From a virus: a DNA stretch of 43,517 nucleotides. The notes under the pieces were generated by a model. That model did not search any database. It was not told the DNA's origin and saw only the letters and a program-made list of their open reading frames with translations. The translations under genes were made by a program, and so were the position numbers. The stretch covers positions 1 through 43,517 of IMG/VR virus record IMGVR_UViG_3300045789_000886; one strand, 5' to 3'. Shown here one piece after another: positions 1 through 43,517 of this stretch. Every line of letters begins with the position of its first letter. Within the stretch, counting starts at the first letter, position 1.

Positions 1-2619
1 ATGACAGTTACAAAGCTTAGAGACGACATAGAGTCCTCATTAGATGACGTAGACGTATCGTTAGTTAAAGAACAGATGTCATTAGAAATGGGAATGAGAG
101 ACGCAGGACGTATACGCTTTCGTAAGCAATTGACAACCGCTATGAGTGGTAACGCTCAAGACAACACACCGTATGGCTCAAAGGTTATCAGCTTATACAT
201 TGAGCCTGTCGCTATTGCCTTAGAGAAGTGGATAGTAAATGGTAAAGGCAAAGCAGGTGCAAGACGAATAGCTGAGCCCTACTTAGAGTCAGTACCATAC
301 TCAGTGTCAGCCATGCTCGGACTCAAGGCCATCTTCGAGCGACTACTTACAGAACGCGCAATGCTTTCAAGTACTGCTATCCATATTGGTCGTATGATTG
401 AGGATGAAGTACGTTGCACTGAGTTAAGACGCATAGACCGCGTGGCATATAACGCCATCATGAAGAAGGCAGCTGAGAAAGGAGAATATAAGCGCAAGGT
501 AAGCGTCGTTAAGTTTCTCGCTAAGCAGGACAATAACGAATGGTCAGCATGGGCAGAAAAAGCCTGTATGCACATAGGTATGGTCGTGATTGACGCAGTG
601 CAAGACTGTGTGTCTCTTATTGAATTCTATGAGCGTCCTTTAGGTGGCGGTAATAAGACGGCTATATTCATGCGACCAACGCAGGATACTAAGCAAGCTG
701 TAAGTGTCATCGTTGAAGAAGCCCTGCGTGATTGTTCGCCTACCCTTGAACCTACTGTCATACCACCTAAACCGTGGATAGCTGGCGAAATGAATGGCGG
801 TTACTGGACGGACTATATACAGCGCCGACCATTTGCCAAGGTACGCAACAAGAATTACCTCGAACTACTCAAATACAGCGATATGCCTAAAGTCTTAGGT
901 GCTGTCAACGCTACCCAAGAGACAAGATGGCGTGTTAACGCTCGCGTCCTCTATCTACTGCAAGAACTAATGGAACGTAACAGCGAACTAGGAGGAACAC
1001 CACGCGCTGAGTTACTACCTATACCTAAGAAACCGCTCGATATTGATACGAATGAAGAAGCACGCAAGGCTTATCGCTTAGCGGCGCGTGGCGTCTATGA
1101 AGAAAACGTCCGTATTACGGGTAAACGTCTTTCATACTTACAAACCATAGATACAGCGTCACGTTACGTTAACTATAGGGCTATCTACATGCCGCATACG
1201 GTTGACTTTCGAAGCCGTGTCTACCCGCAGCCATCCTTAAACCCGCAAGGCGCTGACTATACTAAGGCATTGCTTGAATTTGCAGACGGCATAGCGTTAG
1301 GAGAGGAAGGCCTACGCTGGTTAAAGATACACGTAGCGAACTTGTTCGGCGTAGACAAAGTGTCTTATAACGACCGTGTTAAGTGGTGTGATGATAATAG
1401 AGAAATGCTAACTGCTATTTCAGTAAACCCTTATGAAAATCGACAATGGTGTGAAGCAGATAAACCCTTTCAAGCCTACACAGCGGCAAGCGATTTATCA
1501 GAAGCTTACCATTGCGCTGACCCTACGAAGCACCTTAGTCATACTCCTATTGCTATGGATGGCTCATGCTCAGGTATTCAAAATCTGTCATTAGCTTTTC
1601 GTGATGAAGTTGGTGGTGCCTATGTAAACCTATTGCCTACAGACGTACCCGCTGACATATACAAAGCGGTTGCTGACAAGACAATCACACAGCTGGAAGT
1701 TGACGCTAAGCTAGAACCAATAACAGAGAGTGACATAGAGCCGTCCCATGCAACGGGCGCTGTATCGGACGGGACAAAACCAGACGAAGTCAAAAAGGAA
1801 AAGACATCTACTCACCTACTTGCTAAATGGTGGCTGGAATTCGGTATAAGCCGTTCGGTTACTAAGCGTAATTGCATGACGTTTCCTTATGGCTCCAAGC
1901 AGCGCGGCTTTTCTGACCAAATCCTTGAAGACCACTTACGCCCTTTCGTCAAAGATAAAGCGAATGCTAATAGCCCACTCCTAAAGACAAACGAACGCGG
2001 CGCTTTAGAACCAATTTACCCAATGATGGAATTGTCTAACTACTTAGCTAAGCTCAACTACAACAGCGTTCAAAACATTGTTGTTAAAGCAGCAGAAGCT
2101 ATGGATTGGATGCAAGCATGTGCTCGTATTGTAGCCGCAGAGGGCCGCCCTGTTACATGGACAACCCCGCTTGGTTTCCCTGTCGTGCAGAACTATCGCA
2201 AGACTAAGGATGAACGTGTTGAAACTCATTTAGCAGGCGCACGTAAAGTGCTTTCAATGCGAAGAGATTTACCAGATGTCGATAAACGTAAAAGCTCATT
2301 AGCAATATCCCCTAACGTCGTGCATTCATTGGATGCGTCACACTTAATGCTAACAGTATGGAACGCCGTTGAGGCAGGCATTAAGAACTTCGCCTTGATA
2401 CATGATTCGTTCGGTACACATGCTGGTAACACAGCTGAATTTTACTGCATCATTCGTTCTTCATTCATTGAGCTTTACGCTGATGGTTACTTTCACCAAC
2501 TACGCGAACAGTTTATGAAACAAATACCAGAAGATAAGCGCCACCTAATACCACCTCTACCAAGTGAAGGTAATCTAAACCCTGACTCTGTCCTAGAGTC
2601 GCCTTACTGCTTCGCTTAA
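1..2619 (+). CDS. T7-like single-subunit DNA-directed RNA polymerase
   Basis: Phage RNA polymerase (872 aa; T7 enzyme 883 aa) that should transcribe the middle and late genes from the phage promoters listed here. The three palm motifs are intact: motif A DGSCSGIQNLS with Asp520, motif B RSVTKRNCMTFPYGS with Lys622 and Tyr630, and motif C HDSFGT with Asp802. The C-terminus ends in Phe-Ala like T7. The N-terminus is about 15 residues shorter than T7. The gene starts at base 1 of the window, so its ribosome site cannot be judged; if joined to the window end, the integrase stop directly precedes this ATG. The loop between motifs A and B (about residues 570-605) is charged and contains a DNA segment shared with the next gene. 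Confidence 0.97.
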   Translation: MTVTKLRDDIESSLDDVDVSLVKEQMSLEMGMRDAGRIRFRKQLTTAMSGNAQDNTPYGSKVISLYIEPVAIALEKWIVNGKGKAGARRIAEPYLESVPYSVSAMLGLKAIFERLLTERAMLSSTAIHIGRMIEDEVRCTELRRIDRVAYNAIMKKAAEKGEYKRKVSVVKFLAKQDNNEWSAWAEKACMHIGMVVIDAVQDCVSLIEFYERPLGGGNKTAIFMRPTQDTKQAVSVIVEEALRDCSPTLEPTVIPPKPWIAGEMNGGYWTDYIQRRPFAKVRNKNYLELLKYSDMPKVLGAVNATQETRWRVNARVLYLLQELMERNSELGGTPRAELLPIPKKPLDIDTNEEARKAYRLAARGVYEENVRITGKRLSYLQTIDTASRYVNYRAIYMPHTVDFRSRVYPQPSLNPQGADYTKALLEFADGIALGEEGLRWLKIHVANLFGVDKVSYNDRVKWCDDNREMLTAISVNPYENRQWCEADKPFQAYTAASDLSEAYHCADPTKHLSHTPIAMDGSCSGIQNLSLAFRDEVGGAYVNLLPTDVPADIYKAVADKTITQLEVDAKLEPITESDIEPSHATGAVSDGTKPDEVKKEKTSTHLLAKWWLEFGISRSVTKRNCMTFPYGSKQRGFSDQILEDHLRPFVKDKANANSPLLKTNERGALEPIYPMMELSNYLAKLNYNSVQNIVVKAAEAMDWMQACARIVAAEGRPVTWTTPLGFPVVQNYRKTKDERVETHLAGARKVLSMRRDLPDVDKRKSSLAISPNVVHSLDASHLMLTVWNAVEAGIKNFALIHDSFGTHAGNTAEFYCIIRSSFIELYADGYFHQLREQFMKQIPEDKRHLIPPLPSEGNLNPDSVLESPYCFA

Positions 2620-2626
2620 CACTTAA

Positions 2627-2645
2627 TAGCACACACCTATAGATA
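2627..2645 (+). promoter_or_regulatory. degenerate phage promoter candidate
   Basis: TAGCACACACCTATAGATA in the 89-bp gap after the polymerase gene resembles the six clearer phage promoters but has one extra base between CACACC and the initiation region. A six-pair hairpin (2651-2666, CACGGC/GCTGTG, loop acaa) follows at once, the same arrangement seen at 3756 and 3934. Low confidence because single-subunit polymerases are strict about spacing. Confidence 0.3.
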
Positions 2646-2708
2646 ACACTCACGGCACAAGCTGTGGGTTCACTAACATCTTGTCAGTACCACACATGAG
2701 GCTCACGC

Positions 2709-3758
2709 ATGAAAACTTTCGAACAAATGAATAACTCTTTCTCAAATGTAGCACCTACGACTTTACGCCGTGGCGAACTAACAGTAGACCCAACATACCA
2801 AATGCGCGAGAAGATGAACCATGAAGTCATAGCACAATACGTTGACGTCATCGACTCACTACCACCTGTTAATGTTATTGAAGTGGGACACCGTAAGATT
2901 CTAGTAGATGGCTTTCATCGTTACTTTACGTTTGAACGTGCAGAGCGTGATGAGATACCAGTATTAATAATTGCAGGCACAGAAGAAGACGCTATTACAT
3001 ACGCAATGGCAGCTAACTTCTCTCATTTGTCAGCAGGCACTAAACCTAATCTTGATGACCAACACCGCGCTATTATAAAAGTACTGCCAAGAGCAATTGA
3101 AAAGGTAGGCTACAGCTCAGCGTCCCTTGTCCCTCTACTCAAATCACTCGGTTTAACAGCGTCAGCTACTACGTTGACAGTACACACGCGTGAAGCCCGT
3201 GAAGAAATTGATGCGAAGACAACTCGTACCATTCTTGAGTTACGTACCGAGTTATCAATTACCGCTATTGGAGAAACGCTAGACATCAACCGCAAGCGTA
3301 TACAGCGTTTATTAGATGTTCACTTAGAAATGTCCCAAACAACGGACGCTGTATCGGACAACTCAGAAGAAATCCTTAAAGATACTCCTATTGAAAGCTG
3401 CCCCTTTGACGCTGACGAATTCCTAGGCTTTGACGAAGAAGAATTAGGTGAAGTCAATATCGTTAACCCAGCAGACGCTAAGAGCAAATCGCTGGAATCC
3501 CTTGAGTCAGGCATAGAGAAAGACAAGGTTTCGTATATGTCACCTGTCGAGTCCATGATTGAAACTAAGCCCTCTAGTAAGTCTCACGAAAGTACACAGA
3601 CTGACCTCATCATGCGACTACAAGAGTTCGCTATCTCATGGAAGCACTCAGACAAAGGCGACATTTCAGACTTCTTAGACAGTGAGTCAGAGCAAGCAGA
3701 GGACGCTATCACAGCAATCTTAGAAGCCGCTGAGCTTATCAACAACACACGCATTTAA
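2709..3758 (+). CDS. ParB-like nuclease/Srx-domain protein with C-terminal HTH
   Basis: 349 aa. Residues about 20-95 match the ParB/sulfiredoxin-like N-terminal fold: a short strand stretch then LVDGFHRY (Gly68, His70, Arg71), where ParB families carry GxxR or G-x-HR. A helix-rich middle follows, with a helix-turn-helix-like stretch around residues 165-200 (ITAIGETLDINRKRIQRLL). The last 150 residues are acidic and probably disordered. A role as a DNA-binding regulator or CTP/ATP-dependent clamp is inference; no ParA lies nearby, so classical partition is unlikely unless the host supplies one. Shine-Dalgarno GAGG precedes the ATG. It lies directly downstream of RNA polymerase, where T7 has kinase, ligase and host-takeover genes. 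Confidence 0.7.
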   Translation: MKTFEQMNNSFSNVAPTTLRRGELTVDPTYQMREKMNHEVIAQYVDVIDSLPPVNVIEVGHRKILVDGFHRYFTFERAERDEIPVLIIAGTEEDAITYAMAANFSHLSAGTKPNLDDQHRAIIKVLPRAIEKVGYSSASLVPLLKSLGLTASATTLTVHTREAREEIDAKTTRTILELRTELSITAIGETLDINRKRIQRLLDVHLEMSQTTDAVSDNSEEILKDTPIESCPFDADEFLGFDEEELGEVNIVNPADAKSKSLESLESGIEKDKVSYMSPVESMIETKPSSKSHESTQTDLIMRLQEFAISWKHSDKGDISDFLDSESEQAEDAITAILEAAELINNTRI

Positions 3759-3774
3759 CCCACACCAGAGGACA
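3756..3774 (+). promoter_or_regulatory. phage RNA polymerase promoter (copy a)
   Basis: TAACCCACACCAGAGGACA, one of six + strand intergenic copies of a motif very like the T3 promoter (AATTAACCCTCACTAAAGGG). Initiation is expected near the AGG. It overlaps the stop codon of the ParB-like gene. Confidence 0.75.
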
Positions 3775-3795
3775 CAGCAATAACGCTATGTCCTC
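3768..3795 (+). promoter_or_regulatory. 5'-end hairpin directly at promoter a
   Basis: GAGGACA (3768-3774) pairs with TGTCCTC (3789-3795), and AGC/GCT extend the stem inside after one mismatch. There is no T-run after it, so it looks like a transcript-end stabiliser or processing signal more than a terminator. It starts about where transcription from promoter a should begin. Confidence 0.6.
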
Positions 3796-3819
3796 AAAAC
3801 CAAACACTTAGGAATTGCT

Positions 3820-3936
3820 ATGAATAACGATACTATCCGCGCCCGCTATACACCTCGTCAGTACCACAAACATCTAGTGAACCAAGGGTATGAGGCGGTA
3901 GAAGCTTCACAAATCGTTAACGCAATCTTTAACTAA
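3820..3936 (+). CDS. 38-residue hypothetical protein
   Basis: A very short ORF (M-N-N-D-T-I-R-A-R-Y start, N-A-I-F-N end) with AGGA seven to eight bases before the ATG. It sits alone between promoter/hairpin pair a and pair b, so it would be the first ORF on transcripts from promoter a. The sequence is basic in its first half. The family is not recognised. Evidence for translation is the ribosome site and the exact fit between two regulatory modules. Confidence 0.55.
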   Translation: MNNDTIRARYTPRQYHKHLVNQGYEAVEASQIVNAIFN

Positions 3937-3952
3937 CCCACACCAAAGGACA
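3934..3952 (+). promoter_or_regulatory. phage RNA polymerase promoter (copy b)
   Basis: TAACCCACACCAAAGGACA, overlapping the stop codon of the 38-residue ORF and placed to drive the ssDNA-binding protein and replication genes. Confidence 0.75.
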
Positions 3953-3972
3953 AAGCCAACGCTGCGTCCTTT
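3945..3972 (+). terminator. hairpin with T-run at promoter b (attenuator or terminator)
   Basis: AAAGGAC (3945-3951) pairs with GTCCTTT (3966-3972), with an inner AGC/GCT. A run of five T (3970-3974) follows, so this could terminate transcripts from upstream, including those from promoter a. For transcripts starting at promoter b it would be a 5'-terminal stem-loop. It resembles hairpin a, implying duplication of a promoter-hairpin unit. Confidence 0.6.
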
Positions 3973-4010
3973 TTCTCGTTTAACAACATTATTAACACAA
4001 AGGAAAACCA

Positions 4011-4712
4011 ATGGCTAAAGGCACTAAGAAAGTAACAATCACAACACCACGCGGCGCAGTGAAATACCCGTGGCTTAACGACGCTGACATTAAGTTTGGC
4101 GACCCTACATACAAAGCTGACTTACTTGTTGACGCTGGTACAGCTGGTACAACTACAGAGGCTATTGATGCCGCTATGTCTGATGCCTTGGCTTACTTTA
4201 CTGAAAACGCTGACGAAGACATTCTCGAAGTATTTTCCGATGAACCGCCTTACTTTGAAGACACTGATGGTGTCATGTGCTTCCGCGCTAAGTTAAATAA
4301 GTTTGGTAAGGACAAGAAGACAGGCAAGGAATGGGAAAACAAAATTGCATTCTTTGACGCAGCACGCAAACCAATTCCAGCCTCTAAAGTTCCCAAAGTT
4401 GGCAATGGTTCAATCTTACGTCTAAGCGTAGAGCTAAGACCGTGGGCGATGACTGACGTTGAAGGCCGTGGCCGCGCTCAGAAGAAACGCTTACGTGTTG
4501 GCGTCAAGCTACACCTTAAAGGTGTCCAAGTAATTGAAGTCAACTCAGGTGGCGTAGCAGCTACAGCAGATTCTATGGGCTTTGGCGCAGAAGAAGACGG
4601 CTATGAATACGACGAATCAGCAGAGTATGAAGCTGCCGAATCTATGCAAGGTGGCATGGATGAAGAGTCAAATGGTGCCGAACCTACTGGTGACGCGTTA
4701 GTTGACTTCTGA
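4011..4712 (+). CDS. single-stranded DNA-binding protein, T7 gp2.5-like
   Basis: 233 aa, the size and layout of T7 gp2.5: an OB-fold-type N-terminal part opening MAKGTKK, then from about residue 185 a strongly acidic tail (repeated E/D/Y) ending in an aromatic residue, DALVDF. In T7 the acidic tail with a terminal Phe contacts polymerase and helicase-primase and coats single strands at the fork; the same role is expected here. AAAGGAAAACCA precedes the ATG. It is the first gene of the replication block after promoter b and overlaps the resolvase gene by 11 bases. Confidence 0.85.
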   Translation: MAKGTKKVTITTPRGAVKYPWLNDADIKFGDPTYKADLLVDAGTAGTTTEAIDAAMSDALAYFTENADEDILEVFSDEPPYFEDTDGVMCFRAKLNKFGKDKKTGKEWENKIAFFDAARKPIPASKVPKVGNGSILRLSVELRPWAMTDVEGRGRAQKKRLRVGVKLHLKGVQVIEVNSGGVAATADSMGFGAEEDGYEYDESAEYEAAESMQGGMDEESNGAEPTGDALVDF

Positions 4713-5067
4713 TTGGGTGCACTCAGGGCTAAAACCTCTGAGTGCTAACGATTCTTTCACAGGCCGTAAGGTCAAAACGTCACAATATCGTAAGTATGAA
4801 ACCCACCTAAAGCGAACATTGCCTGACCTAGTAATACCTGACGGACTCTTAGAAGTAAGGCTCGTCGTCTACTACAGCAACAAAAACTCTGACTTAGATA
4901 ATGCGGTTAAACCCTTCCTAGATTGCCTATGCAAACGCTATGGATTTGACGACCGCTACGTTTATCGCATTGTGCTCACTAAGTTCATAGTGCCTAAAGA
5001 CCAAGAGTCAATTGCTTTCAGAATACTACCCCACGAAAACCTACCCTACGAAAACCTACAACTATAA
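4702..5067 (+). CDS. RusA-family Holliday junction resolvase
   Basis: 121 aa. The middle holds the RusA signature SDLDNAVKPFLDCL followed by FDD, giving the acidic residues that bind metal in RusA-type junction nucleases. It takes the place T7 gives to endonuclease I (gp3), so the likely task is to resolve branched replication intermediates before packaging. The longest start is TTG at 4702 inside the end of the ssDNA-binding gene; a GTG at 4717 in the same frame is the alternative. Neither has a strong Shine-Dalgarno, so translational coupling is likely. Confidence 0.85.
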   Translation: MTSDWVHSGLKPLSANDSFTGRKVKTSQYRKYETHLKRTLPDLVIPDGLLEVRLVVYYSNKNSDLDNAVKPFLDCLCKRYGFDDRYVYRIVLTKFIVPKDQESIAFRILPHENLPYENLQL

Positions 5068-5085
5068 AGGAGAACACCACCACAA

Positions 5086-5424
5086 ATGATGAAGCGTAAA
5101 CATACACGCGACCTCGTTGTGTTTATGTCTGGCATCCCTAGCGACTCAACGCTTTGGGACTTGTCCTGTATATATCGCACCGAAGGCCTGCCAGACATAG
5201 GTTCTCACTATGTAATTGAAAAGAATGGCGAAGTTACCAAGACACGCCCAGACGACACCCACGGTTTAGTAGATAAGCGTTACAACAAACACGCTGTCTT
5301 TATTGAACTACTGGGCCAGACGTCAGAAGACATTACCAACCATCAAGAATCCGCCCTAGCTGGCGTCTTATCTGTCCTATCCGACCGTTACCTAGACGCA
5401 CAGCCTCTCGAACTATTCCATTAA
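5086..5424 (+). CDS. T7 lysozyme (amidase) homologue lacking catalytic residues; putative RNA polymerase regulator
   Basis: 112 aa against 151 for T7 gp3.5. The block LPDIGSHYVIEKNGEV aligns with the GWLDVGYHFIIKRDG stretch of T7 lysozyme, and the following segment with its core. By hand alignment the zinc ligand His17 is Met14, catalytic Tyr46 is Ser40, and the protein stops before the segment holding His122, Lys128 and Cys130. It should therefore not cleave peptidoglycan. T7 lysozyme also binds and restrains T7 RNA polymerase; that second role may be the only one kept (inference). A separate M15 endolysin exists at 35.5 kb. Ribosome site AAGGAG before ATG; a second ATG follows directly. Confidence 0.7.
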   Translation: MMKRKHTRDLVVFMSGIPSDSTLWDLSCIYRTEGLPDIGSHYVIEKNGEVTKTRPDDTHGLVDKRYNKHAVFIELLGQTSEDITNHQESALAGVLSVLSDRYLDAQPLELFH

Positions 5425-5434
5425 GGACACCCTC

Positions 5435-5764
5435 ATGAAACAAAGCGAACGCATTGTTAAGCATATCGACCGTCACGGCTCTATTAACTCAATTGAAGCT
5501 ATCCGTTTATATGGTATCACCCGTTTAGCCGCTGTCATTCACACGCTACGTAACACACACCAACGTATGAAAGCAGTCAAACGCAGCAATACAGCCCCAC
5601 GTTTCGTTACTTATGTTCCAGATTGGGATGGACGCCGTGAGGCTGTGCGTGCTCAGTTCATCAAAGAGCTACAGAGCGCGCCTGCTTATGGTCTTGCCAC
5701 TACAGGTATCAGATTCACCACTAAGTTATCCCTTATCAACATTCGTGAAGGTACAACAACATGA
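5435..5764 (+). CDS. phage helix-turn-helix domain protein
   Basis: 109 aa. The first 45 residues (SERIVKHIDRHGSIN then EAIRLYGITRLAAVIHTLR) match the small winged-helix domain common in phages, with pattern hGSI(T/N)..EA...GI.RLA..I..LR. The rest is basic with no recognised domain. A DNA-binding accessory or regulator is the cautious reading. AAGGA precedes the ATG, and the stop overlaps the next gene's start (ATGA), so the two are probably co-translated. Confidence 0.7.
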   Translation: MKQSERIVKHIDRHGSINSIEAIRLYGITRLAAVIHTLRNTHQRMKAVKRSNTAPRFVTYVPDWDGRREAVRAQFIKELQSAPAYGLATTGIRFTTKLSLINIREGTTT

Positions 5765-6030
5765 AAACGTACCCCCATTTTATCTCTTCACTTAGTACTC
5801 ACCGACGCTCACTTGGTCATTCATTAACTGTGACAACAGTTTTGGCAATTGCCTCTGATAAACCGCACCTAGCGACGAAGACAGCTGTTCCTATGCGTAA
5901 TTCAGAAGGGATTTTAGACGAGAAGGAATACCAACACATCGTCAAACAACACAGATTTGAATTAGTAAGTATGTACATGGAAACACTACCAACATACGTA
6001 AGTGCAGGACACCCCTCTTACGTACTATAA
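5761..6030 (+). CDS. hypothetical protein (89 aa)
   Basis: Overlaps the preceding HTH gene by the ATGA tetranucleotide and ends eight bases before primase-helicase, so it is fixed in the operon by spacing. The N-terminal half is Ser/Thr/His-rich with a short hydrophobic run (residues about 20-32); the C-terminal half is charged and helical. No transmembrane segment is convincing and I do not recognise the family. Confidence 0.65.
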   Translation: MKTYPHFISSLSTHRRSLGHSLTVTTVLAIASDKPHLATKTAVPMRNSEGILDEKEYQHIVKQHRFELVSMYMETLPTYVSAGHPSYVL

Positions 6031-6038
6031 GGAGCACT

Positions 6039-7721
6039 ATGAGTCATGAAAACTATGATGACGATGAGGAAGGAAGTAGTGAAGTTGTTGACAGAATAGC
6101 GTGCGAAAACTGCCGTGAACTAGGTGCTGATAACTCAGGCGACAACCTTGTTATCTACGCCGACGGTCATGGACACTGCTATGCTTGCGGTAAACATGAG
6201 TCAGGCGATTCCACAGGTAGAGAATCTGTATCAACCCCTCGTACTCCTATCGCATTTACCCCACTTATATTCACTACTGAGCAAGGACTTAAAGCCCGTC
6301 ATATATCCGGTAAAACCTGTAAGTTTTTCTCATATGGTATTGGCCGAGACAGCTATGGTAACGCAGTTCATATTTGTAATATCCACGCCACTGATGGAAC
6401 CCTTATAGCTCAGAAGACTAGAAGCAAAGATAAAGACTTCTATGTATTAGGCTCTATAAAAACTAAGCCTTTAATAGGCATGCACAAGTGGCGTCAAGGT
6501 GGTCGTAAGTTAGTAATTACCGAAGGCGAAATTGATATGCTTTCGTATGGTGAACTGACTGACTGTAAGTACCCTGTCGTATCCCTTCCAAACGGTGTCC
6601 AATCTGCCAAGAAAAGCCTTCTTGCAAACATTGACTTCCTAAAGAAATTTGAAGAAATAATCCTCATGTTCGATATGGATGAGGCTGGTGAAAACGCTGC
6701 AAACGAGTGCTTCCCTATCCTCCCTATTGGACGACTTAAACGCGCCGTGCTTCCCCTCAAAGATGCCAATGCGTGTCTTATGGATAACCAAGGGCAAGCC
6801 GTCGTTAAGTCTGTATGGAATGCTGAGGCCTATAAGCCTACAAGTATCGTACGTGTGTCTGACATTATTGAGAAGGCGTTACAACCTCCTGTAATGGGCT
6901 TATCCCTTCCTTGGCCGTCAGCAACAAAGGCCACTCTTGGCGTACGTCGTGGCGAGATACATATTGTCGGTGCAGCGCCTAAGATTGGTAAGACTGAATT
7001 TCAGCACCAGTTAACGAAGCACTTCACTGATGAGCACAACGAGCGTTTAGGCGTGTTCTCACTGGAAGAAAACCCAGTTAAGACGCTCAAGAAGATAGCA
7101 GGCAAGTATGCGAACAAACAGTTCACTAAGCCGCCTGAGATTGGATGCTACACGCAGGAAGAAGCACGCTTAGCGATGGAAGGCTTAGAGGATAAGATTG
7201 AATTCTATTCCTCAGAAGGTGTTCGTGACGCTGATGAGATATTGAACATCGTCCGGTACTGGGCAGCTCAGGGCATATGGTTATTTATCGTAGACCCTTT
7301 GACAGCCTTAGTAGCTGAACATGATTCGTCATCCGCTAATGACATTCTTAATAGCTTCATGAGTAAAGCAGCCAGCCTTGCTATGGAACTACAGATAACG
7401 TTCTTTATGTTCTCACACGTAAACCCACCTAAAGCAGGTAAACCCCATGACCAAGGCGGTGACGTTCTGTCATCCCAGTTTACAGGTTCACGCGCTATGG
7501 AAAAGTGGGCGCATTACGGGTGGGCCATCATGCGTAATCGAGATTCAGACGACCCCATCATACGAAATACAGCACGCGTAAAAATGCTGTTTGACCGTGA
7601 GTTTGGTGAAGCCTGTACGTTCCATTCCTACTACGACAGTGAGCGCAATGATTGGTCAGAGTGTCCCCCACCTGACTCAGAGGCTCCCAATCCCTTCAAC
7701 GATGAAACATTCGAAATTTAA
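6039..7721 (+). CDS. T7 gp4-like primase-helicase
   Basis: 560 aa, close to T7 gp4A (566). An N-terminal zinc-binding primase domain has CENC (Cys22, Cys25) and CYAC (Cys47, Cys50). A TOPRIM domain has TEGEIDML and MFDMDEAG. The C-terminal RecA-type hexameric helicase has Walker A GAAPKIGKTEF (Lys318), Walker B LFIVDPLTALV and motif FFMFSHVNPP. It ends in an acidic, aromatic tail (NPFNDETFEI), as in T7 where the tail contacts DNA polymerase. It unwinds DNA and makes RNA primers at the fork. AAGGAG precedes ATG. I could not identify an internal start for a zinc-less short form. Confidence 0.95.
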   Translation: MSHENYDDDEEGSSEVVDRIACENCRELGADNSGDNLVIYADGHGHCYACGKHESGDSTGRESVSTPRTPIAFTPLIFTTEQGLKARHISGKTCKFFSYGIGRDSYGNAVHICNIHATDGTLIAQKTRSKDKDFYVLGSIKTKPLIGMHKWRQGGRKLVITEGEIDMLSYGELTDCKYPVVSLPNGVQSAKKSLLANIDFLKKFEEIILMFDMDEAGENAANECFPILPIGRLKRAVLPLKDANACLMDNQGQAVVKSVWNAEAYKPTSIVRVSDIIEKALQPPVMGLSLPWPSATKATLGVRRGEIHIVGAAPKIGKTEFQHQLTKHFTDEHNERLGVFSLEENPVKTLKKIAGKYANKQFTKPPEIGCYTQEEARLAMEGLEDKIEFYSSEGVRDADEILNIVRYWAAQGIWLFIVDPLTALVAEHDSSSANDILNSFMSKAASLAMELQITFFMFSHVNPPKAGKPHDQGGDVLSSQFTGSRAMEKWAHYGWAIMRNRDSDDPIIRNTARVKMLFDREFGEACTFHSYYDSERNDWSECPPPDSEAPNPFNDETFEI

Positions 7722-7742
7722 CTTAACCCTGAGGTAAACCTA

Positions 7743-9773
7743 ATGACCACGCACATCAAACGTGCGGTGGCTGATATAGAAACTGACGGCTTACTTAATG
7801 AGCTTTCAGTGCTTTATTGCGGAAGTGTCAGAGATTATGACACTAGCTTAAATCGCCGCTTTAGAGACGTGCGTGACTTAGTACATTACCTATCAACATT
7901 TGACGAGGTCTGGTTCCATAATGGTTGTACATTTGACTATCCCGCGCTGTGCTTGTTGTACCCGTCTACTCCCTTTCTTCTTCCAAAGAGTAAAGTACGA
8001 GACACTTTGGTTTTGTCCAGATTGCTTTTCCCTGTCCTCGCTAAGAACGATGCAGCGCGTTCACGTAAGATGTCAAAAACTGGACAGCAATATCAGCTAC
8101 CACCAAAACTTACAGGCTCTCATGCCCTTCAAGCATGGGGTTATCGCTTAGGCGATTACAAAGGTGACTTCTCACCAGCATCAAAAACAAACCCTGCCAC
8201 AGGCAACCCACACACGTGGCATACAGTAGGTTACAGCGAGGAAATGGCTGACTACTGCGACCAAGATACATCGGTCACATTGAAGCTACTCGAATTACTC
8301 CTATCGCGTCCTTGTACCACACTCTCAGCAAACTTAGAGCACGACATAGCGTGGCTTATGGCCCAAATGGAGGCTAATGGTTTTAAGTTTGACCGTAAGA
8401 ATGCAGTCAATTTATACGCTGAGCTATGTGCTAAACGTGCCGAGGCTACTCATAAGGTAATTACTACTTTTGGTCATTGGTATGTGGCTAATGGTGTCAC
8501 ACACCCCAAAAGAAACGTTAAGTATAAGGACAAGTATCGCGGCGACATTACGCAGGGCGCACCTTATACAAAGATAAAACTTATTGAGTATAACCCCGCG
8601 TCACGCGCCCACGCCGTACGATGTTTCAAGAAGTGGTATGGCTGGGTTCCTACGGTATTTACACCCGCTGGTGAACCTAAGATTGACGCCGACGTACTTG
8701 ACACATTGCCCTACCCAGAAGCAGCAGTGCTTAAAGGTTTCTTCGACATAGCCAAGATGATTGGTCAGTTAGCGGAAGGCAAGCAAGCGTGGCTAAAGGC
8801 AATAAAAGAAGATGGTCATATACATGGCCGAGTCAATCCCAATGGTGCCGGAACTGGACGTGCAACACACAGTAGCCCAAACGTTGCTCAGGTGCCTAAA
8901 GGCCCAGAAGGTACGTATGGTCGTCGCTGTCGTGAGCTATTCACAGTCCCTGACAATTGGGTACTTCTTGGAACCGACGCCGCAGGCTTAGAGCTACGAT
9001 GTCTGGGTAACGCATTGGCTCCTTATGATGGCGGCAAGTACTCTGAGACAGTTATAAATGGTGATATTCACTGGCATAACACCTTAGCACTAGGCCTCAT
9101 GCCTAAAGGAACTATACGTGACAAGGAAAACCCTATTCATGAGCAAGCACGTGACCTTAGCAAGACTTGGATTTATGCCTTCTTGTACGGTGCTGGTGAT
9201 GAACTTCTGGGCGCAACAGTAGGCTACACACAGGAAGACCGAGACTATTGGCGTTCGCGTGGTACACACGTTCCTATCATCAAACGTCTTAGAGCACGTG
9301 GCATTACACCGACTATTGATATGGTCTGTAACATGCTTAAAGGCGCTAAGTTACGTTCGTCATTCCTTAAAGCCGTCCCAGCTATCAAGTCATTTCAACA
9401 AGAATGTAAGACCTTGCATACGGAAAACGGAGGTGTCACAGGTCTTGATGGACGCATTATCCCTACCCGTTCGGCCCACTCAGCAACAAACTTTCGCCTA
9501 CAAGGTGACGGTGCGCTTATCTGTAAGTTATGGGGTGTTCTCATTGAGCAACGCCTACTAGCACGCGGCTTTAAGCACGGCTTTGATGGTGACTTTGCGT
9601 ACTGTGCATGGGTACATGATGAGTATCAGATAGCTTGTCGCACTAAGGAAATAGCAGAGATAGTAGGCACAGAATCACGTGAAGCAATCGTAGAGGTCGG
9701 TAAGACCTTTGGTATCTCATGTGACTTAGATGCTGACTTTAAAATTGGCCCTAATTGGGGTTCTACACACTAA
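7743..9773 (+). CDS. DNA polymerase, family A (T7 gp5-like)
   Basis: 676 aa (T7 gp5 is 704). The N-terminal 3'-5' exonuclease is intact: ADIETDG (Asp11, Glu13), WFHNGCTFDYPAL, and YCDQDTSVT. The polymerase motifs follow: DAAGLELRCLG (motif A), the O-helix region KTWIYAFLYGAGDE, and VHDEYQIA (motif C). The C-terminus NWGSTH resembles the T7 end, which packs into the active site. A glutaredoxin is encoded at 12 kb, but whether this enzyme uses a thioredoxin-type clamp cannot be told. GAGG precedes ATG. Confidence 0.96.
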   Translation: MTTHIKRAVADIETDGLLNELSVLYCGSVRDYDTSLNRRFRDVRDLVHYLSTFDEVWFHNGCTFDYPALCLLYPSTPFLLPKSKVRDTLVLSRLLFPVLAKNDAARSRKMSKTGQQYQLPPKLTGSHALQAWGYRLGDYKGDFSPASKTNPATGNPHTWHTVGYSEEMADYCDQDTSVTLKLLELLLSRPCTTLSANLEHDIAWLMAQMEANGFKFDRKNAVNLYAELCAKRAEATHKVITTFGHWYVANGVTHPKRNVKYKDKYRGDITQGAPYTKIKLIEYNPASRAHAVRCFKKWYGWVPTVFTPAGEPKIDADVLDTLPYPEAAVLKGFFDIAKMIGQLAEGKQAWLKAIKEDGHIHGRVNPNGAGTGRATHSSPNVAQVPKGPEGTYGRRCRELFTVPDNWVLLGTDAAGLELRCLGNALAPYDGGKYSETVINGDIHWHNTLALGLMPKGTIRDKENPIHEQARDLSKTWIYAFLYGAGDELLGATVGYTQEDRDYWRSRGTHVPIIKRLRARGITPTIDMVCNMLKGAKLRSSFLKAVPAIKSFQQECKTLHTENGGVTGLDGRIIPTRSAHSATNFRLQGDGALICKLWGVLIEQRLLARGFKHGFDGDFAYCAWVHDEYQIACRTKEIAEIVGTESREAIVEVGKTFGISCDLDADFKIGPNWGSTH

Positions 9774-9788
9774 CCACACCAAAGGTAA
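9770..9788 (+). promoter_or_regulatory. phage RNA polymerase promoter (copy c, degenerate)
   Basis: CTAACCACACCAAAGGTAA overlaps the end of the DNA polymerase gene. It is one C shorter than the other copies (TAACC-ACACC), so its strength is uncertain. Its AAAGG also serves as the ribosome site of the next gene. Confidence 0.5.
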
Positions 9789-9793
9789 ACACA

Positions 9794-10417
9794 ATGATAC
9801 TGAACGCCCCTCGTCCAGTAGGCGCACTCACGTCTATAACTTACTCAGAAAAGAAACTTCAAGGTCTGCCATGCGGACTACACAGAGCACGTCTTAGTGA
9901 CGCTATGTTCCTTATCCCTGAGCTTTCAAATCTATATAAGTCATGCCCAGTGCCTCGCGCTGAGTGGGACGAATGGTTTATTGACGTGAAGATTCACATG
10001 TTAATGAAAGGTCAGTTTCCTTGCATACCTAATTGGCATACAGACAACGTACCGCGCGTAGAAGGGGCCACACGCTTCGACCTCATAGAGGATGACGCAA
10101 AGCCCATGTACGTATGGTTATCGTCTGGCCCTACTACTGAGTTTATCGCTCAGGACTTGGAGCTACCAGACGGCCACGTTAAGGCACATGGGGACTTTGC
10201 ATTCCTAGAAGCAACCACCCCCACTGAGCAAATTAAAGCACAGCAGTGGTATCAAATGTCACAGACAACACCTCACAGAGGTACATGCGCTGAGGATAAC
10301 CACTGGCGTGTGTTTGCACGTCTGACACATCAATCCATTAGCAGTGGACGCCCTGTTCTTAACAACATACGTCGTCATGCTCAAGTCTACTTAGACGCTA
10401 GTACATTCACTTGGTAA
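9794..10417 (+). CDS. hypothetical protein, possible 2OG-Fe(II) oxygenase-like fold
   Basis: 207 aa from the ATG at 9794, which has AAAGG nine bases upstream; the longer frame from 9755 lies inside the polymerase gene and is not preferred. I see a candidate iron facial triad: His82-Thr-Asp84 in NWHTDN and His161 in TPHRG, then Arg172 and Arg176 in HWRVFAR. The HxD...H...R order and 11-residue H-R spacing fit Fe(II)/2-oxoglutarate dioxygenases. This is inference from motif spacing, not recognised homology. The position between DNA polymerase and ligase would suit a nucleic-acid or nucleotide-modifying role. Confidence 0.55.
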   Translation: MILNAPRPVGALTSITYSEKKLQGLPCGLHRARLSDAMFLIPELSNLYKSCPVPRAEWDEWFIDVKIHMLMKGQFPCIPNWHTDNVPRVEGATRFDLIEDDAKPMYVWLSSGPTTEFIAQDLELPDGHVKAHGDFAFLEATTPTEQIKAQQWYQMSQTTPHRGTCAEDNHWRVFARLTHQSISSGRPVLNNIRRHAQVYLDASTFTW

Positions 10418-10430
10418 CTGAGGTAAATAA

Positions 10431-11081
10431 ATGATTAAGCCAGAACTGTACACAGGTCGAACCATTAAAGGCACATGCCTCGTCACACGTAAGTTAGACG
10501 GTGTTCGTATGCTACGTGACGCTGAGGGCAACCCAGTATCACGCAATGGTAAGCCTCTTCATAACCTCCACCGTATCCCGCCTTCAATTACTGACGCTGA
10601 GATATTTACAGGCTCATGGGCGTCTACAGTATCAGCAGTGCGAACGCATGAAGGCCCACTCGTACCAGCACTAAAAGCCTACTCATTGTCACCTATCGAT
10701 AAACGCTTAATTATTGGCATGTATATAGACATAGAAGCTGAGGTAATTCAGAAGCTAATGTGTGCGGCGTTAGAGCGCGGTGATGAAGGCTTAGTGCTAT
10801 ACACCGATGTTCAAGGCGTTACCAAGGCATACAAAGTTAAGCCCAAGGAAAACTACGACGTACCTGTTACAGGCTCCACTCTCAGTAAAAGCAAAGGGAA
10901 GTATGCAGGCATGATAGGCGCACTCATAACACCTAAAGGCAAAGTGTCAGGCATGGGTGACAAAGACCGCAAAGCATTCACTAAATGTCTTCCAGAAATG
11001 ATTGAAGTTGAATGTATGGGCCTTACTGAAAACGGTAAGTTCCGACACCCTCGTTTCGTACGCGAACGCTTCGACAAATAA
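10431..11081 (+). CDS. ATP-dependent DNA ligase (short form)
   Basis: 216 aa, much shorter than T7 ligase (359). Motif I is RKLDGVRML with the adenylated Lys at about residue 20. The motif III-like stretch is DAEIFTGSW, motif IV-like GDEGLVLY, and motif V AYKVKP. A small OB-fold-like C-terminal part (KYAGMIGALI onwards) follows. It joins nicks in replicated DNA using ATP. It lacks the insertions and extra domains of longer ligases but keeps the catalytic core. GAGGT precedes the ATG, and the gene is 13 bases after the previous stop. Confidence 0.9.
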   Translation: MIKPELYTGRTIKGTCLVTRKLDGVRMLRDAEGNPVSRNGKPLHNLHRIPPSITDAEIFTGSWASTVSAVRTHEGPLVPALKAYSLSPIDKRLIIGMYIDIEAEVIQKLMCAALERGDEGLVLYTDVQGVTKAYKVKPKENYDVPVTGSTLSKSKGKYAGMIGALITPKGKVSGMGDKDRKAFTKCLPEMIEVECMGLTENGKFRHPRFVRERFDK

Positions 11082-11141
11082 GTAATGAAACCCCCGCACC
11101 TAAGCACAACCAACCTACTTCATATAAAGGAAATACCCATT

Positions 11142-11327
11142 ATGTTCACTAAAAAACTTACAAACATTCTTTCTTCTTACGACAAACTTGAAACACAGCT
11201 ATGCGTATTCACTGATGAAAACGAAAAGGTAATTGAAAAGCGTCGCCAAGAGCTTGAGGTTGCTGAACGTGAACAAGCCCGTGCTCATCGTGTACTAGAC
11301 AAAGTACAGGCTTTCTTGAATGACTGA
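11142..11327 (+). CDS. small coiled-coil hypothetical protein (61 aa)
   Basis: The start at 11142 is chosen because AAAGGAAA lies upstream; a longer frame from 11085 has no ribosome site. Residues 25-61 are a Glu/Arg-rich helix likely to form a coiled coil (KRRQELEVAEREQARAHRVL). No enzyme motif is visible. It overlaps the MazG gene by eight bases, so the two are probably translated together. Confidence 0.65.
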   Translation: MFTKKLTNILSSYDKLETQLCVFTDENEKVIEKRRQELEVAEREQARAHRVLDKVQAFLND

Positions 11328-11652
11328 GACAATTGACCCAGCGTACACACTCGACACATACCAAGAGCAAGCCGCTGAGTTTGCTGTCTATCCTCAAGGT
11401 TCATTCTATCCAGTGTTTGGTTTAGGCGAAGAGACAGGTGAAGTACTTGGCTTGTTTGCTGAGGCTATTAACAACAAAGGCACTGTTGACCTAGTGAAAG
11501 TAAAGAAAGAACTAGGCGACGTCTTATGGCACCTCTCACAGATTGCTAATGACAATGACTTCTCGCTCAGCGAAATCGCAGCATTAAACATTGCCAAACT
11601 AACCGACCGTAAGAAACGTGACGTCATCATTGGAAGCGGTGACGAACGCTAA
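11320..11652 (+). CDS. MazG-like nucleotide pyrophosphohydrolase
   Basis: 110 aa. The MazG/all-alpha NTP pyrophosphatase pattern is clear: GEETGEV and, after a helix, KKELGDVLWHLSQIAND, giving the ExxE...ExxD metal-binding set. The family ending NIAKLTDRKKRDVI.GSGD.R is also present. Such phage enzymes hydrolyse non-canonical or regulatory nucleotides and may affect the dNTP pool or the host stringent response. Its place among nucleotide metabolism genes fits. Confidence 0.85.
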   Translation: MTETIDPAYTLDTYQEQAAEFAVYPQGSFYPVFGLGEETGEVLGLFAEAINNKGTVDLVKVKKELGDVLWHLSQIANDNDFSLSEIAALNIAKLTDRKKRDVIIGSGDER

Positions 11653-11661
11653 GGAGACATA

Positions 11662-11943
11662 TTGTCAGATACACCATTAACAGGTGGCTCGTCTGGCTAC
11701 TACATTGCAGACGTTACGCACCCAACAAGACCAGAAGTCGAACCCTACCAAGCAGAATGCAACGACATCATTGAAGCCTTAGATATGCGCTTCGCAGAGG
11801 CTAACGTATTTAAAGCTGTATGGCGTCGTGCAGCAGCACGCTTAGGTTACGGTAAAGCAGGAACAACCCTGCTTTACGACGCAGAAAAGATGGTCTTCTT
11901 CTCAGAACGCGAAGTCGTCAGAGAGCATAAGAACGCCGACTAA
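11662..11943 (+). CDS. conserved phage protein, DUF3310-like
   Basis: 93 aa from a TTG start with AAGGAG seven bases upstream. The body (CNDIIEALDM, ANVFKAVWRRAAARLG, LYDAEKMVFF) resembles small phage proteins of the nucleotide-kinase-like/DUF3310 type, which share an aromatic N-terminal part and a C-terminal helical pair. Assignment is by pattern memory only; function unknown. Confidence 0.6.
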   Translation: MSDTPLTGGSSGYYIADVTHPTRPEVEPYQAECNDIIEALDMRFAEANVFKAVWRRAAARLGYGKAGTTLLYDAEKMVFFSEREVVREHKNAD

Positions 11944-11977
11944 ACATCCCCTCTAAACCACTCTCAATAGGTACTAA

Positions 11978-12202
11978 ATGAAAAACATCATTCTCTACGG
12001 TGCGCCTTTTTGCGCCAACTGTCAGGCAGTAAAACGCATATTAGCATCGAAAGATATTCCGTTCACATACGTGGATATAGCTGATGACGAGCAAGCCGCT
12101 GACCTATTAGCCAGCCAAGGTTTCTTAGGCCTTCCAGTTATGAAAGAAAACTCAAATACCTACGTCGGTTTAAAAGCCGTGGAGACTGCCAATGCTTACT
12201 AA
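11978..12202 (+). CDS. glutaredoxin/NrdH-like redoxin
   Basis: 74 aa. The redox site is FCANC (CxxC) at residues 13-16, after a first strand NIILYGAP, with the conserved cis-Pro loop LGLPV and a final helix. Because nrdA and nrdB follow within 1 kb, it probably supplies electrons to the phage ribonucleotide reductase; service as a polymerase clamp is possible but untested. It overlaps the next small gene by 11 bases. Confidence 0.88.
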   Translation: MKNIILYGAPFCANCQAVKRILASKDIPFTYVDIADDEQAADLLASQGFLGLPVMKENSNTYVGLKAVETANAY

Positions 12203-12389
12203 AAAATACGCTCTATATGACACAGAGACTGCGAAGTTTCTTAGCGCCGAAGGTGGTTTTGTATGGGCCTCAGAGTTCAAAGCAAAGACTAAGTACAACA
12301 ACTTTGCACGTTATGGCCTCTCAGAATCCAAACCATTCTCACAACAAAAGCGTGTTGTTCTACGTGAGGTACACATTAATGCAAGCTAA
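12192..12389 (+). CDS. hypothetical protein (65 aa)
   Basis: Begins inside the glutaredoxin gene (GGAG nine bases before the ATG) and ends inside the start of thyX (11-base overlap), so it is held in the operon by overlaps at both ends. Tyr/Phe- and Lys-rich with a C-terminal KRVVLREVHI strand. No family recognised. Confidence 0.55.
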   Translation: MLTKKYALYDTETAKFLSAEGGFVWASEFKAKTKYNNFARYGLSESKPFSQQKRVVLREVHINAS

Positions 12390-13044
12390 ATACTTAGACC
12401 ACATGGGTGGCGATCTTGCCGTAGTACAGGCTGCTAAAGTCTCATTCGCGGATGATGCCACAGTACAAATGTTTATCGATGACATTGAGGCTGACTTGAC
12501 GGACACACGTTCACACGAAGCCTTAATCCGGTACTTAGCCACTCATAATCACTGGACACCATTTGCACATGCAGTCATCAAACTGCGTATGAGAGCACCT
12601 GTACCAATACGAACGCAATGCTTCAAACACAAGCAAGGTTTTGTCGAAAATGAAGAAAGCCGCCGTTACATTTCTGACGCGCCTGAGCTATTCATTCCAG
12701 ACTTTTTTCGCTCCAAGCCAGTAGGCAGCATCAAGCAAGGCTCAGCTGGTAAACACAAAGATTCCGACCTTTGGTTAGCGCGTTATCGCTCAATGAGTGA
12801 ACTTGCTATCGGCCGTTATATAGATGCTGTAGCCGCTGGTATCTGTCCTGAGCAAGCACGCTTCTTCTTACCTCAAGGCTGCCAAGTCAATTGGGTATGG
12901 ACAGGAAGTCTTGCAGCGTTCGCCCGTTTCTATAAGCAACGCACTGACTCACACGCACAAGTTGAAATACAACAGCTTGCGAAAGCAGTCGGTGAACTAA
13001 TCCAACCCCTCTTCCCATACTCATGGAAGTACCTGACCAAATAA
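12379..13044 (+). CDS. thyX: flavin-dependent thymidylate synthase ThyX
   Basis: 221 aa from ATG 12379 (GAGGT upstream). It makes dTMP from dUMP using methylene-tetrahydrofolate and reduced flavin. The family signature RHRxxSxNExSxRY appears here as FKHKQGFVENEESRRY, so the first RHR is KHK. The second part, about residues 145-180 (EQARFFLPQG then WVWTGSLAAFARFYKQR), matches the dUMP-binding C-terminal half. Together with glutaredoxin and NrdAB it supplies DNA precursors in an infected cell. The longer frame from 12217 overlaps the 65-aa gene and has no start signal. Confidence 0.92.
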   Translation: MQAKYLDHMGGDLAVVQAAKVSFADDATVQMFIDDIEADLTDTRSHEALIRYLATHNHWTPFAHAVIKLRMRAPVPIRTQCFKHKQGFVENEESRRYISDAPELFIPDFFRSKPVGSIKQGSAGKHKDSDLWLARYRSMSELAIGRYIDAVAAGICPEQARFFLPQGCQVNWVWTGSLAAFARFYKQRTDSHAQVEIQQLAKAVGELIQPLFPYSWKYLTK

Positions 13045-13052
13045 GGAACTCA

Positions 13053-14900
13053 ATGACCAAAAAACCACTACTTGACTTACGCCTAGATGAAAACCTCACC
13101 TCGTTAGGCCGCACACTTCTCACTGACTACTACCTACGACCTTCCGAAACCTCCCCTCAAGAAGCCTTTAGTCGTGCTGCTTATGCTTTCTGCAATGGCG
13201 ACTTCAAGTTAGCACAGCGTATTTACGGCTATGCGTCGAAACAGTGGTTCGTACCAAGTTCACCAATTATGTCCAATGCACCCGCAGGCGTATGGGAAAA
13301 CATCAATGGTAAATATGAATTCACACTTAGTGAAAAATTACGTGCCATGCCTATTAGCTGTTTCCTAACGCACGTGCCTGACAACATATTCGGTCAGATT
13401 AGCGCCTCCACAGAGCTTGCAGCTATGTCTATCGTAGGTGGTGGCGTAGGTCAGCATTTGAAGATGCGCGGCGTAACAGATAAATCGTCTGGCGTTATCT
13501 CATACACAAAAACCTCAGACAGTAACATCTTGTATTACAAACAAGGCAAGACTCGTAAAGGCTCGGTTGCTTTATATCTCGACGTTGAGCACCCAGAAAT
13601 CATGGAATTTATTGGTGTTCGTATTCCTACTGGTGGTGACATTAACCGTAAGAGTCAGAACATTCATAACGCCGTCAACATAACAGACGTGTTCAGGGAA
13701 GCAGTACTTGAAGATGGAATCTTAGAACTACGTGAACCCAACACAGGCAAGGTCGTGGAGACACATCGAGCACGTGAAGTTTGGGAAGCAATGTTAGACA
13801 CACGCTTTCGTACAGGTGAACCATTCATTAATTACCTTGATGAAGCAAACCGCCAACTACCTCAAAACCTTAAAGCACACGGCTTACATATCAACGGTTC
13901 AAACCTTTGTAATGAAATCCACTTACCTACTGATAAAGAACGCTCAGCCGTTTGCTGTCTATCGTCCGTAAACCTTGAGTTCTACGACGAGTGGAAAGAC
14001 ACAAGTATGGTTCGTGACATTATCCGCTTCTTAGATAACGTCTTAGATTTCTTCATCAAGCACGCCCCTAAAGGTCTTGAGAAAGCAGTACGTGGTGCTA
14101 CCGATACACGTGACCTAGGACTAGGCGCTATGGGTTTCCACTCCTACCTTCAACGCAATCACATTCCATTTGAGTCAGGCGGCGTCAAAGGCGCTATGAC
14201 AATGAATTACAGAATGTTCAAGCGTATCAAAGAAGAAGCAGTGAAAGAGACAAAGCAACTAGCTGTTGAACGTGGCGAGCCTCCTTTAATGAAAGGCACA
14301 GGCCGTCGTAATGCTCACCTTCTAGCCATTGCACCGAACGCTAATAGCTCTCTAATCGCAGGCACTTCACCTTCCATTGAACCGTACACAGCGAACTACT
14401 TTGTACAGCGTACTCGCGCTGGTTCACACGTGGTACGTAATCCATACCTTGAACAAATCTTGTCAGCCATTGGTGAAATGATGGAAGACGTAAAGGACGT
14501 CACGAAATGGGTAGCTGAACAGTTCAAGAAAATAAACGCGACACGTGGCTCAGTGCAGGACTTACCGTACCTGAGTGATGAACTAAAGGCCGTATTCAAA
14601 ACCGCACGTGAGATTGACCAACGCTGGCTAATAGACCACGCGCGTGTACGTCAGGAATTTATCTGCCAAGGCCAAAGCGTCAACTTGTTTTTCACAGCTG
14701 GTGTATCCCGTCGTGAAGTAAACCAAGTACATCTACGAGCCTTTGCTAGTGATGGTGTCGGTTTCCCTCTTAAAGGGCTGTATTACCTACGAACAAACAA
14801 GTCAAAAAACACTGAGCAGCTAGACAGCAAAGTCGAACGCAAAGCTCTCAAAGAGCACAAACCAACGGAGGACGATGAATGCCTAGCTTGCCACGCTTAA
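13053..14900 (+). CDS. nrdA: class I ribonucleoside-diphosphate reductase, large subunit
   Basis: 615 aa from ATG 13053 (AAGGA upstream). It reduces ribonucleotides to deoxyribonucleotides. The redox and radical cysteines are visible in PISCFLTHVP, NLCNEI and AVCCLSSVNL. The phosphate-binding loop is seen in APNANSSLIAGTSPSIEPY, and the C-terminal shuttle pair is ECLACHA. No N-terminal ATP-cone is present: the protein opens directly with the catalytic-domain lead helix, so dATP feedback inhibition is probably missing, as in many phage enzymes. The stop overlaps nrdB by 22 bases. Confidence 0.94.
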   Translation: MTKKPLLDLRLDENLTSLGRTLLTDYYLRPSETSPQEAFSRAAYAFCNGDFKLAQRIYGYASKQWFVPSSPIMSNAPAGVWENINGKYEFTLSEKLRAMPISCFLTHVPDNIFGQISASTELAAMSIVGGGVGQHLKMRGVTDKSSGVISYTKTSDSNILYYKQGKTRKGSVALYLDVEHPEIMEFIGVRIPTGGDINRKSQNIHNAVNITDVFREAVLEDGILELREPNTGKVVETHRAREVWEAMLDTRFRTGEPFINYLDEANRQLPQNLKAHGLHINGSNLCNEIHLPTDKERSAVCCLSSVNLEFYDEWKDTSMVRDIIRFLDNVLDFFIKHAPKGLEKAVRGATDTRDLGLGAMGFHSYLQRNHIPFESGGVKGAMTMNYRMFKRIKEEAVKETKQLAVERGEPPLMKGTGRRNAHLLAIAPNANSSLIAGTSPSIEPYTANYFVQRTRAGSHVVRNPYLEQILSAIGEMMEDVKDVTKWVAEQFKKINATRGSVQDLPYLSDELKAVFKTAREIDQRWLIDHARVRQEFICQGQSVNLFFTAGVSRREVNQVHLRAFASDGVGFPLKGLYYLRTNKSKNTEQLDSKVERKALKEHKPTEDDECLACHA

Positions 14901-15844
14901 CTAACTTTTCGCAGACCTACAAACCTTTTCACTACCCGTGGGCAATGGAATTCGCAGTAGAACATGAAGACGTCCACTGGACTGAAAACGAATTGGAACT
15001 TGCCGAGGACGTAAAGGACTGGAAACAGAATCTTACTCCTATCGAAAAGAACCTGACGTCTCACATTCTACGCTTATTCACCCAAAGCGACGTACAAGTT
15101 GGTCAGAACTACGCTGACTACTTCATCCCTATCTTTAGAAACAATGAGATACGTAACGCTTTGTTGTCTATTGCGGCCCGTGAAGGCACACACCAAAGGG
15201 CATACGCAGCGATTAATGAAACGCTGAACTTACCTGACTCTGAATTCCATGCGTTCCTTGAATATGTGGAAATGGCAGACAAAGCACGCTTCATGGGCGC
15301 GAATGATACGACAGATAAAAAGGGTATCGCCCTAGCCCTCGCTAAGACTGTATACAGTGAAGGCGTGTCGTTGTTTGGTGCTTTCGCAATGCTCCTTAAC
15401 TTCCAACGTTATGGTCGTATGAAAGGTATGTCTGAGTCCGTTCGATGGTCAATTGTTGACGAATCAATGCACGTAGACTTCATGGCTAAGTTATTCCATG
15501 CGTACTGTGAAGAGAACCCAGAGGTCGTGACACCTGAGTTGAAAAGACTTATTCGTGATATGGCATTTGAAGTGTTTGAACTTGAGTCTAAGTACTTTGA
15601 CCTAGCGTTCGAACTTGGCCCCGTACGTGGATTAGATAAAGAAACAATGAAGCGTTACACCAAGTTTCTTCTTAACCGCCGCCTACAACAACTAGGCCTT
15701 GAGACTATCTTCGAAATTGAAGAAAACCCCCTTGAATGGTTCGTTGAAATCATGGGTTCTGAGGTACACGCAAACTTCTTTGAAAGCCGCGTAACTGACT
15801 ATCAAGTGTCAGGAATGGACGGCACATGGTCAAACGCTTATTAA
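14879..15844 (+). CDS. nrdB: class I ribonucleotide reductase, small subunit
   Basis: 321 aa. Ferritin-like helices carry the di-metal ligands: Asp in LAEDVKDW, Glu/His in REGTHQRAY, Glu in YSEGVSLFGAF, and Glu/His in VDESMHVDF. The tyrosine four residues after the first ligand His (THQRAY) is the expected radical Tyr, so this looks like a tyrosyl-radical enzyme. The C-terminal tail, with a late Tyr, should dock on NrdA. GGAGG lies seven bases before the ATG, inside the end of nrdA. Confidence 0.94.
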   Translation: MPSLPRLTNFSQTYKPFHYPWAMEFAVEHEDVHWTENELELAEDVKDWKQNLTPIEKNLTSHILRLFTQSDVQVGQNYADYFIPIFRNNEIRNALLSIAAREGTHQRAYAAINETLNLPDSEFHAFLEYVEMADKARFMGANDTTDKKGIALALAKTVYSEGVSLFGAFAMLLNFQRYGRMKGMSESVRWSIVDESMHVDFMAKLFHAYCEENPEVVTPELKRLIRDMAFEVFELESKYFDLAFELGPVRGLDKETMKRYTKFLLNRRLQQLGLETIFEIEENPLEWFVEIMGSEVHANFFESRVTDYQVSGMDGTWSNAY

Positions 15845-15859
15845 CCTAAAGGTATCAAT

Positions 15860-16063
15860 ATGCCAGAACAAACGTCCCACAAAGACGCATTCGGTCACGC
15901 TGTATTTATTGGTGACACGGTTGCTTATGTACTTCCACAAGGTAGATCCAAAAGATTACACGTTGGCGAGGTTACTGAATTTTCTAAAGAAGGACATTGC
16001 GTCTACGTAGATGGCAATCGTAAGGAGGCATACAACGTAATCAAAAAGGTAGAAACGTTATGA
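15860..16063 (+). CDS. hypothetical SH3-like small protein (67 aa)
   Basis: AAAGG precedes the ATG. The pattern DAFGHAVFIGDTVAYVLP...RLHVGEVTEF...CVYVDG suggests a small beta-barrel, a type often seen as an uncharacterised protein in phage metabolism operons. It overlaps the next gene through ATGA. Confidence 0.6.
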   Translation: MPEQTSHKDAFGHAVFIGDTVAYVLPQGRSKRLHVGEVTEFSKEGHCVYVDGNRKEAYNVIKKVETL

Positions 16064-16248
16064 AAACCTTCATGGAACGAATGAAACTACGTCTAACAGC
16101 CGCCTTGTTTTTAGCCATGTGTTCCGTCTTATTCCCATTAATGATGATAGGCGCAGCAATCAAATTACTCTGCATTTTACATAAGAAAGGCCCTCGTCTT
16201 CGTGACGTAAGGGAAGCTTCTTATTCACTTATAACCGGAAAGGACTAA
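16060..16248 (+). CDS. small membrane protein (62 aa)
   Basis: Overlaps the previous gene by ATGA. A basic N-terminus (MKTFMERMKLRL) is followed by about 28 hydrophobic residues (positions 13-40) that could form one long or two short membrane passes, then a basic tail. It might sit in the inner membrane; no function is recognised. GGAGG at 16023 (36 bases upstream) is too far to serve its start, so coupling is likely. Confidence 0.55.
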   Translation: MKTFMERMKLRLTAALFLAMCSVLFPLMMIGAAIKLLCILHKKGPRLRDVREASYSLITGKD

Positions 16249-16250
16249 CT

Positions 16251-17114
16251 TTGACCCAAGCAGCAAAACCTATCGCATTACTAATTGATGGCGACGTGTT
16301 CGCCTTTCAAGGAGCCGCAAGTGCTGAATTCACTGTAGAGCTAGAAGACACTTACCACCGCGTAGCCCACATGAGTGACGCAAAACACCATGTGCTAAGC
16401 AACATTACTGAACTAGCTAAGCAACTAAAGGCTACAAAAGTAATAAACACATTGTCTTGCCCAACACGACGCTACTGGAGACACGACGTCATCGAGACGT
16501 ACAAAGGTGGCCGTAAGAACGTTAAAGGCCCTATCTCATTAGGTGGGCTGAAAGAGTGGATGCAGACCGTCTATGAGTCGTATATATGGCCCAATATGGA
16601 AGCCGACGACGTACTAGGTGTTCTCGCTACAGACCCTTCGTTCCTCCCAGAATACACCAAAATAGTCGTGTCCATTGATAAGGATATGAAAACCATTCCT
16701 GACACCTATATCTACAATCCTGACAAAGACTACCAGCCTTGGTTTAACCACCGTGGTGAAGCCGATATGTGGTTCTTAGCGCAAGCTATTGGTGGTGACT
16801 TTACGGATGGTTACTCAGGTGTACATGGTATTTCTACAGACGGAGCAGAGAAGTTTTTAATAGAACCTTTCCGCTACGAACAGTATGAGCACACGTTCAA
16901 ATCAGGCCCACGTAAGGGTGTATCAGAGCCACGCTGGCGCAAAGTTGAAGCCAGTGAAATCATGTGGGAAAACATCTTAACGCTATACGCTAAAGCTGGT
17001 CAGACACCAGAAGATGCCCTTGATAACGCACGTGTCGCACGAATCCTACGTCACGAAGAGTACAACCAAAAAACCAATGAGGTAACACTATGGAATCCCG
17101 AAACCGCACACTAA
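16251..17114 (+). CDS. 5'-3' exonuclease, T7 gp6-like (FEN family)
   Basis: 287 aa from a TTG start with AAGGA six bases upstream. FEN/5'-nuclease motifs in order: LLIDGDVFAF, YKGGRK, NMEADDVLG, VSIDKDM and GGDFTDGYSGV, which carry the metal-binding acids and the helix-clamp glycine loop. In T7 this enzyme removes RNA primers and degrades host DNA for nucleotide recycling. The gene overlaps the next by 25 bases. Confidence 0.92.
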   Translation: MTQAAKPIALLIDGDVFAFQGAASAEFTVELEDTYHRVAHMSDAKHHVLSNITELAKQLKATKVINTLSCPTRRYWRHDVIETYKGGRKNVKGPISLGGLKEWMQTVYESYIWPNMEADDVLGVLATDPSFLPEYTKIVVSIDKDMKTIPDTYIYNPDKDYQPWFNHRGEADMWFLAQAIGGDFTDGYSGVHGISTDGAEKFLIEPFRYEQYEHTFKSGPRKGVSEPRWRKVEASEIMWENILTLYAKAGQTPEDALDNARVARILRHEEYNQKTNEVTLWNPETAH

Positions 17115-17326
17115 CCGTTCAAGTAATGGCTACCGTTGAAGTTGACTATTCGCATGAAGAACTTCAGATAGCGGGTGGTGATTTTCGTACTATGAAAGTA
17201 GGTATCGAACGCCTTATGAAGCAAGACTTATTGCCATCTTTCCAAGCAGATAAACATTGTCGTGTATCTGTTGGAACCATTAGCTACCCAACTTCCAAGA
17301 AACTCAAACTGTTAAAAGGTAAATAA
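17090..17326 (+). CDS. hypothetical protein (78 aa)
   Basis: Starts within the end of the exonuclease gene; GAGG with seven-base spacing supports the ATG. Alternating hydrophobic residues at the start (TLTVQVMATVEVDY) suggest beta structure, followed by a helix and a basic tail. Family not recognised. Confidence 0.55.
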   Translation: MESRNRTLTVQVMATVEVDYSHEELQIAGGDFRTMKVGIERLMKQDLLPSFQADKHCRVSVGTISYPTSKKLKLLKGK

Positions 17327-17330
17327 CATT

Positions 17331-17552
17331 ATGCCAGAACAACTAGAAGACGAAGCCCTAGCAGAGAAAAAAGCGACAGCCGCTGAGAAGGCTCGTAAAA
17401 CACGTGCAGCTAATAAGCTGACCAAAGAAAGCGCAGAGGCATTTACAGCAGACGCGGTACAAGAAAACCAGCGGTCTATGGAACGTGTAACTAAGTACAA
17501 TCGCACAACACCAAAACCACAAACAGGTAAAGGTCATACCATCGTAATCTGA
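17331..17552 (+). CDS. hypothetical charged protein (73 aa)
   Basis: AAAGG at 17317, 12 bases upstream of the ATG. The first 45 residues are Ala/Lys/Glu-rich and almost certainly helical, possibly coiled; the tail is basic with Thr/Pro. It ends where late promoter d begins, so it closes the DNA-metabolism block. No function can be assigned. Confidence 0.55.
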   Translation: MPEQLEDEALAEKKATAAEKARKTRAANKLTKESAEAFTADAVQENQRSMERVTKYNRTTPKPQTGKGHTIVI

Positions 17553-17571
17553 TAACCCACACCATAGGAAA
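17553..17571 (+). promoter_or_regulatory. phage RNA polymerase promoter (copy d), late block
   Basis: TAACCCACACCATAGGAAA, the closest copy to the consensus. It lies in the gap before the first virion gene, so it probably drives portal and head genes. An 89-base leader follows. It includes a TAGGT-rich segment (17585-17609) that also occurs downstream of promoter f at 39671. Confidence 0.8.
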
Positions 17572-17641
17572 GAAGCAAGATTCTATAGGTAAACTTTAGG
17601 TCTTACTCTATGTATATACCTAGCACAGCGAAGGATACTAA

Positions 17642-17821
17642 ATGACTCAATTCATAGATAGTCACCATCATGTAAGCCCTCATGTTATCAAACGCCTTGA
17701 AGAAGCCTTTCCCAACGTAATGCCTCCAAAAGGTAGCACGCTGGAAGACATAGCTCATAAACAAGGTTCGCTACACGTTGTGAATTTCATCAAACAATTA
17801 ATTGAAGGAGGCAAAGACTAA
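17642..17821 (+). CDS. hypothetical protein (59 aa)
   Basis: ORF opening MTQFIDSHHHVSP and ending LIEGGKD, with AAGGA seven bases before the ATG. It shares one base with the start of the next gene (TAATG). It is the first ORF after promoter d. A His cluster near the start and a C-terminal amphipathic helix are visible; function unknown. Confidence 0.6.
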   Translation: MTQFIDSHHHVSPHVIKRLEEAFPNVMPPKGSTLEDIAHKQGSLHVVNFIKQLIEGGKD

Positions 17822-18024
17822 TGTGCTTTTCTAAACCAAAGCCTGCCCCACAAGCGTCTGCCCCAGCGCCTGCCCCAGCAGAAGTAGCAGACTTATCAAT
17901 CACAGCAGACACCAAGAAAAAGTCTAAACGCAAGACAGCTCAAACGTCAGGCTCAGCGGCTTATCGCCAAGACCTATCATTGAATACAGGTAGTCAAGGC
18001 TCAGGTCTTTCAATTCATAAATAA
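17821..18024 (+). CDS. small Pro/Ala-rich protein preceding portal (67 aa)
   Basis: GAAGGAGG precedes the ATG. It begins MCFSKPKPAP, then an Ala-Pro stretch and a Ser/Gly-rich tail. Short proteins beginning Met-Cys with Pro/Lys repeats are common directly upstream of portal genes in T7-like phages, but their role is not established. The Cys2 is not in a signal-peptide lipobox. Confidence 0.6.
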   Translation: MCFSKPKPAPQASAPAPAPAEVADLSITADTKKKSKRKTAQTSGSAAYRQDLSLNTGSQGSGLSIHK

Positions 18025-18038
18025 CAAAGGAGTCCTAA

Positions 18039-19541
18039 TTGTCAGAGACAGACTTATTGTCTTCTCGCTTCTCTAAACTCCAAGCAGTCCGAACGAGCCA
18101 CATCAATCGCGCCATAGCGTCTGCTTCCGTTACCATCCCTTCTCTATTCCCTCCTTTAGGAACTACTGGTCAAACCGACTTACGTTCCCCTTCTCAGTCT
18201 CAGGGCGCTATGTGTGTAAACAGCTTAGCGTCAAAGATACTTCTCGCGCTTCTTCCACCTAACCAAGCATTCTTTCGCTTGACCGTAGATGAAACCGATT
18301 TAGGTGACGTTGAAGATAATACAAAGGGTGAAATTGAAGAGGCACTATCGGCCCTTGAACGTTTGGTTCAATCCGAGTTAGAGAGTAAGAATTCACGACC
18401 CGTTCTACATGAAACCATTAAGCAACTTCTAATCGCTGGTAATGCTTTACTTTTCGCAGGCCAAGACGCCTTAAAAATGTACCGCTTAGACAAATACGTC
18501 TGTAAGCGTGATGGCATGGGCAAGCCTAAAGAAATCATTATCGAAGAGAAAGTAACGCGTGATGAAATACCTAAACACGTTATTGCTGTACTACCTGAGT
18601 CAACCCAACAGGATGACCAAGAGTACGTAATGTATACCCAGATTCTACGCAATGGGAATCACTGGGTAGCTATACAAGAAATCAATGGCGTCACTGACCC
18701 TAAATCCCGCACCACCTTTCCACTGACCAAATGTCCTTATATCCCACTACGCATGATTCGTGTCGATGGTGAAGATTATGGACGCTCTTATGTTGAAGAA
18801 TACATAGGCGACTTGAAGTCACTGGAAGTACTCACCAAGGCACTAAACGAAGGCACCGCAGCCGCCGCACGTGTCATTTTCCTTGTACGCGCAAACGCCA
18901 CAACTAAGCCAAAGGTTTTAACATCTACGCCTAATGGTGGTTTTGCTACAGGCGACAGAGAAGACGTCTCAGCCTTACAGCTAGATAAACAAGCCGACTT
19001 TGCACAAGCACGTCAGCGCATGATGGAAATCAAAGAAGACCTATCAGCTGCGTTCTTACGCAACTCTACGTTAACAAGAAATGCGGAGCGTGTTACTGCA
19101 ACGGAAATACGCGCAATGGCACAAGAGCTGGAAACCGTCTTAGGTGGTATCTATGCCTTATTGTCAATCGAACTTCAACTGCCATTAGTTCACGTAACGA
19201 TGGCCCAGTTACAACGCACTGGTGCTCTACCAGATATGCCCAGCGATATGCTCAAACCTCAAGTTCTCACAGGTGTAGCCGCGCTGGGACGCTCTCAGGA
19301 GCTGGACAATTTACGACTATTACTAGAAGCACTTGCGCCCTTAGGGCCAGAAGCTATCTCAGGAAGTATTGAAACCGACGAGTACGCCAAGCGTGTGGCA
19401 TCGGCCTTGTCTATAGACACAAATGGTCTGATTCCAACACCTGAGCAGAAAGCAGAACGCAAGCAACAAGAACAAGCGCGTGAGGTAGTCCAAACGCTAG
19501 GCCCACAAGCCATGCAAATGCAAGGACAACCCGCAAAGTAA
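18039..19541 (+). CDS. head-tail connector/portal protein, T7 gp8-like
   Basis: 500 aa from a TTG start with AAAGGAG six bases upstream (T7 gp8 is 536). The opening (KLQAVRTSHINRA then the SLFPP segment) and the stretch GAMCVNSLASKILLALLPPNQAFFRL are characteristic of T7-type portals. The Gln-rich C-terminus is also typical. Twelve copies should form the ring through which DNA is packaged and ejected and on which the tail is built. It follows two small ORFs under promoter d. Confidence 0.93.
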   Translation: MSETDLLSSRFSKLQAVRTSHINRAIASASVTIPSLFPPLGTTGQTDLRSPSQSQGAMCVNSLASKILLALLPPNQAFFRLTVDETDLGDVEDNTKGEIEEALSALERLVQSELESKNSRPVLHETIKQLLIAGNALLFAGQDALKMYRLDKYVCKRDGMGKPKEIIIEEKVTRDEIPKHVIAVLPESTQQDDQEYVMYTQILRNGNHWVAIQEINGVTDPKSRTTFPLTKCPYIPLRMIRVDGEDYGRSYVEEYIGDLKSLEVLTKALNEGTAAAARVIFLVRANATTKPKVLTSTPNGGFATGDREDVSALQLDKQADFAQARQRMMEIKEDLSAAFLRNSTLTRNAERVTATEIRAMAQELETVLGGIYALLSIELQLPLVHVTMAQLQRTGALPDMPSDMLKPQVLTGVAALGRSQELDNLRLLLEALAPLGPEAISGSIETDEYAKRVASALSIDTNGLIPTPEQKAERKQQEQAREVVQTLGPQAMQMQGQPAK

Positions 19542-19558
19542 GCGACACCTCGTCGTAA

Positions 19559-19577
19559 TAGCCCACACCATAGGAGA
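19559..19577 (+). promoter_or_regulatory. phage RNA polymerase promoter (copy e)
   Basis: TAGCCCACACCATAGGAGA in the 41-bp gap between portal and scaffold. Its AGGAG also serves as the ribosome site of the scaffold TTG start, so transcript start and Shine-Dalgarno nearly coincide and the message would be close to leaderless. Confidence 0.7.
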
Positions 19578-19582
19578 AATAT

Positions 19583-20281
19583 TTGCCTAAGCAAGAACTT
19601 TCAGAACATGACCGCCAAATGATTGCAGTCGCTGAAAACGGCCATCCGTCAGACCCTTCCGAAAACATTGATAAATCCAAAGTGCCAGAAGGTGAACCAG
19701 AAGGTGAACCAGAAGAACCCGCATCCACTGAATTTACACTACCAGAAGGCTATGCGTCGTTCGATGAGTTAGTAGCAGCTGCCAAACGAGGCAAAGACTC
19801 TACAGAGGAAAAGCCAGATGGTGAAAGTACAGAAGAAGACACCGCAGAAGACAAGGAACAACCTTCCGAAGAACAAGAAGAGTCAGACACTTTGTCCGGC
19901 GCTGAGCTTGAGCTACGTGAAATCCGCGTCTACGAATCTGTAGGTGGTAAGGAACAGTATAAAGAAATTACCAAGTACGCAGCCGCTAATTGCTCAGAAG
20001 AAGAGCTAGATGTTTACAACGCAGCAGTCAATGGGACAGACCCAACAATTGCTATGTTCGCAACACGCGCCCTTCAAGCAATGCACGCACAACATGCCTC
20101 GAAAACGCATGGCACTCAAGGTCAGATGACATTACCTGACGGCAATAGCTCCGTACCTGTGGCCTCCACTGGGTTCGCTAATCAATCTGAAATGATGAAA
20201 GCAATGTCCGACCAACGTTACCGCACAGACCCTGTGTTCAATGCTCAGGTAAGTAAGCGCGTAGCTTTGTCAACCTTCTAA
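19583..20281 (+). CDS. scaffolding/capsid assembly protein, T7 gp9-like
   Basis: 232 aa from a TTG start (AGGAG upstream). Residues 30-110 are very acidic and low-complexity with EGEPEGEPEEP repeats; the C-terminal part is helical, as expected for a scaffold that binds capsid through its tail. Position between portal and capsid is diagnostic. The internal 12-base repeat (gaaggtgaacca) suggests slippage-driven growth of the acidic section. Confidence 0.85.
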   Translation: MPKQELSEHDRQMIAVAENGHPSDPSENIDKSKVPEGEPEGEPEEPASTEFTLPEGYASFDELVAAAKRGKDSTEEKPDGESTEEDTAEDKEQPSEEQEESDTLSGAELELREIRVYESVGGKEQYKEITKYAAANCSEEELDVYNAAVNGTDPTIAMFATRALQAMHAQHASKTHGTQGQMTLPDGNSSVPVASTGFANQSEMMKAMSDQRYRTDPVFNAQVSKRVALSTF

Positions 20282-20459
20282 GTAACAGCAAACACCCCTT
20301 CTCAAGCCACAAAAACCTCAGACCCACCTTTCGTGACTTTCTTATATATCGCGCACTTTTCGCGCACCCCGCAACACCAAGCATCCCCGCTAAACATAGA
20401 GCCTATCAATCTCTTAGGCGGCGCTGGTTACGCAACGTAATCAAGGAGAACCATTCTTT
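20282..20459 (+). promoter_or_regulatory. 178-bp capsid leader with three small hairpins
   Basis: The longest gap in the virion block. No copy of the phage promoter is present. I see GCGC/GCGC (20351-20365), GCCTA/TAGGC (20401-20419) and TTACG/CGTAA (20428-20440), then AAGGAG nine bases before the capsid ATG. It may be an RNA-processing or stability leader for the abundant capsid message. Confidence 0.5.
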
Positions 20460-21503
20460 ATGTCATTCCCAGTAGACCAAACAGTAACGAATAACGGCCA
20501 AGTCAACAACGAAGGCGACAGCCGAGCACTATTCCTCAAAGTCTTCTCAGGTGAAGTGTTAACCGCTTTCCACCAAACAAACCATGCCCTAGCTCTAACA
20601 CGTGTACGCTCTATCCGTTCTGGTAAGTCAGCACAGTTCCCTGTACTAGGCACAACTTTAGCTACCTACCACACACCTGGTCAGTTAATTAAAGCCGACC
20701 AATTACCTTCTGTAGAACGCACAGTTACCATTGATGACGTAGCTCTTTCTGCTATCTTCGTGGCTGACATTGACGATGCTATTAGTCACTTTGACGTACG
20801 CTCTCAATACTCTGCCGAAGCTGGTCAAACACTAGCTGACATGATTGACCGTAATATCTTCCGTATGGTTTCTCAAGCGTCTTTCATTACAGACAAAGAT
20901 TCAGCGACAGCCGCTGGCCTATCTGTTCCTAGCCGTGGTCAAAAGTACACAGCAAACATCGAGTTAGCAGCAGCTGGCGATGAAGATGACGGTTCTAAGG
21001 TAGTTAACGCTATCTTTAAAGCACGTACGCAGTTCCGCAAAGCGTCTATCACTGGCGAGTTAGTCTGTGTATTACCACCAGAACAATACGAAGCCTTAGT
21101 CAACGTTCAAGACACTAATAAAGTAACTTGGATGAACAAAGACGTAGGCGGTGTAGGTTCGGCTGCTATGGGTACTGTCCCTTATGTAGCTGGTGTTCGC
21201 ATCATCGAATCTGTAAACGTTCCACAAGACGACGAAACCGTTGCCCTATTGAATGACCCTGAGCCTTTGGCTGATGGCACTGTAGGTTCTGGTAATGCTG
21301 CAAAATACCGTGGCGACTATAGCCGTGTAATCGGTCTTATCTTCCAGAAAGATTGTGTAGCAACCACTAAGCTAATGGACGTGTCTACTAAGTGGGTAAA
21401 TGAAGACCTACGATTAGGTAGCACTGTCTTAACTACTCAAGCTGTCGGTCACGACATCCTACGCTTTGAGTGCGCTGTTTCTATCTTGAAAGCAGCTGTC
21501 TAA
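20460..21503 (+). CDS. major capsid protein, T7 gp10-like
   Basis: 347 aa (T7 gp10A 345). Typical features are an N-arm rich in Asn/Gln, then the stretch ALFLKVFSGEVLTAFHQTN and RSIRSGKSAQFPVLG, a HK97-fold capsid hallmark in this group. It is followed by a strong terminator and preceded by scaffold. I looked for a gp10B-like frameshift extension; both other frames close within a few codons after the stop, so only one form is expected. Confidence 0.95.
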   Translation: MSFPVDQTVTNNGQVNNEGDSRALFLKVFSGEVLTAFHQTNHALALTRVRSIRSGKSAQFPVLGTTLATYHTPGQLIKADQLPSVERTVTIDDVALSAIFVADIDDAISHFDVRSQYSAEAGQTLADMIDRNIFRMVSQASFITDKDSATAAGLSVPSRGQKYTANIELAAAGDEDDGSKVVNAIFKARTQFRKASITGELVCVLPPEQYEALVNVQDTNKVTWMNKDVGGVGSAAMGTVPYVAGVRIIESVNVPQDDETVALLNDPEPLADGTVGSGNAAKYRGDYSRVIGLIFQKDCVATTKLMDVSTKWVNEDLRLGSTVLTTQAVGHDILRFECAVSILKAAV

Positions 21504-21521
21504 TTTAAACCCTTAACCACC

Positions 21522-21562
21522 AAGCCCAACACGGAGTATTAGCCTGTGTTGGGCTTTTTTTT
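21522..21562 (+). terminator. strong intrinsic terminator after capsid gene
   Basis: An 11-pair perfect stem AAGCCCAACAC/GTGTTGGGCTT (21522-21532 with 21546-21556) is followed by eight T (21555-21562). It is placed exactly where T7 has its T-phi terminator after gene 10, so capsid transcripts would be made in excess over tail transcripts. Confidence 0.92.
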
Positions 21563-21579
21563 AATCATAAGGAAGCTTA

Positions 21580-22197
21580 ATGAACTTAGCACCTACCACA
21601 CGGCTAGAAGCTGTGAACGTCTTGCTTGCCTCTATCGTTGAGGCTCCAGTAAACAGCCTTGATGAAAATGGCCTTGATGAAGCCGCTATCGCATCCTCTG
21701 TTATAGATGAAACGAGTCGTGCTGTTCAAACACATGGCTGGCTTTGGAATACAGAGTATAACTACCCTCTTGGTCGTGATAATACGTCTGAGATACAAGT
21801 TCCTTCTAACACGCTAAAAATACACTTTAAGGATAGCCGCTACATAACACGTGGTAAGCGGGTGTATGACCGTAATACGTTCTCTTATCGCCATAGCTCA
21901 GACCTCACAGCTGACATAATTGTTGGTCTTGATTGGGAAGAACTACCAGAAGTCCTACGGGCTTACATCATGTATCGCGCAGGACGTGTGTTCCAAGCGC
22001 GTCAACTAGGTTCGCAAGTACTCTTCGCGTTTACTAAGGAAGATGAAAACGCAGCCTTCCTTGAACTATCTTCAACATCAATGGAAATGGAAAACGTATC
22101 TATCTTTGACAATGTGGAATTACAGCTAATGCTTAACCGTGATAGCTCAGTATCTGCTTTTAATTACAGAGCGGGTTCCATCGGAGGTTCTTACTAA
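21580..22197 (+). CDS. tail tubular protein A, T7 gp11-like
   Basis: 205 aa. The start (TTRLEAVNVLLASIVEAPVNSL then a helix and THGWLWNTEYNYPL) matches T7-type gatekeeper/adaptor proteins that attach below the portal. AAGGAAG precedes ATG. The stop TAA is followed directly by the ATG of tail tubular B. Confidence 0.92.
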   Translation: MNLAPTTRLEAVNVLLASIVEAPVNSLDENGLDEAAIASSVIDETSRAVQTHGWLWNTEYNYPLGRDNTSEIQVPSNTLKIHFKDSRYITRGKRVYDRNTFSYRHSSDLTADIIVGLDWEELPEVLRAYIMYRAGRVFQARQLGSQVLFAFTKEDENAAFLELSSTSMEMENVSIFDNVELQLMLNRDSSVSAFNYRAGSIGGSY

Positions 22198-24894
22198 ATG
22201 CCAGCATTAGTGTCACAAGATATTACCAACCTACAGAACGGTGTGTCTCAGCAAAGTCCGGCCCTACGTTATCGTTCACAATGCGAGGAACAAGAAAACT
22301 GCCGTAATGACCCAGTGGAAGGCATGGGGAAACGTCCTAATACAATACGTCGAGCGCGTGTATCTGCTATTACAGAGCCAGAGCTTGCCGTACTCAAGAC
22401 GTATGAACGTGATGAAAACGAGCAGTACAAAATGGTTATTGAAGATGGCTTAATACGAGTGTTTGACACTCTATCCGGCATTGAATACCCAGTAGTCTCG
22501 GATGAACAAGCGCGTAAATACATGCGTATTAAAGGTGACACACAAGCTAATCGTGCTTACCAACTTCTCAATACAATAGACACTACGTTTGTGCTGAATA
22601 AGACAGCAGCGGTACGACGTTTGAAGCTAGGAGAAGAACCCGTAGAGGCAAGCTTTAATGTTGCCCGTACACTACACATATCAACAATGCGTCATCCACT
22701 ATCAGGTCAGCGCGCCGATGGATTCACATACGAGGCGTCATTCACAATAAACAACACTGCTTATAAGATGTCTGACCCTTTAGCTTCCGCTACTACATTG
22801 GCAGCAACAGTGTTAAATGGACTGCAAGAACAATATGGCAGCACGGCAACCGCTATACGCCTGTCAGGTTATGACATCTTCGTTGATATGCCAGCTAGTG
22901 TTGACCTTGATTTAAGCAGCGAGTGGACAGCTTATGATTCGATAGGTGCTCTATTAGGTACAGGTTCATTGATTACTGTGATTACGTACGCGCAGAATCA
23001 AAGCACAGCACCTGTGAGCCCTCCTGCCGCCCTTTGGTATATCAAGCAGGCCGATTATGCATCAACGTATATAATTACTATAGACGGAGCCAGCTTTTCT
23101 ATCACGACCCCAGAGGCCACAAGTGACCAAGCGCGCGCAGGCTTAAACACAATAGGCCTAACGTCTGAAATGGCTGGTAAGATAAATTCTAACGGCAATT
23201 ACTCAGCGTCTCAGCATGGCAACACACTATACATTAAGAGAGCCAATGAGGCCGACTTTACTATCGAAGCTCATGATGACTTAGGGGACAGAGCGTCTTA
23301 TGCAGTTAAAGAATATGCTGCCACTATGGACACTGTACCGCCAAACGGTATAGAAGGATTTAAGCTACAAATAAAAGGTGAAGCGTCCGACATATCTGTT
23401 GAACCTTATTACATTATGTGGACGTCACTTAGCGATACAGGCGATAAGACAACAGGTGTATGGACAGAGACAATAGCGGACGCAGCTGACACTACGTTAG
23501 ACCCGCGCTCAATGCCACATGCCCTAGTGAGACTGCAAGATAACACCAAGATTACTGTAGATAATCCATTAGGAATTTACTTTGACCTAGGCAGTGCCTC
23601 TTATGCTTCACGCTCAGTGGGTGATGATGACACAGCGCCTTTCCCGTCCTTCGTATCAGCGCAGAACTCAAAGGGAATGATAACAAAACGTCGTCATATT
23701 AAGACAATGGGTTATCACAAGAACCGAATGACACTGGTATCTGATGAGAATATCGTATTATCTGAGACAGGCGAGTATCAGAACTTCTTCCCCACTACCT
23801 CTGTCACTATCCTTGATTCTGACCCTATCGATATTGCTTTGAACATCAATGCCGTCGCACCTGTAGAGCACATGCTACAACATGAAGGCCACCTATTCTT
23901 GTTTGCACCACGCCATCAAATGGTAGTGACGTCAGGGCAAGAAACATTCAGTGCTTCATCTATCGATGTTAAGACGTTATCTACGTACAAGACCGATACC
24001 GACGCCGCACCTTTCATTCATGAGGGTTCTATACACTTTTGGGATAAAGGCGCTAAGTACTCGCAGCTTTATGAGTACATACCTCAAGGAGGCACAGGGA
24101 GCTACAAAGCCCTACCTTTAATGGCACACGTACCGCGTTATGTTACGGGTGATGTTATTAAGAGTGTTTCTATCCAACCAGCAAACCTAATGGTACACCT
24201 GACACGTGACGATGACGGGAAGGCTGTTAATTATCTGTACGTTACAAACATACTTTTCGAAGGCTCAGAACGAGTACAGAATGCGTGGCAAAAGTGGACA
24301 TTTAAAGGGACTGTCATTGATATAGCCCTAGTGTCTAACCGCTTGTCAGTTCTTATGAATTACGAAGGTGTTCTCTACCTTGAAGACATCATACTTACTC
24401 ATGACCCACTTAAAGAAGAAATAGACATCCCTGTCTTCTTAGATTCACGCGTAGAGTTAGACAGCGAGGATAACTTAGATAACTTAGGTGGTCGGACTGT
24501 GTTTGCTTATAAAGGGCGACGCTGGGCGGGACATCCTTATATCCAAAAGTACGTGTTCTCACAGTTCTTCCCTAGGGACGGTGACGGTAAATCAATCACA
24601 ACCGGAATACTCCAATTACGCTACCTAACACTTTCATACATAAATACCACTACGTTTGAAGTACAAGTCGCTCGCGGCTTAGAAGTACGCTCTAAGATGT
24701 TCGAAGGTGTAACCGTAGGTTCTCTGCAATTCATGCTAGGCAGTATTCCAACAGTGTCAGGTACAGAAAAATTCCCCATACATACGCGTTCAACCAGAGC
24801 GTACATATCAATCCTTAATGCCACACCTCAAGACGCATTATTTCACGCGGCTACATGGTCAGGGGCATTCACACAGAAAACACAGAGAATGTAA
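22198..24894 (+). CDS. tail tubular protein B (nozzle), T7 gp12-like
   Basis: 898 aa (T7 gp12 is 794). It opens with the family signature QDITNLQNGVSQQSP and CRNDPVEGMGKRPNT. The protein is beta-rich and forms the tail nozzle. About 100 residues longer than T7, apparently in the middle section (residues ~230-420). ATG directly follows the upstream stop; GGAGG lies ten bases upstream within the previous gene. Confidence 0.93.
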   Translation: MPALVSQDITNLQNGVSQQSPALRYRSQCEEQENCRNDPVEGMGKRPNTIRRARVSAITEPELAVLKTYERDENEQYKMVIEDGLIRVFDTLSGIEYPVVSDEQARKYMRIKGDTQANRAYQLLNTIDTTFVLNKTAAVRRLKLGEEPVEASFNVARTLHISTMRHPLSGQRADGFTYEASFTINNTAYKMSDPLASATTLAATVLNGLQEQYGSTATAIRLSGYDIFVDMPASVDLDLSSEWTAYDSIGALLGTGSLITVITYAQNQSTAPVSPPAALWYIKQADYASTYIITIDGASFSITTPEATSDQARAGLNTIGLTSEMAGKINSNGNYSASQHGNTLYIKRANEADFTIEAHDDLGDRASYAVKEYAATMDTVPPNGIEGFKLQIKGEASDISVEPYYIMWTSLSDTGDKTTGVWTETIADAADTTLDPRSMPHALVRLQDNTKITVDNPLGIYFDLGSASYASRSVGDDDTAPFPSFVSAQNSKGMITKRRHIKTMGYHKNRMTLVSDENIVLSETGEYQNFFPTTSVTILDSDPIDIALNINAVAPVEHMLQHEGHLFLFAPRHQMVVTSGQETFSASSIDVKTLSTYKTDTDAAPFIHEGSIHFWDKGAKYSQLYEYIPQGGTGSYKALPLMAHVPRYVTGDVIKSVSIQPANLMVHLTRDDDGKAVNYLYVTNILFEGSERVQNAWQKWTFKGTVIDIALVSNRLSVLMNYEGVLYLEDIILTHDPLKEEIDIPVFLDSRVELDSEDNLDNLGGRTVFAYKGRRWAGHPYIQKYVFSQFFPRDGDGKSITTGILQLRYLTLSYINTTTFEVQVARGLEVRSKMFEGVTVGSLQFMLGSIPTVSGTEKFPIHTRSTRAYISILNATPQDALFHAATWSGAFTQKTQRM

Positions 24895-24896
24895 TC

Positions 24897-25337
24897 ATGT
24901 TTAACCTACGAAAATACGCAGCACGTGACCTACTCCCTCTTACCATCCACCTTCGAGAAGCTGACAAAAACTACATACTGGCAATGACTAACACAATGCC
25001 TTTTATAGCTTTGTCTAATAGCTTCGCTGACGCTGATACCGCCGTGACAATAGTTAATGAAGAAGACACACCTGTCGCTGTCTTTGCTGTGTCAGGCGGT
25101 AACGTTTGGCTACAAACATGCAACCTAACCGATGGTAGGGCCTTGGACGTCATTAGGGCAGGTAAGGAGATACTAAAAAGGCTAGGCGATGCAGAACTAT
25201 ATTGTGTCGTACCAGTTAAAGATACACGCGTGAGGCTGCTATGTAAGGCTATGGGATTCAATGAACAGGTAGAGTTCACTGACAATTTCAATGGTACAGG
25301 CATTGCTCATGTTGAATTAAAACGGAGGACTAATTGA
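24897..25337 (+). CDS. internal virion protein, T7 gp13-like (GNAT-type fold)
   Basis: 146 aa from ATG 24897, two bases after the tail tubular B stop, so probably translated by re-initiation. The pattern of strands and the C-terminal CKAMGFNEQVEFTDNFNG resembles acetyltransferase-like proteins at the T7 gene 13 position. An acetyl-CoA loop is not convincing, so enzyme activity is unproven. Confidence 0.75.
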   Translation: MFNLRKYAARDLLPLTIHLREADKNYILAMTNTMPFIALSNSFADADTAVTIVNEEDTPVAVFAVSGGNVWLQTCNLTDGRALDVIRAGKEILKRLGDAELYCVVPVKDTRVRLLCKAMGFNEQVEFTDNFNGTGIAHVELKRRTN

Positions 25338-25741
25338 CTGAATTAAAGAAAATAGAAGAAAACCTCAAGGCGTTACCGCAAGCATACACCCCATCAAACC
25401 ACCTCTTCACTCAAGGTTTATACACAAGAGAAACCTTCCTACCACAAGACACTGTCGCTATCGGCAAACGTCACAAGTACAGCACTCTTAATATCTTAAT
25501 AAAAGGAACTATGACCGTCGCAATGGATGACGACTTAGAACATAAGGTTACTTTAGAAGCGCCCTGTGCCTTTGAGTCAGAGGCAGGTGTTAAGAAGGTA
25601 GTTCGTTGTCATACAGATTGCGTAATCCTCAACGTGCATCGTACTGACTCTAAAGACATTGATGTTTTAGAAAGAGAGATGATTATGGAAGAGGACATTG
25701 CAGGCACAACGTCGTGGTATACGGATAAGGAGGAAAGCTAA
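25334..25741 (+). CDS. cupin-like protein (135 aa)
   Basis: TTG start with GGAGG five bases upstream and a four-base overlap with the previous gene. The middle (residues 40-100: AIGKRHKYSTLNILIKGTMTVAM, then LEAPCAFESEAGVKKVV, then CVILNVHRT) has the strand-turn-strand spacing of RmlC-like cupins, but metal-binding His/Glu sets are incomplete. It sits between gp13-like and gp14-like virion genes, so a structural role is likely. Confidence 0.6.
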   Translation: MTELKKIEENLKALPQAYTPSNHLFTQGLYTRETFLPQDTVAIGKRHKYSTLNILIKGTMTVAMDDDLEHKVTLEAPCAFESEAGVKKVVRCHTDCVILNVHRTDSKDIDVLEREMIMEEDIAGTTSWYTDKEES

Positions 25742-26286
25742 TGGCATACGTAGCTTTAGCCGCTTTAACACTATCAGCGTACTCAGGAAACGAGAACGCA
25801 AAGAACAACAACGAGATTGCTGCGAATAACTATGCCGCATCAATTGAAGCGCAAAGTGACACCAATACGCAGCTTAATGAGCAAACACGCCAACAGGAAG
25901 AGATTACAGCCGACCAAGAACTTGAAGCACGTATTAAGGCCCTACAGGCGCAGTCCACATTACAAGCTAGTGAGCGCGGTGTCAGTGGCGTATCCGTCGA
26001 TCGGCAGAGTCAGGCTATACAGAACTCATTAGGTAAATACTTGCAGGACTCAACCTCTAACACAGAGTCTTCACGACGCCAGTTATCAATGTCTAAGAAA
26101 GGTGTTACAGCCCAGACGCAAAGTCGTATCAATAGCACCCCACGTGCTGCGTATGACCCAACAGCTGACATTGTAAACACCGGCTTATCAATCTATACAG
26201 GCTTTGACTCTGCTAAACGTAGTGCTTCTAAGAATGATATGGAACAGCCGTCATTCAATGATTACGCTACAGGAGATTGGAAATGA
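25741..26286 (+). CDS. internal virion protein, T7 gp14-like
   Basis: 181 aa (T7 gp14 is 196). An N-terminal hydrophobic/alanine segment (YVALAALTLSAYSG) precedes a long Gln/Asn/Glu-rich helix (residues 25-90) and a flexible tail. In T7 the protein is ejected to form a pore in the outer membrane. AAGGAGG precedes the ATG, and the order gp13-gp14-gp15-gp16 is kept. Confidence 0.82.
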   Translation: MAYVALAALTLSAYSGNENAKNNNEIAANNYAASIEAQSDTNTQLNEQTRQQEEITADQELEARIKALQAQSTLQASERGVSGVSVDRQSQAIQNSLGKYLQDSTSNTESSRRQLSMSKKGVTAQTQSRINSTPRAAYDPTADIVNTGLSIYTGFDSAKRSASKNDMEQPSFNDYATGDWK

Positions 26287-28280
26287 CAAAACGAGTTACC
26301 GCCCGTCCCGTTAACACATACATAAGCCCTGTTGACAATAAGTCTAAGGGCCTAAATGAGCGCACACGTCAAGTAGGCCGTGCGTTTCAAAGCCTAGGTG
26401 TTATCGTCAAAAACCGCCGTGACGCAGACTTTGATGAAGCCGCAGAAGACGTACAGGCAAAGATAGGCCTTAAAGCCACAGCCCTTGCGTCTGACTACAT
26501 GCCAACCATTAAACAGGAAATGAGCAAGCCGGAAATCTATGACCAAGACGCCAATTCTTTCTTAGATTCTGACGTATACAGGATAGGTGAAGACAAACTA
26601 AGTGAACTGTCCCAGTACCCAGAAGCTCACAAGCGTTACGCATCGTCTTATCGAGAAACAATGTTAAAAATGTTCCAAGATGGTAAGGCAGTACGTGAGC
26701 ATGAAAAGGTCGTAATGGACTCAGACAAAGCACAGTTAACAAGTGCTAATTTAGGTGGTAAGGAAGCTCACCTAATGTCATTTGATGCTTCGCTGAAAGC
26801 TGGTGTAGACCGCGATGATGCGTTTACCACTACTCTTGCTGTTGCGAGTATAAAAGGCGCTGAGTATGCCAAGGGAATGACTATGGACAAACGCTGGACA
26901 CCCGAAGAACGCGTACGCCTTACAGGACTAGCTAATAGACTCTCTGCTAAGGAAGAAGCCGCTAATTCAGCACAAAGCGAGGAGCTTAAACTCTCAGCGT
27001 TAACAGCCTTGAACGAAGCGAAAAACGTACAGGGACGTAAGGAGCGAAGTGATGCTCTACGTAAAGCCAATGATGCTTATTCCAGTGTTTATTCAACAGC
27101 ACAGAAAGCACAAATCGCGGCTACCTTGAACCAGCTAGATACAGAGGTAATTGTTGAAGAAGAGATACGCGGTCAGTTAGGCAGAGTATCTACACAACGT
27201 CTATCAGAAGGTGTGGGTACACCTAATAGCTACCGTTTACCTTTGAGTGACATTAAGCGTATTCAGAATGAAGAAACCACCAAGGCTTTAGAGTCAGGTG
27301 ATGCACCTCGCTTAATCGCATTGGCTTCTATGCCAGAAGATACACCTTCCGTATTGTCAGAGTCGTTCAATAACGTCTTTGGTGCTATTGACAGCTATGA
27401 CCCAAACAACCCAAACACAGCGAATACACCTGAGAAGTTGAACAAAGCACTCGCTACAGCAAACTTCATTACGGATAACTTAGGTGCTGGACGTATGCGC
27501 TCAATAATGGGTAATCAATCCTATGCAGACTATCAGGACTTACGGACGCTTACCGCTTACTACGGTTCCGAGTCAGCTGTGGAGCAATACAAAATGTCCA
27601 AACAGTTATCAGCTAATGGAACAATGCCCACACCAGAGGATTGGACTACGTCACAACGTTCTGTCACAGACTATGCATTAGATGAATTAGGCAGTCAGTA
27701 CATGCGCGCAGGTGATGGTAATTACGGTGCAATGAACCGTGCGTCACTTGAGTCACAATTGGCACCTATGTTCCGTATCTGGAAGACCTCAAACCTAAGC
27801 AAGGGCGAAATGAAGAAACGCGTAGAACACCTTGTAGAGTCTTCTCAATGGGGTGGTTACATCAATGGAAGAACGCTAGGTCAGGCTGTTACAAAACTTA
27901 CAGCAGGCAACATGGGCAACCCTTATGGAACCAAAGATGCAGCAGAGCTTCTTGATGACTATCGCACCGCTATCACTGAGGACGTAAAGCAAACGATGCC
28001 CGACCTTGAAGGTATCGACTTAATCATTGGCAATGACCCCAACACCATTTTCTTATACGACAAGTCTGGAATGTTTGTCCCTAATGGCATTCGCTCAGTG
28101 TCAGAAGTAGTGGACTACATTGGTCAAAATATTTCTACACTCAAACAACAGGAGAAAGATGAATACGCAGACGAACAACACCAATCCGCTGTTAAAGAGC
28201 AGCAACGCGACAAGGAACGAGAACGTAAACGCACCCAAAGCGAAAACTTTGGATTCTCAGCCGACCTCAACGTCCTTTAA
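26283..28280 (+). CDS. internal virion protein, T7 gp15-like
   Basis: 665 aa (T7 gp15 is 747). ATG 26283 is chosen because AGGAG lies seven bases upstream; a TTG six bases earlier is in frame. Mostly helical and charged, as expected for the periplasmic tube protein of the T7 ejectosome. Order and length support the call. The last 122 bases are shared with the next gene in another frame. Confidence 0.82.
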   Translation: MTKRVTARPVNTYISPVDNKSKGLNERTRQVGRAFQSLGVIVKNRRDADFDEAAEDVQAKIGLKATALASDYMPTIKQEMSKPEIYDQDANSFLDSDVYRIGEDKLSELSQYPEAHKRYASSYRETMLKMFQDGKAVREHEKVVMDSDKAQLTSANLGGKEAHLMSFDASLKAGVDRDDAFTTTLAVASIKGAEYAKGMTMDKRWTPEERVRLTGLANRLSAKEEAANSAQSEELKLSALTALNEAKNVQGRKERSDALRKANDAYSSVYSTAQKAQIAATLNQLDTEVIVEEEIRGQLGRVSTQRLSEGVGTPNSYRLPLSDIKRIQNEETTKALESGDAPRLIALASMPEDTPSVLSESFNNVFGAIDSYDPNNPNTANTPEKLNKALATANFITDNLGAGRMRSIMGNQSYADYQDLRTLTAYYGSESAVEQYKMSKQLSANGTMPTPEDWTTSQRSVTDYALDELGSQYMRAGDGNYGAMNRASLESQLAPMFRIWKTSNLSKGEMKKRVEHLVESSQWGGYINGRTLGQAVTKLTAGNMGNPYGTKDAAELLDDYRTAITEDVKQTMPDLEGIDLIIGNDPNTIFLYDKSGMFVPNGIRSVSEVVDYIGQNISTLKQQEKDEYADEQHQSAVKEQQRDKERERKRTQSENFGFSADLNVL

Positions 28281-31200
28281 AACACCTCAAGTTAAACCCT
28301 TCCGTACACCCGAACCATTCGCCCCAGTAGACACGCCAACTTCCCCTCAGCAAGAAACTAAGGAGACATCTTTTGGTGACTCAATTTCTGCCGCTGTGGA
28401 ATCAGAGTGGGTAGTCAGTGGTATGGATGACATAGACCGAGTCTTTAAAGAATACAACCAAGAAGGCACAAAGGTGTCGATTGAAGACTTTGACAGACTT
28501 GATGATTCCTATGATGAAGACCAGTTACACGCATTCCGTGACTTAGTAGGTGAACAGGCCACAGCCGATGAATGGGACGACCATATTGCTGAATTTGCCC
28601 AAACAAACGAAGCACGTAAGTTACTCTCAGAACAAGGTTTAAAAGGCGCTGGTATCTCAATCGGTGCCGCCATCTTAGACCCATCGTTCATTGCACTAAC
28701 GACAGGAAGCGTGGTTGCTGGTGACAAAATCACAGGCACTATCTTAGCTGGTCAGAAACTTGGTCGAATAGGCGCAATTACTAAGGCCGTCGCTGAGGCT
28801 GGTCTTGCTGGTGCCACTGGTACGGCTATCCTCACTAAAACGCAGAACGATTACACGACAGCTGACGCTATGGTGGATACGCTGGCTGCTTTAGCTGTTA
28901 CAGGTGGTTTAGGGGCGTTAGCTTCTAAGTCATCCCAGAATGCAGCACAGGCATTAGGTAACGCTGAGGCTGAACGTAAAGTAGCTGAGTCGTCTCAGAG
29001 CATAGGTGCTGCCAAGGTAAAAGGTAACGCAGGCCCTCTTCGTCTTGATGACTATGGACGTTTCTCTAACTCGGATAACCAAGTATTAATGCGCTTTGCA
29101 CAAGACGCCTTACAAGATGGCATCGGTGGCGGTTCACATAGTGCCGCTGTTCGAGCCGCGCGTTCACGTGAGGGTTATCAAAGCAAGCTCAATGCCGCTA
29201 TGGAAGAAATACGAAGCATCAAAATGAAAGAGACGGCTAGTATGAACACACCGTTTACTGAGAAAAGCGTTATGCATGACCTCAGTGAGAAAGTATGGGA
29301 ATCAGTCGTAATGGATGCCGACCACGGCCCCGAAGTATCTAAGGTAGCTAATTCAATACGCTCTATCAATGCTGGCATTTTGAAGGACTCTAAACGCGCT
29401 GAGCTTCATGGCTTCTCGTCTATAGATGAAAGCCCTAACTACATGCGTCAGCAATGGTCACAAAAAGCATGGATAGACCTTCGTAAAGGTGAAGATGCGT
29501 TTGAAGAGAAAGATGTTACAGACCTTATATACCGTAGTCTGGACTCATTTGATGATGAGCTGCCTATTCGTACACGTGTAGCTGAGAAACAGCGTGAACT
29601 AGACACACGACGCTTAGGACAACCCGACGGCGACCATGCTGATTTAGCCGATGAACTTGAAGAACTTAAATCATTGCGGCAGGCCCGTGAGTTCTTAGCG
29701 GCAGGCTTCACACGCCGAATGCTTGACTCAAAGAGTGCAGACCCTAGGTCTATCGAAGAATTACTTGATGACGACGATTCAATCTTAAAGTTCTTTGAAG
29801 ACTTACCCCAGTATCAAGACCTCGACAAAGGCGCTAAGCAGTCGTTATTACGAACAATCGTCCAGCATAAACCGTCGGACGTGAAGGACGTAGTGTCACA
29901 AGCTAAGAATCGCGTACAAATCAATCCTGCTATTTCAATGACTAAAGGCAAACGTACTGTCCGTGTAGCTGACCTGATGAACAGAGACGCTTTCGGTCTA
30001 CAAGGCCGTTATATATCTGATATGACAGGTCACGTAGCAATGGCAGAACGAGCAGGCATTAAGTCACCAGCCGATTGGGAATCACTTAAAGCTGACGCTA
30101 AGCGTGTTGCACTTGATAACGGACACTCAGTAGATAAAGCAGAGAAAGCACCAGTATTACTTGATGAAATGCGTCGTGAAATATCAGGCTATAACCGATA
30201 TGGAATGGACAGTGAACTTAGTAAGTCATTAGGTGTAATGGGGCAGTACAACTTCATGACAGCAATGGGTAAAGCTGCGTTCTCAGCGTTCTCAGAATTA
30301 GGACGCACCCTAGCAGAGAACAGAGCGCGCAACGTGCTAAAACTCTTTCCTATGCTTCCTAAGATAATGATGGATGCAGCTCGTAACGTAACTAAGGACA
30401 CCTCGCTTATCAAGGAGGTAAATCAGTTTGGAGCTGGTATAGGTGACGAAGCCCTTGTACGACGTTTCCTGTTACACGATGAAGTAGGCGTGAAGGAAAG
30501 CACAGGTTTACTAAACAAGGCTGAGATACTGGCTCATAGAGGCTCACGCGCTATGGCTAAGGCTTCATTTCTGGCACCTGTAGATAAGATGCTGCGTTTT
30601 GTAGCGTTCCAATCATCCACTAACGCTCTATATAGTCATTTGATTAAAGGTCAGTCCTCACGCATGGCCTTCGAAGAGATCGGCTTACACCCTGAGCTTC
30701 GTGCTCGCATCAAGATTCAAATGCAAGACCACGGCGTTAAGACTGACCGTTTTGGCAATGTACAGCAATTGAATATCGACTCATGGGATAGGAAAACAGC
30801 TGACGAATTTATGGACGCTATGGCGGTTAACAACGCACGCCAAGTACAGAAGTCACTAGCTGGTGAACGTGTGTCAATCCTCTCATCTATGTGGGGCCGT
30901 GTGTTCTTTCAGTTCCGAACCTTCGCTATTGATTCATGGGTGAAACATGCCCGTGCAGACATTAGGTCAGCTCGTAATGGACAAGGCGCACGTGTGGCAC
31001 TAAGCACAGTTTATAGCCTTCTTCTAGCAGCTGGTACGTACTCAGCACGTTCGGTGGTATCTACTGTTGGTATGTCTGATGAGAAGTCAGAAGAGTACCT
31101 TGAGGAAAGACTAAGCCCCGACCGCCTAGCAGCAAACATGGCGGCATACTCACCTAACTTAGGTGCAGCATCAACGCTATATAACGCCACCGTTGGCTCA

Positions 31201-31434
31201 CTACTGCCAGACGTCGCTATACCTATCTCACGGTCAACTGGTCTTGCTTCGCATGGTGTCGCACAGACGCCCACTACAGCAGCTATTGACCGTTTCTACC
31301 AAGGCTTTCAAAACGTACCTGATACGGAAATGACAGACGTTTACAAGTCAGGACGATTCGGTATCCCCTTCCAGAACACTATATGGGGCGACTTAATTAT
31401 CAACAACGCCGCAAGGCTGACAGAAGGAGAATAA
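28159..31434 (+). CDS. internal virion protein, T7 gp16-like, lacking transglycosylase domain
   Basis: 1091 aa from ATG 28159 (AGGAG six bases upstream, inside the gp15 gene), against 1318 in T7. The first ~85 residues are Asn/Thr/Pro-rich and disordered. There is no lytic transglycosylase domain: nothing like the ES...GLMQ..P motif of T7 gp16 residues 1-150. A Gly/Ala-rich hydrophobic stretch (residues about 165-275) could enter the inner membrane. The rest is helical. It should form the inner channel for DNA ejection. The 122-base out-of-frame overlap with gp15 is large. Confidence 0.82.
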   Translation: MNTQTNNTNPLLKSSNATRNENVNAPKAKTLDSQPTSTSFKTPQVKPFRTPEPFAPVDTPTSPQQETKETSFGDSISAAVESEWVVSGMDDIDRVFKEYNQEGTKVSIEDFDRLDDSYDEDQLHAFRDLVGEQATADEWDDHIAEFAQTNEARKLLSEQGLKGAGISIGAAILDPSFIALTTGSVVAGDKITGTILAGQKLGRIGAITKAVAEAGLAGATGTAILTKTQNDYTTADAMVDTLAALAVTGGLGALASKSSQNAAQALGNAEAERKVAESSQSIGAAKVKGNAGPLRLDDYGRFSNSDNQVLMRFAQDALQDGIGGGSHSAAVRAARSREGYQSKLNAAMEEIRSIKMKETASMNTPFTEKSVMHDLSEKVWESVVMDADHGPEVSKVANSIRSINAGILKDSKRAELHGFSSIDESPNYMRQQWSQKAWIDLRKGEDAFEEKDVTDLIYRSLDSFDDELPIRTRVAEKQRELDTRRLGQPDGDHADLADELEELKSLRQAREFLAAGFTRRMLDSKSADPRSIEELLDDDDSILKFFEDLPQYQDLDKGAKQSLLRTIVQHKPSDVKDVVSQAKNRVQINPAISMTKGKRTVRVADLMNRDAFGLQGRYISDMTGHVAMAERAGIKSPADWESLKADAKRVALDNGHSVDKAEKAPVLLDEMRREISGYNRYGMDSELSKSLGVMGQYNFMTAMGKAAFSAFSELGRTLAENRARNVLKLFPMLPKIMMDAARNVTKDTSLIKEVNQFGAGIGDEALVRRFLLHDEVGVKESTGLLNKAEILAHRGSRAMAKASFLAPVDKMLRFVAFQSSTNALYSHLIKGQSSRMAFEEIGLHPELRARIKIQMQDHGVKTDRFGNVQQLNIDSWDRKTADEFMDAMAVNNARQVQKSLAGERVSILSSMWGRVFFQFRTFAIDSWVKHARADIRSARNGQGARVALSTVYSLLLAAGTYSARSVVSTVGMSDEKSEEYLEERLSPDRLAANMAAYSPNLGAASTLYNATVGSLLPDVAIPISRSTGLASHGVAQTPTTAAIDRFYQGFQNVPDTEMTDVYKSGRFGIPFQNTIWGDLIINNAARLTEGE

Positions 31435-31437
31435 CTA

Positions 31438-32445
31438 TTGGCTAGATATTCAATTATTAGCAACACAGGTGACGGTGTTACACGAACATACGCCATACCA
31501 TTTACATTTCTGAAAACCACAGAGGTCTTTGCCTACGTAGATGGTGATGAAAAGAAGGACGTAGAGGTCGTAGCAGGAAGCGTAACGTTTACCACTCCCC
31601 CACCACTAAGCAGCGCAGTATTAATTTCGCGTGTCACTCAGTTAGGAAAACGAGCCGTGGACTTTAAGTCAGCTGCTTTGCTGACCGAAGCTGACCTCGA
31701 CTCAGCTAACGTCCAATTGTTTAACGCAATGCAAGAAGCTGTAGACAGAGCTAACCGCAGTTTCACGGCACAAGCCGACGGAACAATTAACCTAAGCGGT
31801 TCTTTGGTAACAAACGCAGCAGACCCAGTAGGTGACGAGGATTTAGTCACACGTGGCTGGGTAAATGGAGCCACTGAGTCAACGCTTGCACAGGCAAGGT
31901 CGCTGGTATCACAACTTCATAATATTAGTACACAGCTAATACGAATCCCTTATGGAACACAGGGTGATGTTACGTACAACCCTGAGACAGGACAGCTAAC
32001 CGTTTACCTTTCAGAAGGCCCAACAGGCGCTACGGGGCCAGCTGGTGACGTAGGCCCAACAGGCCCACAAGGCGTTCAAGGTATCCAAGGTATCCAAGGC
32101 GAACAAGGTATCCAAGGCGTCCAAGGCCCAACAGGTCGTAAAGGAGACACAGGTACTCAAGGGCCTACGGGGCCTACTGGTGCTCAGGGGCCTACTGGTG
32201 CTCAAGGTGCTCAAGGTATCCAAGGTTTCAAAGGCGACAAAGGCGACAAAGGCTATCAAGGGCCTGTAGGGCCTCAAGGTAATAAAGGCCCACTTGGCGA
32301 TATGGGGACGTCACCCCTCGGACTTGCATTTGGACGTATGTACGTAGACGACGACGGTATTCTAACTATGGAATATGCAGGTGACTCTATAGACAACTTA
32401 TTCACTATCGACGATAGCGGCGTTCTTTACGTCTCTACTGTCTAA
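31438..32445 (+). CDS. tail fibre with T7 gp17-type N-terminus and collagen-like shaft
   Basis: 335 aa from a TTG start (AAGGAG eight bases upstream). Residues 1-150 match the T7 gp17 tail-attachment domain (RTYAIPFTFLKTTEVFAYVDG and ADLDSANVQLFNAMQEA). Residues about 196-290 are Gly-X-Y repeats (GPTG, GIQG, GDKG) that should form a trimeric collagen-like shaft. A 40-residue acidic end follows with no receptor-binding head, so the host-binding tip is probably on the next protein. Confidence 0.88.
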   Translation: MARYSIISNTGDGVTRTYAIPFTFLKTTEVFAYVDGDEKKDVEVVAGSVTFTTPPPLSSAVLISRVTQLGKRAVDFKSAALLTEADLDSANVQLFNAMQEAVDRANRSFTAQADGTINLSGSLVTNAADPVGDEDLVTRGWVNGATESTLAQARSLVSQLHNISTQLIRIPYGTQGDVTYNPETGQLTVYLSEGPTGATGPAGDVGPTGPQGVQGIQGIQGEQGIQGVQGPTGRKGDTGTQGPTGPTGAQGPTGAQGAQGIQGFKGDKGDKGYQGPVGPQGNKGPLGDMGTSPLGLAFGRMYVDDDGILTMEYAGDSIDNLFTIDDSGVLYVSTV

Positions 32446-32460
32446 CCCAAAGGATAACAA

Positions 32461-33993
32461 ATGGCAGAAATTAAAATAGGACGAGTACGTCTAACACCTC
32501 GCGGTACATGGGACGAACTTGTCAATGATTATGGCTCACTGGACACTATAGTTCACTTAGGCAGCAGCTGGGTGGCTCGTAAGACTATACCCACTGGAAC
32601 AGTACCCAACGACAACAACACAGAGTTTTGGACGCTTGTAGCGAAACGAGGTAACGACGGCACTAATGGTGTCGATGGAATACAAGGCCCACAAGGCGAC
32701 TTAGGCCCACAAGGTGCTCAAGGCCCAACAGGTGCTCAAGGCTTAAAAGGTGATAGAGGTGAAATGCCTTCATACAAATGGGGTGATGGTGTTGATGCAC
32801 CTCTCTCTTCAATCCAATTTGAGCGGCAAGATGGCAGCTTTGGGGATTACGTAGACCTACAAGGTATCCAAGGTGTGCAAGGCTCACAAGGCGACTTAGG
32901 CCCACAAGGCTCTATAGGTAATACAGGATCGACAGGGACAACAGGCCCACAAGGCCCAGCAGGCCCACAAGGCCCAGCAGGGACAACGGTATGGTCAGGC
33001 CTTGTAGATAAACCACTAACAGCAACTCGCTGGCCTAAGTTTACAGAGCTTACAGAAGCACCAGAAACAGCAACTCGCTGGCCTAAAGCTTCCGAGGTGA
33101 CAGGAGCTACCGCAACGACTGAATATAGTTTCTTAGAAACAGACAGTGTCAGTGGTTCCGGCAATGATATTACTCTTACGTCACCAGTAGCACGCGTGCC
33201 TGTAAGCTCTCTAACTGAGTATGACCGAGTGTCTATGACAGTAAAGACGGCTTCTACAAGCACAGTATCTTTATCGATAGATGGCATGGCCGCTGTACCT
33301 ATAGCTAACCTAAGCGCCGCTGTGAGGTTGTACGTTTCAGCGATAGCAGAGTTTCTTTACAAAGACGGTAAGTTATATCTAACAGGGCAATACAACCCAA
33401 AAACAGGTAACTCAGTCTCTGATTTAGGTGAAATCGTTATGAGCACGGTAAGTGTTCTAAAGAAAGGTGAAGTTCTTCTAAATGGTGGCGTTCTAAAACG
33501 TACCGACCACCCAATAATGTACGCGATAGCTTCTAGCTCAAGTAACTATATTGCCCAAGCTACAAAGGACGGTGACTTAGTTACGTATGGCGCGTATTGG
33601 GGTGATGGTGATGGTGGGACTACTTTCACTCTTCCATTAGTAAATGACCGTCATATCAAAGCGTCTGGTGGTGAAAGAGCACATGGCTCATTCCAAGCAA
33701 CTGACAACCTTAGTCATGCTCATGGTATGGCCGCAGCGGGTAATCATGCTCATGGTATGGCCGCAGCGGGTAATCATGCTCATACCTTAAATAGTAGTAC
33801 TAGGTATACGGGCTCCACTACAGTGGCAAGTACTGATGAGGGCGGATTTGCTGGAAAATTTGGTACTGACGCAGCTGGTAATCACGCTCACACAATACAT
33901 GCAGCTGGTAATCACGCTCACACAATACATGCGTCAGGTGGCAATGAGTCCCGCCCTAATAACTATGCTTTTAACGCCAAGACACGGCTATAA
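32461..33993 (+). CDS. second tail fibre: collagen-like shaft with collar-type, His-repeat tip
   Basis: 510 aa, AAAGGA before ATG. The N-terminal 65 residues contain LGSSWVARKTIPTGT...NNTEFW, common in fibre attachment modules. Two Gly-X-Y blocks follow (about residues 68-100 and 134-175). The C-terminal 150 residues resemble tail-collar/short-fibre tips: NDRHIKASGG, then repeated NHAH motifs that in T4 gp12-type tips bind metal along the axis, ending GGNESRPNNYAF. Two tandem 30-bp duplications lie in this tip. Expected role: receptor recognition. Confidence 0.85.
   Translation: MAEIKIGRVRLTPRGTWDELVNDYGSLDTIVHLGSSWVARKTIPTGTVPNDNNTEFWTLVAKRGNDGTNGVDGIQGPQGDLGPQGAQGPTGAQGLKGDRGEMPSYKWGDGVDAPLSSIQFERQDGSFGDYVDLQGIQGVQGSQGDLGPQGSIGNTGSTGTTGPQGPAGPQGPAGTTVWSGLVDKPLTATRWPKFTELTEAPETATRWPKASEVTGATATTEYSFLETDSVSGSGNDITLTSPVARVPVSSLTEYDRVSMTVKTASTSTVSLSIDGMAAVPIANLSAAVRLYVSAIAEFLYKDGKLYLTGQYNPKTGNSVSDLGEIVMSTVSVLKKGEVLLNGGVLKRTDHPIMYAIASSSSNYIAQATKDGDLVTYGAYWGDGDGGTTFTLPLVNDRHIKASGGERAHGSFQATDNLSHAHGMAAAGNHAHGMAAAGNHAHTLNSSTRYTGSTTVASTDEGGFAGKFGTDAAGNHAHTIHAAGNHAHTIHASGGNESRPNNYAFNAKTRL
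33721..33780 (+). repeat. tandem 30-bp repeat x2 in fibre tip
   Basis: Two perfect copies (33721-33750, 33751-33780), each adding ten residues with one more HAH motif, so the reading frame is kept. Confidence 0.95.
33871..33930 (+). repeat. second tandem 30-bp repeat x2 in fibre tip
   Basis: Two perfect copies (33871-33900, 33901-33930), again one HAH motif per unit. The sequence differs from the first pair, so the duplications arose separately. Confidence 0.95.
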
Positions 33994-34001
33994 GGAGATT
34001 T

Positions 34002-34571
34002 ATGACAGAAAATATATACACGTTCGATATTACGAGCCCTCACCATCCTTACGTGGGGGAACTAGCAAGCTATGCACACTCATATGACCCTGTGTCAGGT
34101 ATTTTAATACTACCAGCATTTGCTACTTACTCACCTATCCCTAGCGTAGGAAGCTCTCAGGTGGCTTGTTGGACAGGCTCAGACTGGTCTATTAAGGATG
34201 ACCTACGAGGAACGACATATTGGCTACCGGATGGTACTGAATTTCATATAAGCGACATAGGTGTGACAGTCCCAGATGAAGCACTTAGCGTTCGTCCTGA
34301 GCCAGTACCTGAGCCAGAGCCAGAACCTGAGCCAGAGCCAGAACCTGAGCCAGAACCTGAGCCAACACCTGAGGAAATGACACATTTTAGAACAGTCGAT
34401 GCACGAAATATGCGCGACTCACTGTTATTAAAATGTGACTACCTTTTACTGCCTGATAGCCCAATCATTGAAGGGACTCTTAATCAATGGAAGATATATA
34501 GACAAGAATTACGTGATGTTACTGAACAGGTAGATTTCCCTACTGACGTTGTGTGGCCTACGAGTCCATAA
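34002..34571 (+). CDS. tail fibre assembly chaperone-like protein with Pro-Glu repeat
   Basis: 189 aa, AAGGAG before ATG. Residues 1-95 look like the N-terminal domain of phage fibre assembly proteins (WTGSDWSIKDD...YWLPDGTEF). A (Pro-Glu)n linker follows at about residues 99-123. The C-terminal domain has the DUF4376/tail-chaperone pattern RNMRDSLLLKCDYLLLPDS...LNQWKIYRQELRDV...WPTSP. It follows the fibre gene, as usual for chaperones of trimerisation. Confidence 0.85.
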   Translation: MTENIYTFDITSPHHPYVGELASYAHSYDPVSGILILPAFATYSPIPSVGSSQVACWTGSDWSIKDDLRGTTYWLPDGTEFHISDIGVTVPDEALSVRPEPVPEPEPEPEPEPEPEPEPEPTPEEMTHFRTVDARNMRDSLLLKCDYLLLPDSPIIEGTLNQWKIYRQELRDVTEQVDFPTDVVWPTSP

Positions 34572-34573
34572 TA

Positions 34574-34804
34574 ATGAGCACTCTTCCTGACATCCCAGTA
34601 ATCGCAAAGCAGGTAATAGAAAGCACAGCCCTTCCCACTGGTATTACGGTATCAGGTCTTCAAATCCTCGGACTCACACTCTCTAACTGGGTGTTTGTCG
34701 GTACGGCCTTTCTCTTACTACTCAATCTAACCATTGCGCTACCTAAAGCGTATCGAGCCATAAAAGGGGCATACAGCTGTGCCAAATCCAAAAGGCGTAA
34801 GTAA
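34574..34804 (+). CDS. putative holin (class II-like)
   Basis: 76 aa from ATG 34574, two bases after the fibre chaperone stop; a GTG at 34553 in frame is an alternative. An N-terminal amphipathic part (residues 1-25) is followed by hydrophobic residues 26-58 and a basic tail (SCAKSKRRK), the classic holin plan. Its place upstream of terminase and endolysin genes matches T7 gp17.5. No clear Shine-Dalgarno, so expression may depend on re-initiation. Confidence 0.65.
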   Translation: MSTLPDIPVIAKQVIESTALPTGITVSGLQILGLTLSNWVFVGTAFLLLLNLTIALPKAYRAIKGAYSCAKSKRRK

Positions 34805-35012
34805 CAAAGAAGCCTATCGAAACTGGAAATCCTCTACCACTGAACTCAAGAAGCAGCGTAACCGGAATAAGAACCGACGCAAGGCTATGAAAAAAGGCAA
34901 GGTTTCTAAAGGTGATGGCACCCACATCGACCACAAAGATGGCAATGCATTAAACAACAAGTCATCGAACCTCAAAGTAATTTCAGCAAAGGAGAACCTA
35001 AAGAAACAATGA
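34779..35012 (+). CDS. HNH-type small protein near terminase
   Basis: 77 aa, GTG start with AAAGGGG upstream, overlapping the holin gene by 26 bases. Residues 1-40 are very basic; residues 45-77 hold GTHIDHKDGNALNNKSSNLKV, the ββα-metal core pattern (H-DH...N...N) of HNH proteins. HNH proteins encoded next to terminases assist end cutting in some phages; here that is inference. The stop overlaps the next start (ATGA). Confidence 0.7.
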   Translation: MPNPKGVSNKEAYRNWKSSTTELKKQRNRNKNRRKAMKKGKVSKGDGTHIDHKDGNALNNKSSNLKVISAKENLKKQ

Positions 35013-35254
35013 GTAAACGTTCCTTAGAGGAACTATTTGACTTAATCCACCTCAAGCAGGCTGAACACATTTTGTCATTGCTTGAGAGCGGCGAACTTAC
35101 CGCACAGGAGATTAATGCCATTAATAAGTTCCTATCAGACAACAGCGTCACAGGCGTTAAGAAATCTAACAAATCCCTTCAAAACCTATCCGCAGGATTA
35201 GATAAATTCAACCAGTCCGGCAATGTAGCCGAGTTCCGCAAAGTATCTAACTAA
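35009..35254 (+). CDS. terminase small subunit, T7 gp18-like
   Basis: 81 aa (T7 gp18 is 89). Two short helices around LEELFDLIHLKQAEHILSLLESGE and then QEINAINKFLSDN correspond to the T7 gp18 helix pair (TAMAQRMLADLS ... YNAINKLLD). It recognises concatemer DNA and regulates the large terminase. It starts inside the HNH stop codon (ATGA), and the position matches the T7 order. Confidence 0.8.
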   Translation: MSKRSLEELFDLIHLKQAEHILSLLESGELTAQEINAINKFLSDNSVTGVKKSNKSLQNLSAGLDKFNQSGNVAEFRKVSN

Positions 35255-35282
35255 TGCCCCAATCAAAAAGGAAAAACCTATT

Positions 35283-35540
35283 ATGTTTATGTCTCTTCTT
35301 GGCAAGCTTGCTCTTATCGCTATCAAAGCCATCGGTTTACGCGGAGCAAAGAAGCTCTTACTTAGAACCGCAGAAGTTGTTAAAGACAGCACTGACAACG
35401 AACTCGACGACCAAGGCTACGCGTTACTTAAAACCCTCATGCGTGATGGCGACGGTGACAGCTATAAAGCCCAAATTGAAGCCGGACGCGCAATGCGTAA
35501 GGTGGATAAAAATAAGCGAGCCGCGCTTAAAGAAGGTTAA
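35283..35540 (+). CDS. hypothetical protein between terminase subunits (85 aa)
   Basis: AAAGGAAAAA upstream supports ATG 35283. Residues 2-20 are hydrophobic with interspersed Lys/Arg (LLGKLALIAIKAIGLRGAKKLL), an amphipathic or short membrane-contacting helix; the rest is charged. In T7 this interval holds the Rz/Rz1 spanin pair; I see no clear spanin features. Codon usage here is typical of the phage, unlike the overlapping frame from 35254, so this is the real gene in the interval. Confidence 0.65.
   Translation: MFMSLLGKLALIAIKAIGLRGAKKLLLRTAEVVKDSTDNELDDQGYALLKTLMRDGDGDSYKAQIEAGRAMRKVDKNKRAALKEG
35499..35505 (+). promoter_or_regulatory. Shine-Dalgarno implying an ATA start for the endolysin
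   Basis: AAGGTGG lies six bases before ATA at 35512. Translation from there gives (M)SEPRLKKVNPSLVDVV, exactly how short M15 endolysins usually begin. No ATG, GTG or TTG in the frame has a ribosome site. Confidence 0.55.
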
Positions 35541-35904
35541 CCCTTCCCTAGTAGACGTCGTCCGTCGTGCAAAATCCTTATCGCCTATTGAATTCCAAGT
35601 TGCCTATCAAGGTGGCTATCGATCGGCTAAACAACAGAATGTCTTGTACCACAAAAATGCCTCAGAGCTAGACGGCTACAACCACCTTTCACGTCACCAA
35701 TCAGGACGAGCAGTAGACCTAGTAGCCTATGTAAACGGTAAGCCTACATGGAAGCTAGGACACCTCTCTATTGTAGCCGCCTCAATGATGCAAGCAGCGT
35801 TAGAACTCAATGTCCCTATTAAATGGGGCGGTTTCTGGCCGGACTTTAAAGACTTACCACACTTCGAATTACTCTCAACTGACGCCCTGTTAACGCAGGG
35901 TTAA
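35512..35904 (+). CDS. M15-family endolysin (L-Ala-D-Glu/D-Ala peptidase-like)
   Basis: 130 aa if started at ATA 35512. The M15 zinc-peptidase pattern is intact: YQGGYRSAKQQ, then SRHQSGRAVD with His62 and Asp69, then PHFE with His117 and Glu119. It should cut peptidoglycan cross-links at lysis and is the only apparently active wall hydrolase in the window. Alternative starts are ATG 35446, and ATG 35254, which adds a signal-peptide-like stretch but with atypical codons and across the 85-aa gene. The stop is followed at once by the large terminase ribosome site. Confidence 0.85.
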   Translation: MSEPRLKKVNPSLVDVVRRAKSLSPIEFQVAYQGGYRSAKQQNVLYHKNASELDGYNHLSRHQSGRAVDLVAYVNGKPTWKLGHLSIVAASMMQAALELNVPIKWGGFWPDFKDLPHFELLSTDALLTQG

Positions 35905-35909
35905 GGAGG
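35903..35909 (+). promoter_or_regulatory. Shine-Dalgarno implying an ATA start for terL
   Basis: AAGGAGG, overlapping the endolysin stop, is the strongest ribosome site in the region. The only ATG near it (35921) opens a three-codon frame. In the terL frame the first usable codon is ATA at 35914, giving (M)QDDNLEGVINEQ. Confidence 0.55.
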
Positions 35910-35913
35910 AAAT

Positions 35914-37710
35914 ATACAAGATGATAACTTAGAAGGTGTTATCAATGAACAGTCCTTTGAAACGCCCACAGAGGCACACACAGAGACGTTAGTAGAACAA
36001 GAACTAAGTGTAGGCGAGCAGGAAGACGCCGCGTACGAAAGCCTTATGCAAGACCTAAAGGACAACTTTAGCTTCTTCCTCTACATGATATGGAAACACC
36101 TTCAACTACCAGACCCCACAGCACTTCAATACAACATTGGCACCTACCTAGCGAATGGCCCAGAGCGTTCCATAATCGAAGCATTTCGAGGTTGCGGCAA
36201 ATCATTTGTCACCTCAGCGTTCGTCGTTTGGTTACTATTCCGTGACCCACAAATCAAGGTAATGGTTATATCAGCAACGAAGGAACGAGCCGATGCCTTC
36301 TCATCATTCACCAAGCGTCTAATCGCAGAAGTGGACTTTCTCAAACACCTCACACCCACAGCCGGACAACGCGATTCGCTTATTGCGTTTGACGTTGGGC
36401 CTGCAATTACTGACCACTCCCCTTCCTTAAAGTCTGCTTCTATTACAGGACAGATAACAGGTAGCCGTGCGAACGTAATCATTGCGGATGACATTGAGGT
36501 TCCAAGTAACTCATACACTCAAGATGCACGTGACAAACTGTCTGAACTGGTAAAAGAGTTCGACGCTATTATTAAACCATACGACTCACGCACAATGGCT
36601 GAGAAGCCCCGTATCATCTATCTTGGTACACCCCAGACCGAAATGTCTCTCTACAATACTCTTCGTGAACGTGGCTATCAGTGCCGTATATGGCCTCTTA
36701 TCTTCCCTAAAGAAGAAGAGTTGTCACATTACAAAGGCGCACTATCACCATACGTCACAGAACCCTTAGAGCAAGACCAAACGTTAGTCGGTTCCTCAAC
36801 AGAGCCTACGCGATTCGACATGGTGGACATAGAGAAACGCCGCTTGTCCTATGGCAAAGCAGGGTTCGCCTTACAGTTCATGCTAGACACTGCGTTATCT
36901 GATGGTAACAAGTACCCGCTCAAACTCAGCGACCTAGTTGTAATGGACGTCAGCCGTACCAAGGCACCTGTAGAATTCACAGTCATGCGTAACAAGGACA
37001 CATTGTTAGACGTTGAGTCCGTTGGCTTAGCTGGTGACAGATATTACCGACCATATTGGGTATCTAAGGAACGCCAAGAGTACACAGGAAAGGTAATGGT
37101 CATTGACCCGTCAGGTCGTGGTAGCGATGAAACTACGTGGTGCATAGCTTATATGTACGCAGGTAACGTATTCATACCCGAAGTTGGTGGCTCAAGTGAT
37201 GGCTACACAGACTCTGTGCTTACGAAGGTTGCTAAGATAGCGAAGTCACATAAGGTGAACGCTGTGCTTGTAGAGAGTAACTTTGGTGATGGCATGTTCT
37301 CACAGCTACTCAAACCTTACTTAACGAAGTACTACCCGTGCAGTATTGAAGAGGTACGCCAATCACAACAAAAAGAACGTCGCATTATCGACACCCTTGA
37401 ACCAGTGACTATGCAACATCGACTTATCATTGACCCAAAGGTAATCACGGATGACTTAGAACAGTGTGAGCAGGATTTGTCATACTCGTTGTTCTACCAA
37501 CTATCACGATTGACAGCAGACAGAGGCTCGCTTCGCCATGATGACAGACTAGATGCACTCGCTATGGCAGTGGCTTACTGGTTAGCTCAGATGGATGCAG
37601 ACGCCAGCAGCTTAGAAGCTATACGACGTGAGGAAGAGTTGGAAGAATTCTTAATAAAGTACATAACAGGCTTTGAAGTCAGCCCAGACTTATGGATGGA
37701 CGCTGGTTAA
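35914..37710 (+). CDS. terminase large subunit, T7 gp19-like
   Basis: 598 aa if started at ATA 35914, or 554 from ATG 36046 (T7 gp19 is 586). Walker A is FRGCGKS (Lys96 in the long form), Walker B IIADDIE (Asp192, Asp193, Glu195) and the coupling motif YLGTPQTEMS. The nuclease domain has VIDPSGRGSDETTW, VESNFGDGMF and HDDRLDAL. It packages DNA through the portal and cuts concatemers. The 44-residue extension before Met36046 is open, acidic and protein-like. The last 20 codons recur at 38.6 kb. Confidence 0.93.
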   Translation: MQDDNLEGVINEQSFETPTEAHTETLVEQELSVGEQEDAAYESLMQDLKDNFSFFLYMIWKHLQLPDPTALQYNIGTYLANGPERSIIEAFRGCGKSFVTSAFVVWLLFRDPQIKVMVISATKERADAFSSFTKRLIAEVDFLKHLTPTAGQRDSLIAFDVGPAITDHSPSLKSASITGQITGSRANVIIADDIEVPSNSYTQDARDKLSELVKEFDAIIKPYDSRTMAEKPRIIYLGTPQTEMSLYNTLRERGYQCRIWPLIFPKEEELSHYKGALSPYVTEPLEQDQTLVGSSTEPTRFDMVDIEKRRLSYGKAGFALQFMLDTALSDGNKYPLKLSDLVVMDVSRTKAPVEFTVMRNKDTLLDVESVGLAGDRYYRPYWVSKERQEYTGKVMVIDPSGRGSDETTWCIAYMYAGNVFIPEVGGSSDGYTDSVLTKVAKIAKSHKVNAVLVESNFGDGMFSQLLKPYLTKYYPCSIEEVRQSQQKERRIIDTLEPVTMQHRLIIDPKVITDDLEQCEQDLSYSLFYQLSRLTADRGSLRHDDRLDALAMAVAYWLAQMDADASSLEAIRREEELEEFLIKYITGFEVSPDLWMDAG

Positions 37711-37735
37711 TTAAAAGGCCCTAGTTTGGGCCTTT
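37651..37735 (+). repeat. direct repeat, copy 1: terL 3' end plus terminator
   Basis: The last ~60 bp of terL and its terminator, repeated at 38624-38708 in the same orientation with only a handful of changes. The two copies bracket the minus-strand SieB-like gene. Confidence 0.92.
37714..37735 (+). terminator. bidirectional terminator after terL
   Basis: Perfect eight-pair stem AAAGGCCC/GGGCCTTT (37714-37721 with 37728-37735), loop tagttt, with A and T flanks on both sides. It can end terL transcripts and, on the other strand, the SieB-like transcript. Confidence 0.85.
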
Positions 37736-37751
37736 ATTACATACATCTGCG

Positions 37752-38573
37752 TTAATAAGGTATGGTAAATTTACCGATTACTTCTTCTTTTAATTCTTGT
37801 TCAATGGCGTATCTGGTTGCACCATTTAAAGTGAATACCACTCCATCAAGAAGAGAACTGAATACCCCTACATATTTACTATACTCCAAGCCAGACAAAT
37901 CTGAATTACCGAAGCAGGTAGTCAGTATTCGTAAGTCTATGCCTTCCACGTCTACTTTTCCTCTTAGGAGGTCGAGCACAGGTTTGTATTGACTTGATTC
38001 TCTAAACTTATCAAAAGCTTTCTGTATTTCTACGTCATACATAGCCTGTACTTTACCAGATATTTCTTTACTCAGACTAACTACATTGTCATCATAAATT
38101 TCAGCGACAACATCAAGAAATCCTAGCTTTATTAACTCATACGTATCTCTCTTGCTTACTTTAGAGGTACTGCCATCAAGTAGAGCGTAGAGATATTCTT
38201 TTTCTATAGATGGTAAGTGTATGAACGTTTTATCAAAATTCTCATGCATCCTAGCTTTTTCTTTTATAGCTATTTGTGTGTTTTCTCGTTTTTTCGCCTC
38301 CACTTCTATTACCTTAGAAGCCTTGTAATATAAAACCTCCACTATTACTAAAAAACAGTAGAGGATTAGTATTGCTAATACCAAAGAAGAAAAGAGAAGT
38401 ACATAATCAGTAAAACTTAACAGTTGCCCAGTGTTCAACTTAACAACACTTACTAAAATTACCTTATTTAGAAAATAGGCGACGATGCTTAAAACTACAG
38501 CACAAGAGAAAATGAGTTTTTTAAACCCTAGTCTTCCCAGAAAAAACTCAGTAATACTTTTAATACCATCCAT
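37752..38573 (-). CDS. SieB-like superinfection exclusion membrane protein
   Basis: 273 aa from the ATG at 38573 (GGAG ten bases upstream; an ATG at 38612 adds 13 residues without a site). Two hydrophobic helices lie at about residues 17-40 and 52-78. A cytoplasmic part follows, with the SieB-like plan 'LPSIEKEYLYALLDGST...YELIKLGFLDV', comparable to the LT..EK..L..FI......L...GIL region of phage SieB proteins. SieB aborts infection by other phages. Assignment rests on architecture and short pattern similarity. The gene is AT-rich, reversed, and bracketed by the terL-end repeats. Confidence 0.6.
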   Translation of the reverse strand: MDGIKSITEFFLGRLGFKKLIFSCAVVLSIVAYFLNKVILVSVVKLNTGQLLSFTDYVLLFSSLVLAILILYCFLVIVEVLYYKASKVIEVEAKKRENTQIAIKEKARMHENFDKTFIHLPSIEKEYLYALLDGSTSKVSKRDTYELIKLGFLDVVAEIYDDNVVSLSKEISGKVQAMYDVEIQKAFDKFRESSQYKPVLDLLRGKVDVEGIDLRILTTCFGNSDLSGLEYSKYVGVFSSLLDGVVFTLNGATRYAIEQELKEEVIGKFTIPY

Positions 38574-38623
38574 ACACAAGGCACTCCGTGCTAAGTTGGC
38601 ACTTTGGCCCATAGCGTCAAAAA

Positions 38624-38708
38624 TTAATAAAAATACATAACAGGCTTCGAAGTCAGCCCAGACTTATGGATGGACGCTGGTTAATTAAAGGCCCTAGGAT
38701 GGGCCTTT
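38624..38708 (+). repeat. direct repeat, copy 2: remnant of a terL 3' end plus terminator
   Basis: Encodes the same final residues (KYITGFEVSPDLWMDAG, stop) but with a silent TTT to TTC change and different loop bases in the terminator. This fits a remnant from a related phage's terL better than a recent tandem copy. Confidence 0.92.
38687..38708 (+). terminator. second copy of the bidirectional terminator
   Basis: AAAGGCCC/GGGCCTTT (38687-38694 with 38701-38708), loop taggat. It lies just beyond the 3' end of the minus-strand GYQP gene and should insulate it from the SieB-like gene. Confidence 0.82.
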
Positions 38709-38718
38709 AATATGCTTA

Positions 38719-38922
38719 TTAGTCTTTTTTCGGAGGCGGGGCTACTGAGGAACTAGTTAAAGTATTACTTGGAGCTGTGCCTCCTGATGGCGCATTAATT
38801 GGTTGGTGCCCAGCTGTGGGCTGCTGTGCGGGTTGATATCCGTCCTGCACGACTGAGCGAGGCTGGTATCCCTTATCTACTGGCTGATAGCCATTATTAT
38901 TAAGGTCTTTATTTTTGCTCAT
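38719..38922 (-). CDS. GYQP-repeat small protein (partner of DUF6338-like gene)
   Basis: 67 aa. AGGAG six bases before the ATG on the minus strand. Low-complexity and hydrophilic, with four repeats of the form (D/K/A)GYQP or GHQP and a Pro/Ser/Thr tail ending PPPKKD; no membrane segment. It overlaps the end of the upstream membrane gene by 14 bases, so the two are one operon. I recall similar short YQP-repeat proteins next to DUF6338 genes in bacterial genomes and prophages (memory, not checked). Function unknown. Confidence 0.7.
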   Translation of the reverse strand: MSKNKDLNNNGYQPVDKGYQPRSVVQDGYQPAQQPTAGHQPINAPSGGTAPSNTLTSSSVAPPPKKD

Positions 38923-39526
38923 AGGTAGCTCCTAGTGGTGTTATTTTAGTAAATTCTATACAGGACATTTCACCTGACAGTATCAGCACGCCTGCCGTGT
39001 CTGCTTTGGCTCTCTCAAGTCCACCGTCCGCGTTAATTATCCATGACTGTTCTATATAAATTTGCTCAGGAACATGGCCGTCAGATGCAAATGATTTATC
39101 GAAAAAGTAACCACCTATGACTTTGCCATTCTTCAACGTTGCCCTTACCCAGTAACCTTGTCGCTGCCCGAATACGAAGTCCCATGGTTTCTGTATAGGG
39201 TGAGGTGCGTTGTTTTGAAACCATTCTGTCATTCTTATTTTTTTAAAGCCGAAAGCGATTAGCACAGGAAAACCCAATATCGTAAAAGCATAGAACAAAG
39301 CGTAAAAAAATGTACTGTGTTCTGCTAATTCATAATACTCAACAAAGTAAATAGGTGCTAATAAGAATGCGTAATTTATGGAACTGTAAGAAACAGCGTC
39401 TATAAGTTGGATGGAAGCTGTACTGCCGGACGAAGGGACAATCAGCTGGTAAGTTTTAATGCTTATAAAGCCCGGTATTACAAACGCAATAAATAAGACT
39501 AGTTTATCTATTTGCCATATATCCAT
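38909..39526 (-). CDS. DUF6338-like membrane protein
   Basis: 205 aa, AAGGTG five bases before the ATG. Three or so hydrophobic helices occupy residues 8-30, 48-63 and 72-95. A soluble domain follows, with PIQKPWDFVFGQRQGYWVRATLKNGKVIGGYFFDKSFASDG and further strands, a small beta-barrel reminiscent of the DUF6338 family. Predicted inner-membrane protein with a cytosolic sensor-like domain. With the GYQP partner it forms a reversed accessory module next to the SieB-like gene; a defence or exclusion role is inference from context. Confidence 0.65.
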   Translation of the reverse strand: MDIWQIDKLVLFIAFVIPGFISIKTYQLIVPSSGSTASIQLIDAVSYSSINYAFLLAPIYFVEYYELAEHSTFFYALFYAFTILGFPVLIAFGFKKIRMTEWFQNNAPHPIQKPWDFVFGQRQGYWVRATLKNGKVIGGYFFDKSFASDGHVPEQIYIEQSWIINADGGLERAKADTAGVLILSGEMSCIEFTKITPLGATYEQK

Positions 39527-39601
39527 TAAGACACCTTAAAATCCTTATGTAATACACTCAGTTTACTAAGAAAACTTAGGCGTTGACAACTGGTTACTTG
39601 A

Positions 39602-39620
39602 TAACCCACACCCTAGGATA
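39602..39620 (+). promoter_or_regulatory. phage RNA polymerase promoter (copy f), end region
   Basis: TAACCCACACCCTAGGATA, reading rightward into non-coding repeats with no late gene after it. This matches the position of the T7 promoters near the genome ends (phiOR/phiOL), used for replication start or packaging-linked transcription. Confidence 0.75.
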
Positions 39621-39635
39621 AACCCTAAGCCAACA

Positions 39636-39839
39636 CTAGGTATACTCTTAGTCAGTACACTAGGTCTACATTAGGTACACTTTAGGTCTACTCAAGGTAA
39701 TGTATGTATATGATATATGTACTAAGACTAAGAGTAGACCTACAGTCCTTCACTTAGGTAACGTTGACTCATCCTTAGTGGTCTATATGCCCTCCTTCAT
39801 GCTACGTATTCAGTCAAGCATATCCCACGTTAGGTATAC
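39636..39839 (+). repeat. dispersed TAGGTNNAC iterons
   Basis: YTAGGTNNAC at 39636, 39660, 39671, 39682 and 39830, a shortened copy at 39754, and an inverted GTAGACCTA at 39734. Part of the same pattern follows promoter d at 17585-17609. Confidence 0.75.
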
Positions 39840-39863
39840 GCAGCGTCTAAGTATGATGAATAA

Positions 39864-40061
39864 TCAATTAATGTAATCACACACTAAGAGAAACACTAGG
39901 CATGAGAGTACAAAGAAGCCGCCACGGCTTACAAACCCTTTGTAGTCCCTACGCCCGACATAATATCCGACCAATGAACGATACAATGACATAGACTTTT
40001 GTTTAAGTGTCATGCAGGACTCAGCGTCCTCACCTAGATACCACATTCTTGTAGTTGACAT
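39864..40061 (-). CDS. small protein with C-terminal membrane segment (65 aa)
   Basis: AAGGAG seven bases before the ATG on the minus strand supports translation. Residues 1-45 are polar and basic; residues 46-63 (GGFFVLSCLVFLLVCDYI) form one membrane anchor. It follows another short ORF by 11 bases, suggesting a two-gene unit. No family recognised. Confidence 0.5.
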   Translation of the reverse strand: MSTTRMWYLGEDAESCMTLKQKSMSLYRSLVGYYVGRRDYKGFVSRGGFFVLSCLVFLLVCDYIN

Positions 40062-40072
40062 TATGTAACTCC

Positions 40073-40264
40073 TTATCGAGTGTTGGTGATAGGCGTGCGG
40101 TTAACCCTTTTAAAAACATAGTGAAAATCTGTGAGGCTTTTAAATACTTCCACGCCGCAATTATCCCCCCTACACCCCACGTTTACATAGCGATGGATAC
40201 ATAATCCGTTGCATACCCAGTAAACACAGGGCTTACACGCTGCGACTGGCACGAAGCCTGACAC
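40073..40264 (-). CDS. cysteine-rich small ORF (63 aa), doubtful
   Basis: GTG start, the only one in the frame, with weak AGGCGG upstream. Six cysteines fall in the first 38 residues (CKPCVYWVCNGLC...GCRGDNC), then a basic tail. The spacing to the following ORF, which has a good ribosome site, favours a real gene, but the region is repeat-rich and the sequence matches nothing I know. Confidence 0.35.
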   Translation of the reverse strand: MSGFVPVAACKPCVYWVCNGLCIHRYVNVGCRGDNCGVEVFKSLTDFHYVFKRVNRTPITNTR

Positions 40265-40640
40265 AGCGCCGCCTAAACAGGTATGCTATGAAGGCATAAA
40301 GGTTCATAGTGTTATGACTTGAGGTTATCTCTATGTGTCATACCTGACGTTTTAACCATGCGATAACCATACGATAACCATGCGTTTTAACTCATTGCCT
40401 TACTCATTGCCTTACATGAACGCACACACGCAGGGTCTGACATTACGCCATACATTACGCCTACCTATAAGGTAAGACATTACGCCCATACATAAGGCCT
40501 ACACACACCGTTAAGCGTTAGCGTATTACCTAAAAGCCTTGCTTGTTTGATTTAATTATAAATAGTTCATCGACTGAAAGCCTCTACAATACTGGGCTGT
40601 ACGTCCTACCATGAATTAATTATGTATCTTTCTCAGTCTC
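40265..40640. repeat. non-coding region with short tandem repeat families
   Basis: No gene. AACCATRCGAT three times in tandem (40354-40384, last copy partial); ACTCATTGCCTT twice in perfect tandem (40390-40413); ACATTACGCC three times (40440, 40452, 40477); an inverted pair CAGGTATG/CATACCTG (40278-40285 with 40339-40346); and palindrome TACCT-ata-AGGTA (40462-40474). Possible terminal-repeat boundary, replication origin, or integrase arm sites. Confidence 0.7.
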
Positions 40641-40644
40641 ATTC

Positions 40645-40674
40645 TTGACACTAAGCCCACCAATGAGTTTAAAT
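40645..40674 (+). promoter_or_regulatory. host sigma70-type early promoter
   Basis: TTGACA (perfect -35), an 18-base spacer and TTAAAT as -10. It lies upstream of the first early gene, where a T7-like phage must use host polymerase. A start near 40681 would put boxA about 35 bases into the transcript. Confidence 0.55.
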
Positions 40675-40715
40675 ACATCCATCGAAAGGAAGCAGAGACA
40701 CAGCGACCAACGATG

Positions 40716-40727
40716 CGCTCTTTAACA
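40716..40727 (+). promoter_or_regulatory. boxA antitermination site in the early leader
   Basis: CGCTCTTTAACA matches the boxA consensus of rRNA operons (TGCTCTTTAACA) and lambda nut sites (CGCTCTTA..ACA). The following AATTTGATTTT also resembles a 16S leader. It would recruit NusB-NusE (S10) and let host polymerase run through the long early operon. Confidence 0.7.
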
Positions 40728-40778
40728 ATTTGATTTTAAACGGTTGCTTTAAGTGGTCTATACGTTCCGACGTGTAGG

Positions 40779-40818
40779 TCACAATATAGGGTCTTTTAAC
40801 AAGGGCCTTACATTGTGA
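40779..40818 (+). promoter_or_regulatory. long hairpin in the ardA leader
   Basis: TCACAAT (40779-40785) pairs with ATTGTGA (40812-40818). Inside, after one mismatch, TAGGGTC pairs with GGCCTTA using G-U pairs, with an A-rich loop. There is no T-run. It ends 30 bases before the ardA ATG; an RNase III site or leader control element is possible. Confidence 0.6.
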
Positions 40819-40848
40819 TTTAACTAACGACTATTAAGGGTACACATT

Positions 40849-41355
40849 ATGAATATTACATTTTACTCATTAAGCGATTACAACAACGGCACATTGATTT
40901 CTAAGACGTTTGAGATTGACGACTACGAAACATACGAAGAGTTTGACCAAGCGCGTACAGCATGGTTAGACGAGCTAACAGAGGCACTAGATGACGGCGA
41001 GTTACGAGAGGAATACATCGTAGCAGACTCAGACGAAATACCTGATGAATACGTTGGGGAATGGACACTGAGCGCCGAACTATGGGATTTCTTAGACGTT
41101 GTAAATAGCGGCTTAGATGTCGAGGTTGTCAAGGCTGGCGTCGATTATGGGATTCCACTGGACAAGATAGAAGACGCATATTTTGGAGAGTTTGAAAATG
41201 ATGAGGAACTGGCGAGAGAATGTCTTGAGAACAGCGGCCTACTAGAAGACGTACCAGCCACGATAGCTAACTACTTTGATTATGAAGCGTATGGCCGTGA
41301 CCTATCACATGACTTTTCACAGAGTGGTAATTATTACTTTCATAGCTCTTTTTAA
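40849..41355 (+). CDS. ardA: ArdA-like antirestriction protein
   Basis: 168 aa, AAGGG upstream of ATG. It opens FYSLSDYNNGTLISKTFEID, the ArdA start pattern (SLSDYN.G.L.G.W). The rest is very acidic, with the later ANYFDYEAYGRDLSHDF matching the ArdA C-terminal motif (YFDYEA.ARDL). ArdA mimics DNA to block type I restriction-modification enzymes. It is the first early gene, the slot T7 gives to the unrelated DNA mimic Ocr (gp0.3). Confidence 0.88.
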   Translation: MNITFYSLSDYNNGTLISKTFEIDDYETYEEFDQARTAWLDELTEALDDGELREEYIVADSDEIPDEYVGEWTLSAELWDFLDVVNSGLDVEVVKAGVDYGIPLDKIEDAYFGEFENDEELARECLENSGLLEDVPATIANYFDYEAYGRDLSHDFSQSGNYYFHSSF

Positions 41356-41849
41356 TAGGCTGTCAGTCTAACTAGCTGACCCCACGAATGATACTGAAAG
41401 GCTTATCAATGGGTATTCGTTAAGAGTACCCATGAGTAAACCTAATGTTAACTAAGAGGGACAAGATGCTATAACGGGGATTTATCACAAAGAAACTAAA
41501 AATGACATTGAGTCAAGACGGTATTCTAGCAATGTGCCTAACGATGCATTGTTGTGGTTTTTTGTAATTTTAAGTAGGTTTATGTTATTAAACGTTAAGT
41601 AATTTTAAGCACCTTAGATACTTGCTCCGTATCCTATGTAGGGGAAATCCTACAATGCAGCGTATTTAAGTAATAATATGAATATATCATGCAGTAATTA
41701 CGAATAAATGACGTAATTGTGTAAATCATCTTATCATTGCGCTCTAAAAACCCATTCAATACCATGCCTGTCTTCAATAACTTAAAGCCTTGTATGGCAA
41801 CGAAACCCGCCCTGCGAATGGATGCGTAATACCTAGGATAAGTAAAACT
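41356..41849. other. 494-bp non-coding interval after ardA
   Basis: AT-rich, no convincing ORF on either strand. It contains a seven-pair stem ATGGGTA/TACCCAT (41409-41433) and a six-pair stem TGTAGG/CCTACA (41637-41654), neither with a T-run. The T-rich part 41545-41615 might include a promoter but no clear -35/-10 pair. As the largest gap near the integrase it is a candidate location for attP; no tRNA-like sequence was seen. Confidence 0.5.
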
Positions 41850-42122
41850 ATGTTAGACCAAACAATACTTGTACATGAGTTGATTTCAGTACGTGATGAT
41901 ATTAGTCTTACAAATGGAGCCGACACACTGGCTTTGTATTGGTACTGTGTACCAGAAGCATCGTTGCCTTATCTCAAAAGTAACTATGACAGCGTCTTAC
42001 GCTTCATGGGCTGCGTGTGGATAGGGACGACGCACAAATTAAATGACCTTGGAGTGTCACACTATGAAAGAGAGCAAGATAAAGGCTGTGCAGGAGCTAC
42101 TAAGTATCTTCAAAGAGCTTAA
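41850..42122 (+). CDS. hypothetical early protein (90 aa)
   Basis: ATG 41850 with AGGATAAG about ten bases upstream; a TTG at 41790 in frame lacks a site. Mixed hydrophobic N-terminal half (HELISVRDDISLTNGADTLALYWYCVP), no membrane segment or motif. The last 59 bases overlap the winged-helix gene in another frame, which weakens the call. Confidence 0.5.
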   Translation: MLDQTILVHELISVRDDISLTNGADTLALYWYCVPEASLPYLKSNYDSVLRFMGCVWIGTTHKLNDLGVSHYEREQDKGCAGATKYLQRA

Positions 42123-42399
42123 CCCAGAAATGAACGTGAACATGATGCTTACATTCCTTGAAGTAGCCAAAGAGCGCGGCATTTCGGGTATTGAAGTCGA
42201 ACACAAACTAGAACTTAAACATGCCACAGCAGCTCGTCTTATGCGTTACTTTGACAAACATCAAACGCAAGGCAAGGATGGTCTTGACCTCTTCCGCGTA
42301 CAGTTAGACCCAAGTGATTATAAGGTCAAACTACGCTTCTTAAATGAAAAAGGACTATTAGTACTAGCACGTATGGACGAGGCTATTAAGCATCTTTAG
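42064..42399 (+). CDS. MarR-like winged-helix regulator
   Basis: 111 aa from ATG 42064 (GGAG nine bases upstream; ATG 42043 adds seven residues). N-terminal helices are followed by a helix-turn-helix (ISGIEVEHKLELKHATAARLMRYFDKH) and a wing with the MarR hallmark LDPSDYKVKLRFLNEKG. A transcription regulator of about 110 residues placed just upstream of integrase suggests control of integration or early genes; this is inference. Confidence 0.75.
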   Translation: MKESKIKAVQELLSIFKELNPEMNVNMMLTFLEVAKERGISGIEVEHKLELKHATAARLMRYFDKHQTQGKDGLDLFRVQLDPSDYKVKLRFLNEKGLLVLARMDEAIKHL

Positions 42400-42473
42400 G
42401 TGCTTACTCCTTGCTCAGTCTAGCATACGGGCGTCATCCGTAAGACCCATACACAGAGCCTAGGAGGCATATT

Positions 42474-43517
42474 GTGAATATTGATTATAGCGCAATCAAA
42501 GAAACACCAAAGGGATTTCGTGTCGAGAAGAAGTTAAAAGGAATGCCAAGGCTAAGAAGAACCTTTGACACCTTTGATGAGGCCGTTAAGGCGCTTGCTG
42601 GGTATTACAAAGGCGACGACAGCACAACGCGAGAAGGTCGTATGAACTACGAGCTTACATGGCAGCTTCTTTTCCGTAGCACCTGTAATGAACGGTGGAG
42701 AGTACAAGGCGAGGCGCAGAGGCTTAATGCAGAGCGTCTTATACGTGATTACTTAGGGGCAACTAAACGAGTCGCTGAGTTTGACCAACGCGCAGCAGAT
42801 GCTTTGACAGACCGCCTATTCAAAGATAAGCCGAGTACCAGCACTGTGAACAGGTATCAATCAGCGTTACGCACTATGTTAAAGGTAGGTGATGAAAAAG
42901 GACTGATTAACTGGAAAGTACCACGCCTCATGTATCACAAGGTTCACGCTGAACGCATCATGTTTTACGACTATGACACAGAGTCAAAGATTGAAGGCAT
43001 TATGCGCCAAATAGGTGAACATGAAATGGCTGACCTCTTCATTCTATTAGTCGAAACAGGCATGAGAACGGCCGAGGGTGCTTTCCTTTCACGTCAAAAC
43101 GTACACTTAGAACACCGACGTATAAACGTATGGGCTCATGACAACAAGACAGGCGTGGCAAGGGCCATACCGTTAACCCTAAGAGCCTATAACGTACTTG
43201 TACGACGAACTGAGTGTACGACGGGCGATTCTGTGTTTCCAACTGCGTCACGCTCTAAGCTACGCTCAGTTTGGGAGAATGTCAGACGAGCATTAAACAA
43301 CTACGACCCCGCTTTTCTGTGGTATTGCACACGACACACATGTGCTACTCGTTTGGTGCAGGCAGGCGTAGATTTTAAGACCGTGCAACAGATTCTTGGT
43401 CATAAACGTATCGAAACAACCATGCGTTACATACAAAGCGCAGACGGAATGTACGGCAGTGCAATATCAGCACTGGACAAAGCAAGAGCAGCACATTTAG
43501 AATGCACCTCCGAATAA
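42474..43517 (+). CDS. int: tyrosine recombinase integrase
   Basis: 347 aa from a GTG start with AGGAGG seven bases upstream. An N-terminal arm-binding part and a core-binding domain (about residues 60-150) precede the catalytic domain. Catalytic residues: Arg198 in TGMRTAEG, Arg287 in YCTRHTCATRL, His310 in LGHKRIETT and nucleophile Tyr319 in MRYIQ. The usual first box II His (H-x-x-R) is Tyr284. The protein ends at the last base of the window. It should insert the genome at a host attachment site not visible here. Confidence 0.93.
   Translation: MNIDYSAIKETPKGFRVEKKLKGMPRLRRTFDTFDEAVKALAGYYKGDDSTTREGRMNYELTWQLLFRSTCNERWRVQGEAQRLNAERLIRDYLGATKRVAEFDQRAADALTDRLFKDKPSTSTVNRYQSALRTMLKVGDEKGLINWKVPRLMYHKVHAERIMFYDYDTESKIEGIMRQIGEHEMADLFILLVETGMRTAEGAFLSRQNVHLEHRRINVWAHDNKTGVARAIPLTLRAYNVLVRRTECTTGDSVFPTASRSKLRSVWENVRRALNNYDPAFLWYCTRHTCATRLVQAGVDFKTVQQILGHKRIETTMRYIQSADGMYGSAISALDKARAAHLECTSE

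Follow-up and report, generated by a model that had tools for sequence, protein, structure and literature searches.

Reversed cargo genes and a second terL tail next to terL in an integrase-bearing T7-like phage

Gene layout next to terL and the repeated terL tail

The window, that is, the whole 43,517-base virus record analysed here, comes from a T7-like phage with an integrase. It opens with a phage RNA polymerase gene (1-2619) and contains, towards its other end, genes for an ArdA-like protein (40849-41355) and a tyrosine integrase (42474-43517). The TerL protein shares 50-57% identity with annotated T7-like terminases (tblastn). Both ends of the record coincide with gene borders, which suggests that it represents a trimmed prophage. 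A second contig, L002 (IMGVR 3300046534), has an arrangement identical to that of the window. No complete tRNA was detected by ARAGORN beside the integrase in the window or in the related contig L004; just past the L004 integrase (12030-12210), a stretch resembling by eye the 3′ part of a tRNA was seen, possibly an attachment-site junction. The following features were identified at and behind terL:

36046-37710, + strand: terL, terminase large subunit, 554 aa (ORF list, tblastn); left border of the slot
37651-37739, + strand: copy 1 of the direct repeat, formed by the final ~60 bp of terL together with the hairpin that follows
37714-37737, no strand: hairpin T1 with an 8-bp stem, between the convergent terL and 286-aa genes (folding)
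37752-38612, − strand: cassette 1, a reversed gene of 286 aa with two N-terminal hydrophobic segments, no family found
38624-38712, + strand: copy 2, a terL tail (non-coding scar) and hairpin, 92% identical to copy 1
38684-38711, no strand: hairpin T2 with an 11-bp stem and an altered loop (folding)
38719-38922, − strand: cassette 2b, a reversed 67-aa gene with GYQP repeats (ORF list)
38909-39526, − strand: cassette 2a, a reversed DUF6338 gene of 205 aa (Pfam PF19865, 6.8e-32)
39582-39625, no strand: right border, the sequence found directly behind the terL end in L004, where the site is empty (BLAST; L004 and L003 sequences)

An earlier note on this DNA had described the 3′ end of terL and its terminator as duplicated in direct orientation, and alignment of the repeat bore this out. 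The two copies (37651-37739 and 38624-38712) agree at 92.2% over 90 aligned positions when gaps are allowed, while the ungapped pair (37656-37737 and 38630-38711) shows 85% identity at a spacing of 974. Smith-Waterman comparison of the terL tail with its own downstream region, computed on L002, whose sequence here does not differ from that of the window, gave a score of 138, while control segments taken from this terL reached 25 at most, so that a chance origin of the repeat is excluded. In the coding part of the tail (TACATAACAGG...GGTTAA), the sole difference between the copies is a silent TTT to TTC change. The copies do not differ in the terminator stem (AAAGGCCC/GGGCCTTT), and the 6-nt loop changes from TAGTTT in copy 1 to TAGGAT in copy 2, with one further indel and one change in the flank; the silent change and the altered loop had both been pointed out before and were both seen in the aligned copies. 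Folding of T1 gave a z score of about -2.9 on either strand, and T1 and T2 both fold well on either strand, so that each could stop transcripts arriving from both sides.

The proposal that copy 2 was derived from the terL of a related phage did not find the same backing. Searches for relatives yielded neither a donor terL for copy 2 nor a single-cassette parent, and the coding parts of the two copies are one silent change apart, so that the source would be either the phage itself or one nearly identical to it. In the available data, which include no closely related third terL for comparison, copy 2 is closest to copy 1, an outcome that the earlier note had listed, for copies with only random changes, as speaking against its reading. 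The overall likeness of 92%, the single change in the coding part and the lack of a donor would also agree with self-duplication, in which the phage copied its own terL tail and terminator by slippage or unequal concatemer exchange and the 286-aa gene came to lie between the copies by insertion or capture, without involvement of a second phage. Two events, duplication and then insertion, would be needed for this outcome.

Since the record is derived from a metagenome and a repeat is a place where strains could be misjoined, an assembly artefact joining two phage strains in one contig was considered as well. We regard it as very improbable: the junctions are exactly alike in the separate contig L002, although that contig may stem from the same sample or a related one, the window continues normally into the early region and the integrase, and common read lengths exceed the length of the repeat.

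Empty sites in close relatives and contents of the slot

The closest relatives of the window phage, L004 (TerL 84% identical) and L003 (78%), contain neither the insert nor a second tail. In both, the TTGATAnCCCACACCCTAG-type sequence follows the terL stop codon almost immediately, while in the window it is found at about 39600, past all three reversed genes. Window positions 39582-39670 align to L004 7664-7748, directly at the end of the L004 terL (BLAST), and the whole block from 37711 to ~39588 is therefore absent there; it is likewise missing from L003, and this block defines the extent of the slot in the window. The earlier note was right to place a reversed gene between the two copies, but it drew the right-hand limit at 38708, whereas compared with the relatives the insert runs on to ~39588, taking in a further two reversed genes. 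L003 and L004 are relatives in which one terL tail is present and the insert is missing, as had been anticipated for a recombination-driven slot, and the contrary possibility, the same arrangement in all relatives, does not hold, as both are empty. Searches with the TerL C-terminus or the integrase returned no relatives of the window phage beyond L002-L004. With one occupied example in this lineage (the window and the identical L002), only the difference between occupied and empty is visible in it, and not the turnover of cargo.

No terminator-like site was found near terL in L004; in L003, a single hairpin is present, about 90 bp past terL. The heptamer CTGGTTA is present at 37703, 38677 and 39590, that is, at both terL-tail ends and at the right border, and also at the empty site of L004; it may be micro-homology used in joining, for which 7 bp are weak evidence.

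The slot contents resemble phage morons (in the sense used for temperate phage DLP4, PMC6469090) in being extra genes absent from close relatives (L004, L003) at a clean junction, in having their own hairpin and in deviating base composition: GC content is 0.351 for the 286-aa ORF and 0.392 for the second low-GC gene of the slot, compared with 0.454 for the whole phage, while the 67-aa gene is unremarkable at 0.48. They differ from morons in that a core-gene fragment separates two of them, and their promoters are putative. Upstream of the 286-aa gene, no good match to a sigma-70 promoter was found. A promoter-like match (9/12) lies upstream of DUF6338 at 39589-39560, in a region where the number of such matches equals, and does not exceed, the chance expectation.

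Cassette 1 is, as described previously, an AT-rich reversed gene between the tail copies (GC 0.351, 37752-38612 on the − strand); judged by eye, translation may start at a later ATG, at about 38573. The gene had also been called SieB-like, which was sustained only for the N-terminal pair of hydrophobic segments and not by homology. Hydropathy of the 286-aa protein peaks above 1.6 twice in the first 100 residues (windows starting at 28-41 and 63-81), and in hydropathy only it shares a pair of N-terminal segments with SieB (PF14163; lambda, P22), which is likewise an accessory prophage membrane protein. SieB is 184 aa long, however, and the 286-aa protein gave no match to PF14163 at E values up to 1 in a Pfam search in which the positive control, lambda SieB, scored 1e-29. 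Lambda SieB aligned to it by BLASTP with 24% identity over 62 residues (E 0.03 for a single comparison), and membership in the SieB family was dropped in view of this weak match and the missing Pfam match. Homologues were absent from phages, plasmids and IMG/VR, with the exception of the identical contig L002, and from 369 genomes of one class sample, where two weak hits were rejected because they overlap reading frames resembling LemA and TrpS. A structure model of the protein was too poor for a structure search and too weak for the question of the segments. A role in superinfection exclusion, based on position and architecture, is a guess.

The 67-aa ORF of cassette 2 has a weak match to a 67-aa ORF behind DUF6338 in the IMG/VR contig L319 (5902-6784), where DUF6338 is followed by this small GYxP-rich protein, and a Klebsiella phage record has a 132-bp gene behind DUF6338. 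DUF6338 together with a small GYxP-repeat protein therefore appears to be a two-gene mobile module travelling among unrelated elements.

Cargo turnover and terL-tail remnants in a second clade

Scanning of GTDB genomes with TerL identified three Rhodanobacter prophages (L094, L154 and L162), each with a different reversed cargo directly behind terL and ahead of a conserved lysozyme gene. A further scan of IMG/VR with the L162 TerL produced about 40 related loci, and the 35 having both borders (terL and lysozyme) were counted. Between terL and lysozyme, 1-3 genes were present in 35/35 loci, all of them reversed, amounting to 22 distinct slot contents. In four of these phages (L162, L169, L170 and L174), the last 1200 bases of terL are ~96% identical and the start of the lysozyme gene ~90%, whereas the slots are unrelated. 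The same position is thus occupied by different cargo in related phages, as in a hotspot, which shows rapid turnover of reversed cargo adjoining terL in T7-like prophages. On the right, the lineage of the window and the Rhodanobacter-type clade have different conserved genes, and 'same slot' in the two clades therefore refers only to the position relative to terL.

Among the cargo proteins of this clade were an AbiU2-type HEPN protein (2.1e-16), an FRG-domain protein (1.5e-19) matching the PADLOC defence candidate PDC-S15 (1.9e-36) and a sub-threshold match to DUF3800; most of the proteins tested had no known domain. Small unnamed reversed families recur in the L162-L201 slots (e.g. L190, L186, L192 and L175), including one of 87-106 aa ('VEDAM') and one of 111-122 aa ('YCxxHPL'), and an RHS-like protein was noticed by eye among the Rhodanobacter-type slot genes. 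A T7-like prophage of Zooshikella ganghwensis (L084, 4929-5717) also has a reversed gene directly behind terL, resembling by eye that of a periplasmic solute-binding protein.

In L162 and the near-identical contigs L165-168, the order is terL, a reversed 208-aa gene, a terL-tail remnant and a reversed 111-aa gene. The L162 remnant comprises 41 nt of the terL tail and ends at the stop codon; tail scores in this group were 47-49, and the L162 remnant compared with all tails of the clade scored 49, with controls of at most 32 in either case. The family of the 111-aa gene is found alone directly behind terL in L169, L172, L185 and L189, where its stop codon is read from the terL end in antisense, at position -6, and the L162 gene has its stop codon at the same place inside the remnant. 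In this clade, the supply of a stop codon by the terL end is a concrete reason for a cassette to carry a terL tail. In L190, a 12-bp match to the terL tail, with the FRG stop codon inside it, is situated exactly at the junction of two cargo genes; apart from the L162-type junction, no place in the slots scored higher, and the match is suggestive of a further remnant. Most multi-gene slots of the clade (L175, L183) had no terL-tail remnants, and the tail is therefore not required for stacking.

The earlier note had anticipated different reversed genes between two tails; this clade has different reversed genes directly behind terL, and one group within it has the order gene, terL tail, gene. The wider proposal of a recombination-driven cargo slot stands in part: the empty relatives and the varied reversed genes of the second clade agree with it, while gain and loss through the tails themselves is something we infer.

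These comparisons also bear on whether the tail has any part in cargo exchange. Reversed genes could have piled up behind terL by independent insertions, with the tail copy as an accidental passenger that contributes nothing to the acquisition or loss of cargo. Such a history would fit the multi-gene slots of the second clade, among which only the L162 group has a clear remnant and L183 and L175 have none, and also the 225 deduplicated T7-like loci, only the lineage of the window and the L162 group being clearly above controls. We nevertheless consider it unlikely, since two separate clades agree in the position of the remnant between two cargo genes, cargo stop codons fall inside it in L162 and L190, and both hairpin stems of the window are intact though the loop has changed. 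Self-duplication of the tail, raised above, appears rather doubtful: the second clade presents a gene, a terL tail and another gene whose family elsewhere stands alone behind terL, an order that a join of two phages would produce in one step.

Some other tail matches were discarded. L151 (9692-11650, Rhodobacteraceae IMCC1909) has a 531-bp copy of the terL tail, 79% identical, downstream of an intact terL; it was set aside, as the repeat extends to the small reversed gene that follows the tail, and it probably represents two prophage ends in tandem, or remnant ends. Small matches in L008, L076, L099, L133 and L257 were near the control range or were repeats outside the terL coding sequence.

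Proposed stacking of cassettes next to terL

Taken with moderate confidence, the preferred reading is that the slot adjoining terL holds two stacked moron cassettes and that the second tail was left as a scar by the join of two phages. The stretch from terL to the early region would be an accessory-gene (moron) slot with two cassettes facing terL, and a cassette that ends in the 3′ end of terL, or shares a terminator with it, would have the terL tail as its natural left flank. One phage (A) would have had terL, T1 and the 286-aa gene, and the other (B), near-identical to A and already carrying cassette 2, would have had terL, T2, the 67-aa gene and DUF6338. A single illegitimate crossover would have joined the upstream side of the cargo of A to the last ~60 terL bases of B, so that the full terL was kept on the left and the second tail with its terminator became a scar between the cassettes. 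This scar would lie between two units, both directed towards terL and each with a hairpin of its own at the end. The ~88 bp direct repeat is a possible handle for deletion of cassette 1; since the residues encoded by the two tails are the same, the TerL protein would not be affected by such a loss. Probably the prophage expresses this cargo to protect its host or to exclude superinfecting phages.

Cargo hotspots located beside cos have been described in P2-like phages and P4 satellites, with different accessory and defence genes in each phage, and the authors speculate that genome ends feed recombination (2022, PMC9122126). The terL-adjacent slot is similar in having a fixed address near a packaging or genome end and varying accessory or defence cargo. 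It differs in belonging to T7-like phages, in being bordered by the 3′ end of terL and not by cos, in cargo that faces terL (22/22 contents in the second clade) and in the terL-tail scars between cassettes. Defence is indicated here by family matches only (AbiU2 and FRG), and the 286-aa gene of the window has none.

T7-like phages have long been regarded as strictly lytic. An integrase has been reported in the temperate T7-like phages LUZ100 and Pasto (PMC10134795), which resemble the window in their T7-like gene order, terL being situated near the right end, and differ from it in that neither record annotates a reversed gene after terL. The right terminal repeat of LUZ100 begins about 400 bases past terL, and by analogy the slot may lie similarly close to the genome end. 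Open-licence papers on T7-like prophages, morons, terminase-adjacent hotspots and partial duplications contained no description of a terL-adjacent cargo slot in T7-like phages. As a kind, the phage cargo hotspot is already known; the unusual part is the core-gene scar, present in two clades.

The slot provides a fixed and easily searched address, directly after terL on the opposite strand, at which candidate superinfection-exclusion and defence genes can be collected from temperate T7-like prophages; essentially one scan has so far yielded the 22 distinct contents, most of them without a known domain. The terL-tail scars offer physical evidence of how cassettes are stacked, for which mosaic comparisons are usually the only source. 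We put forward, tentatively and as the less probable outcome, that the 3′ end of terL may act as a portable border in temperate T7-like phages, where reversed cassettes carrying a terL tail, with a terminator or stop codon within it, may stack by one crossover and pop out between tails with TerL unaltered. If so, these phages would possess a self-repairing cargo slot beside the packaging end of the genome.
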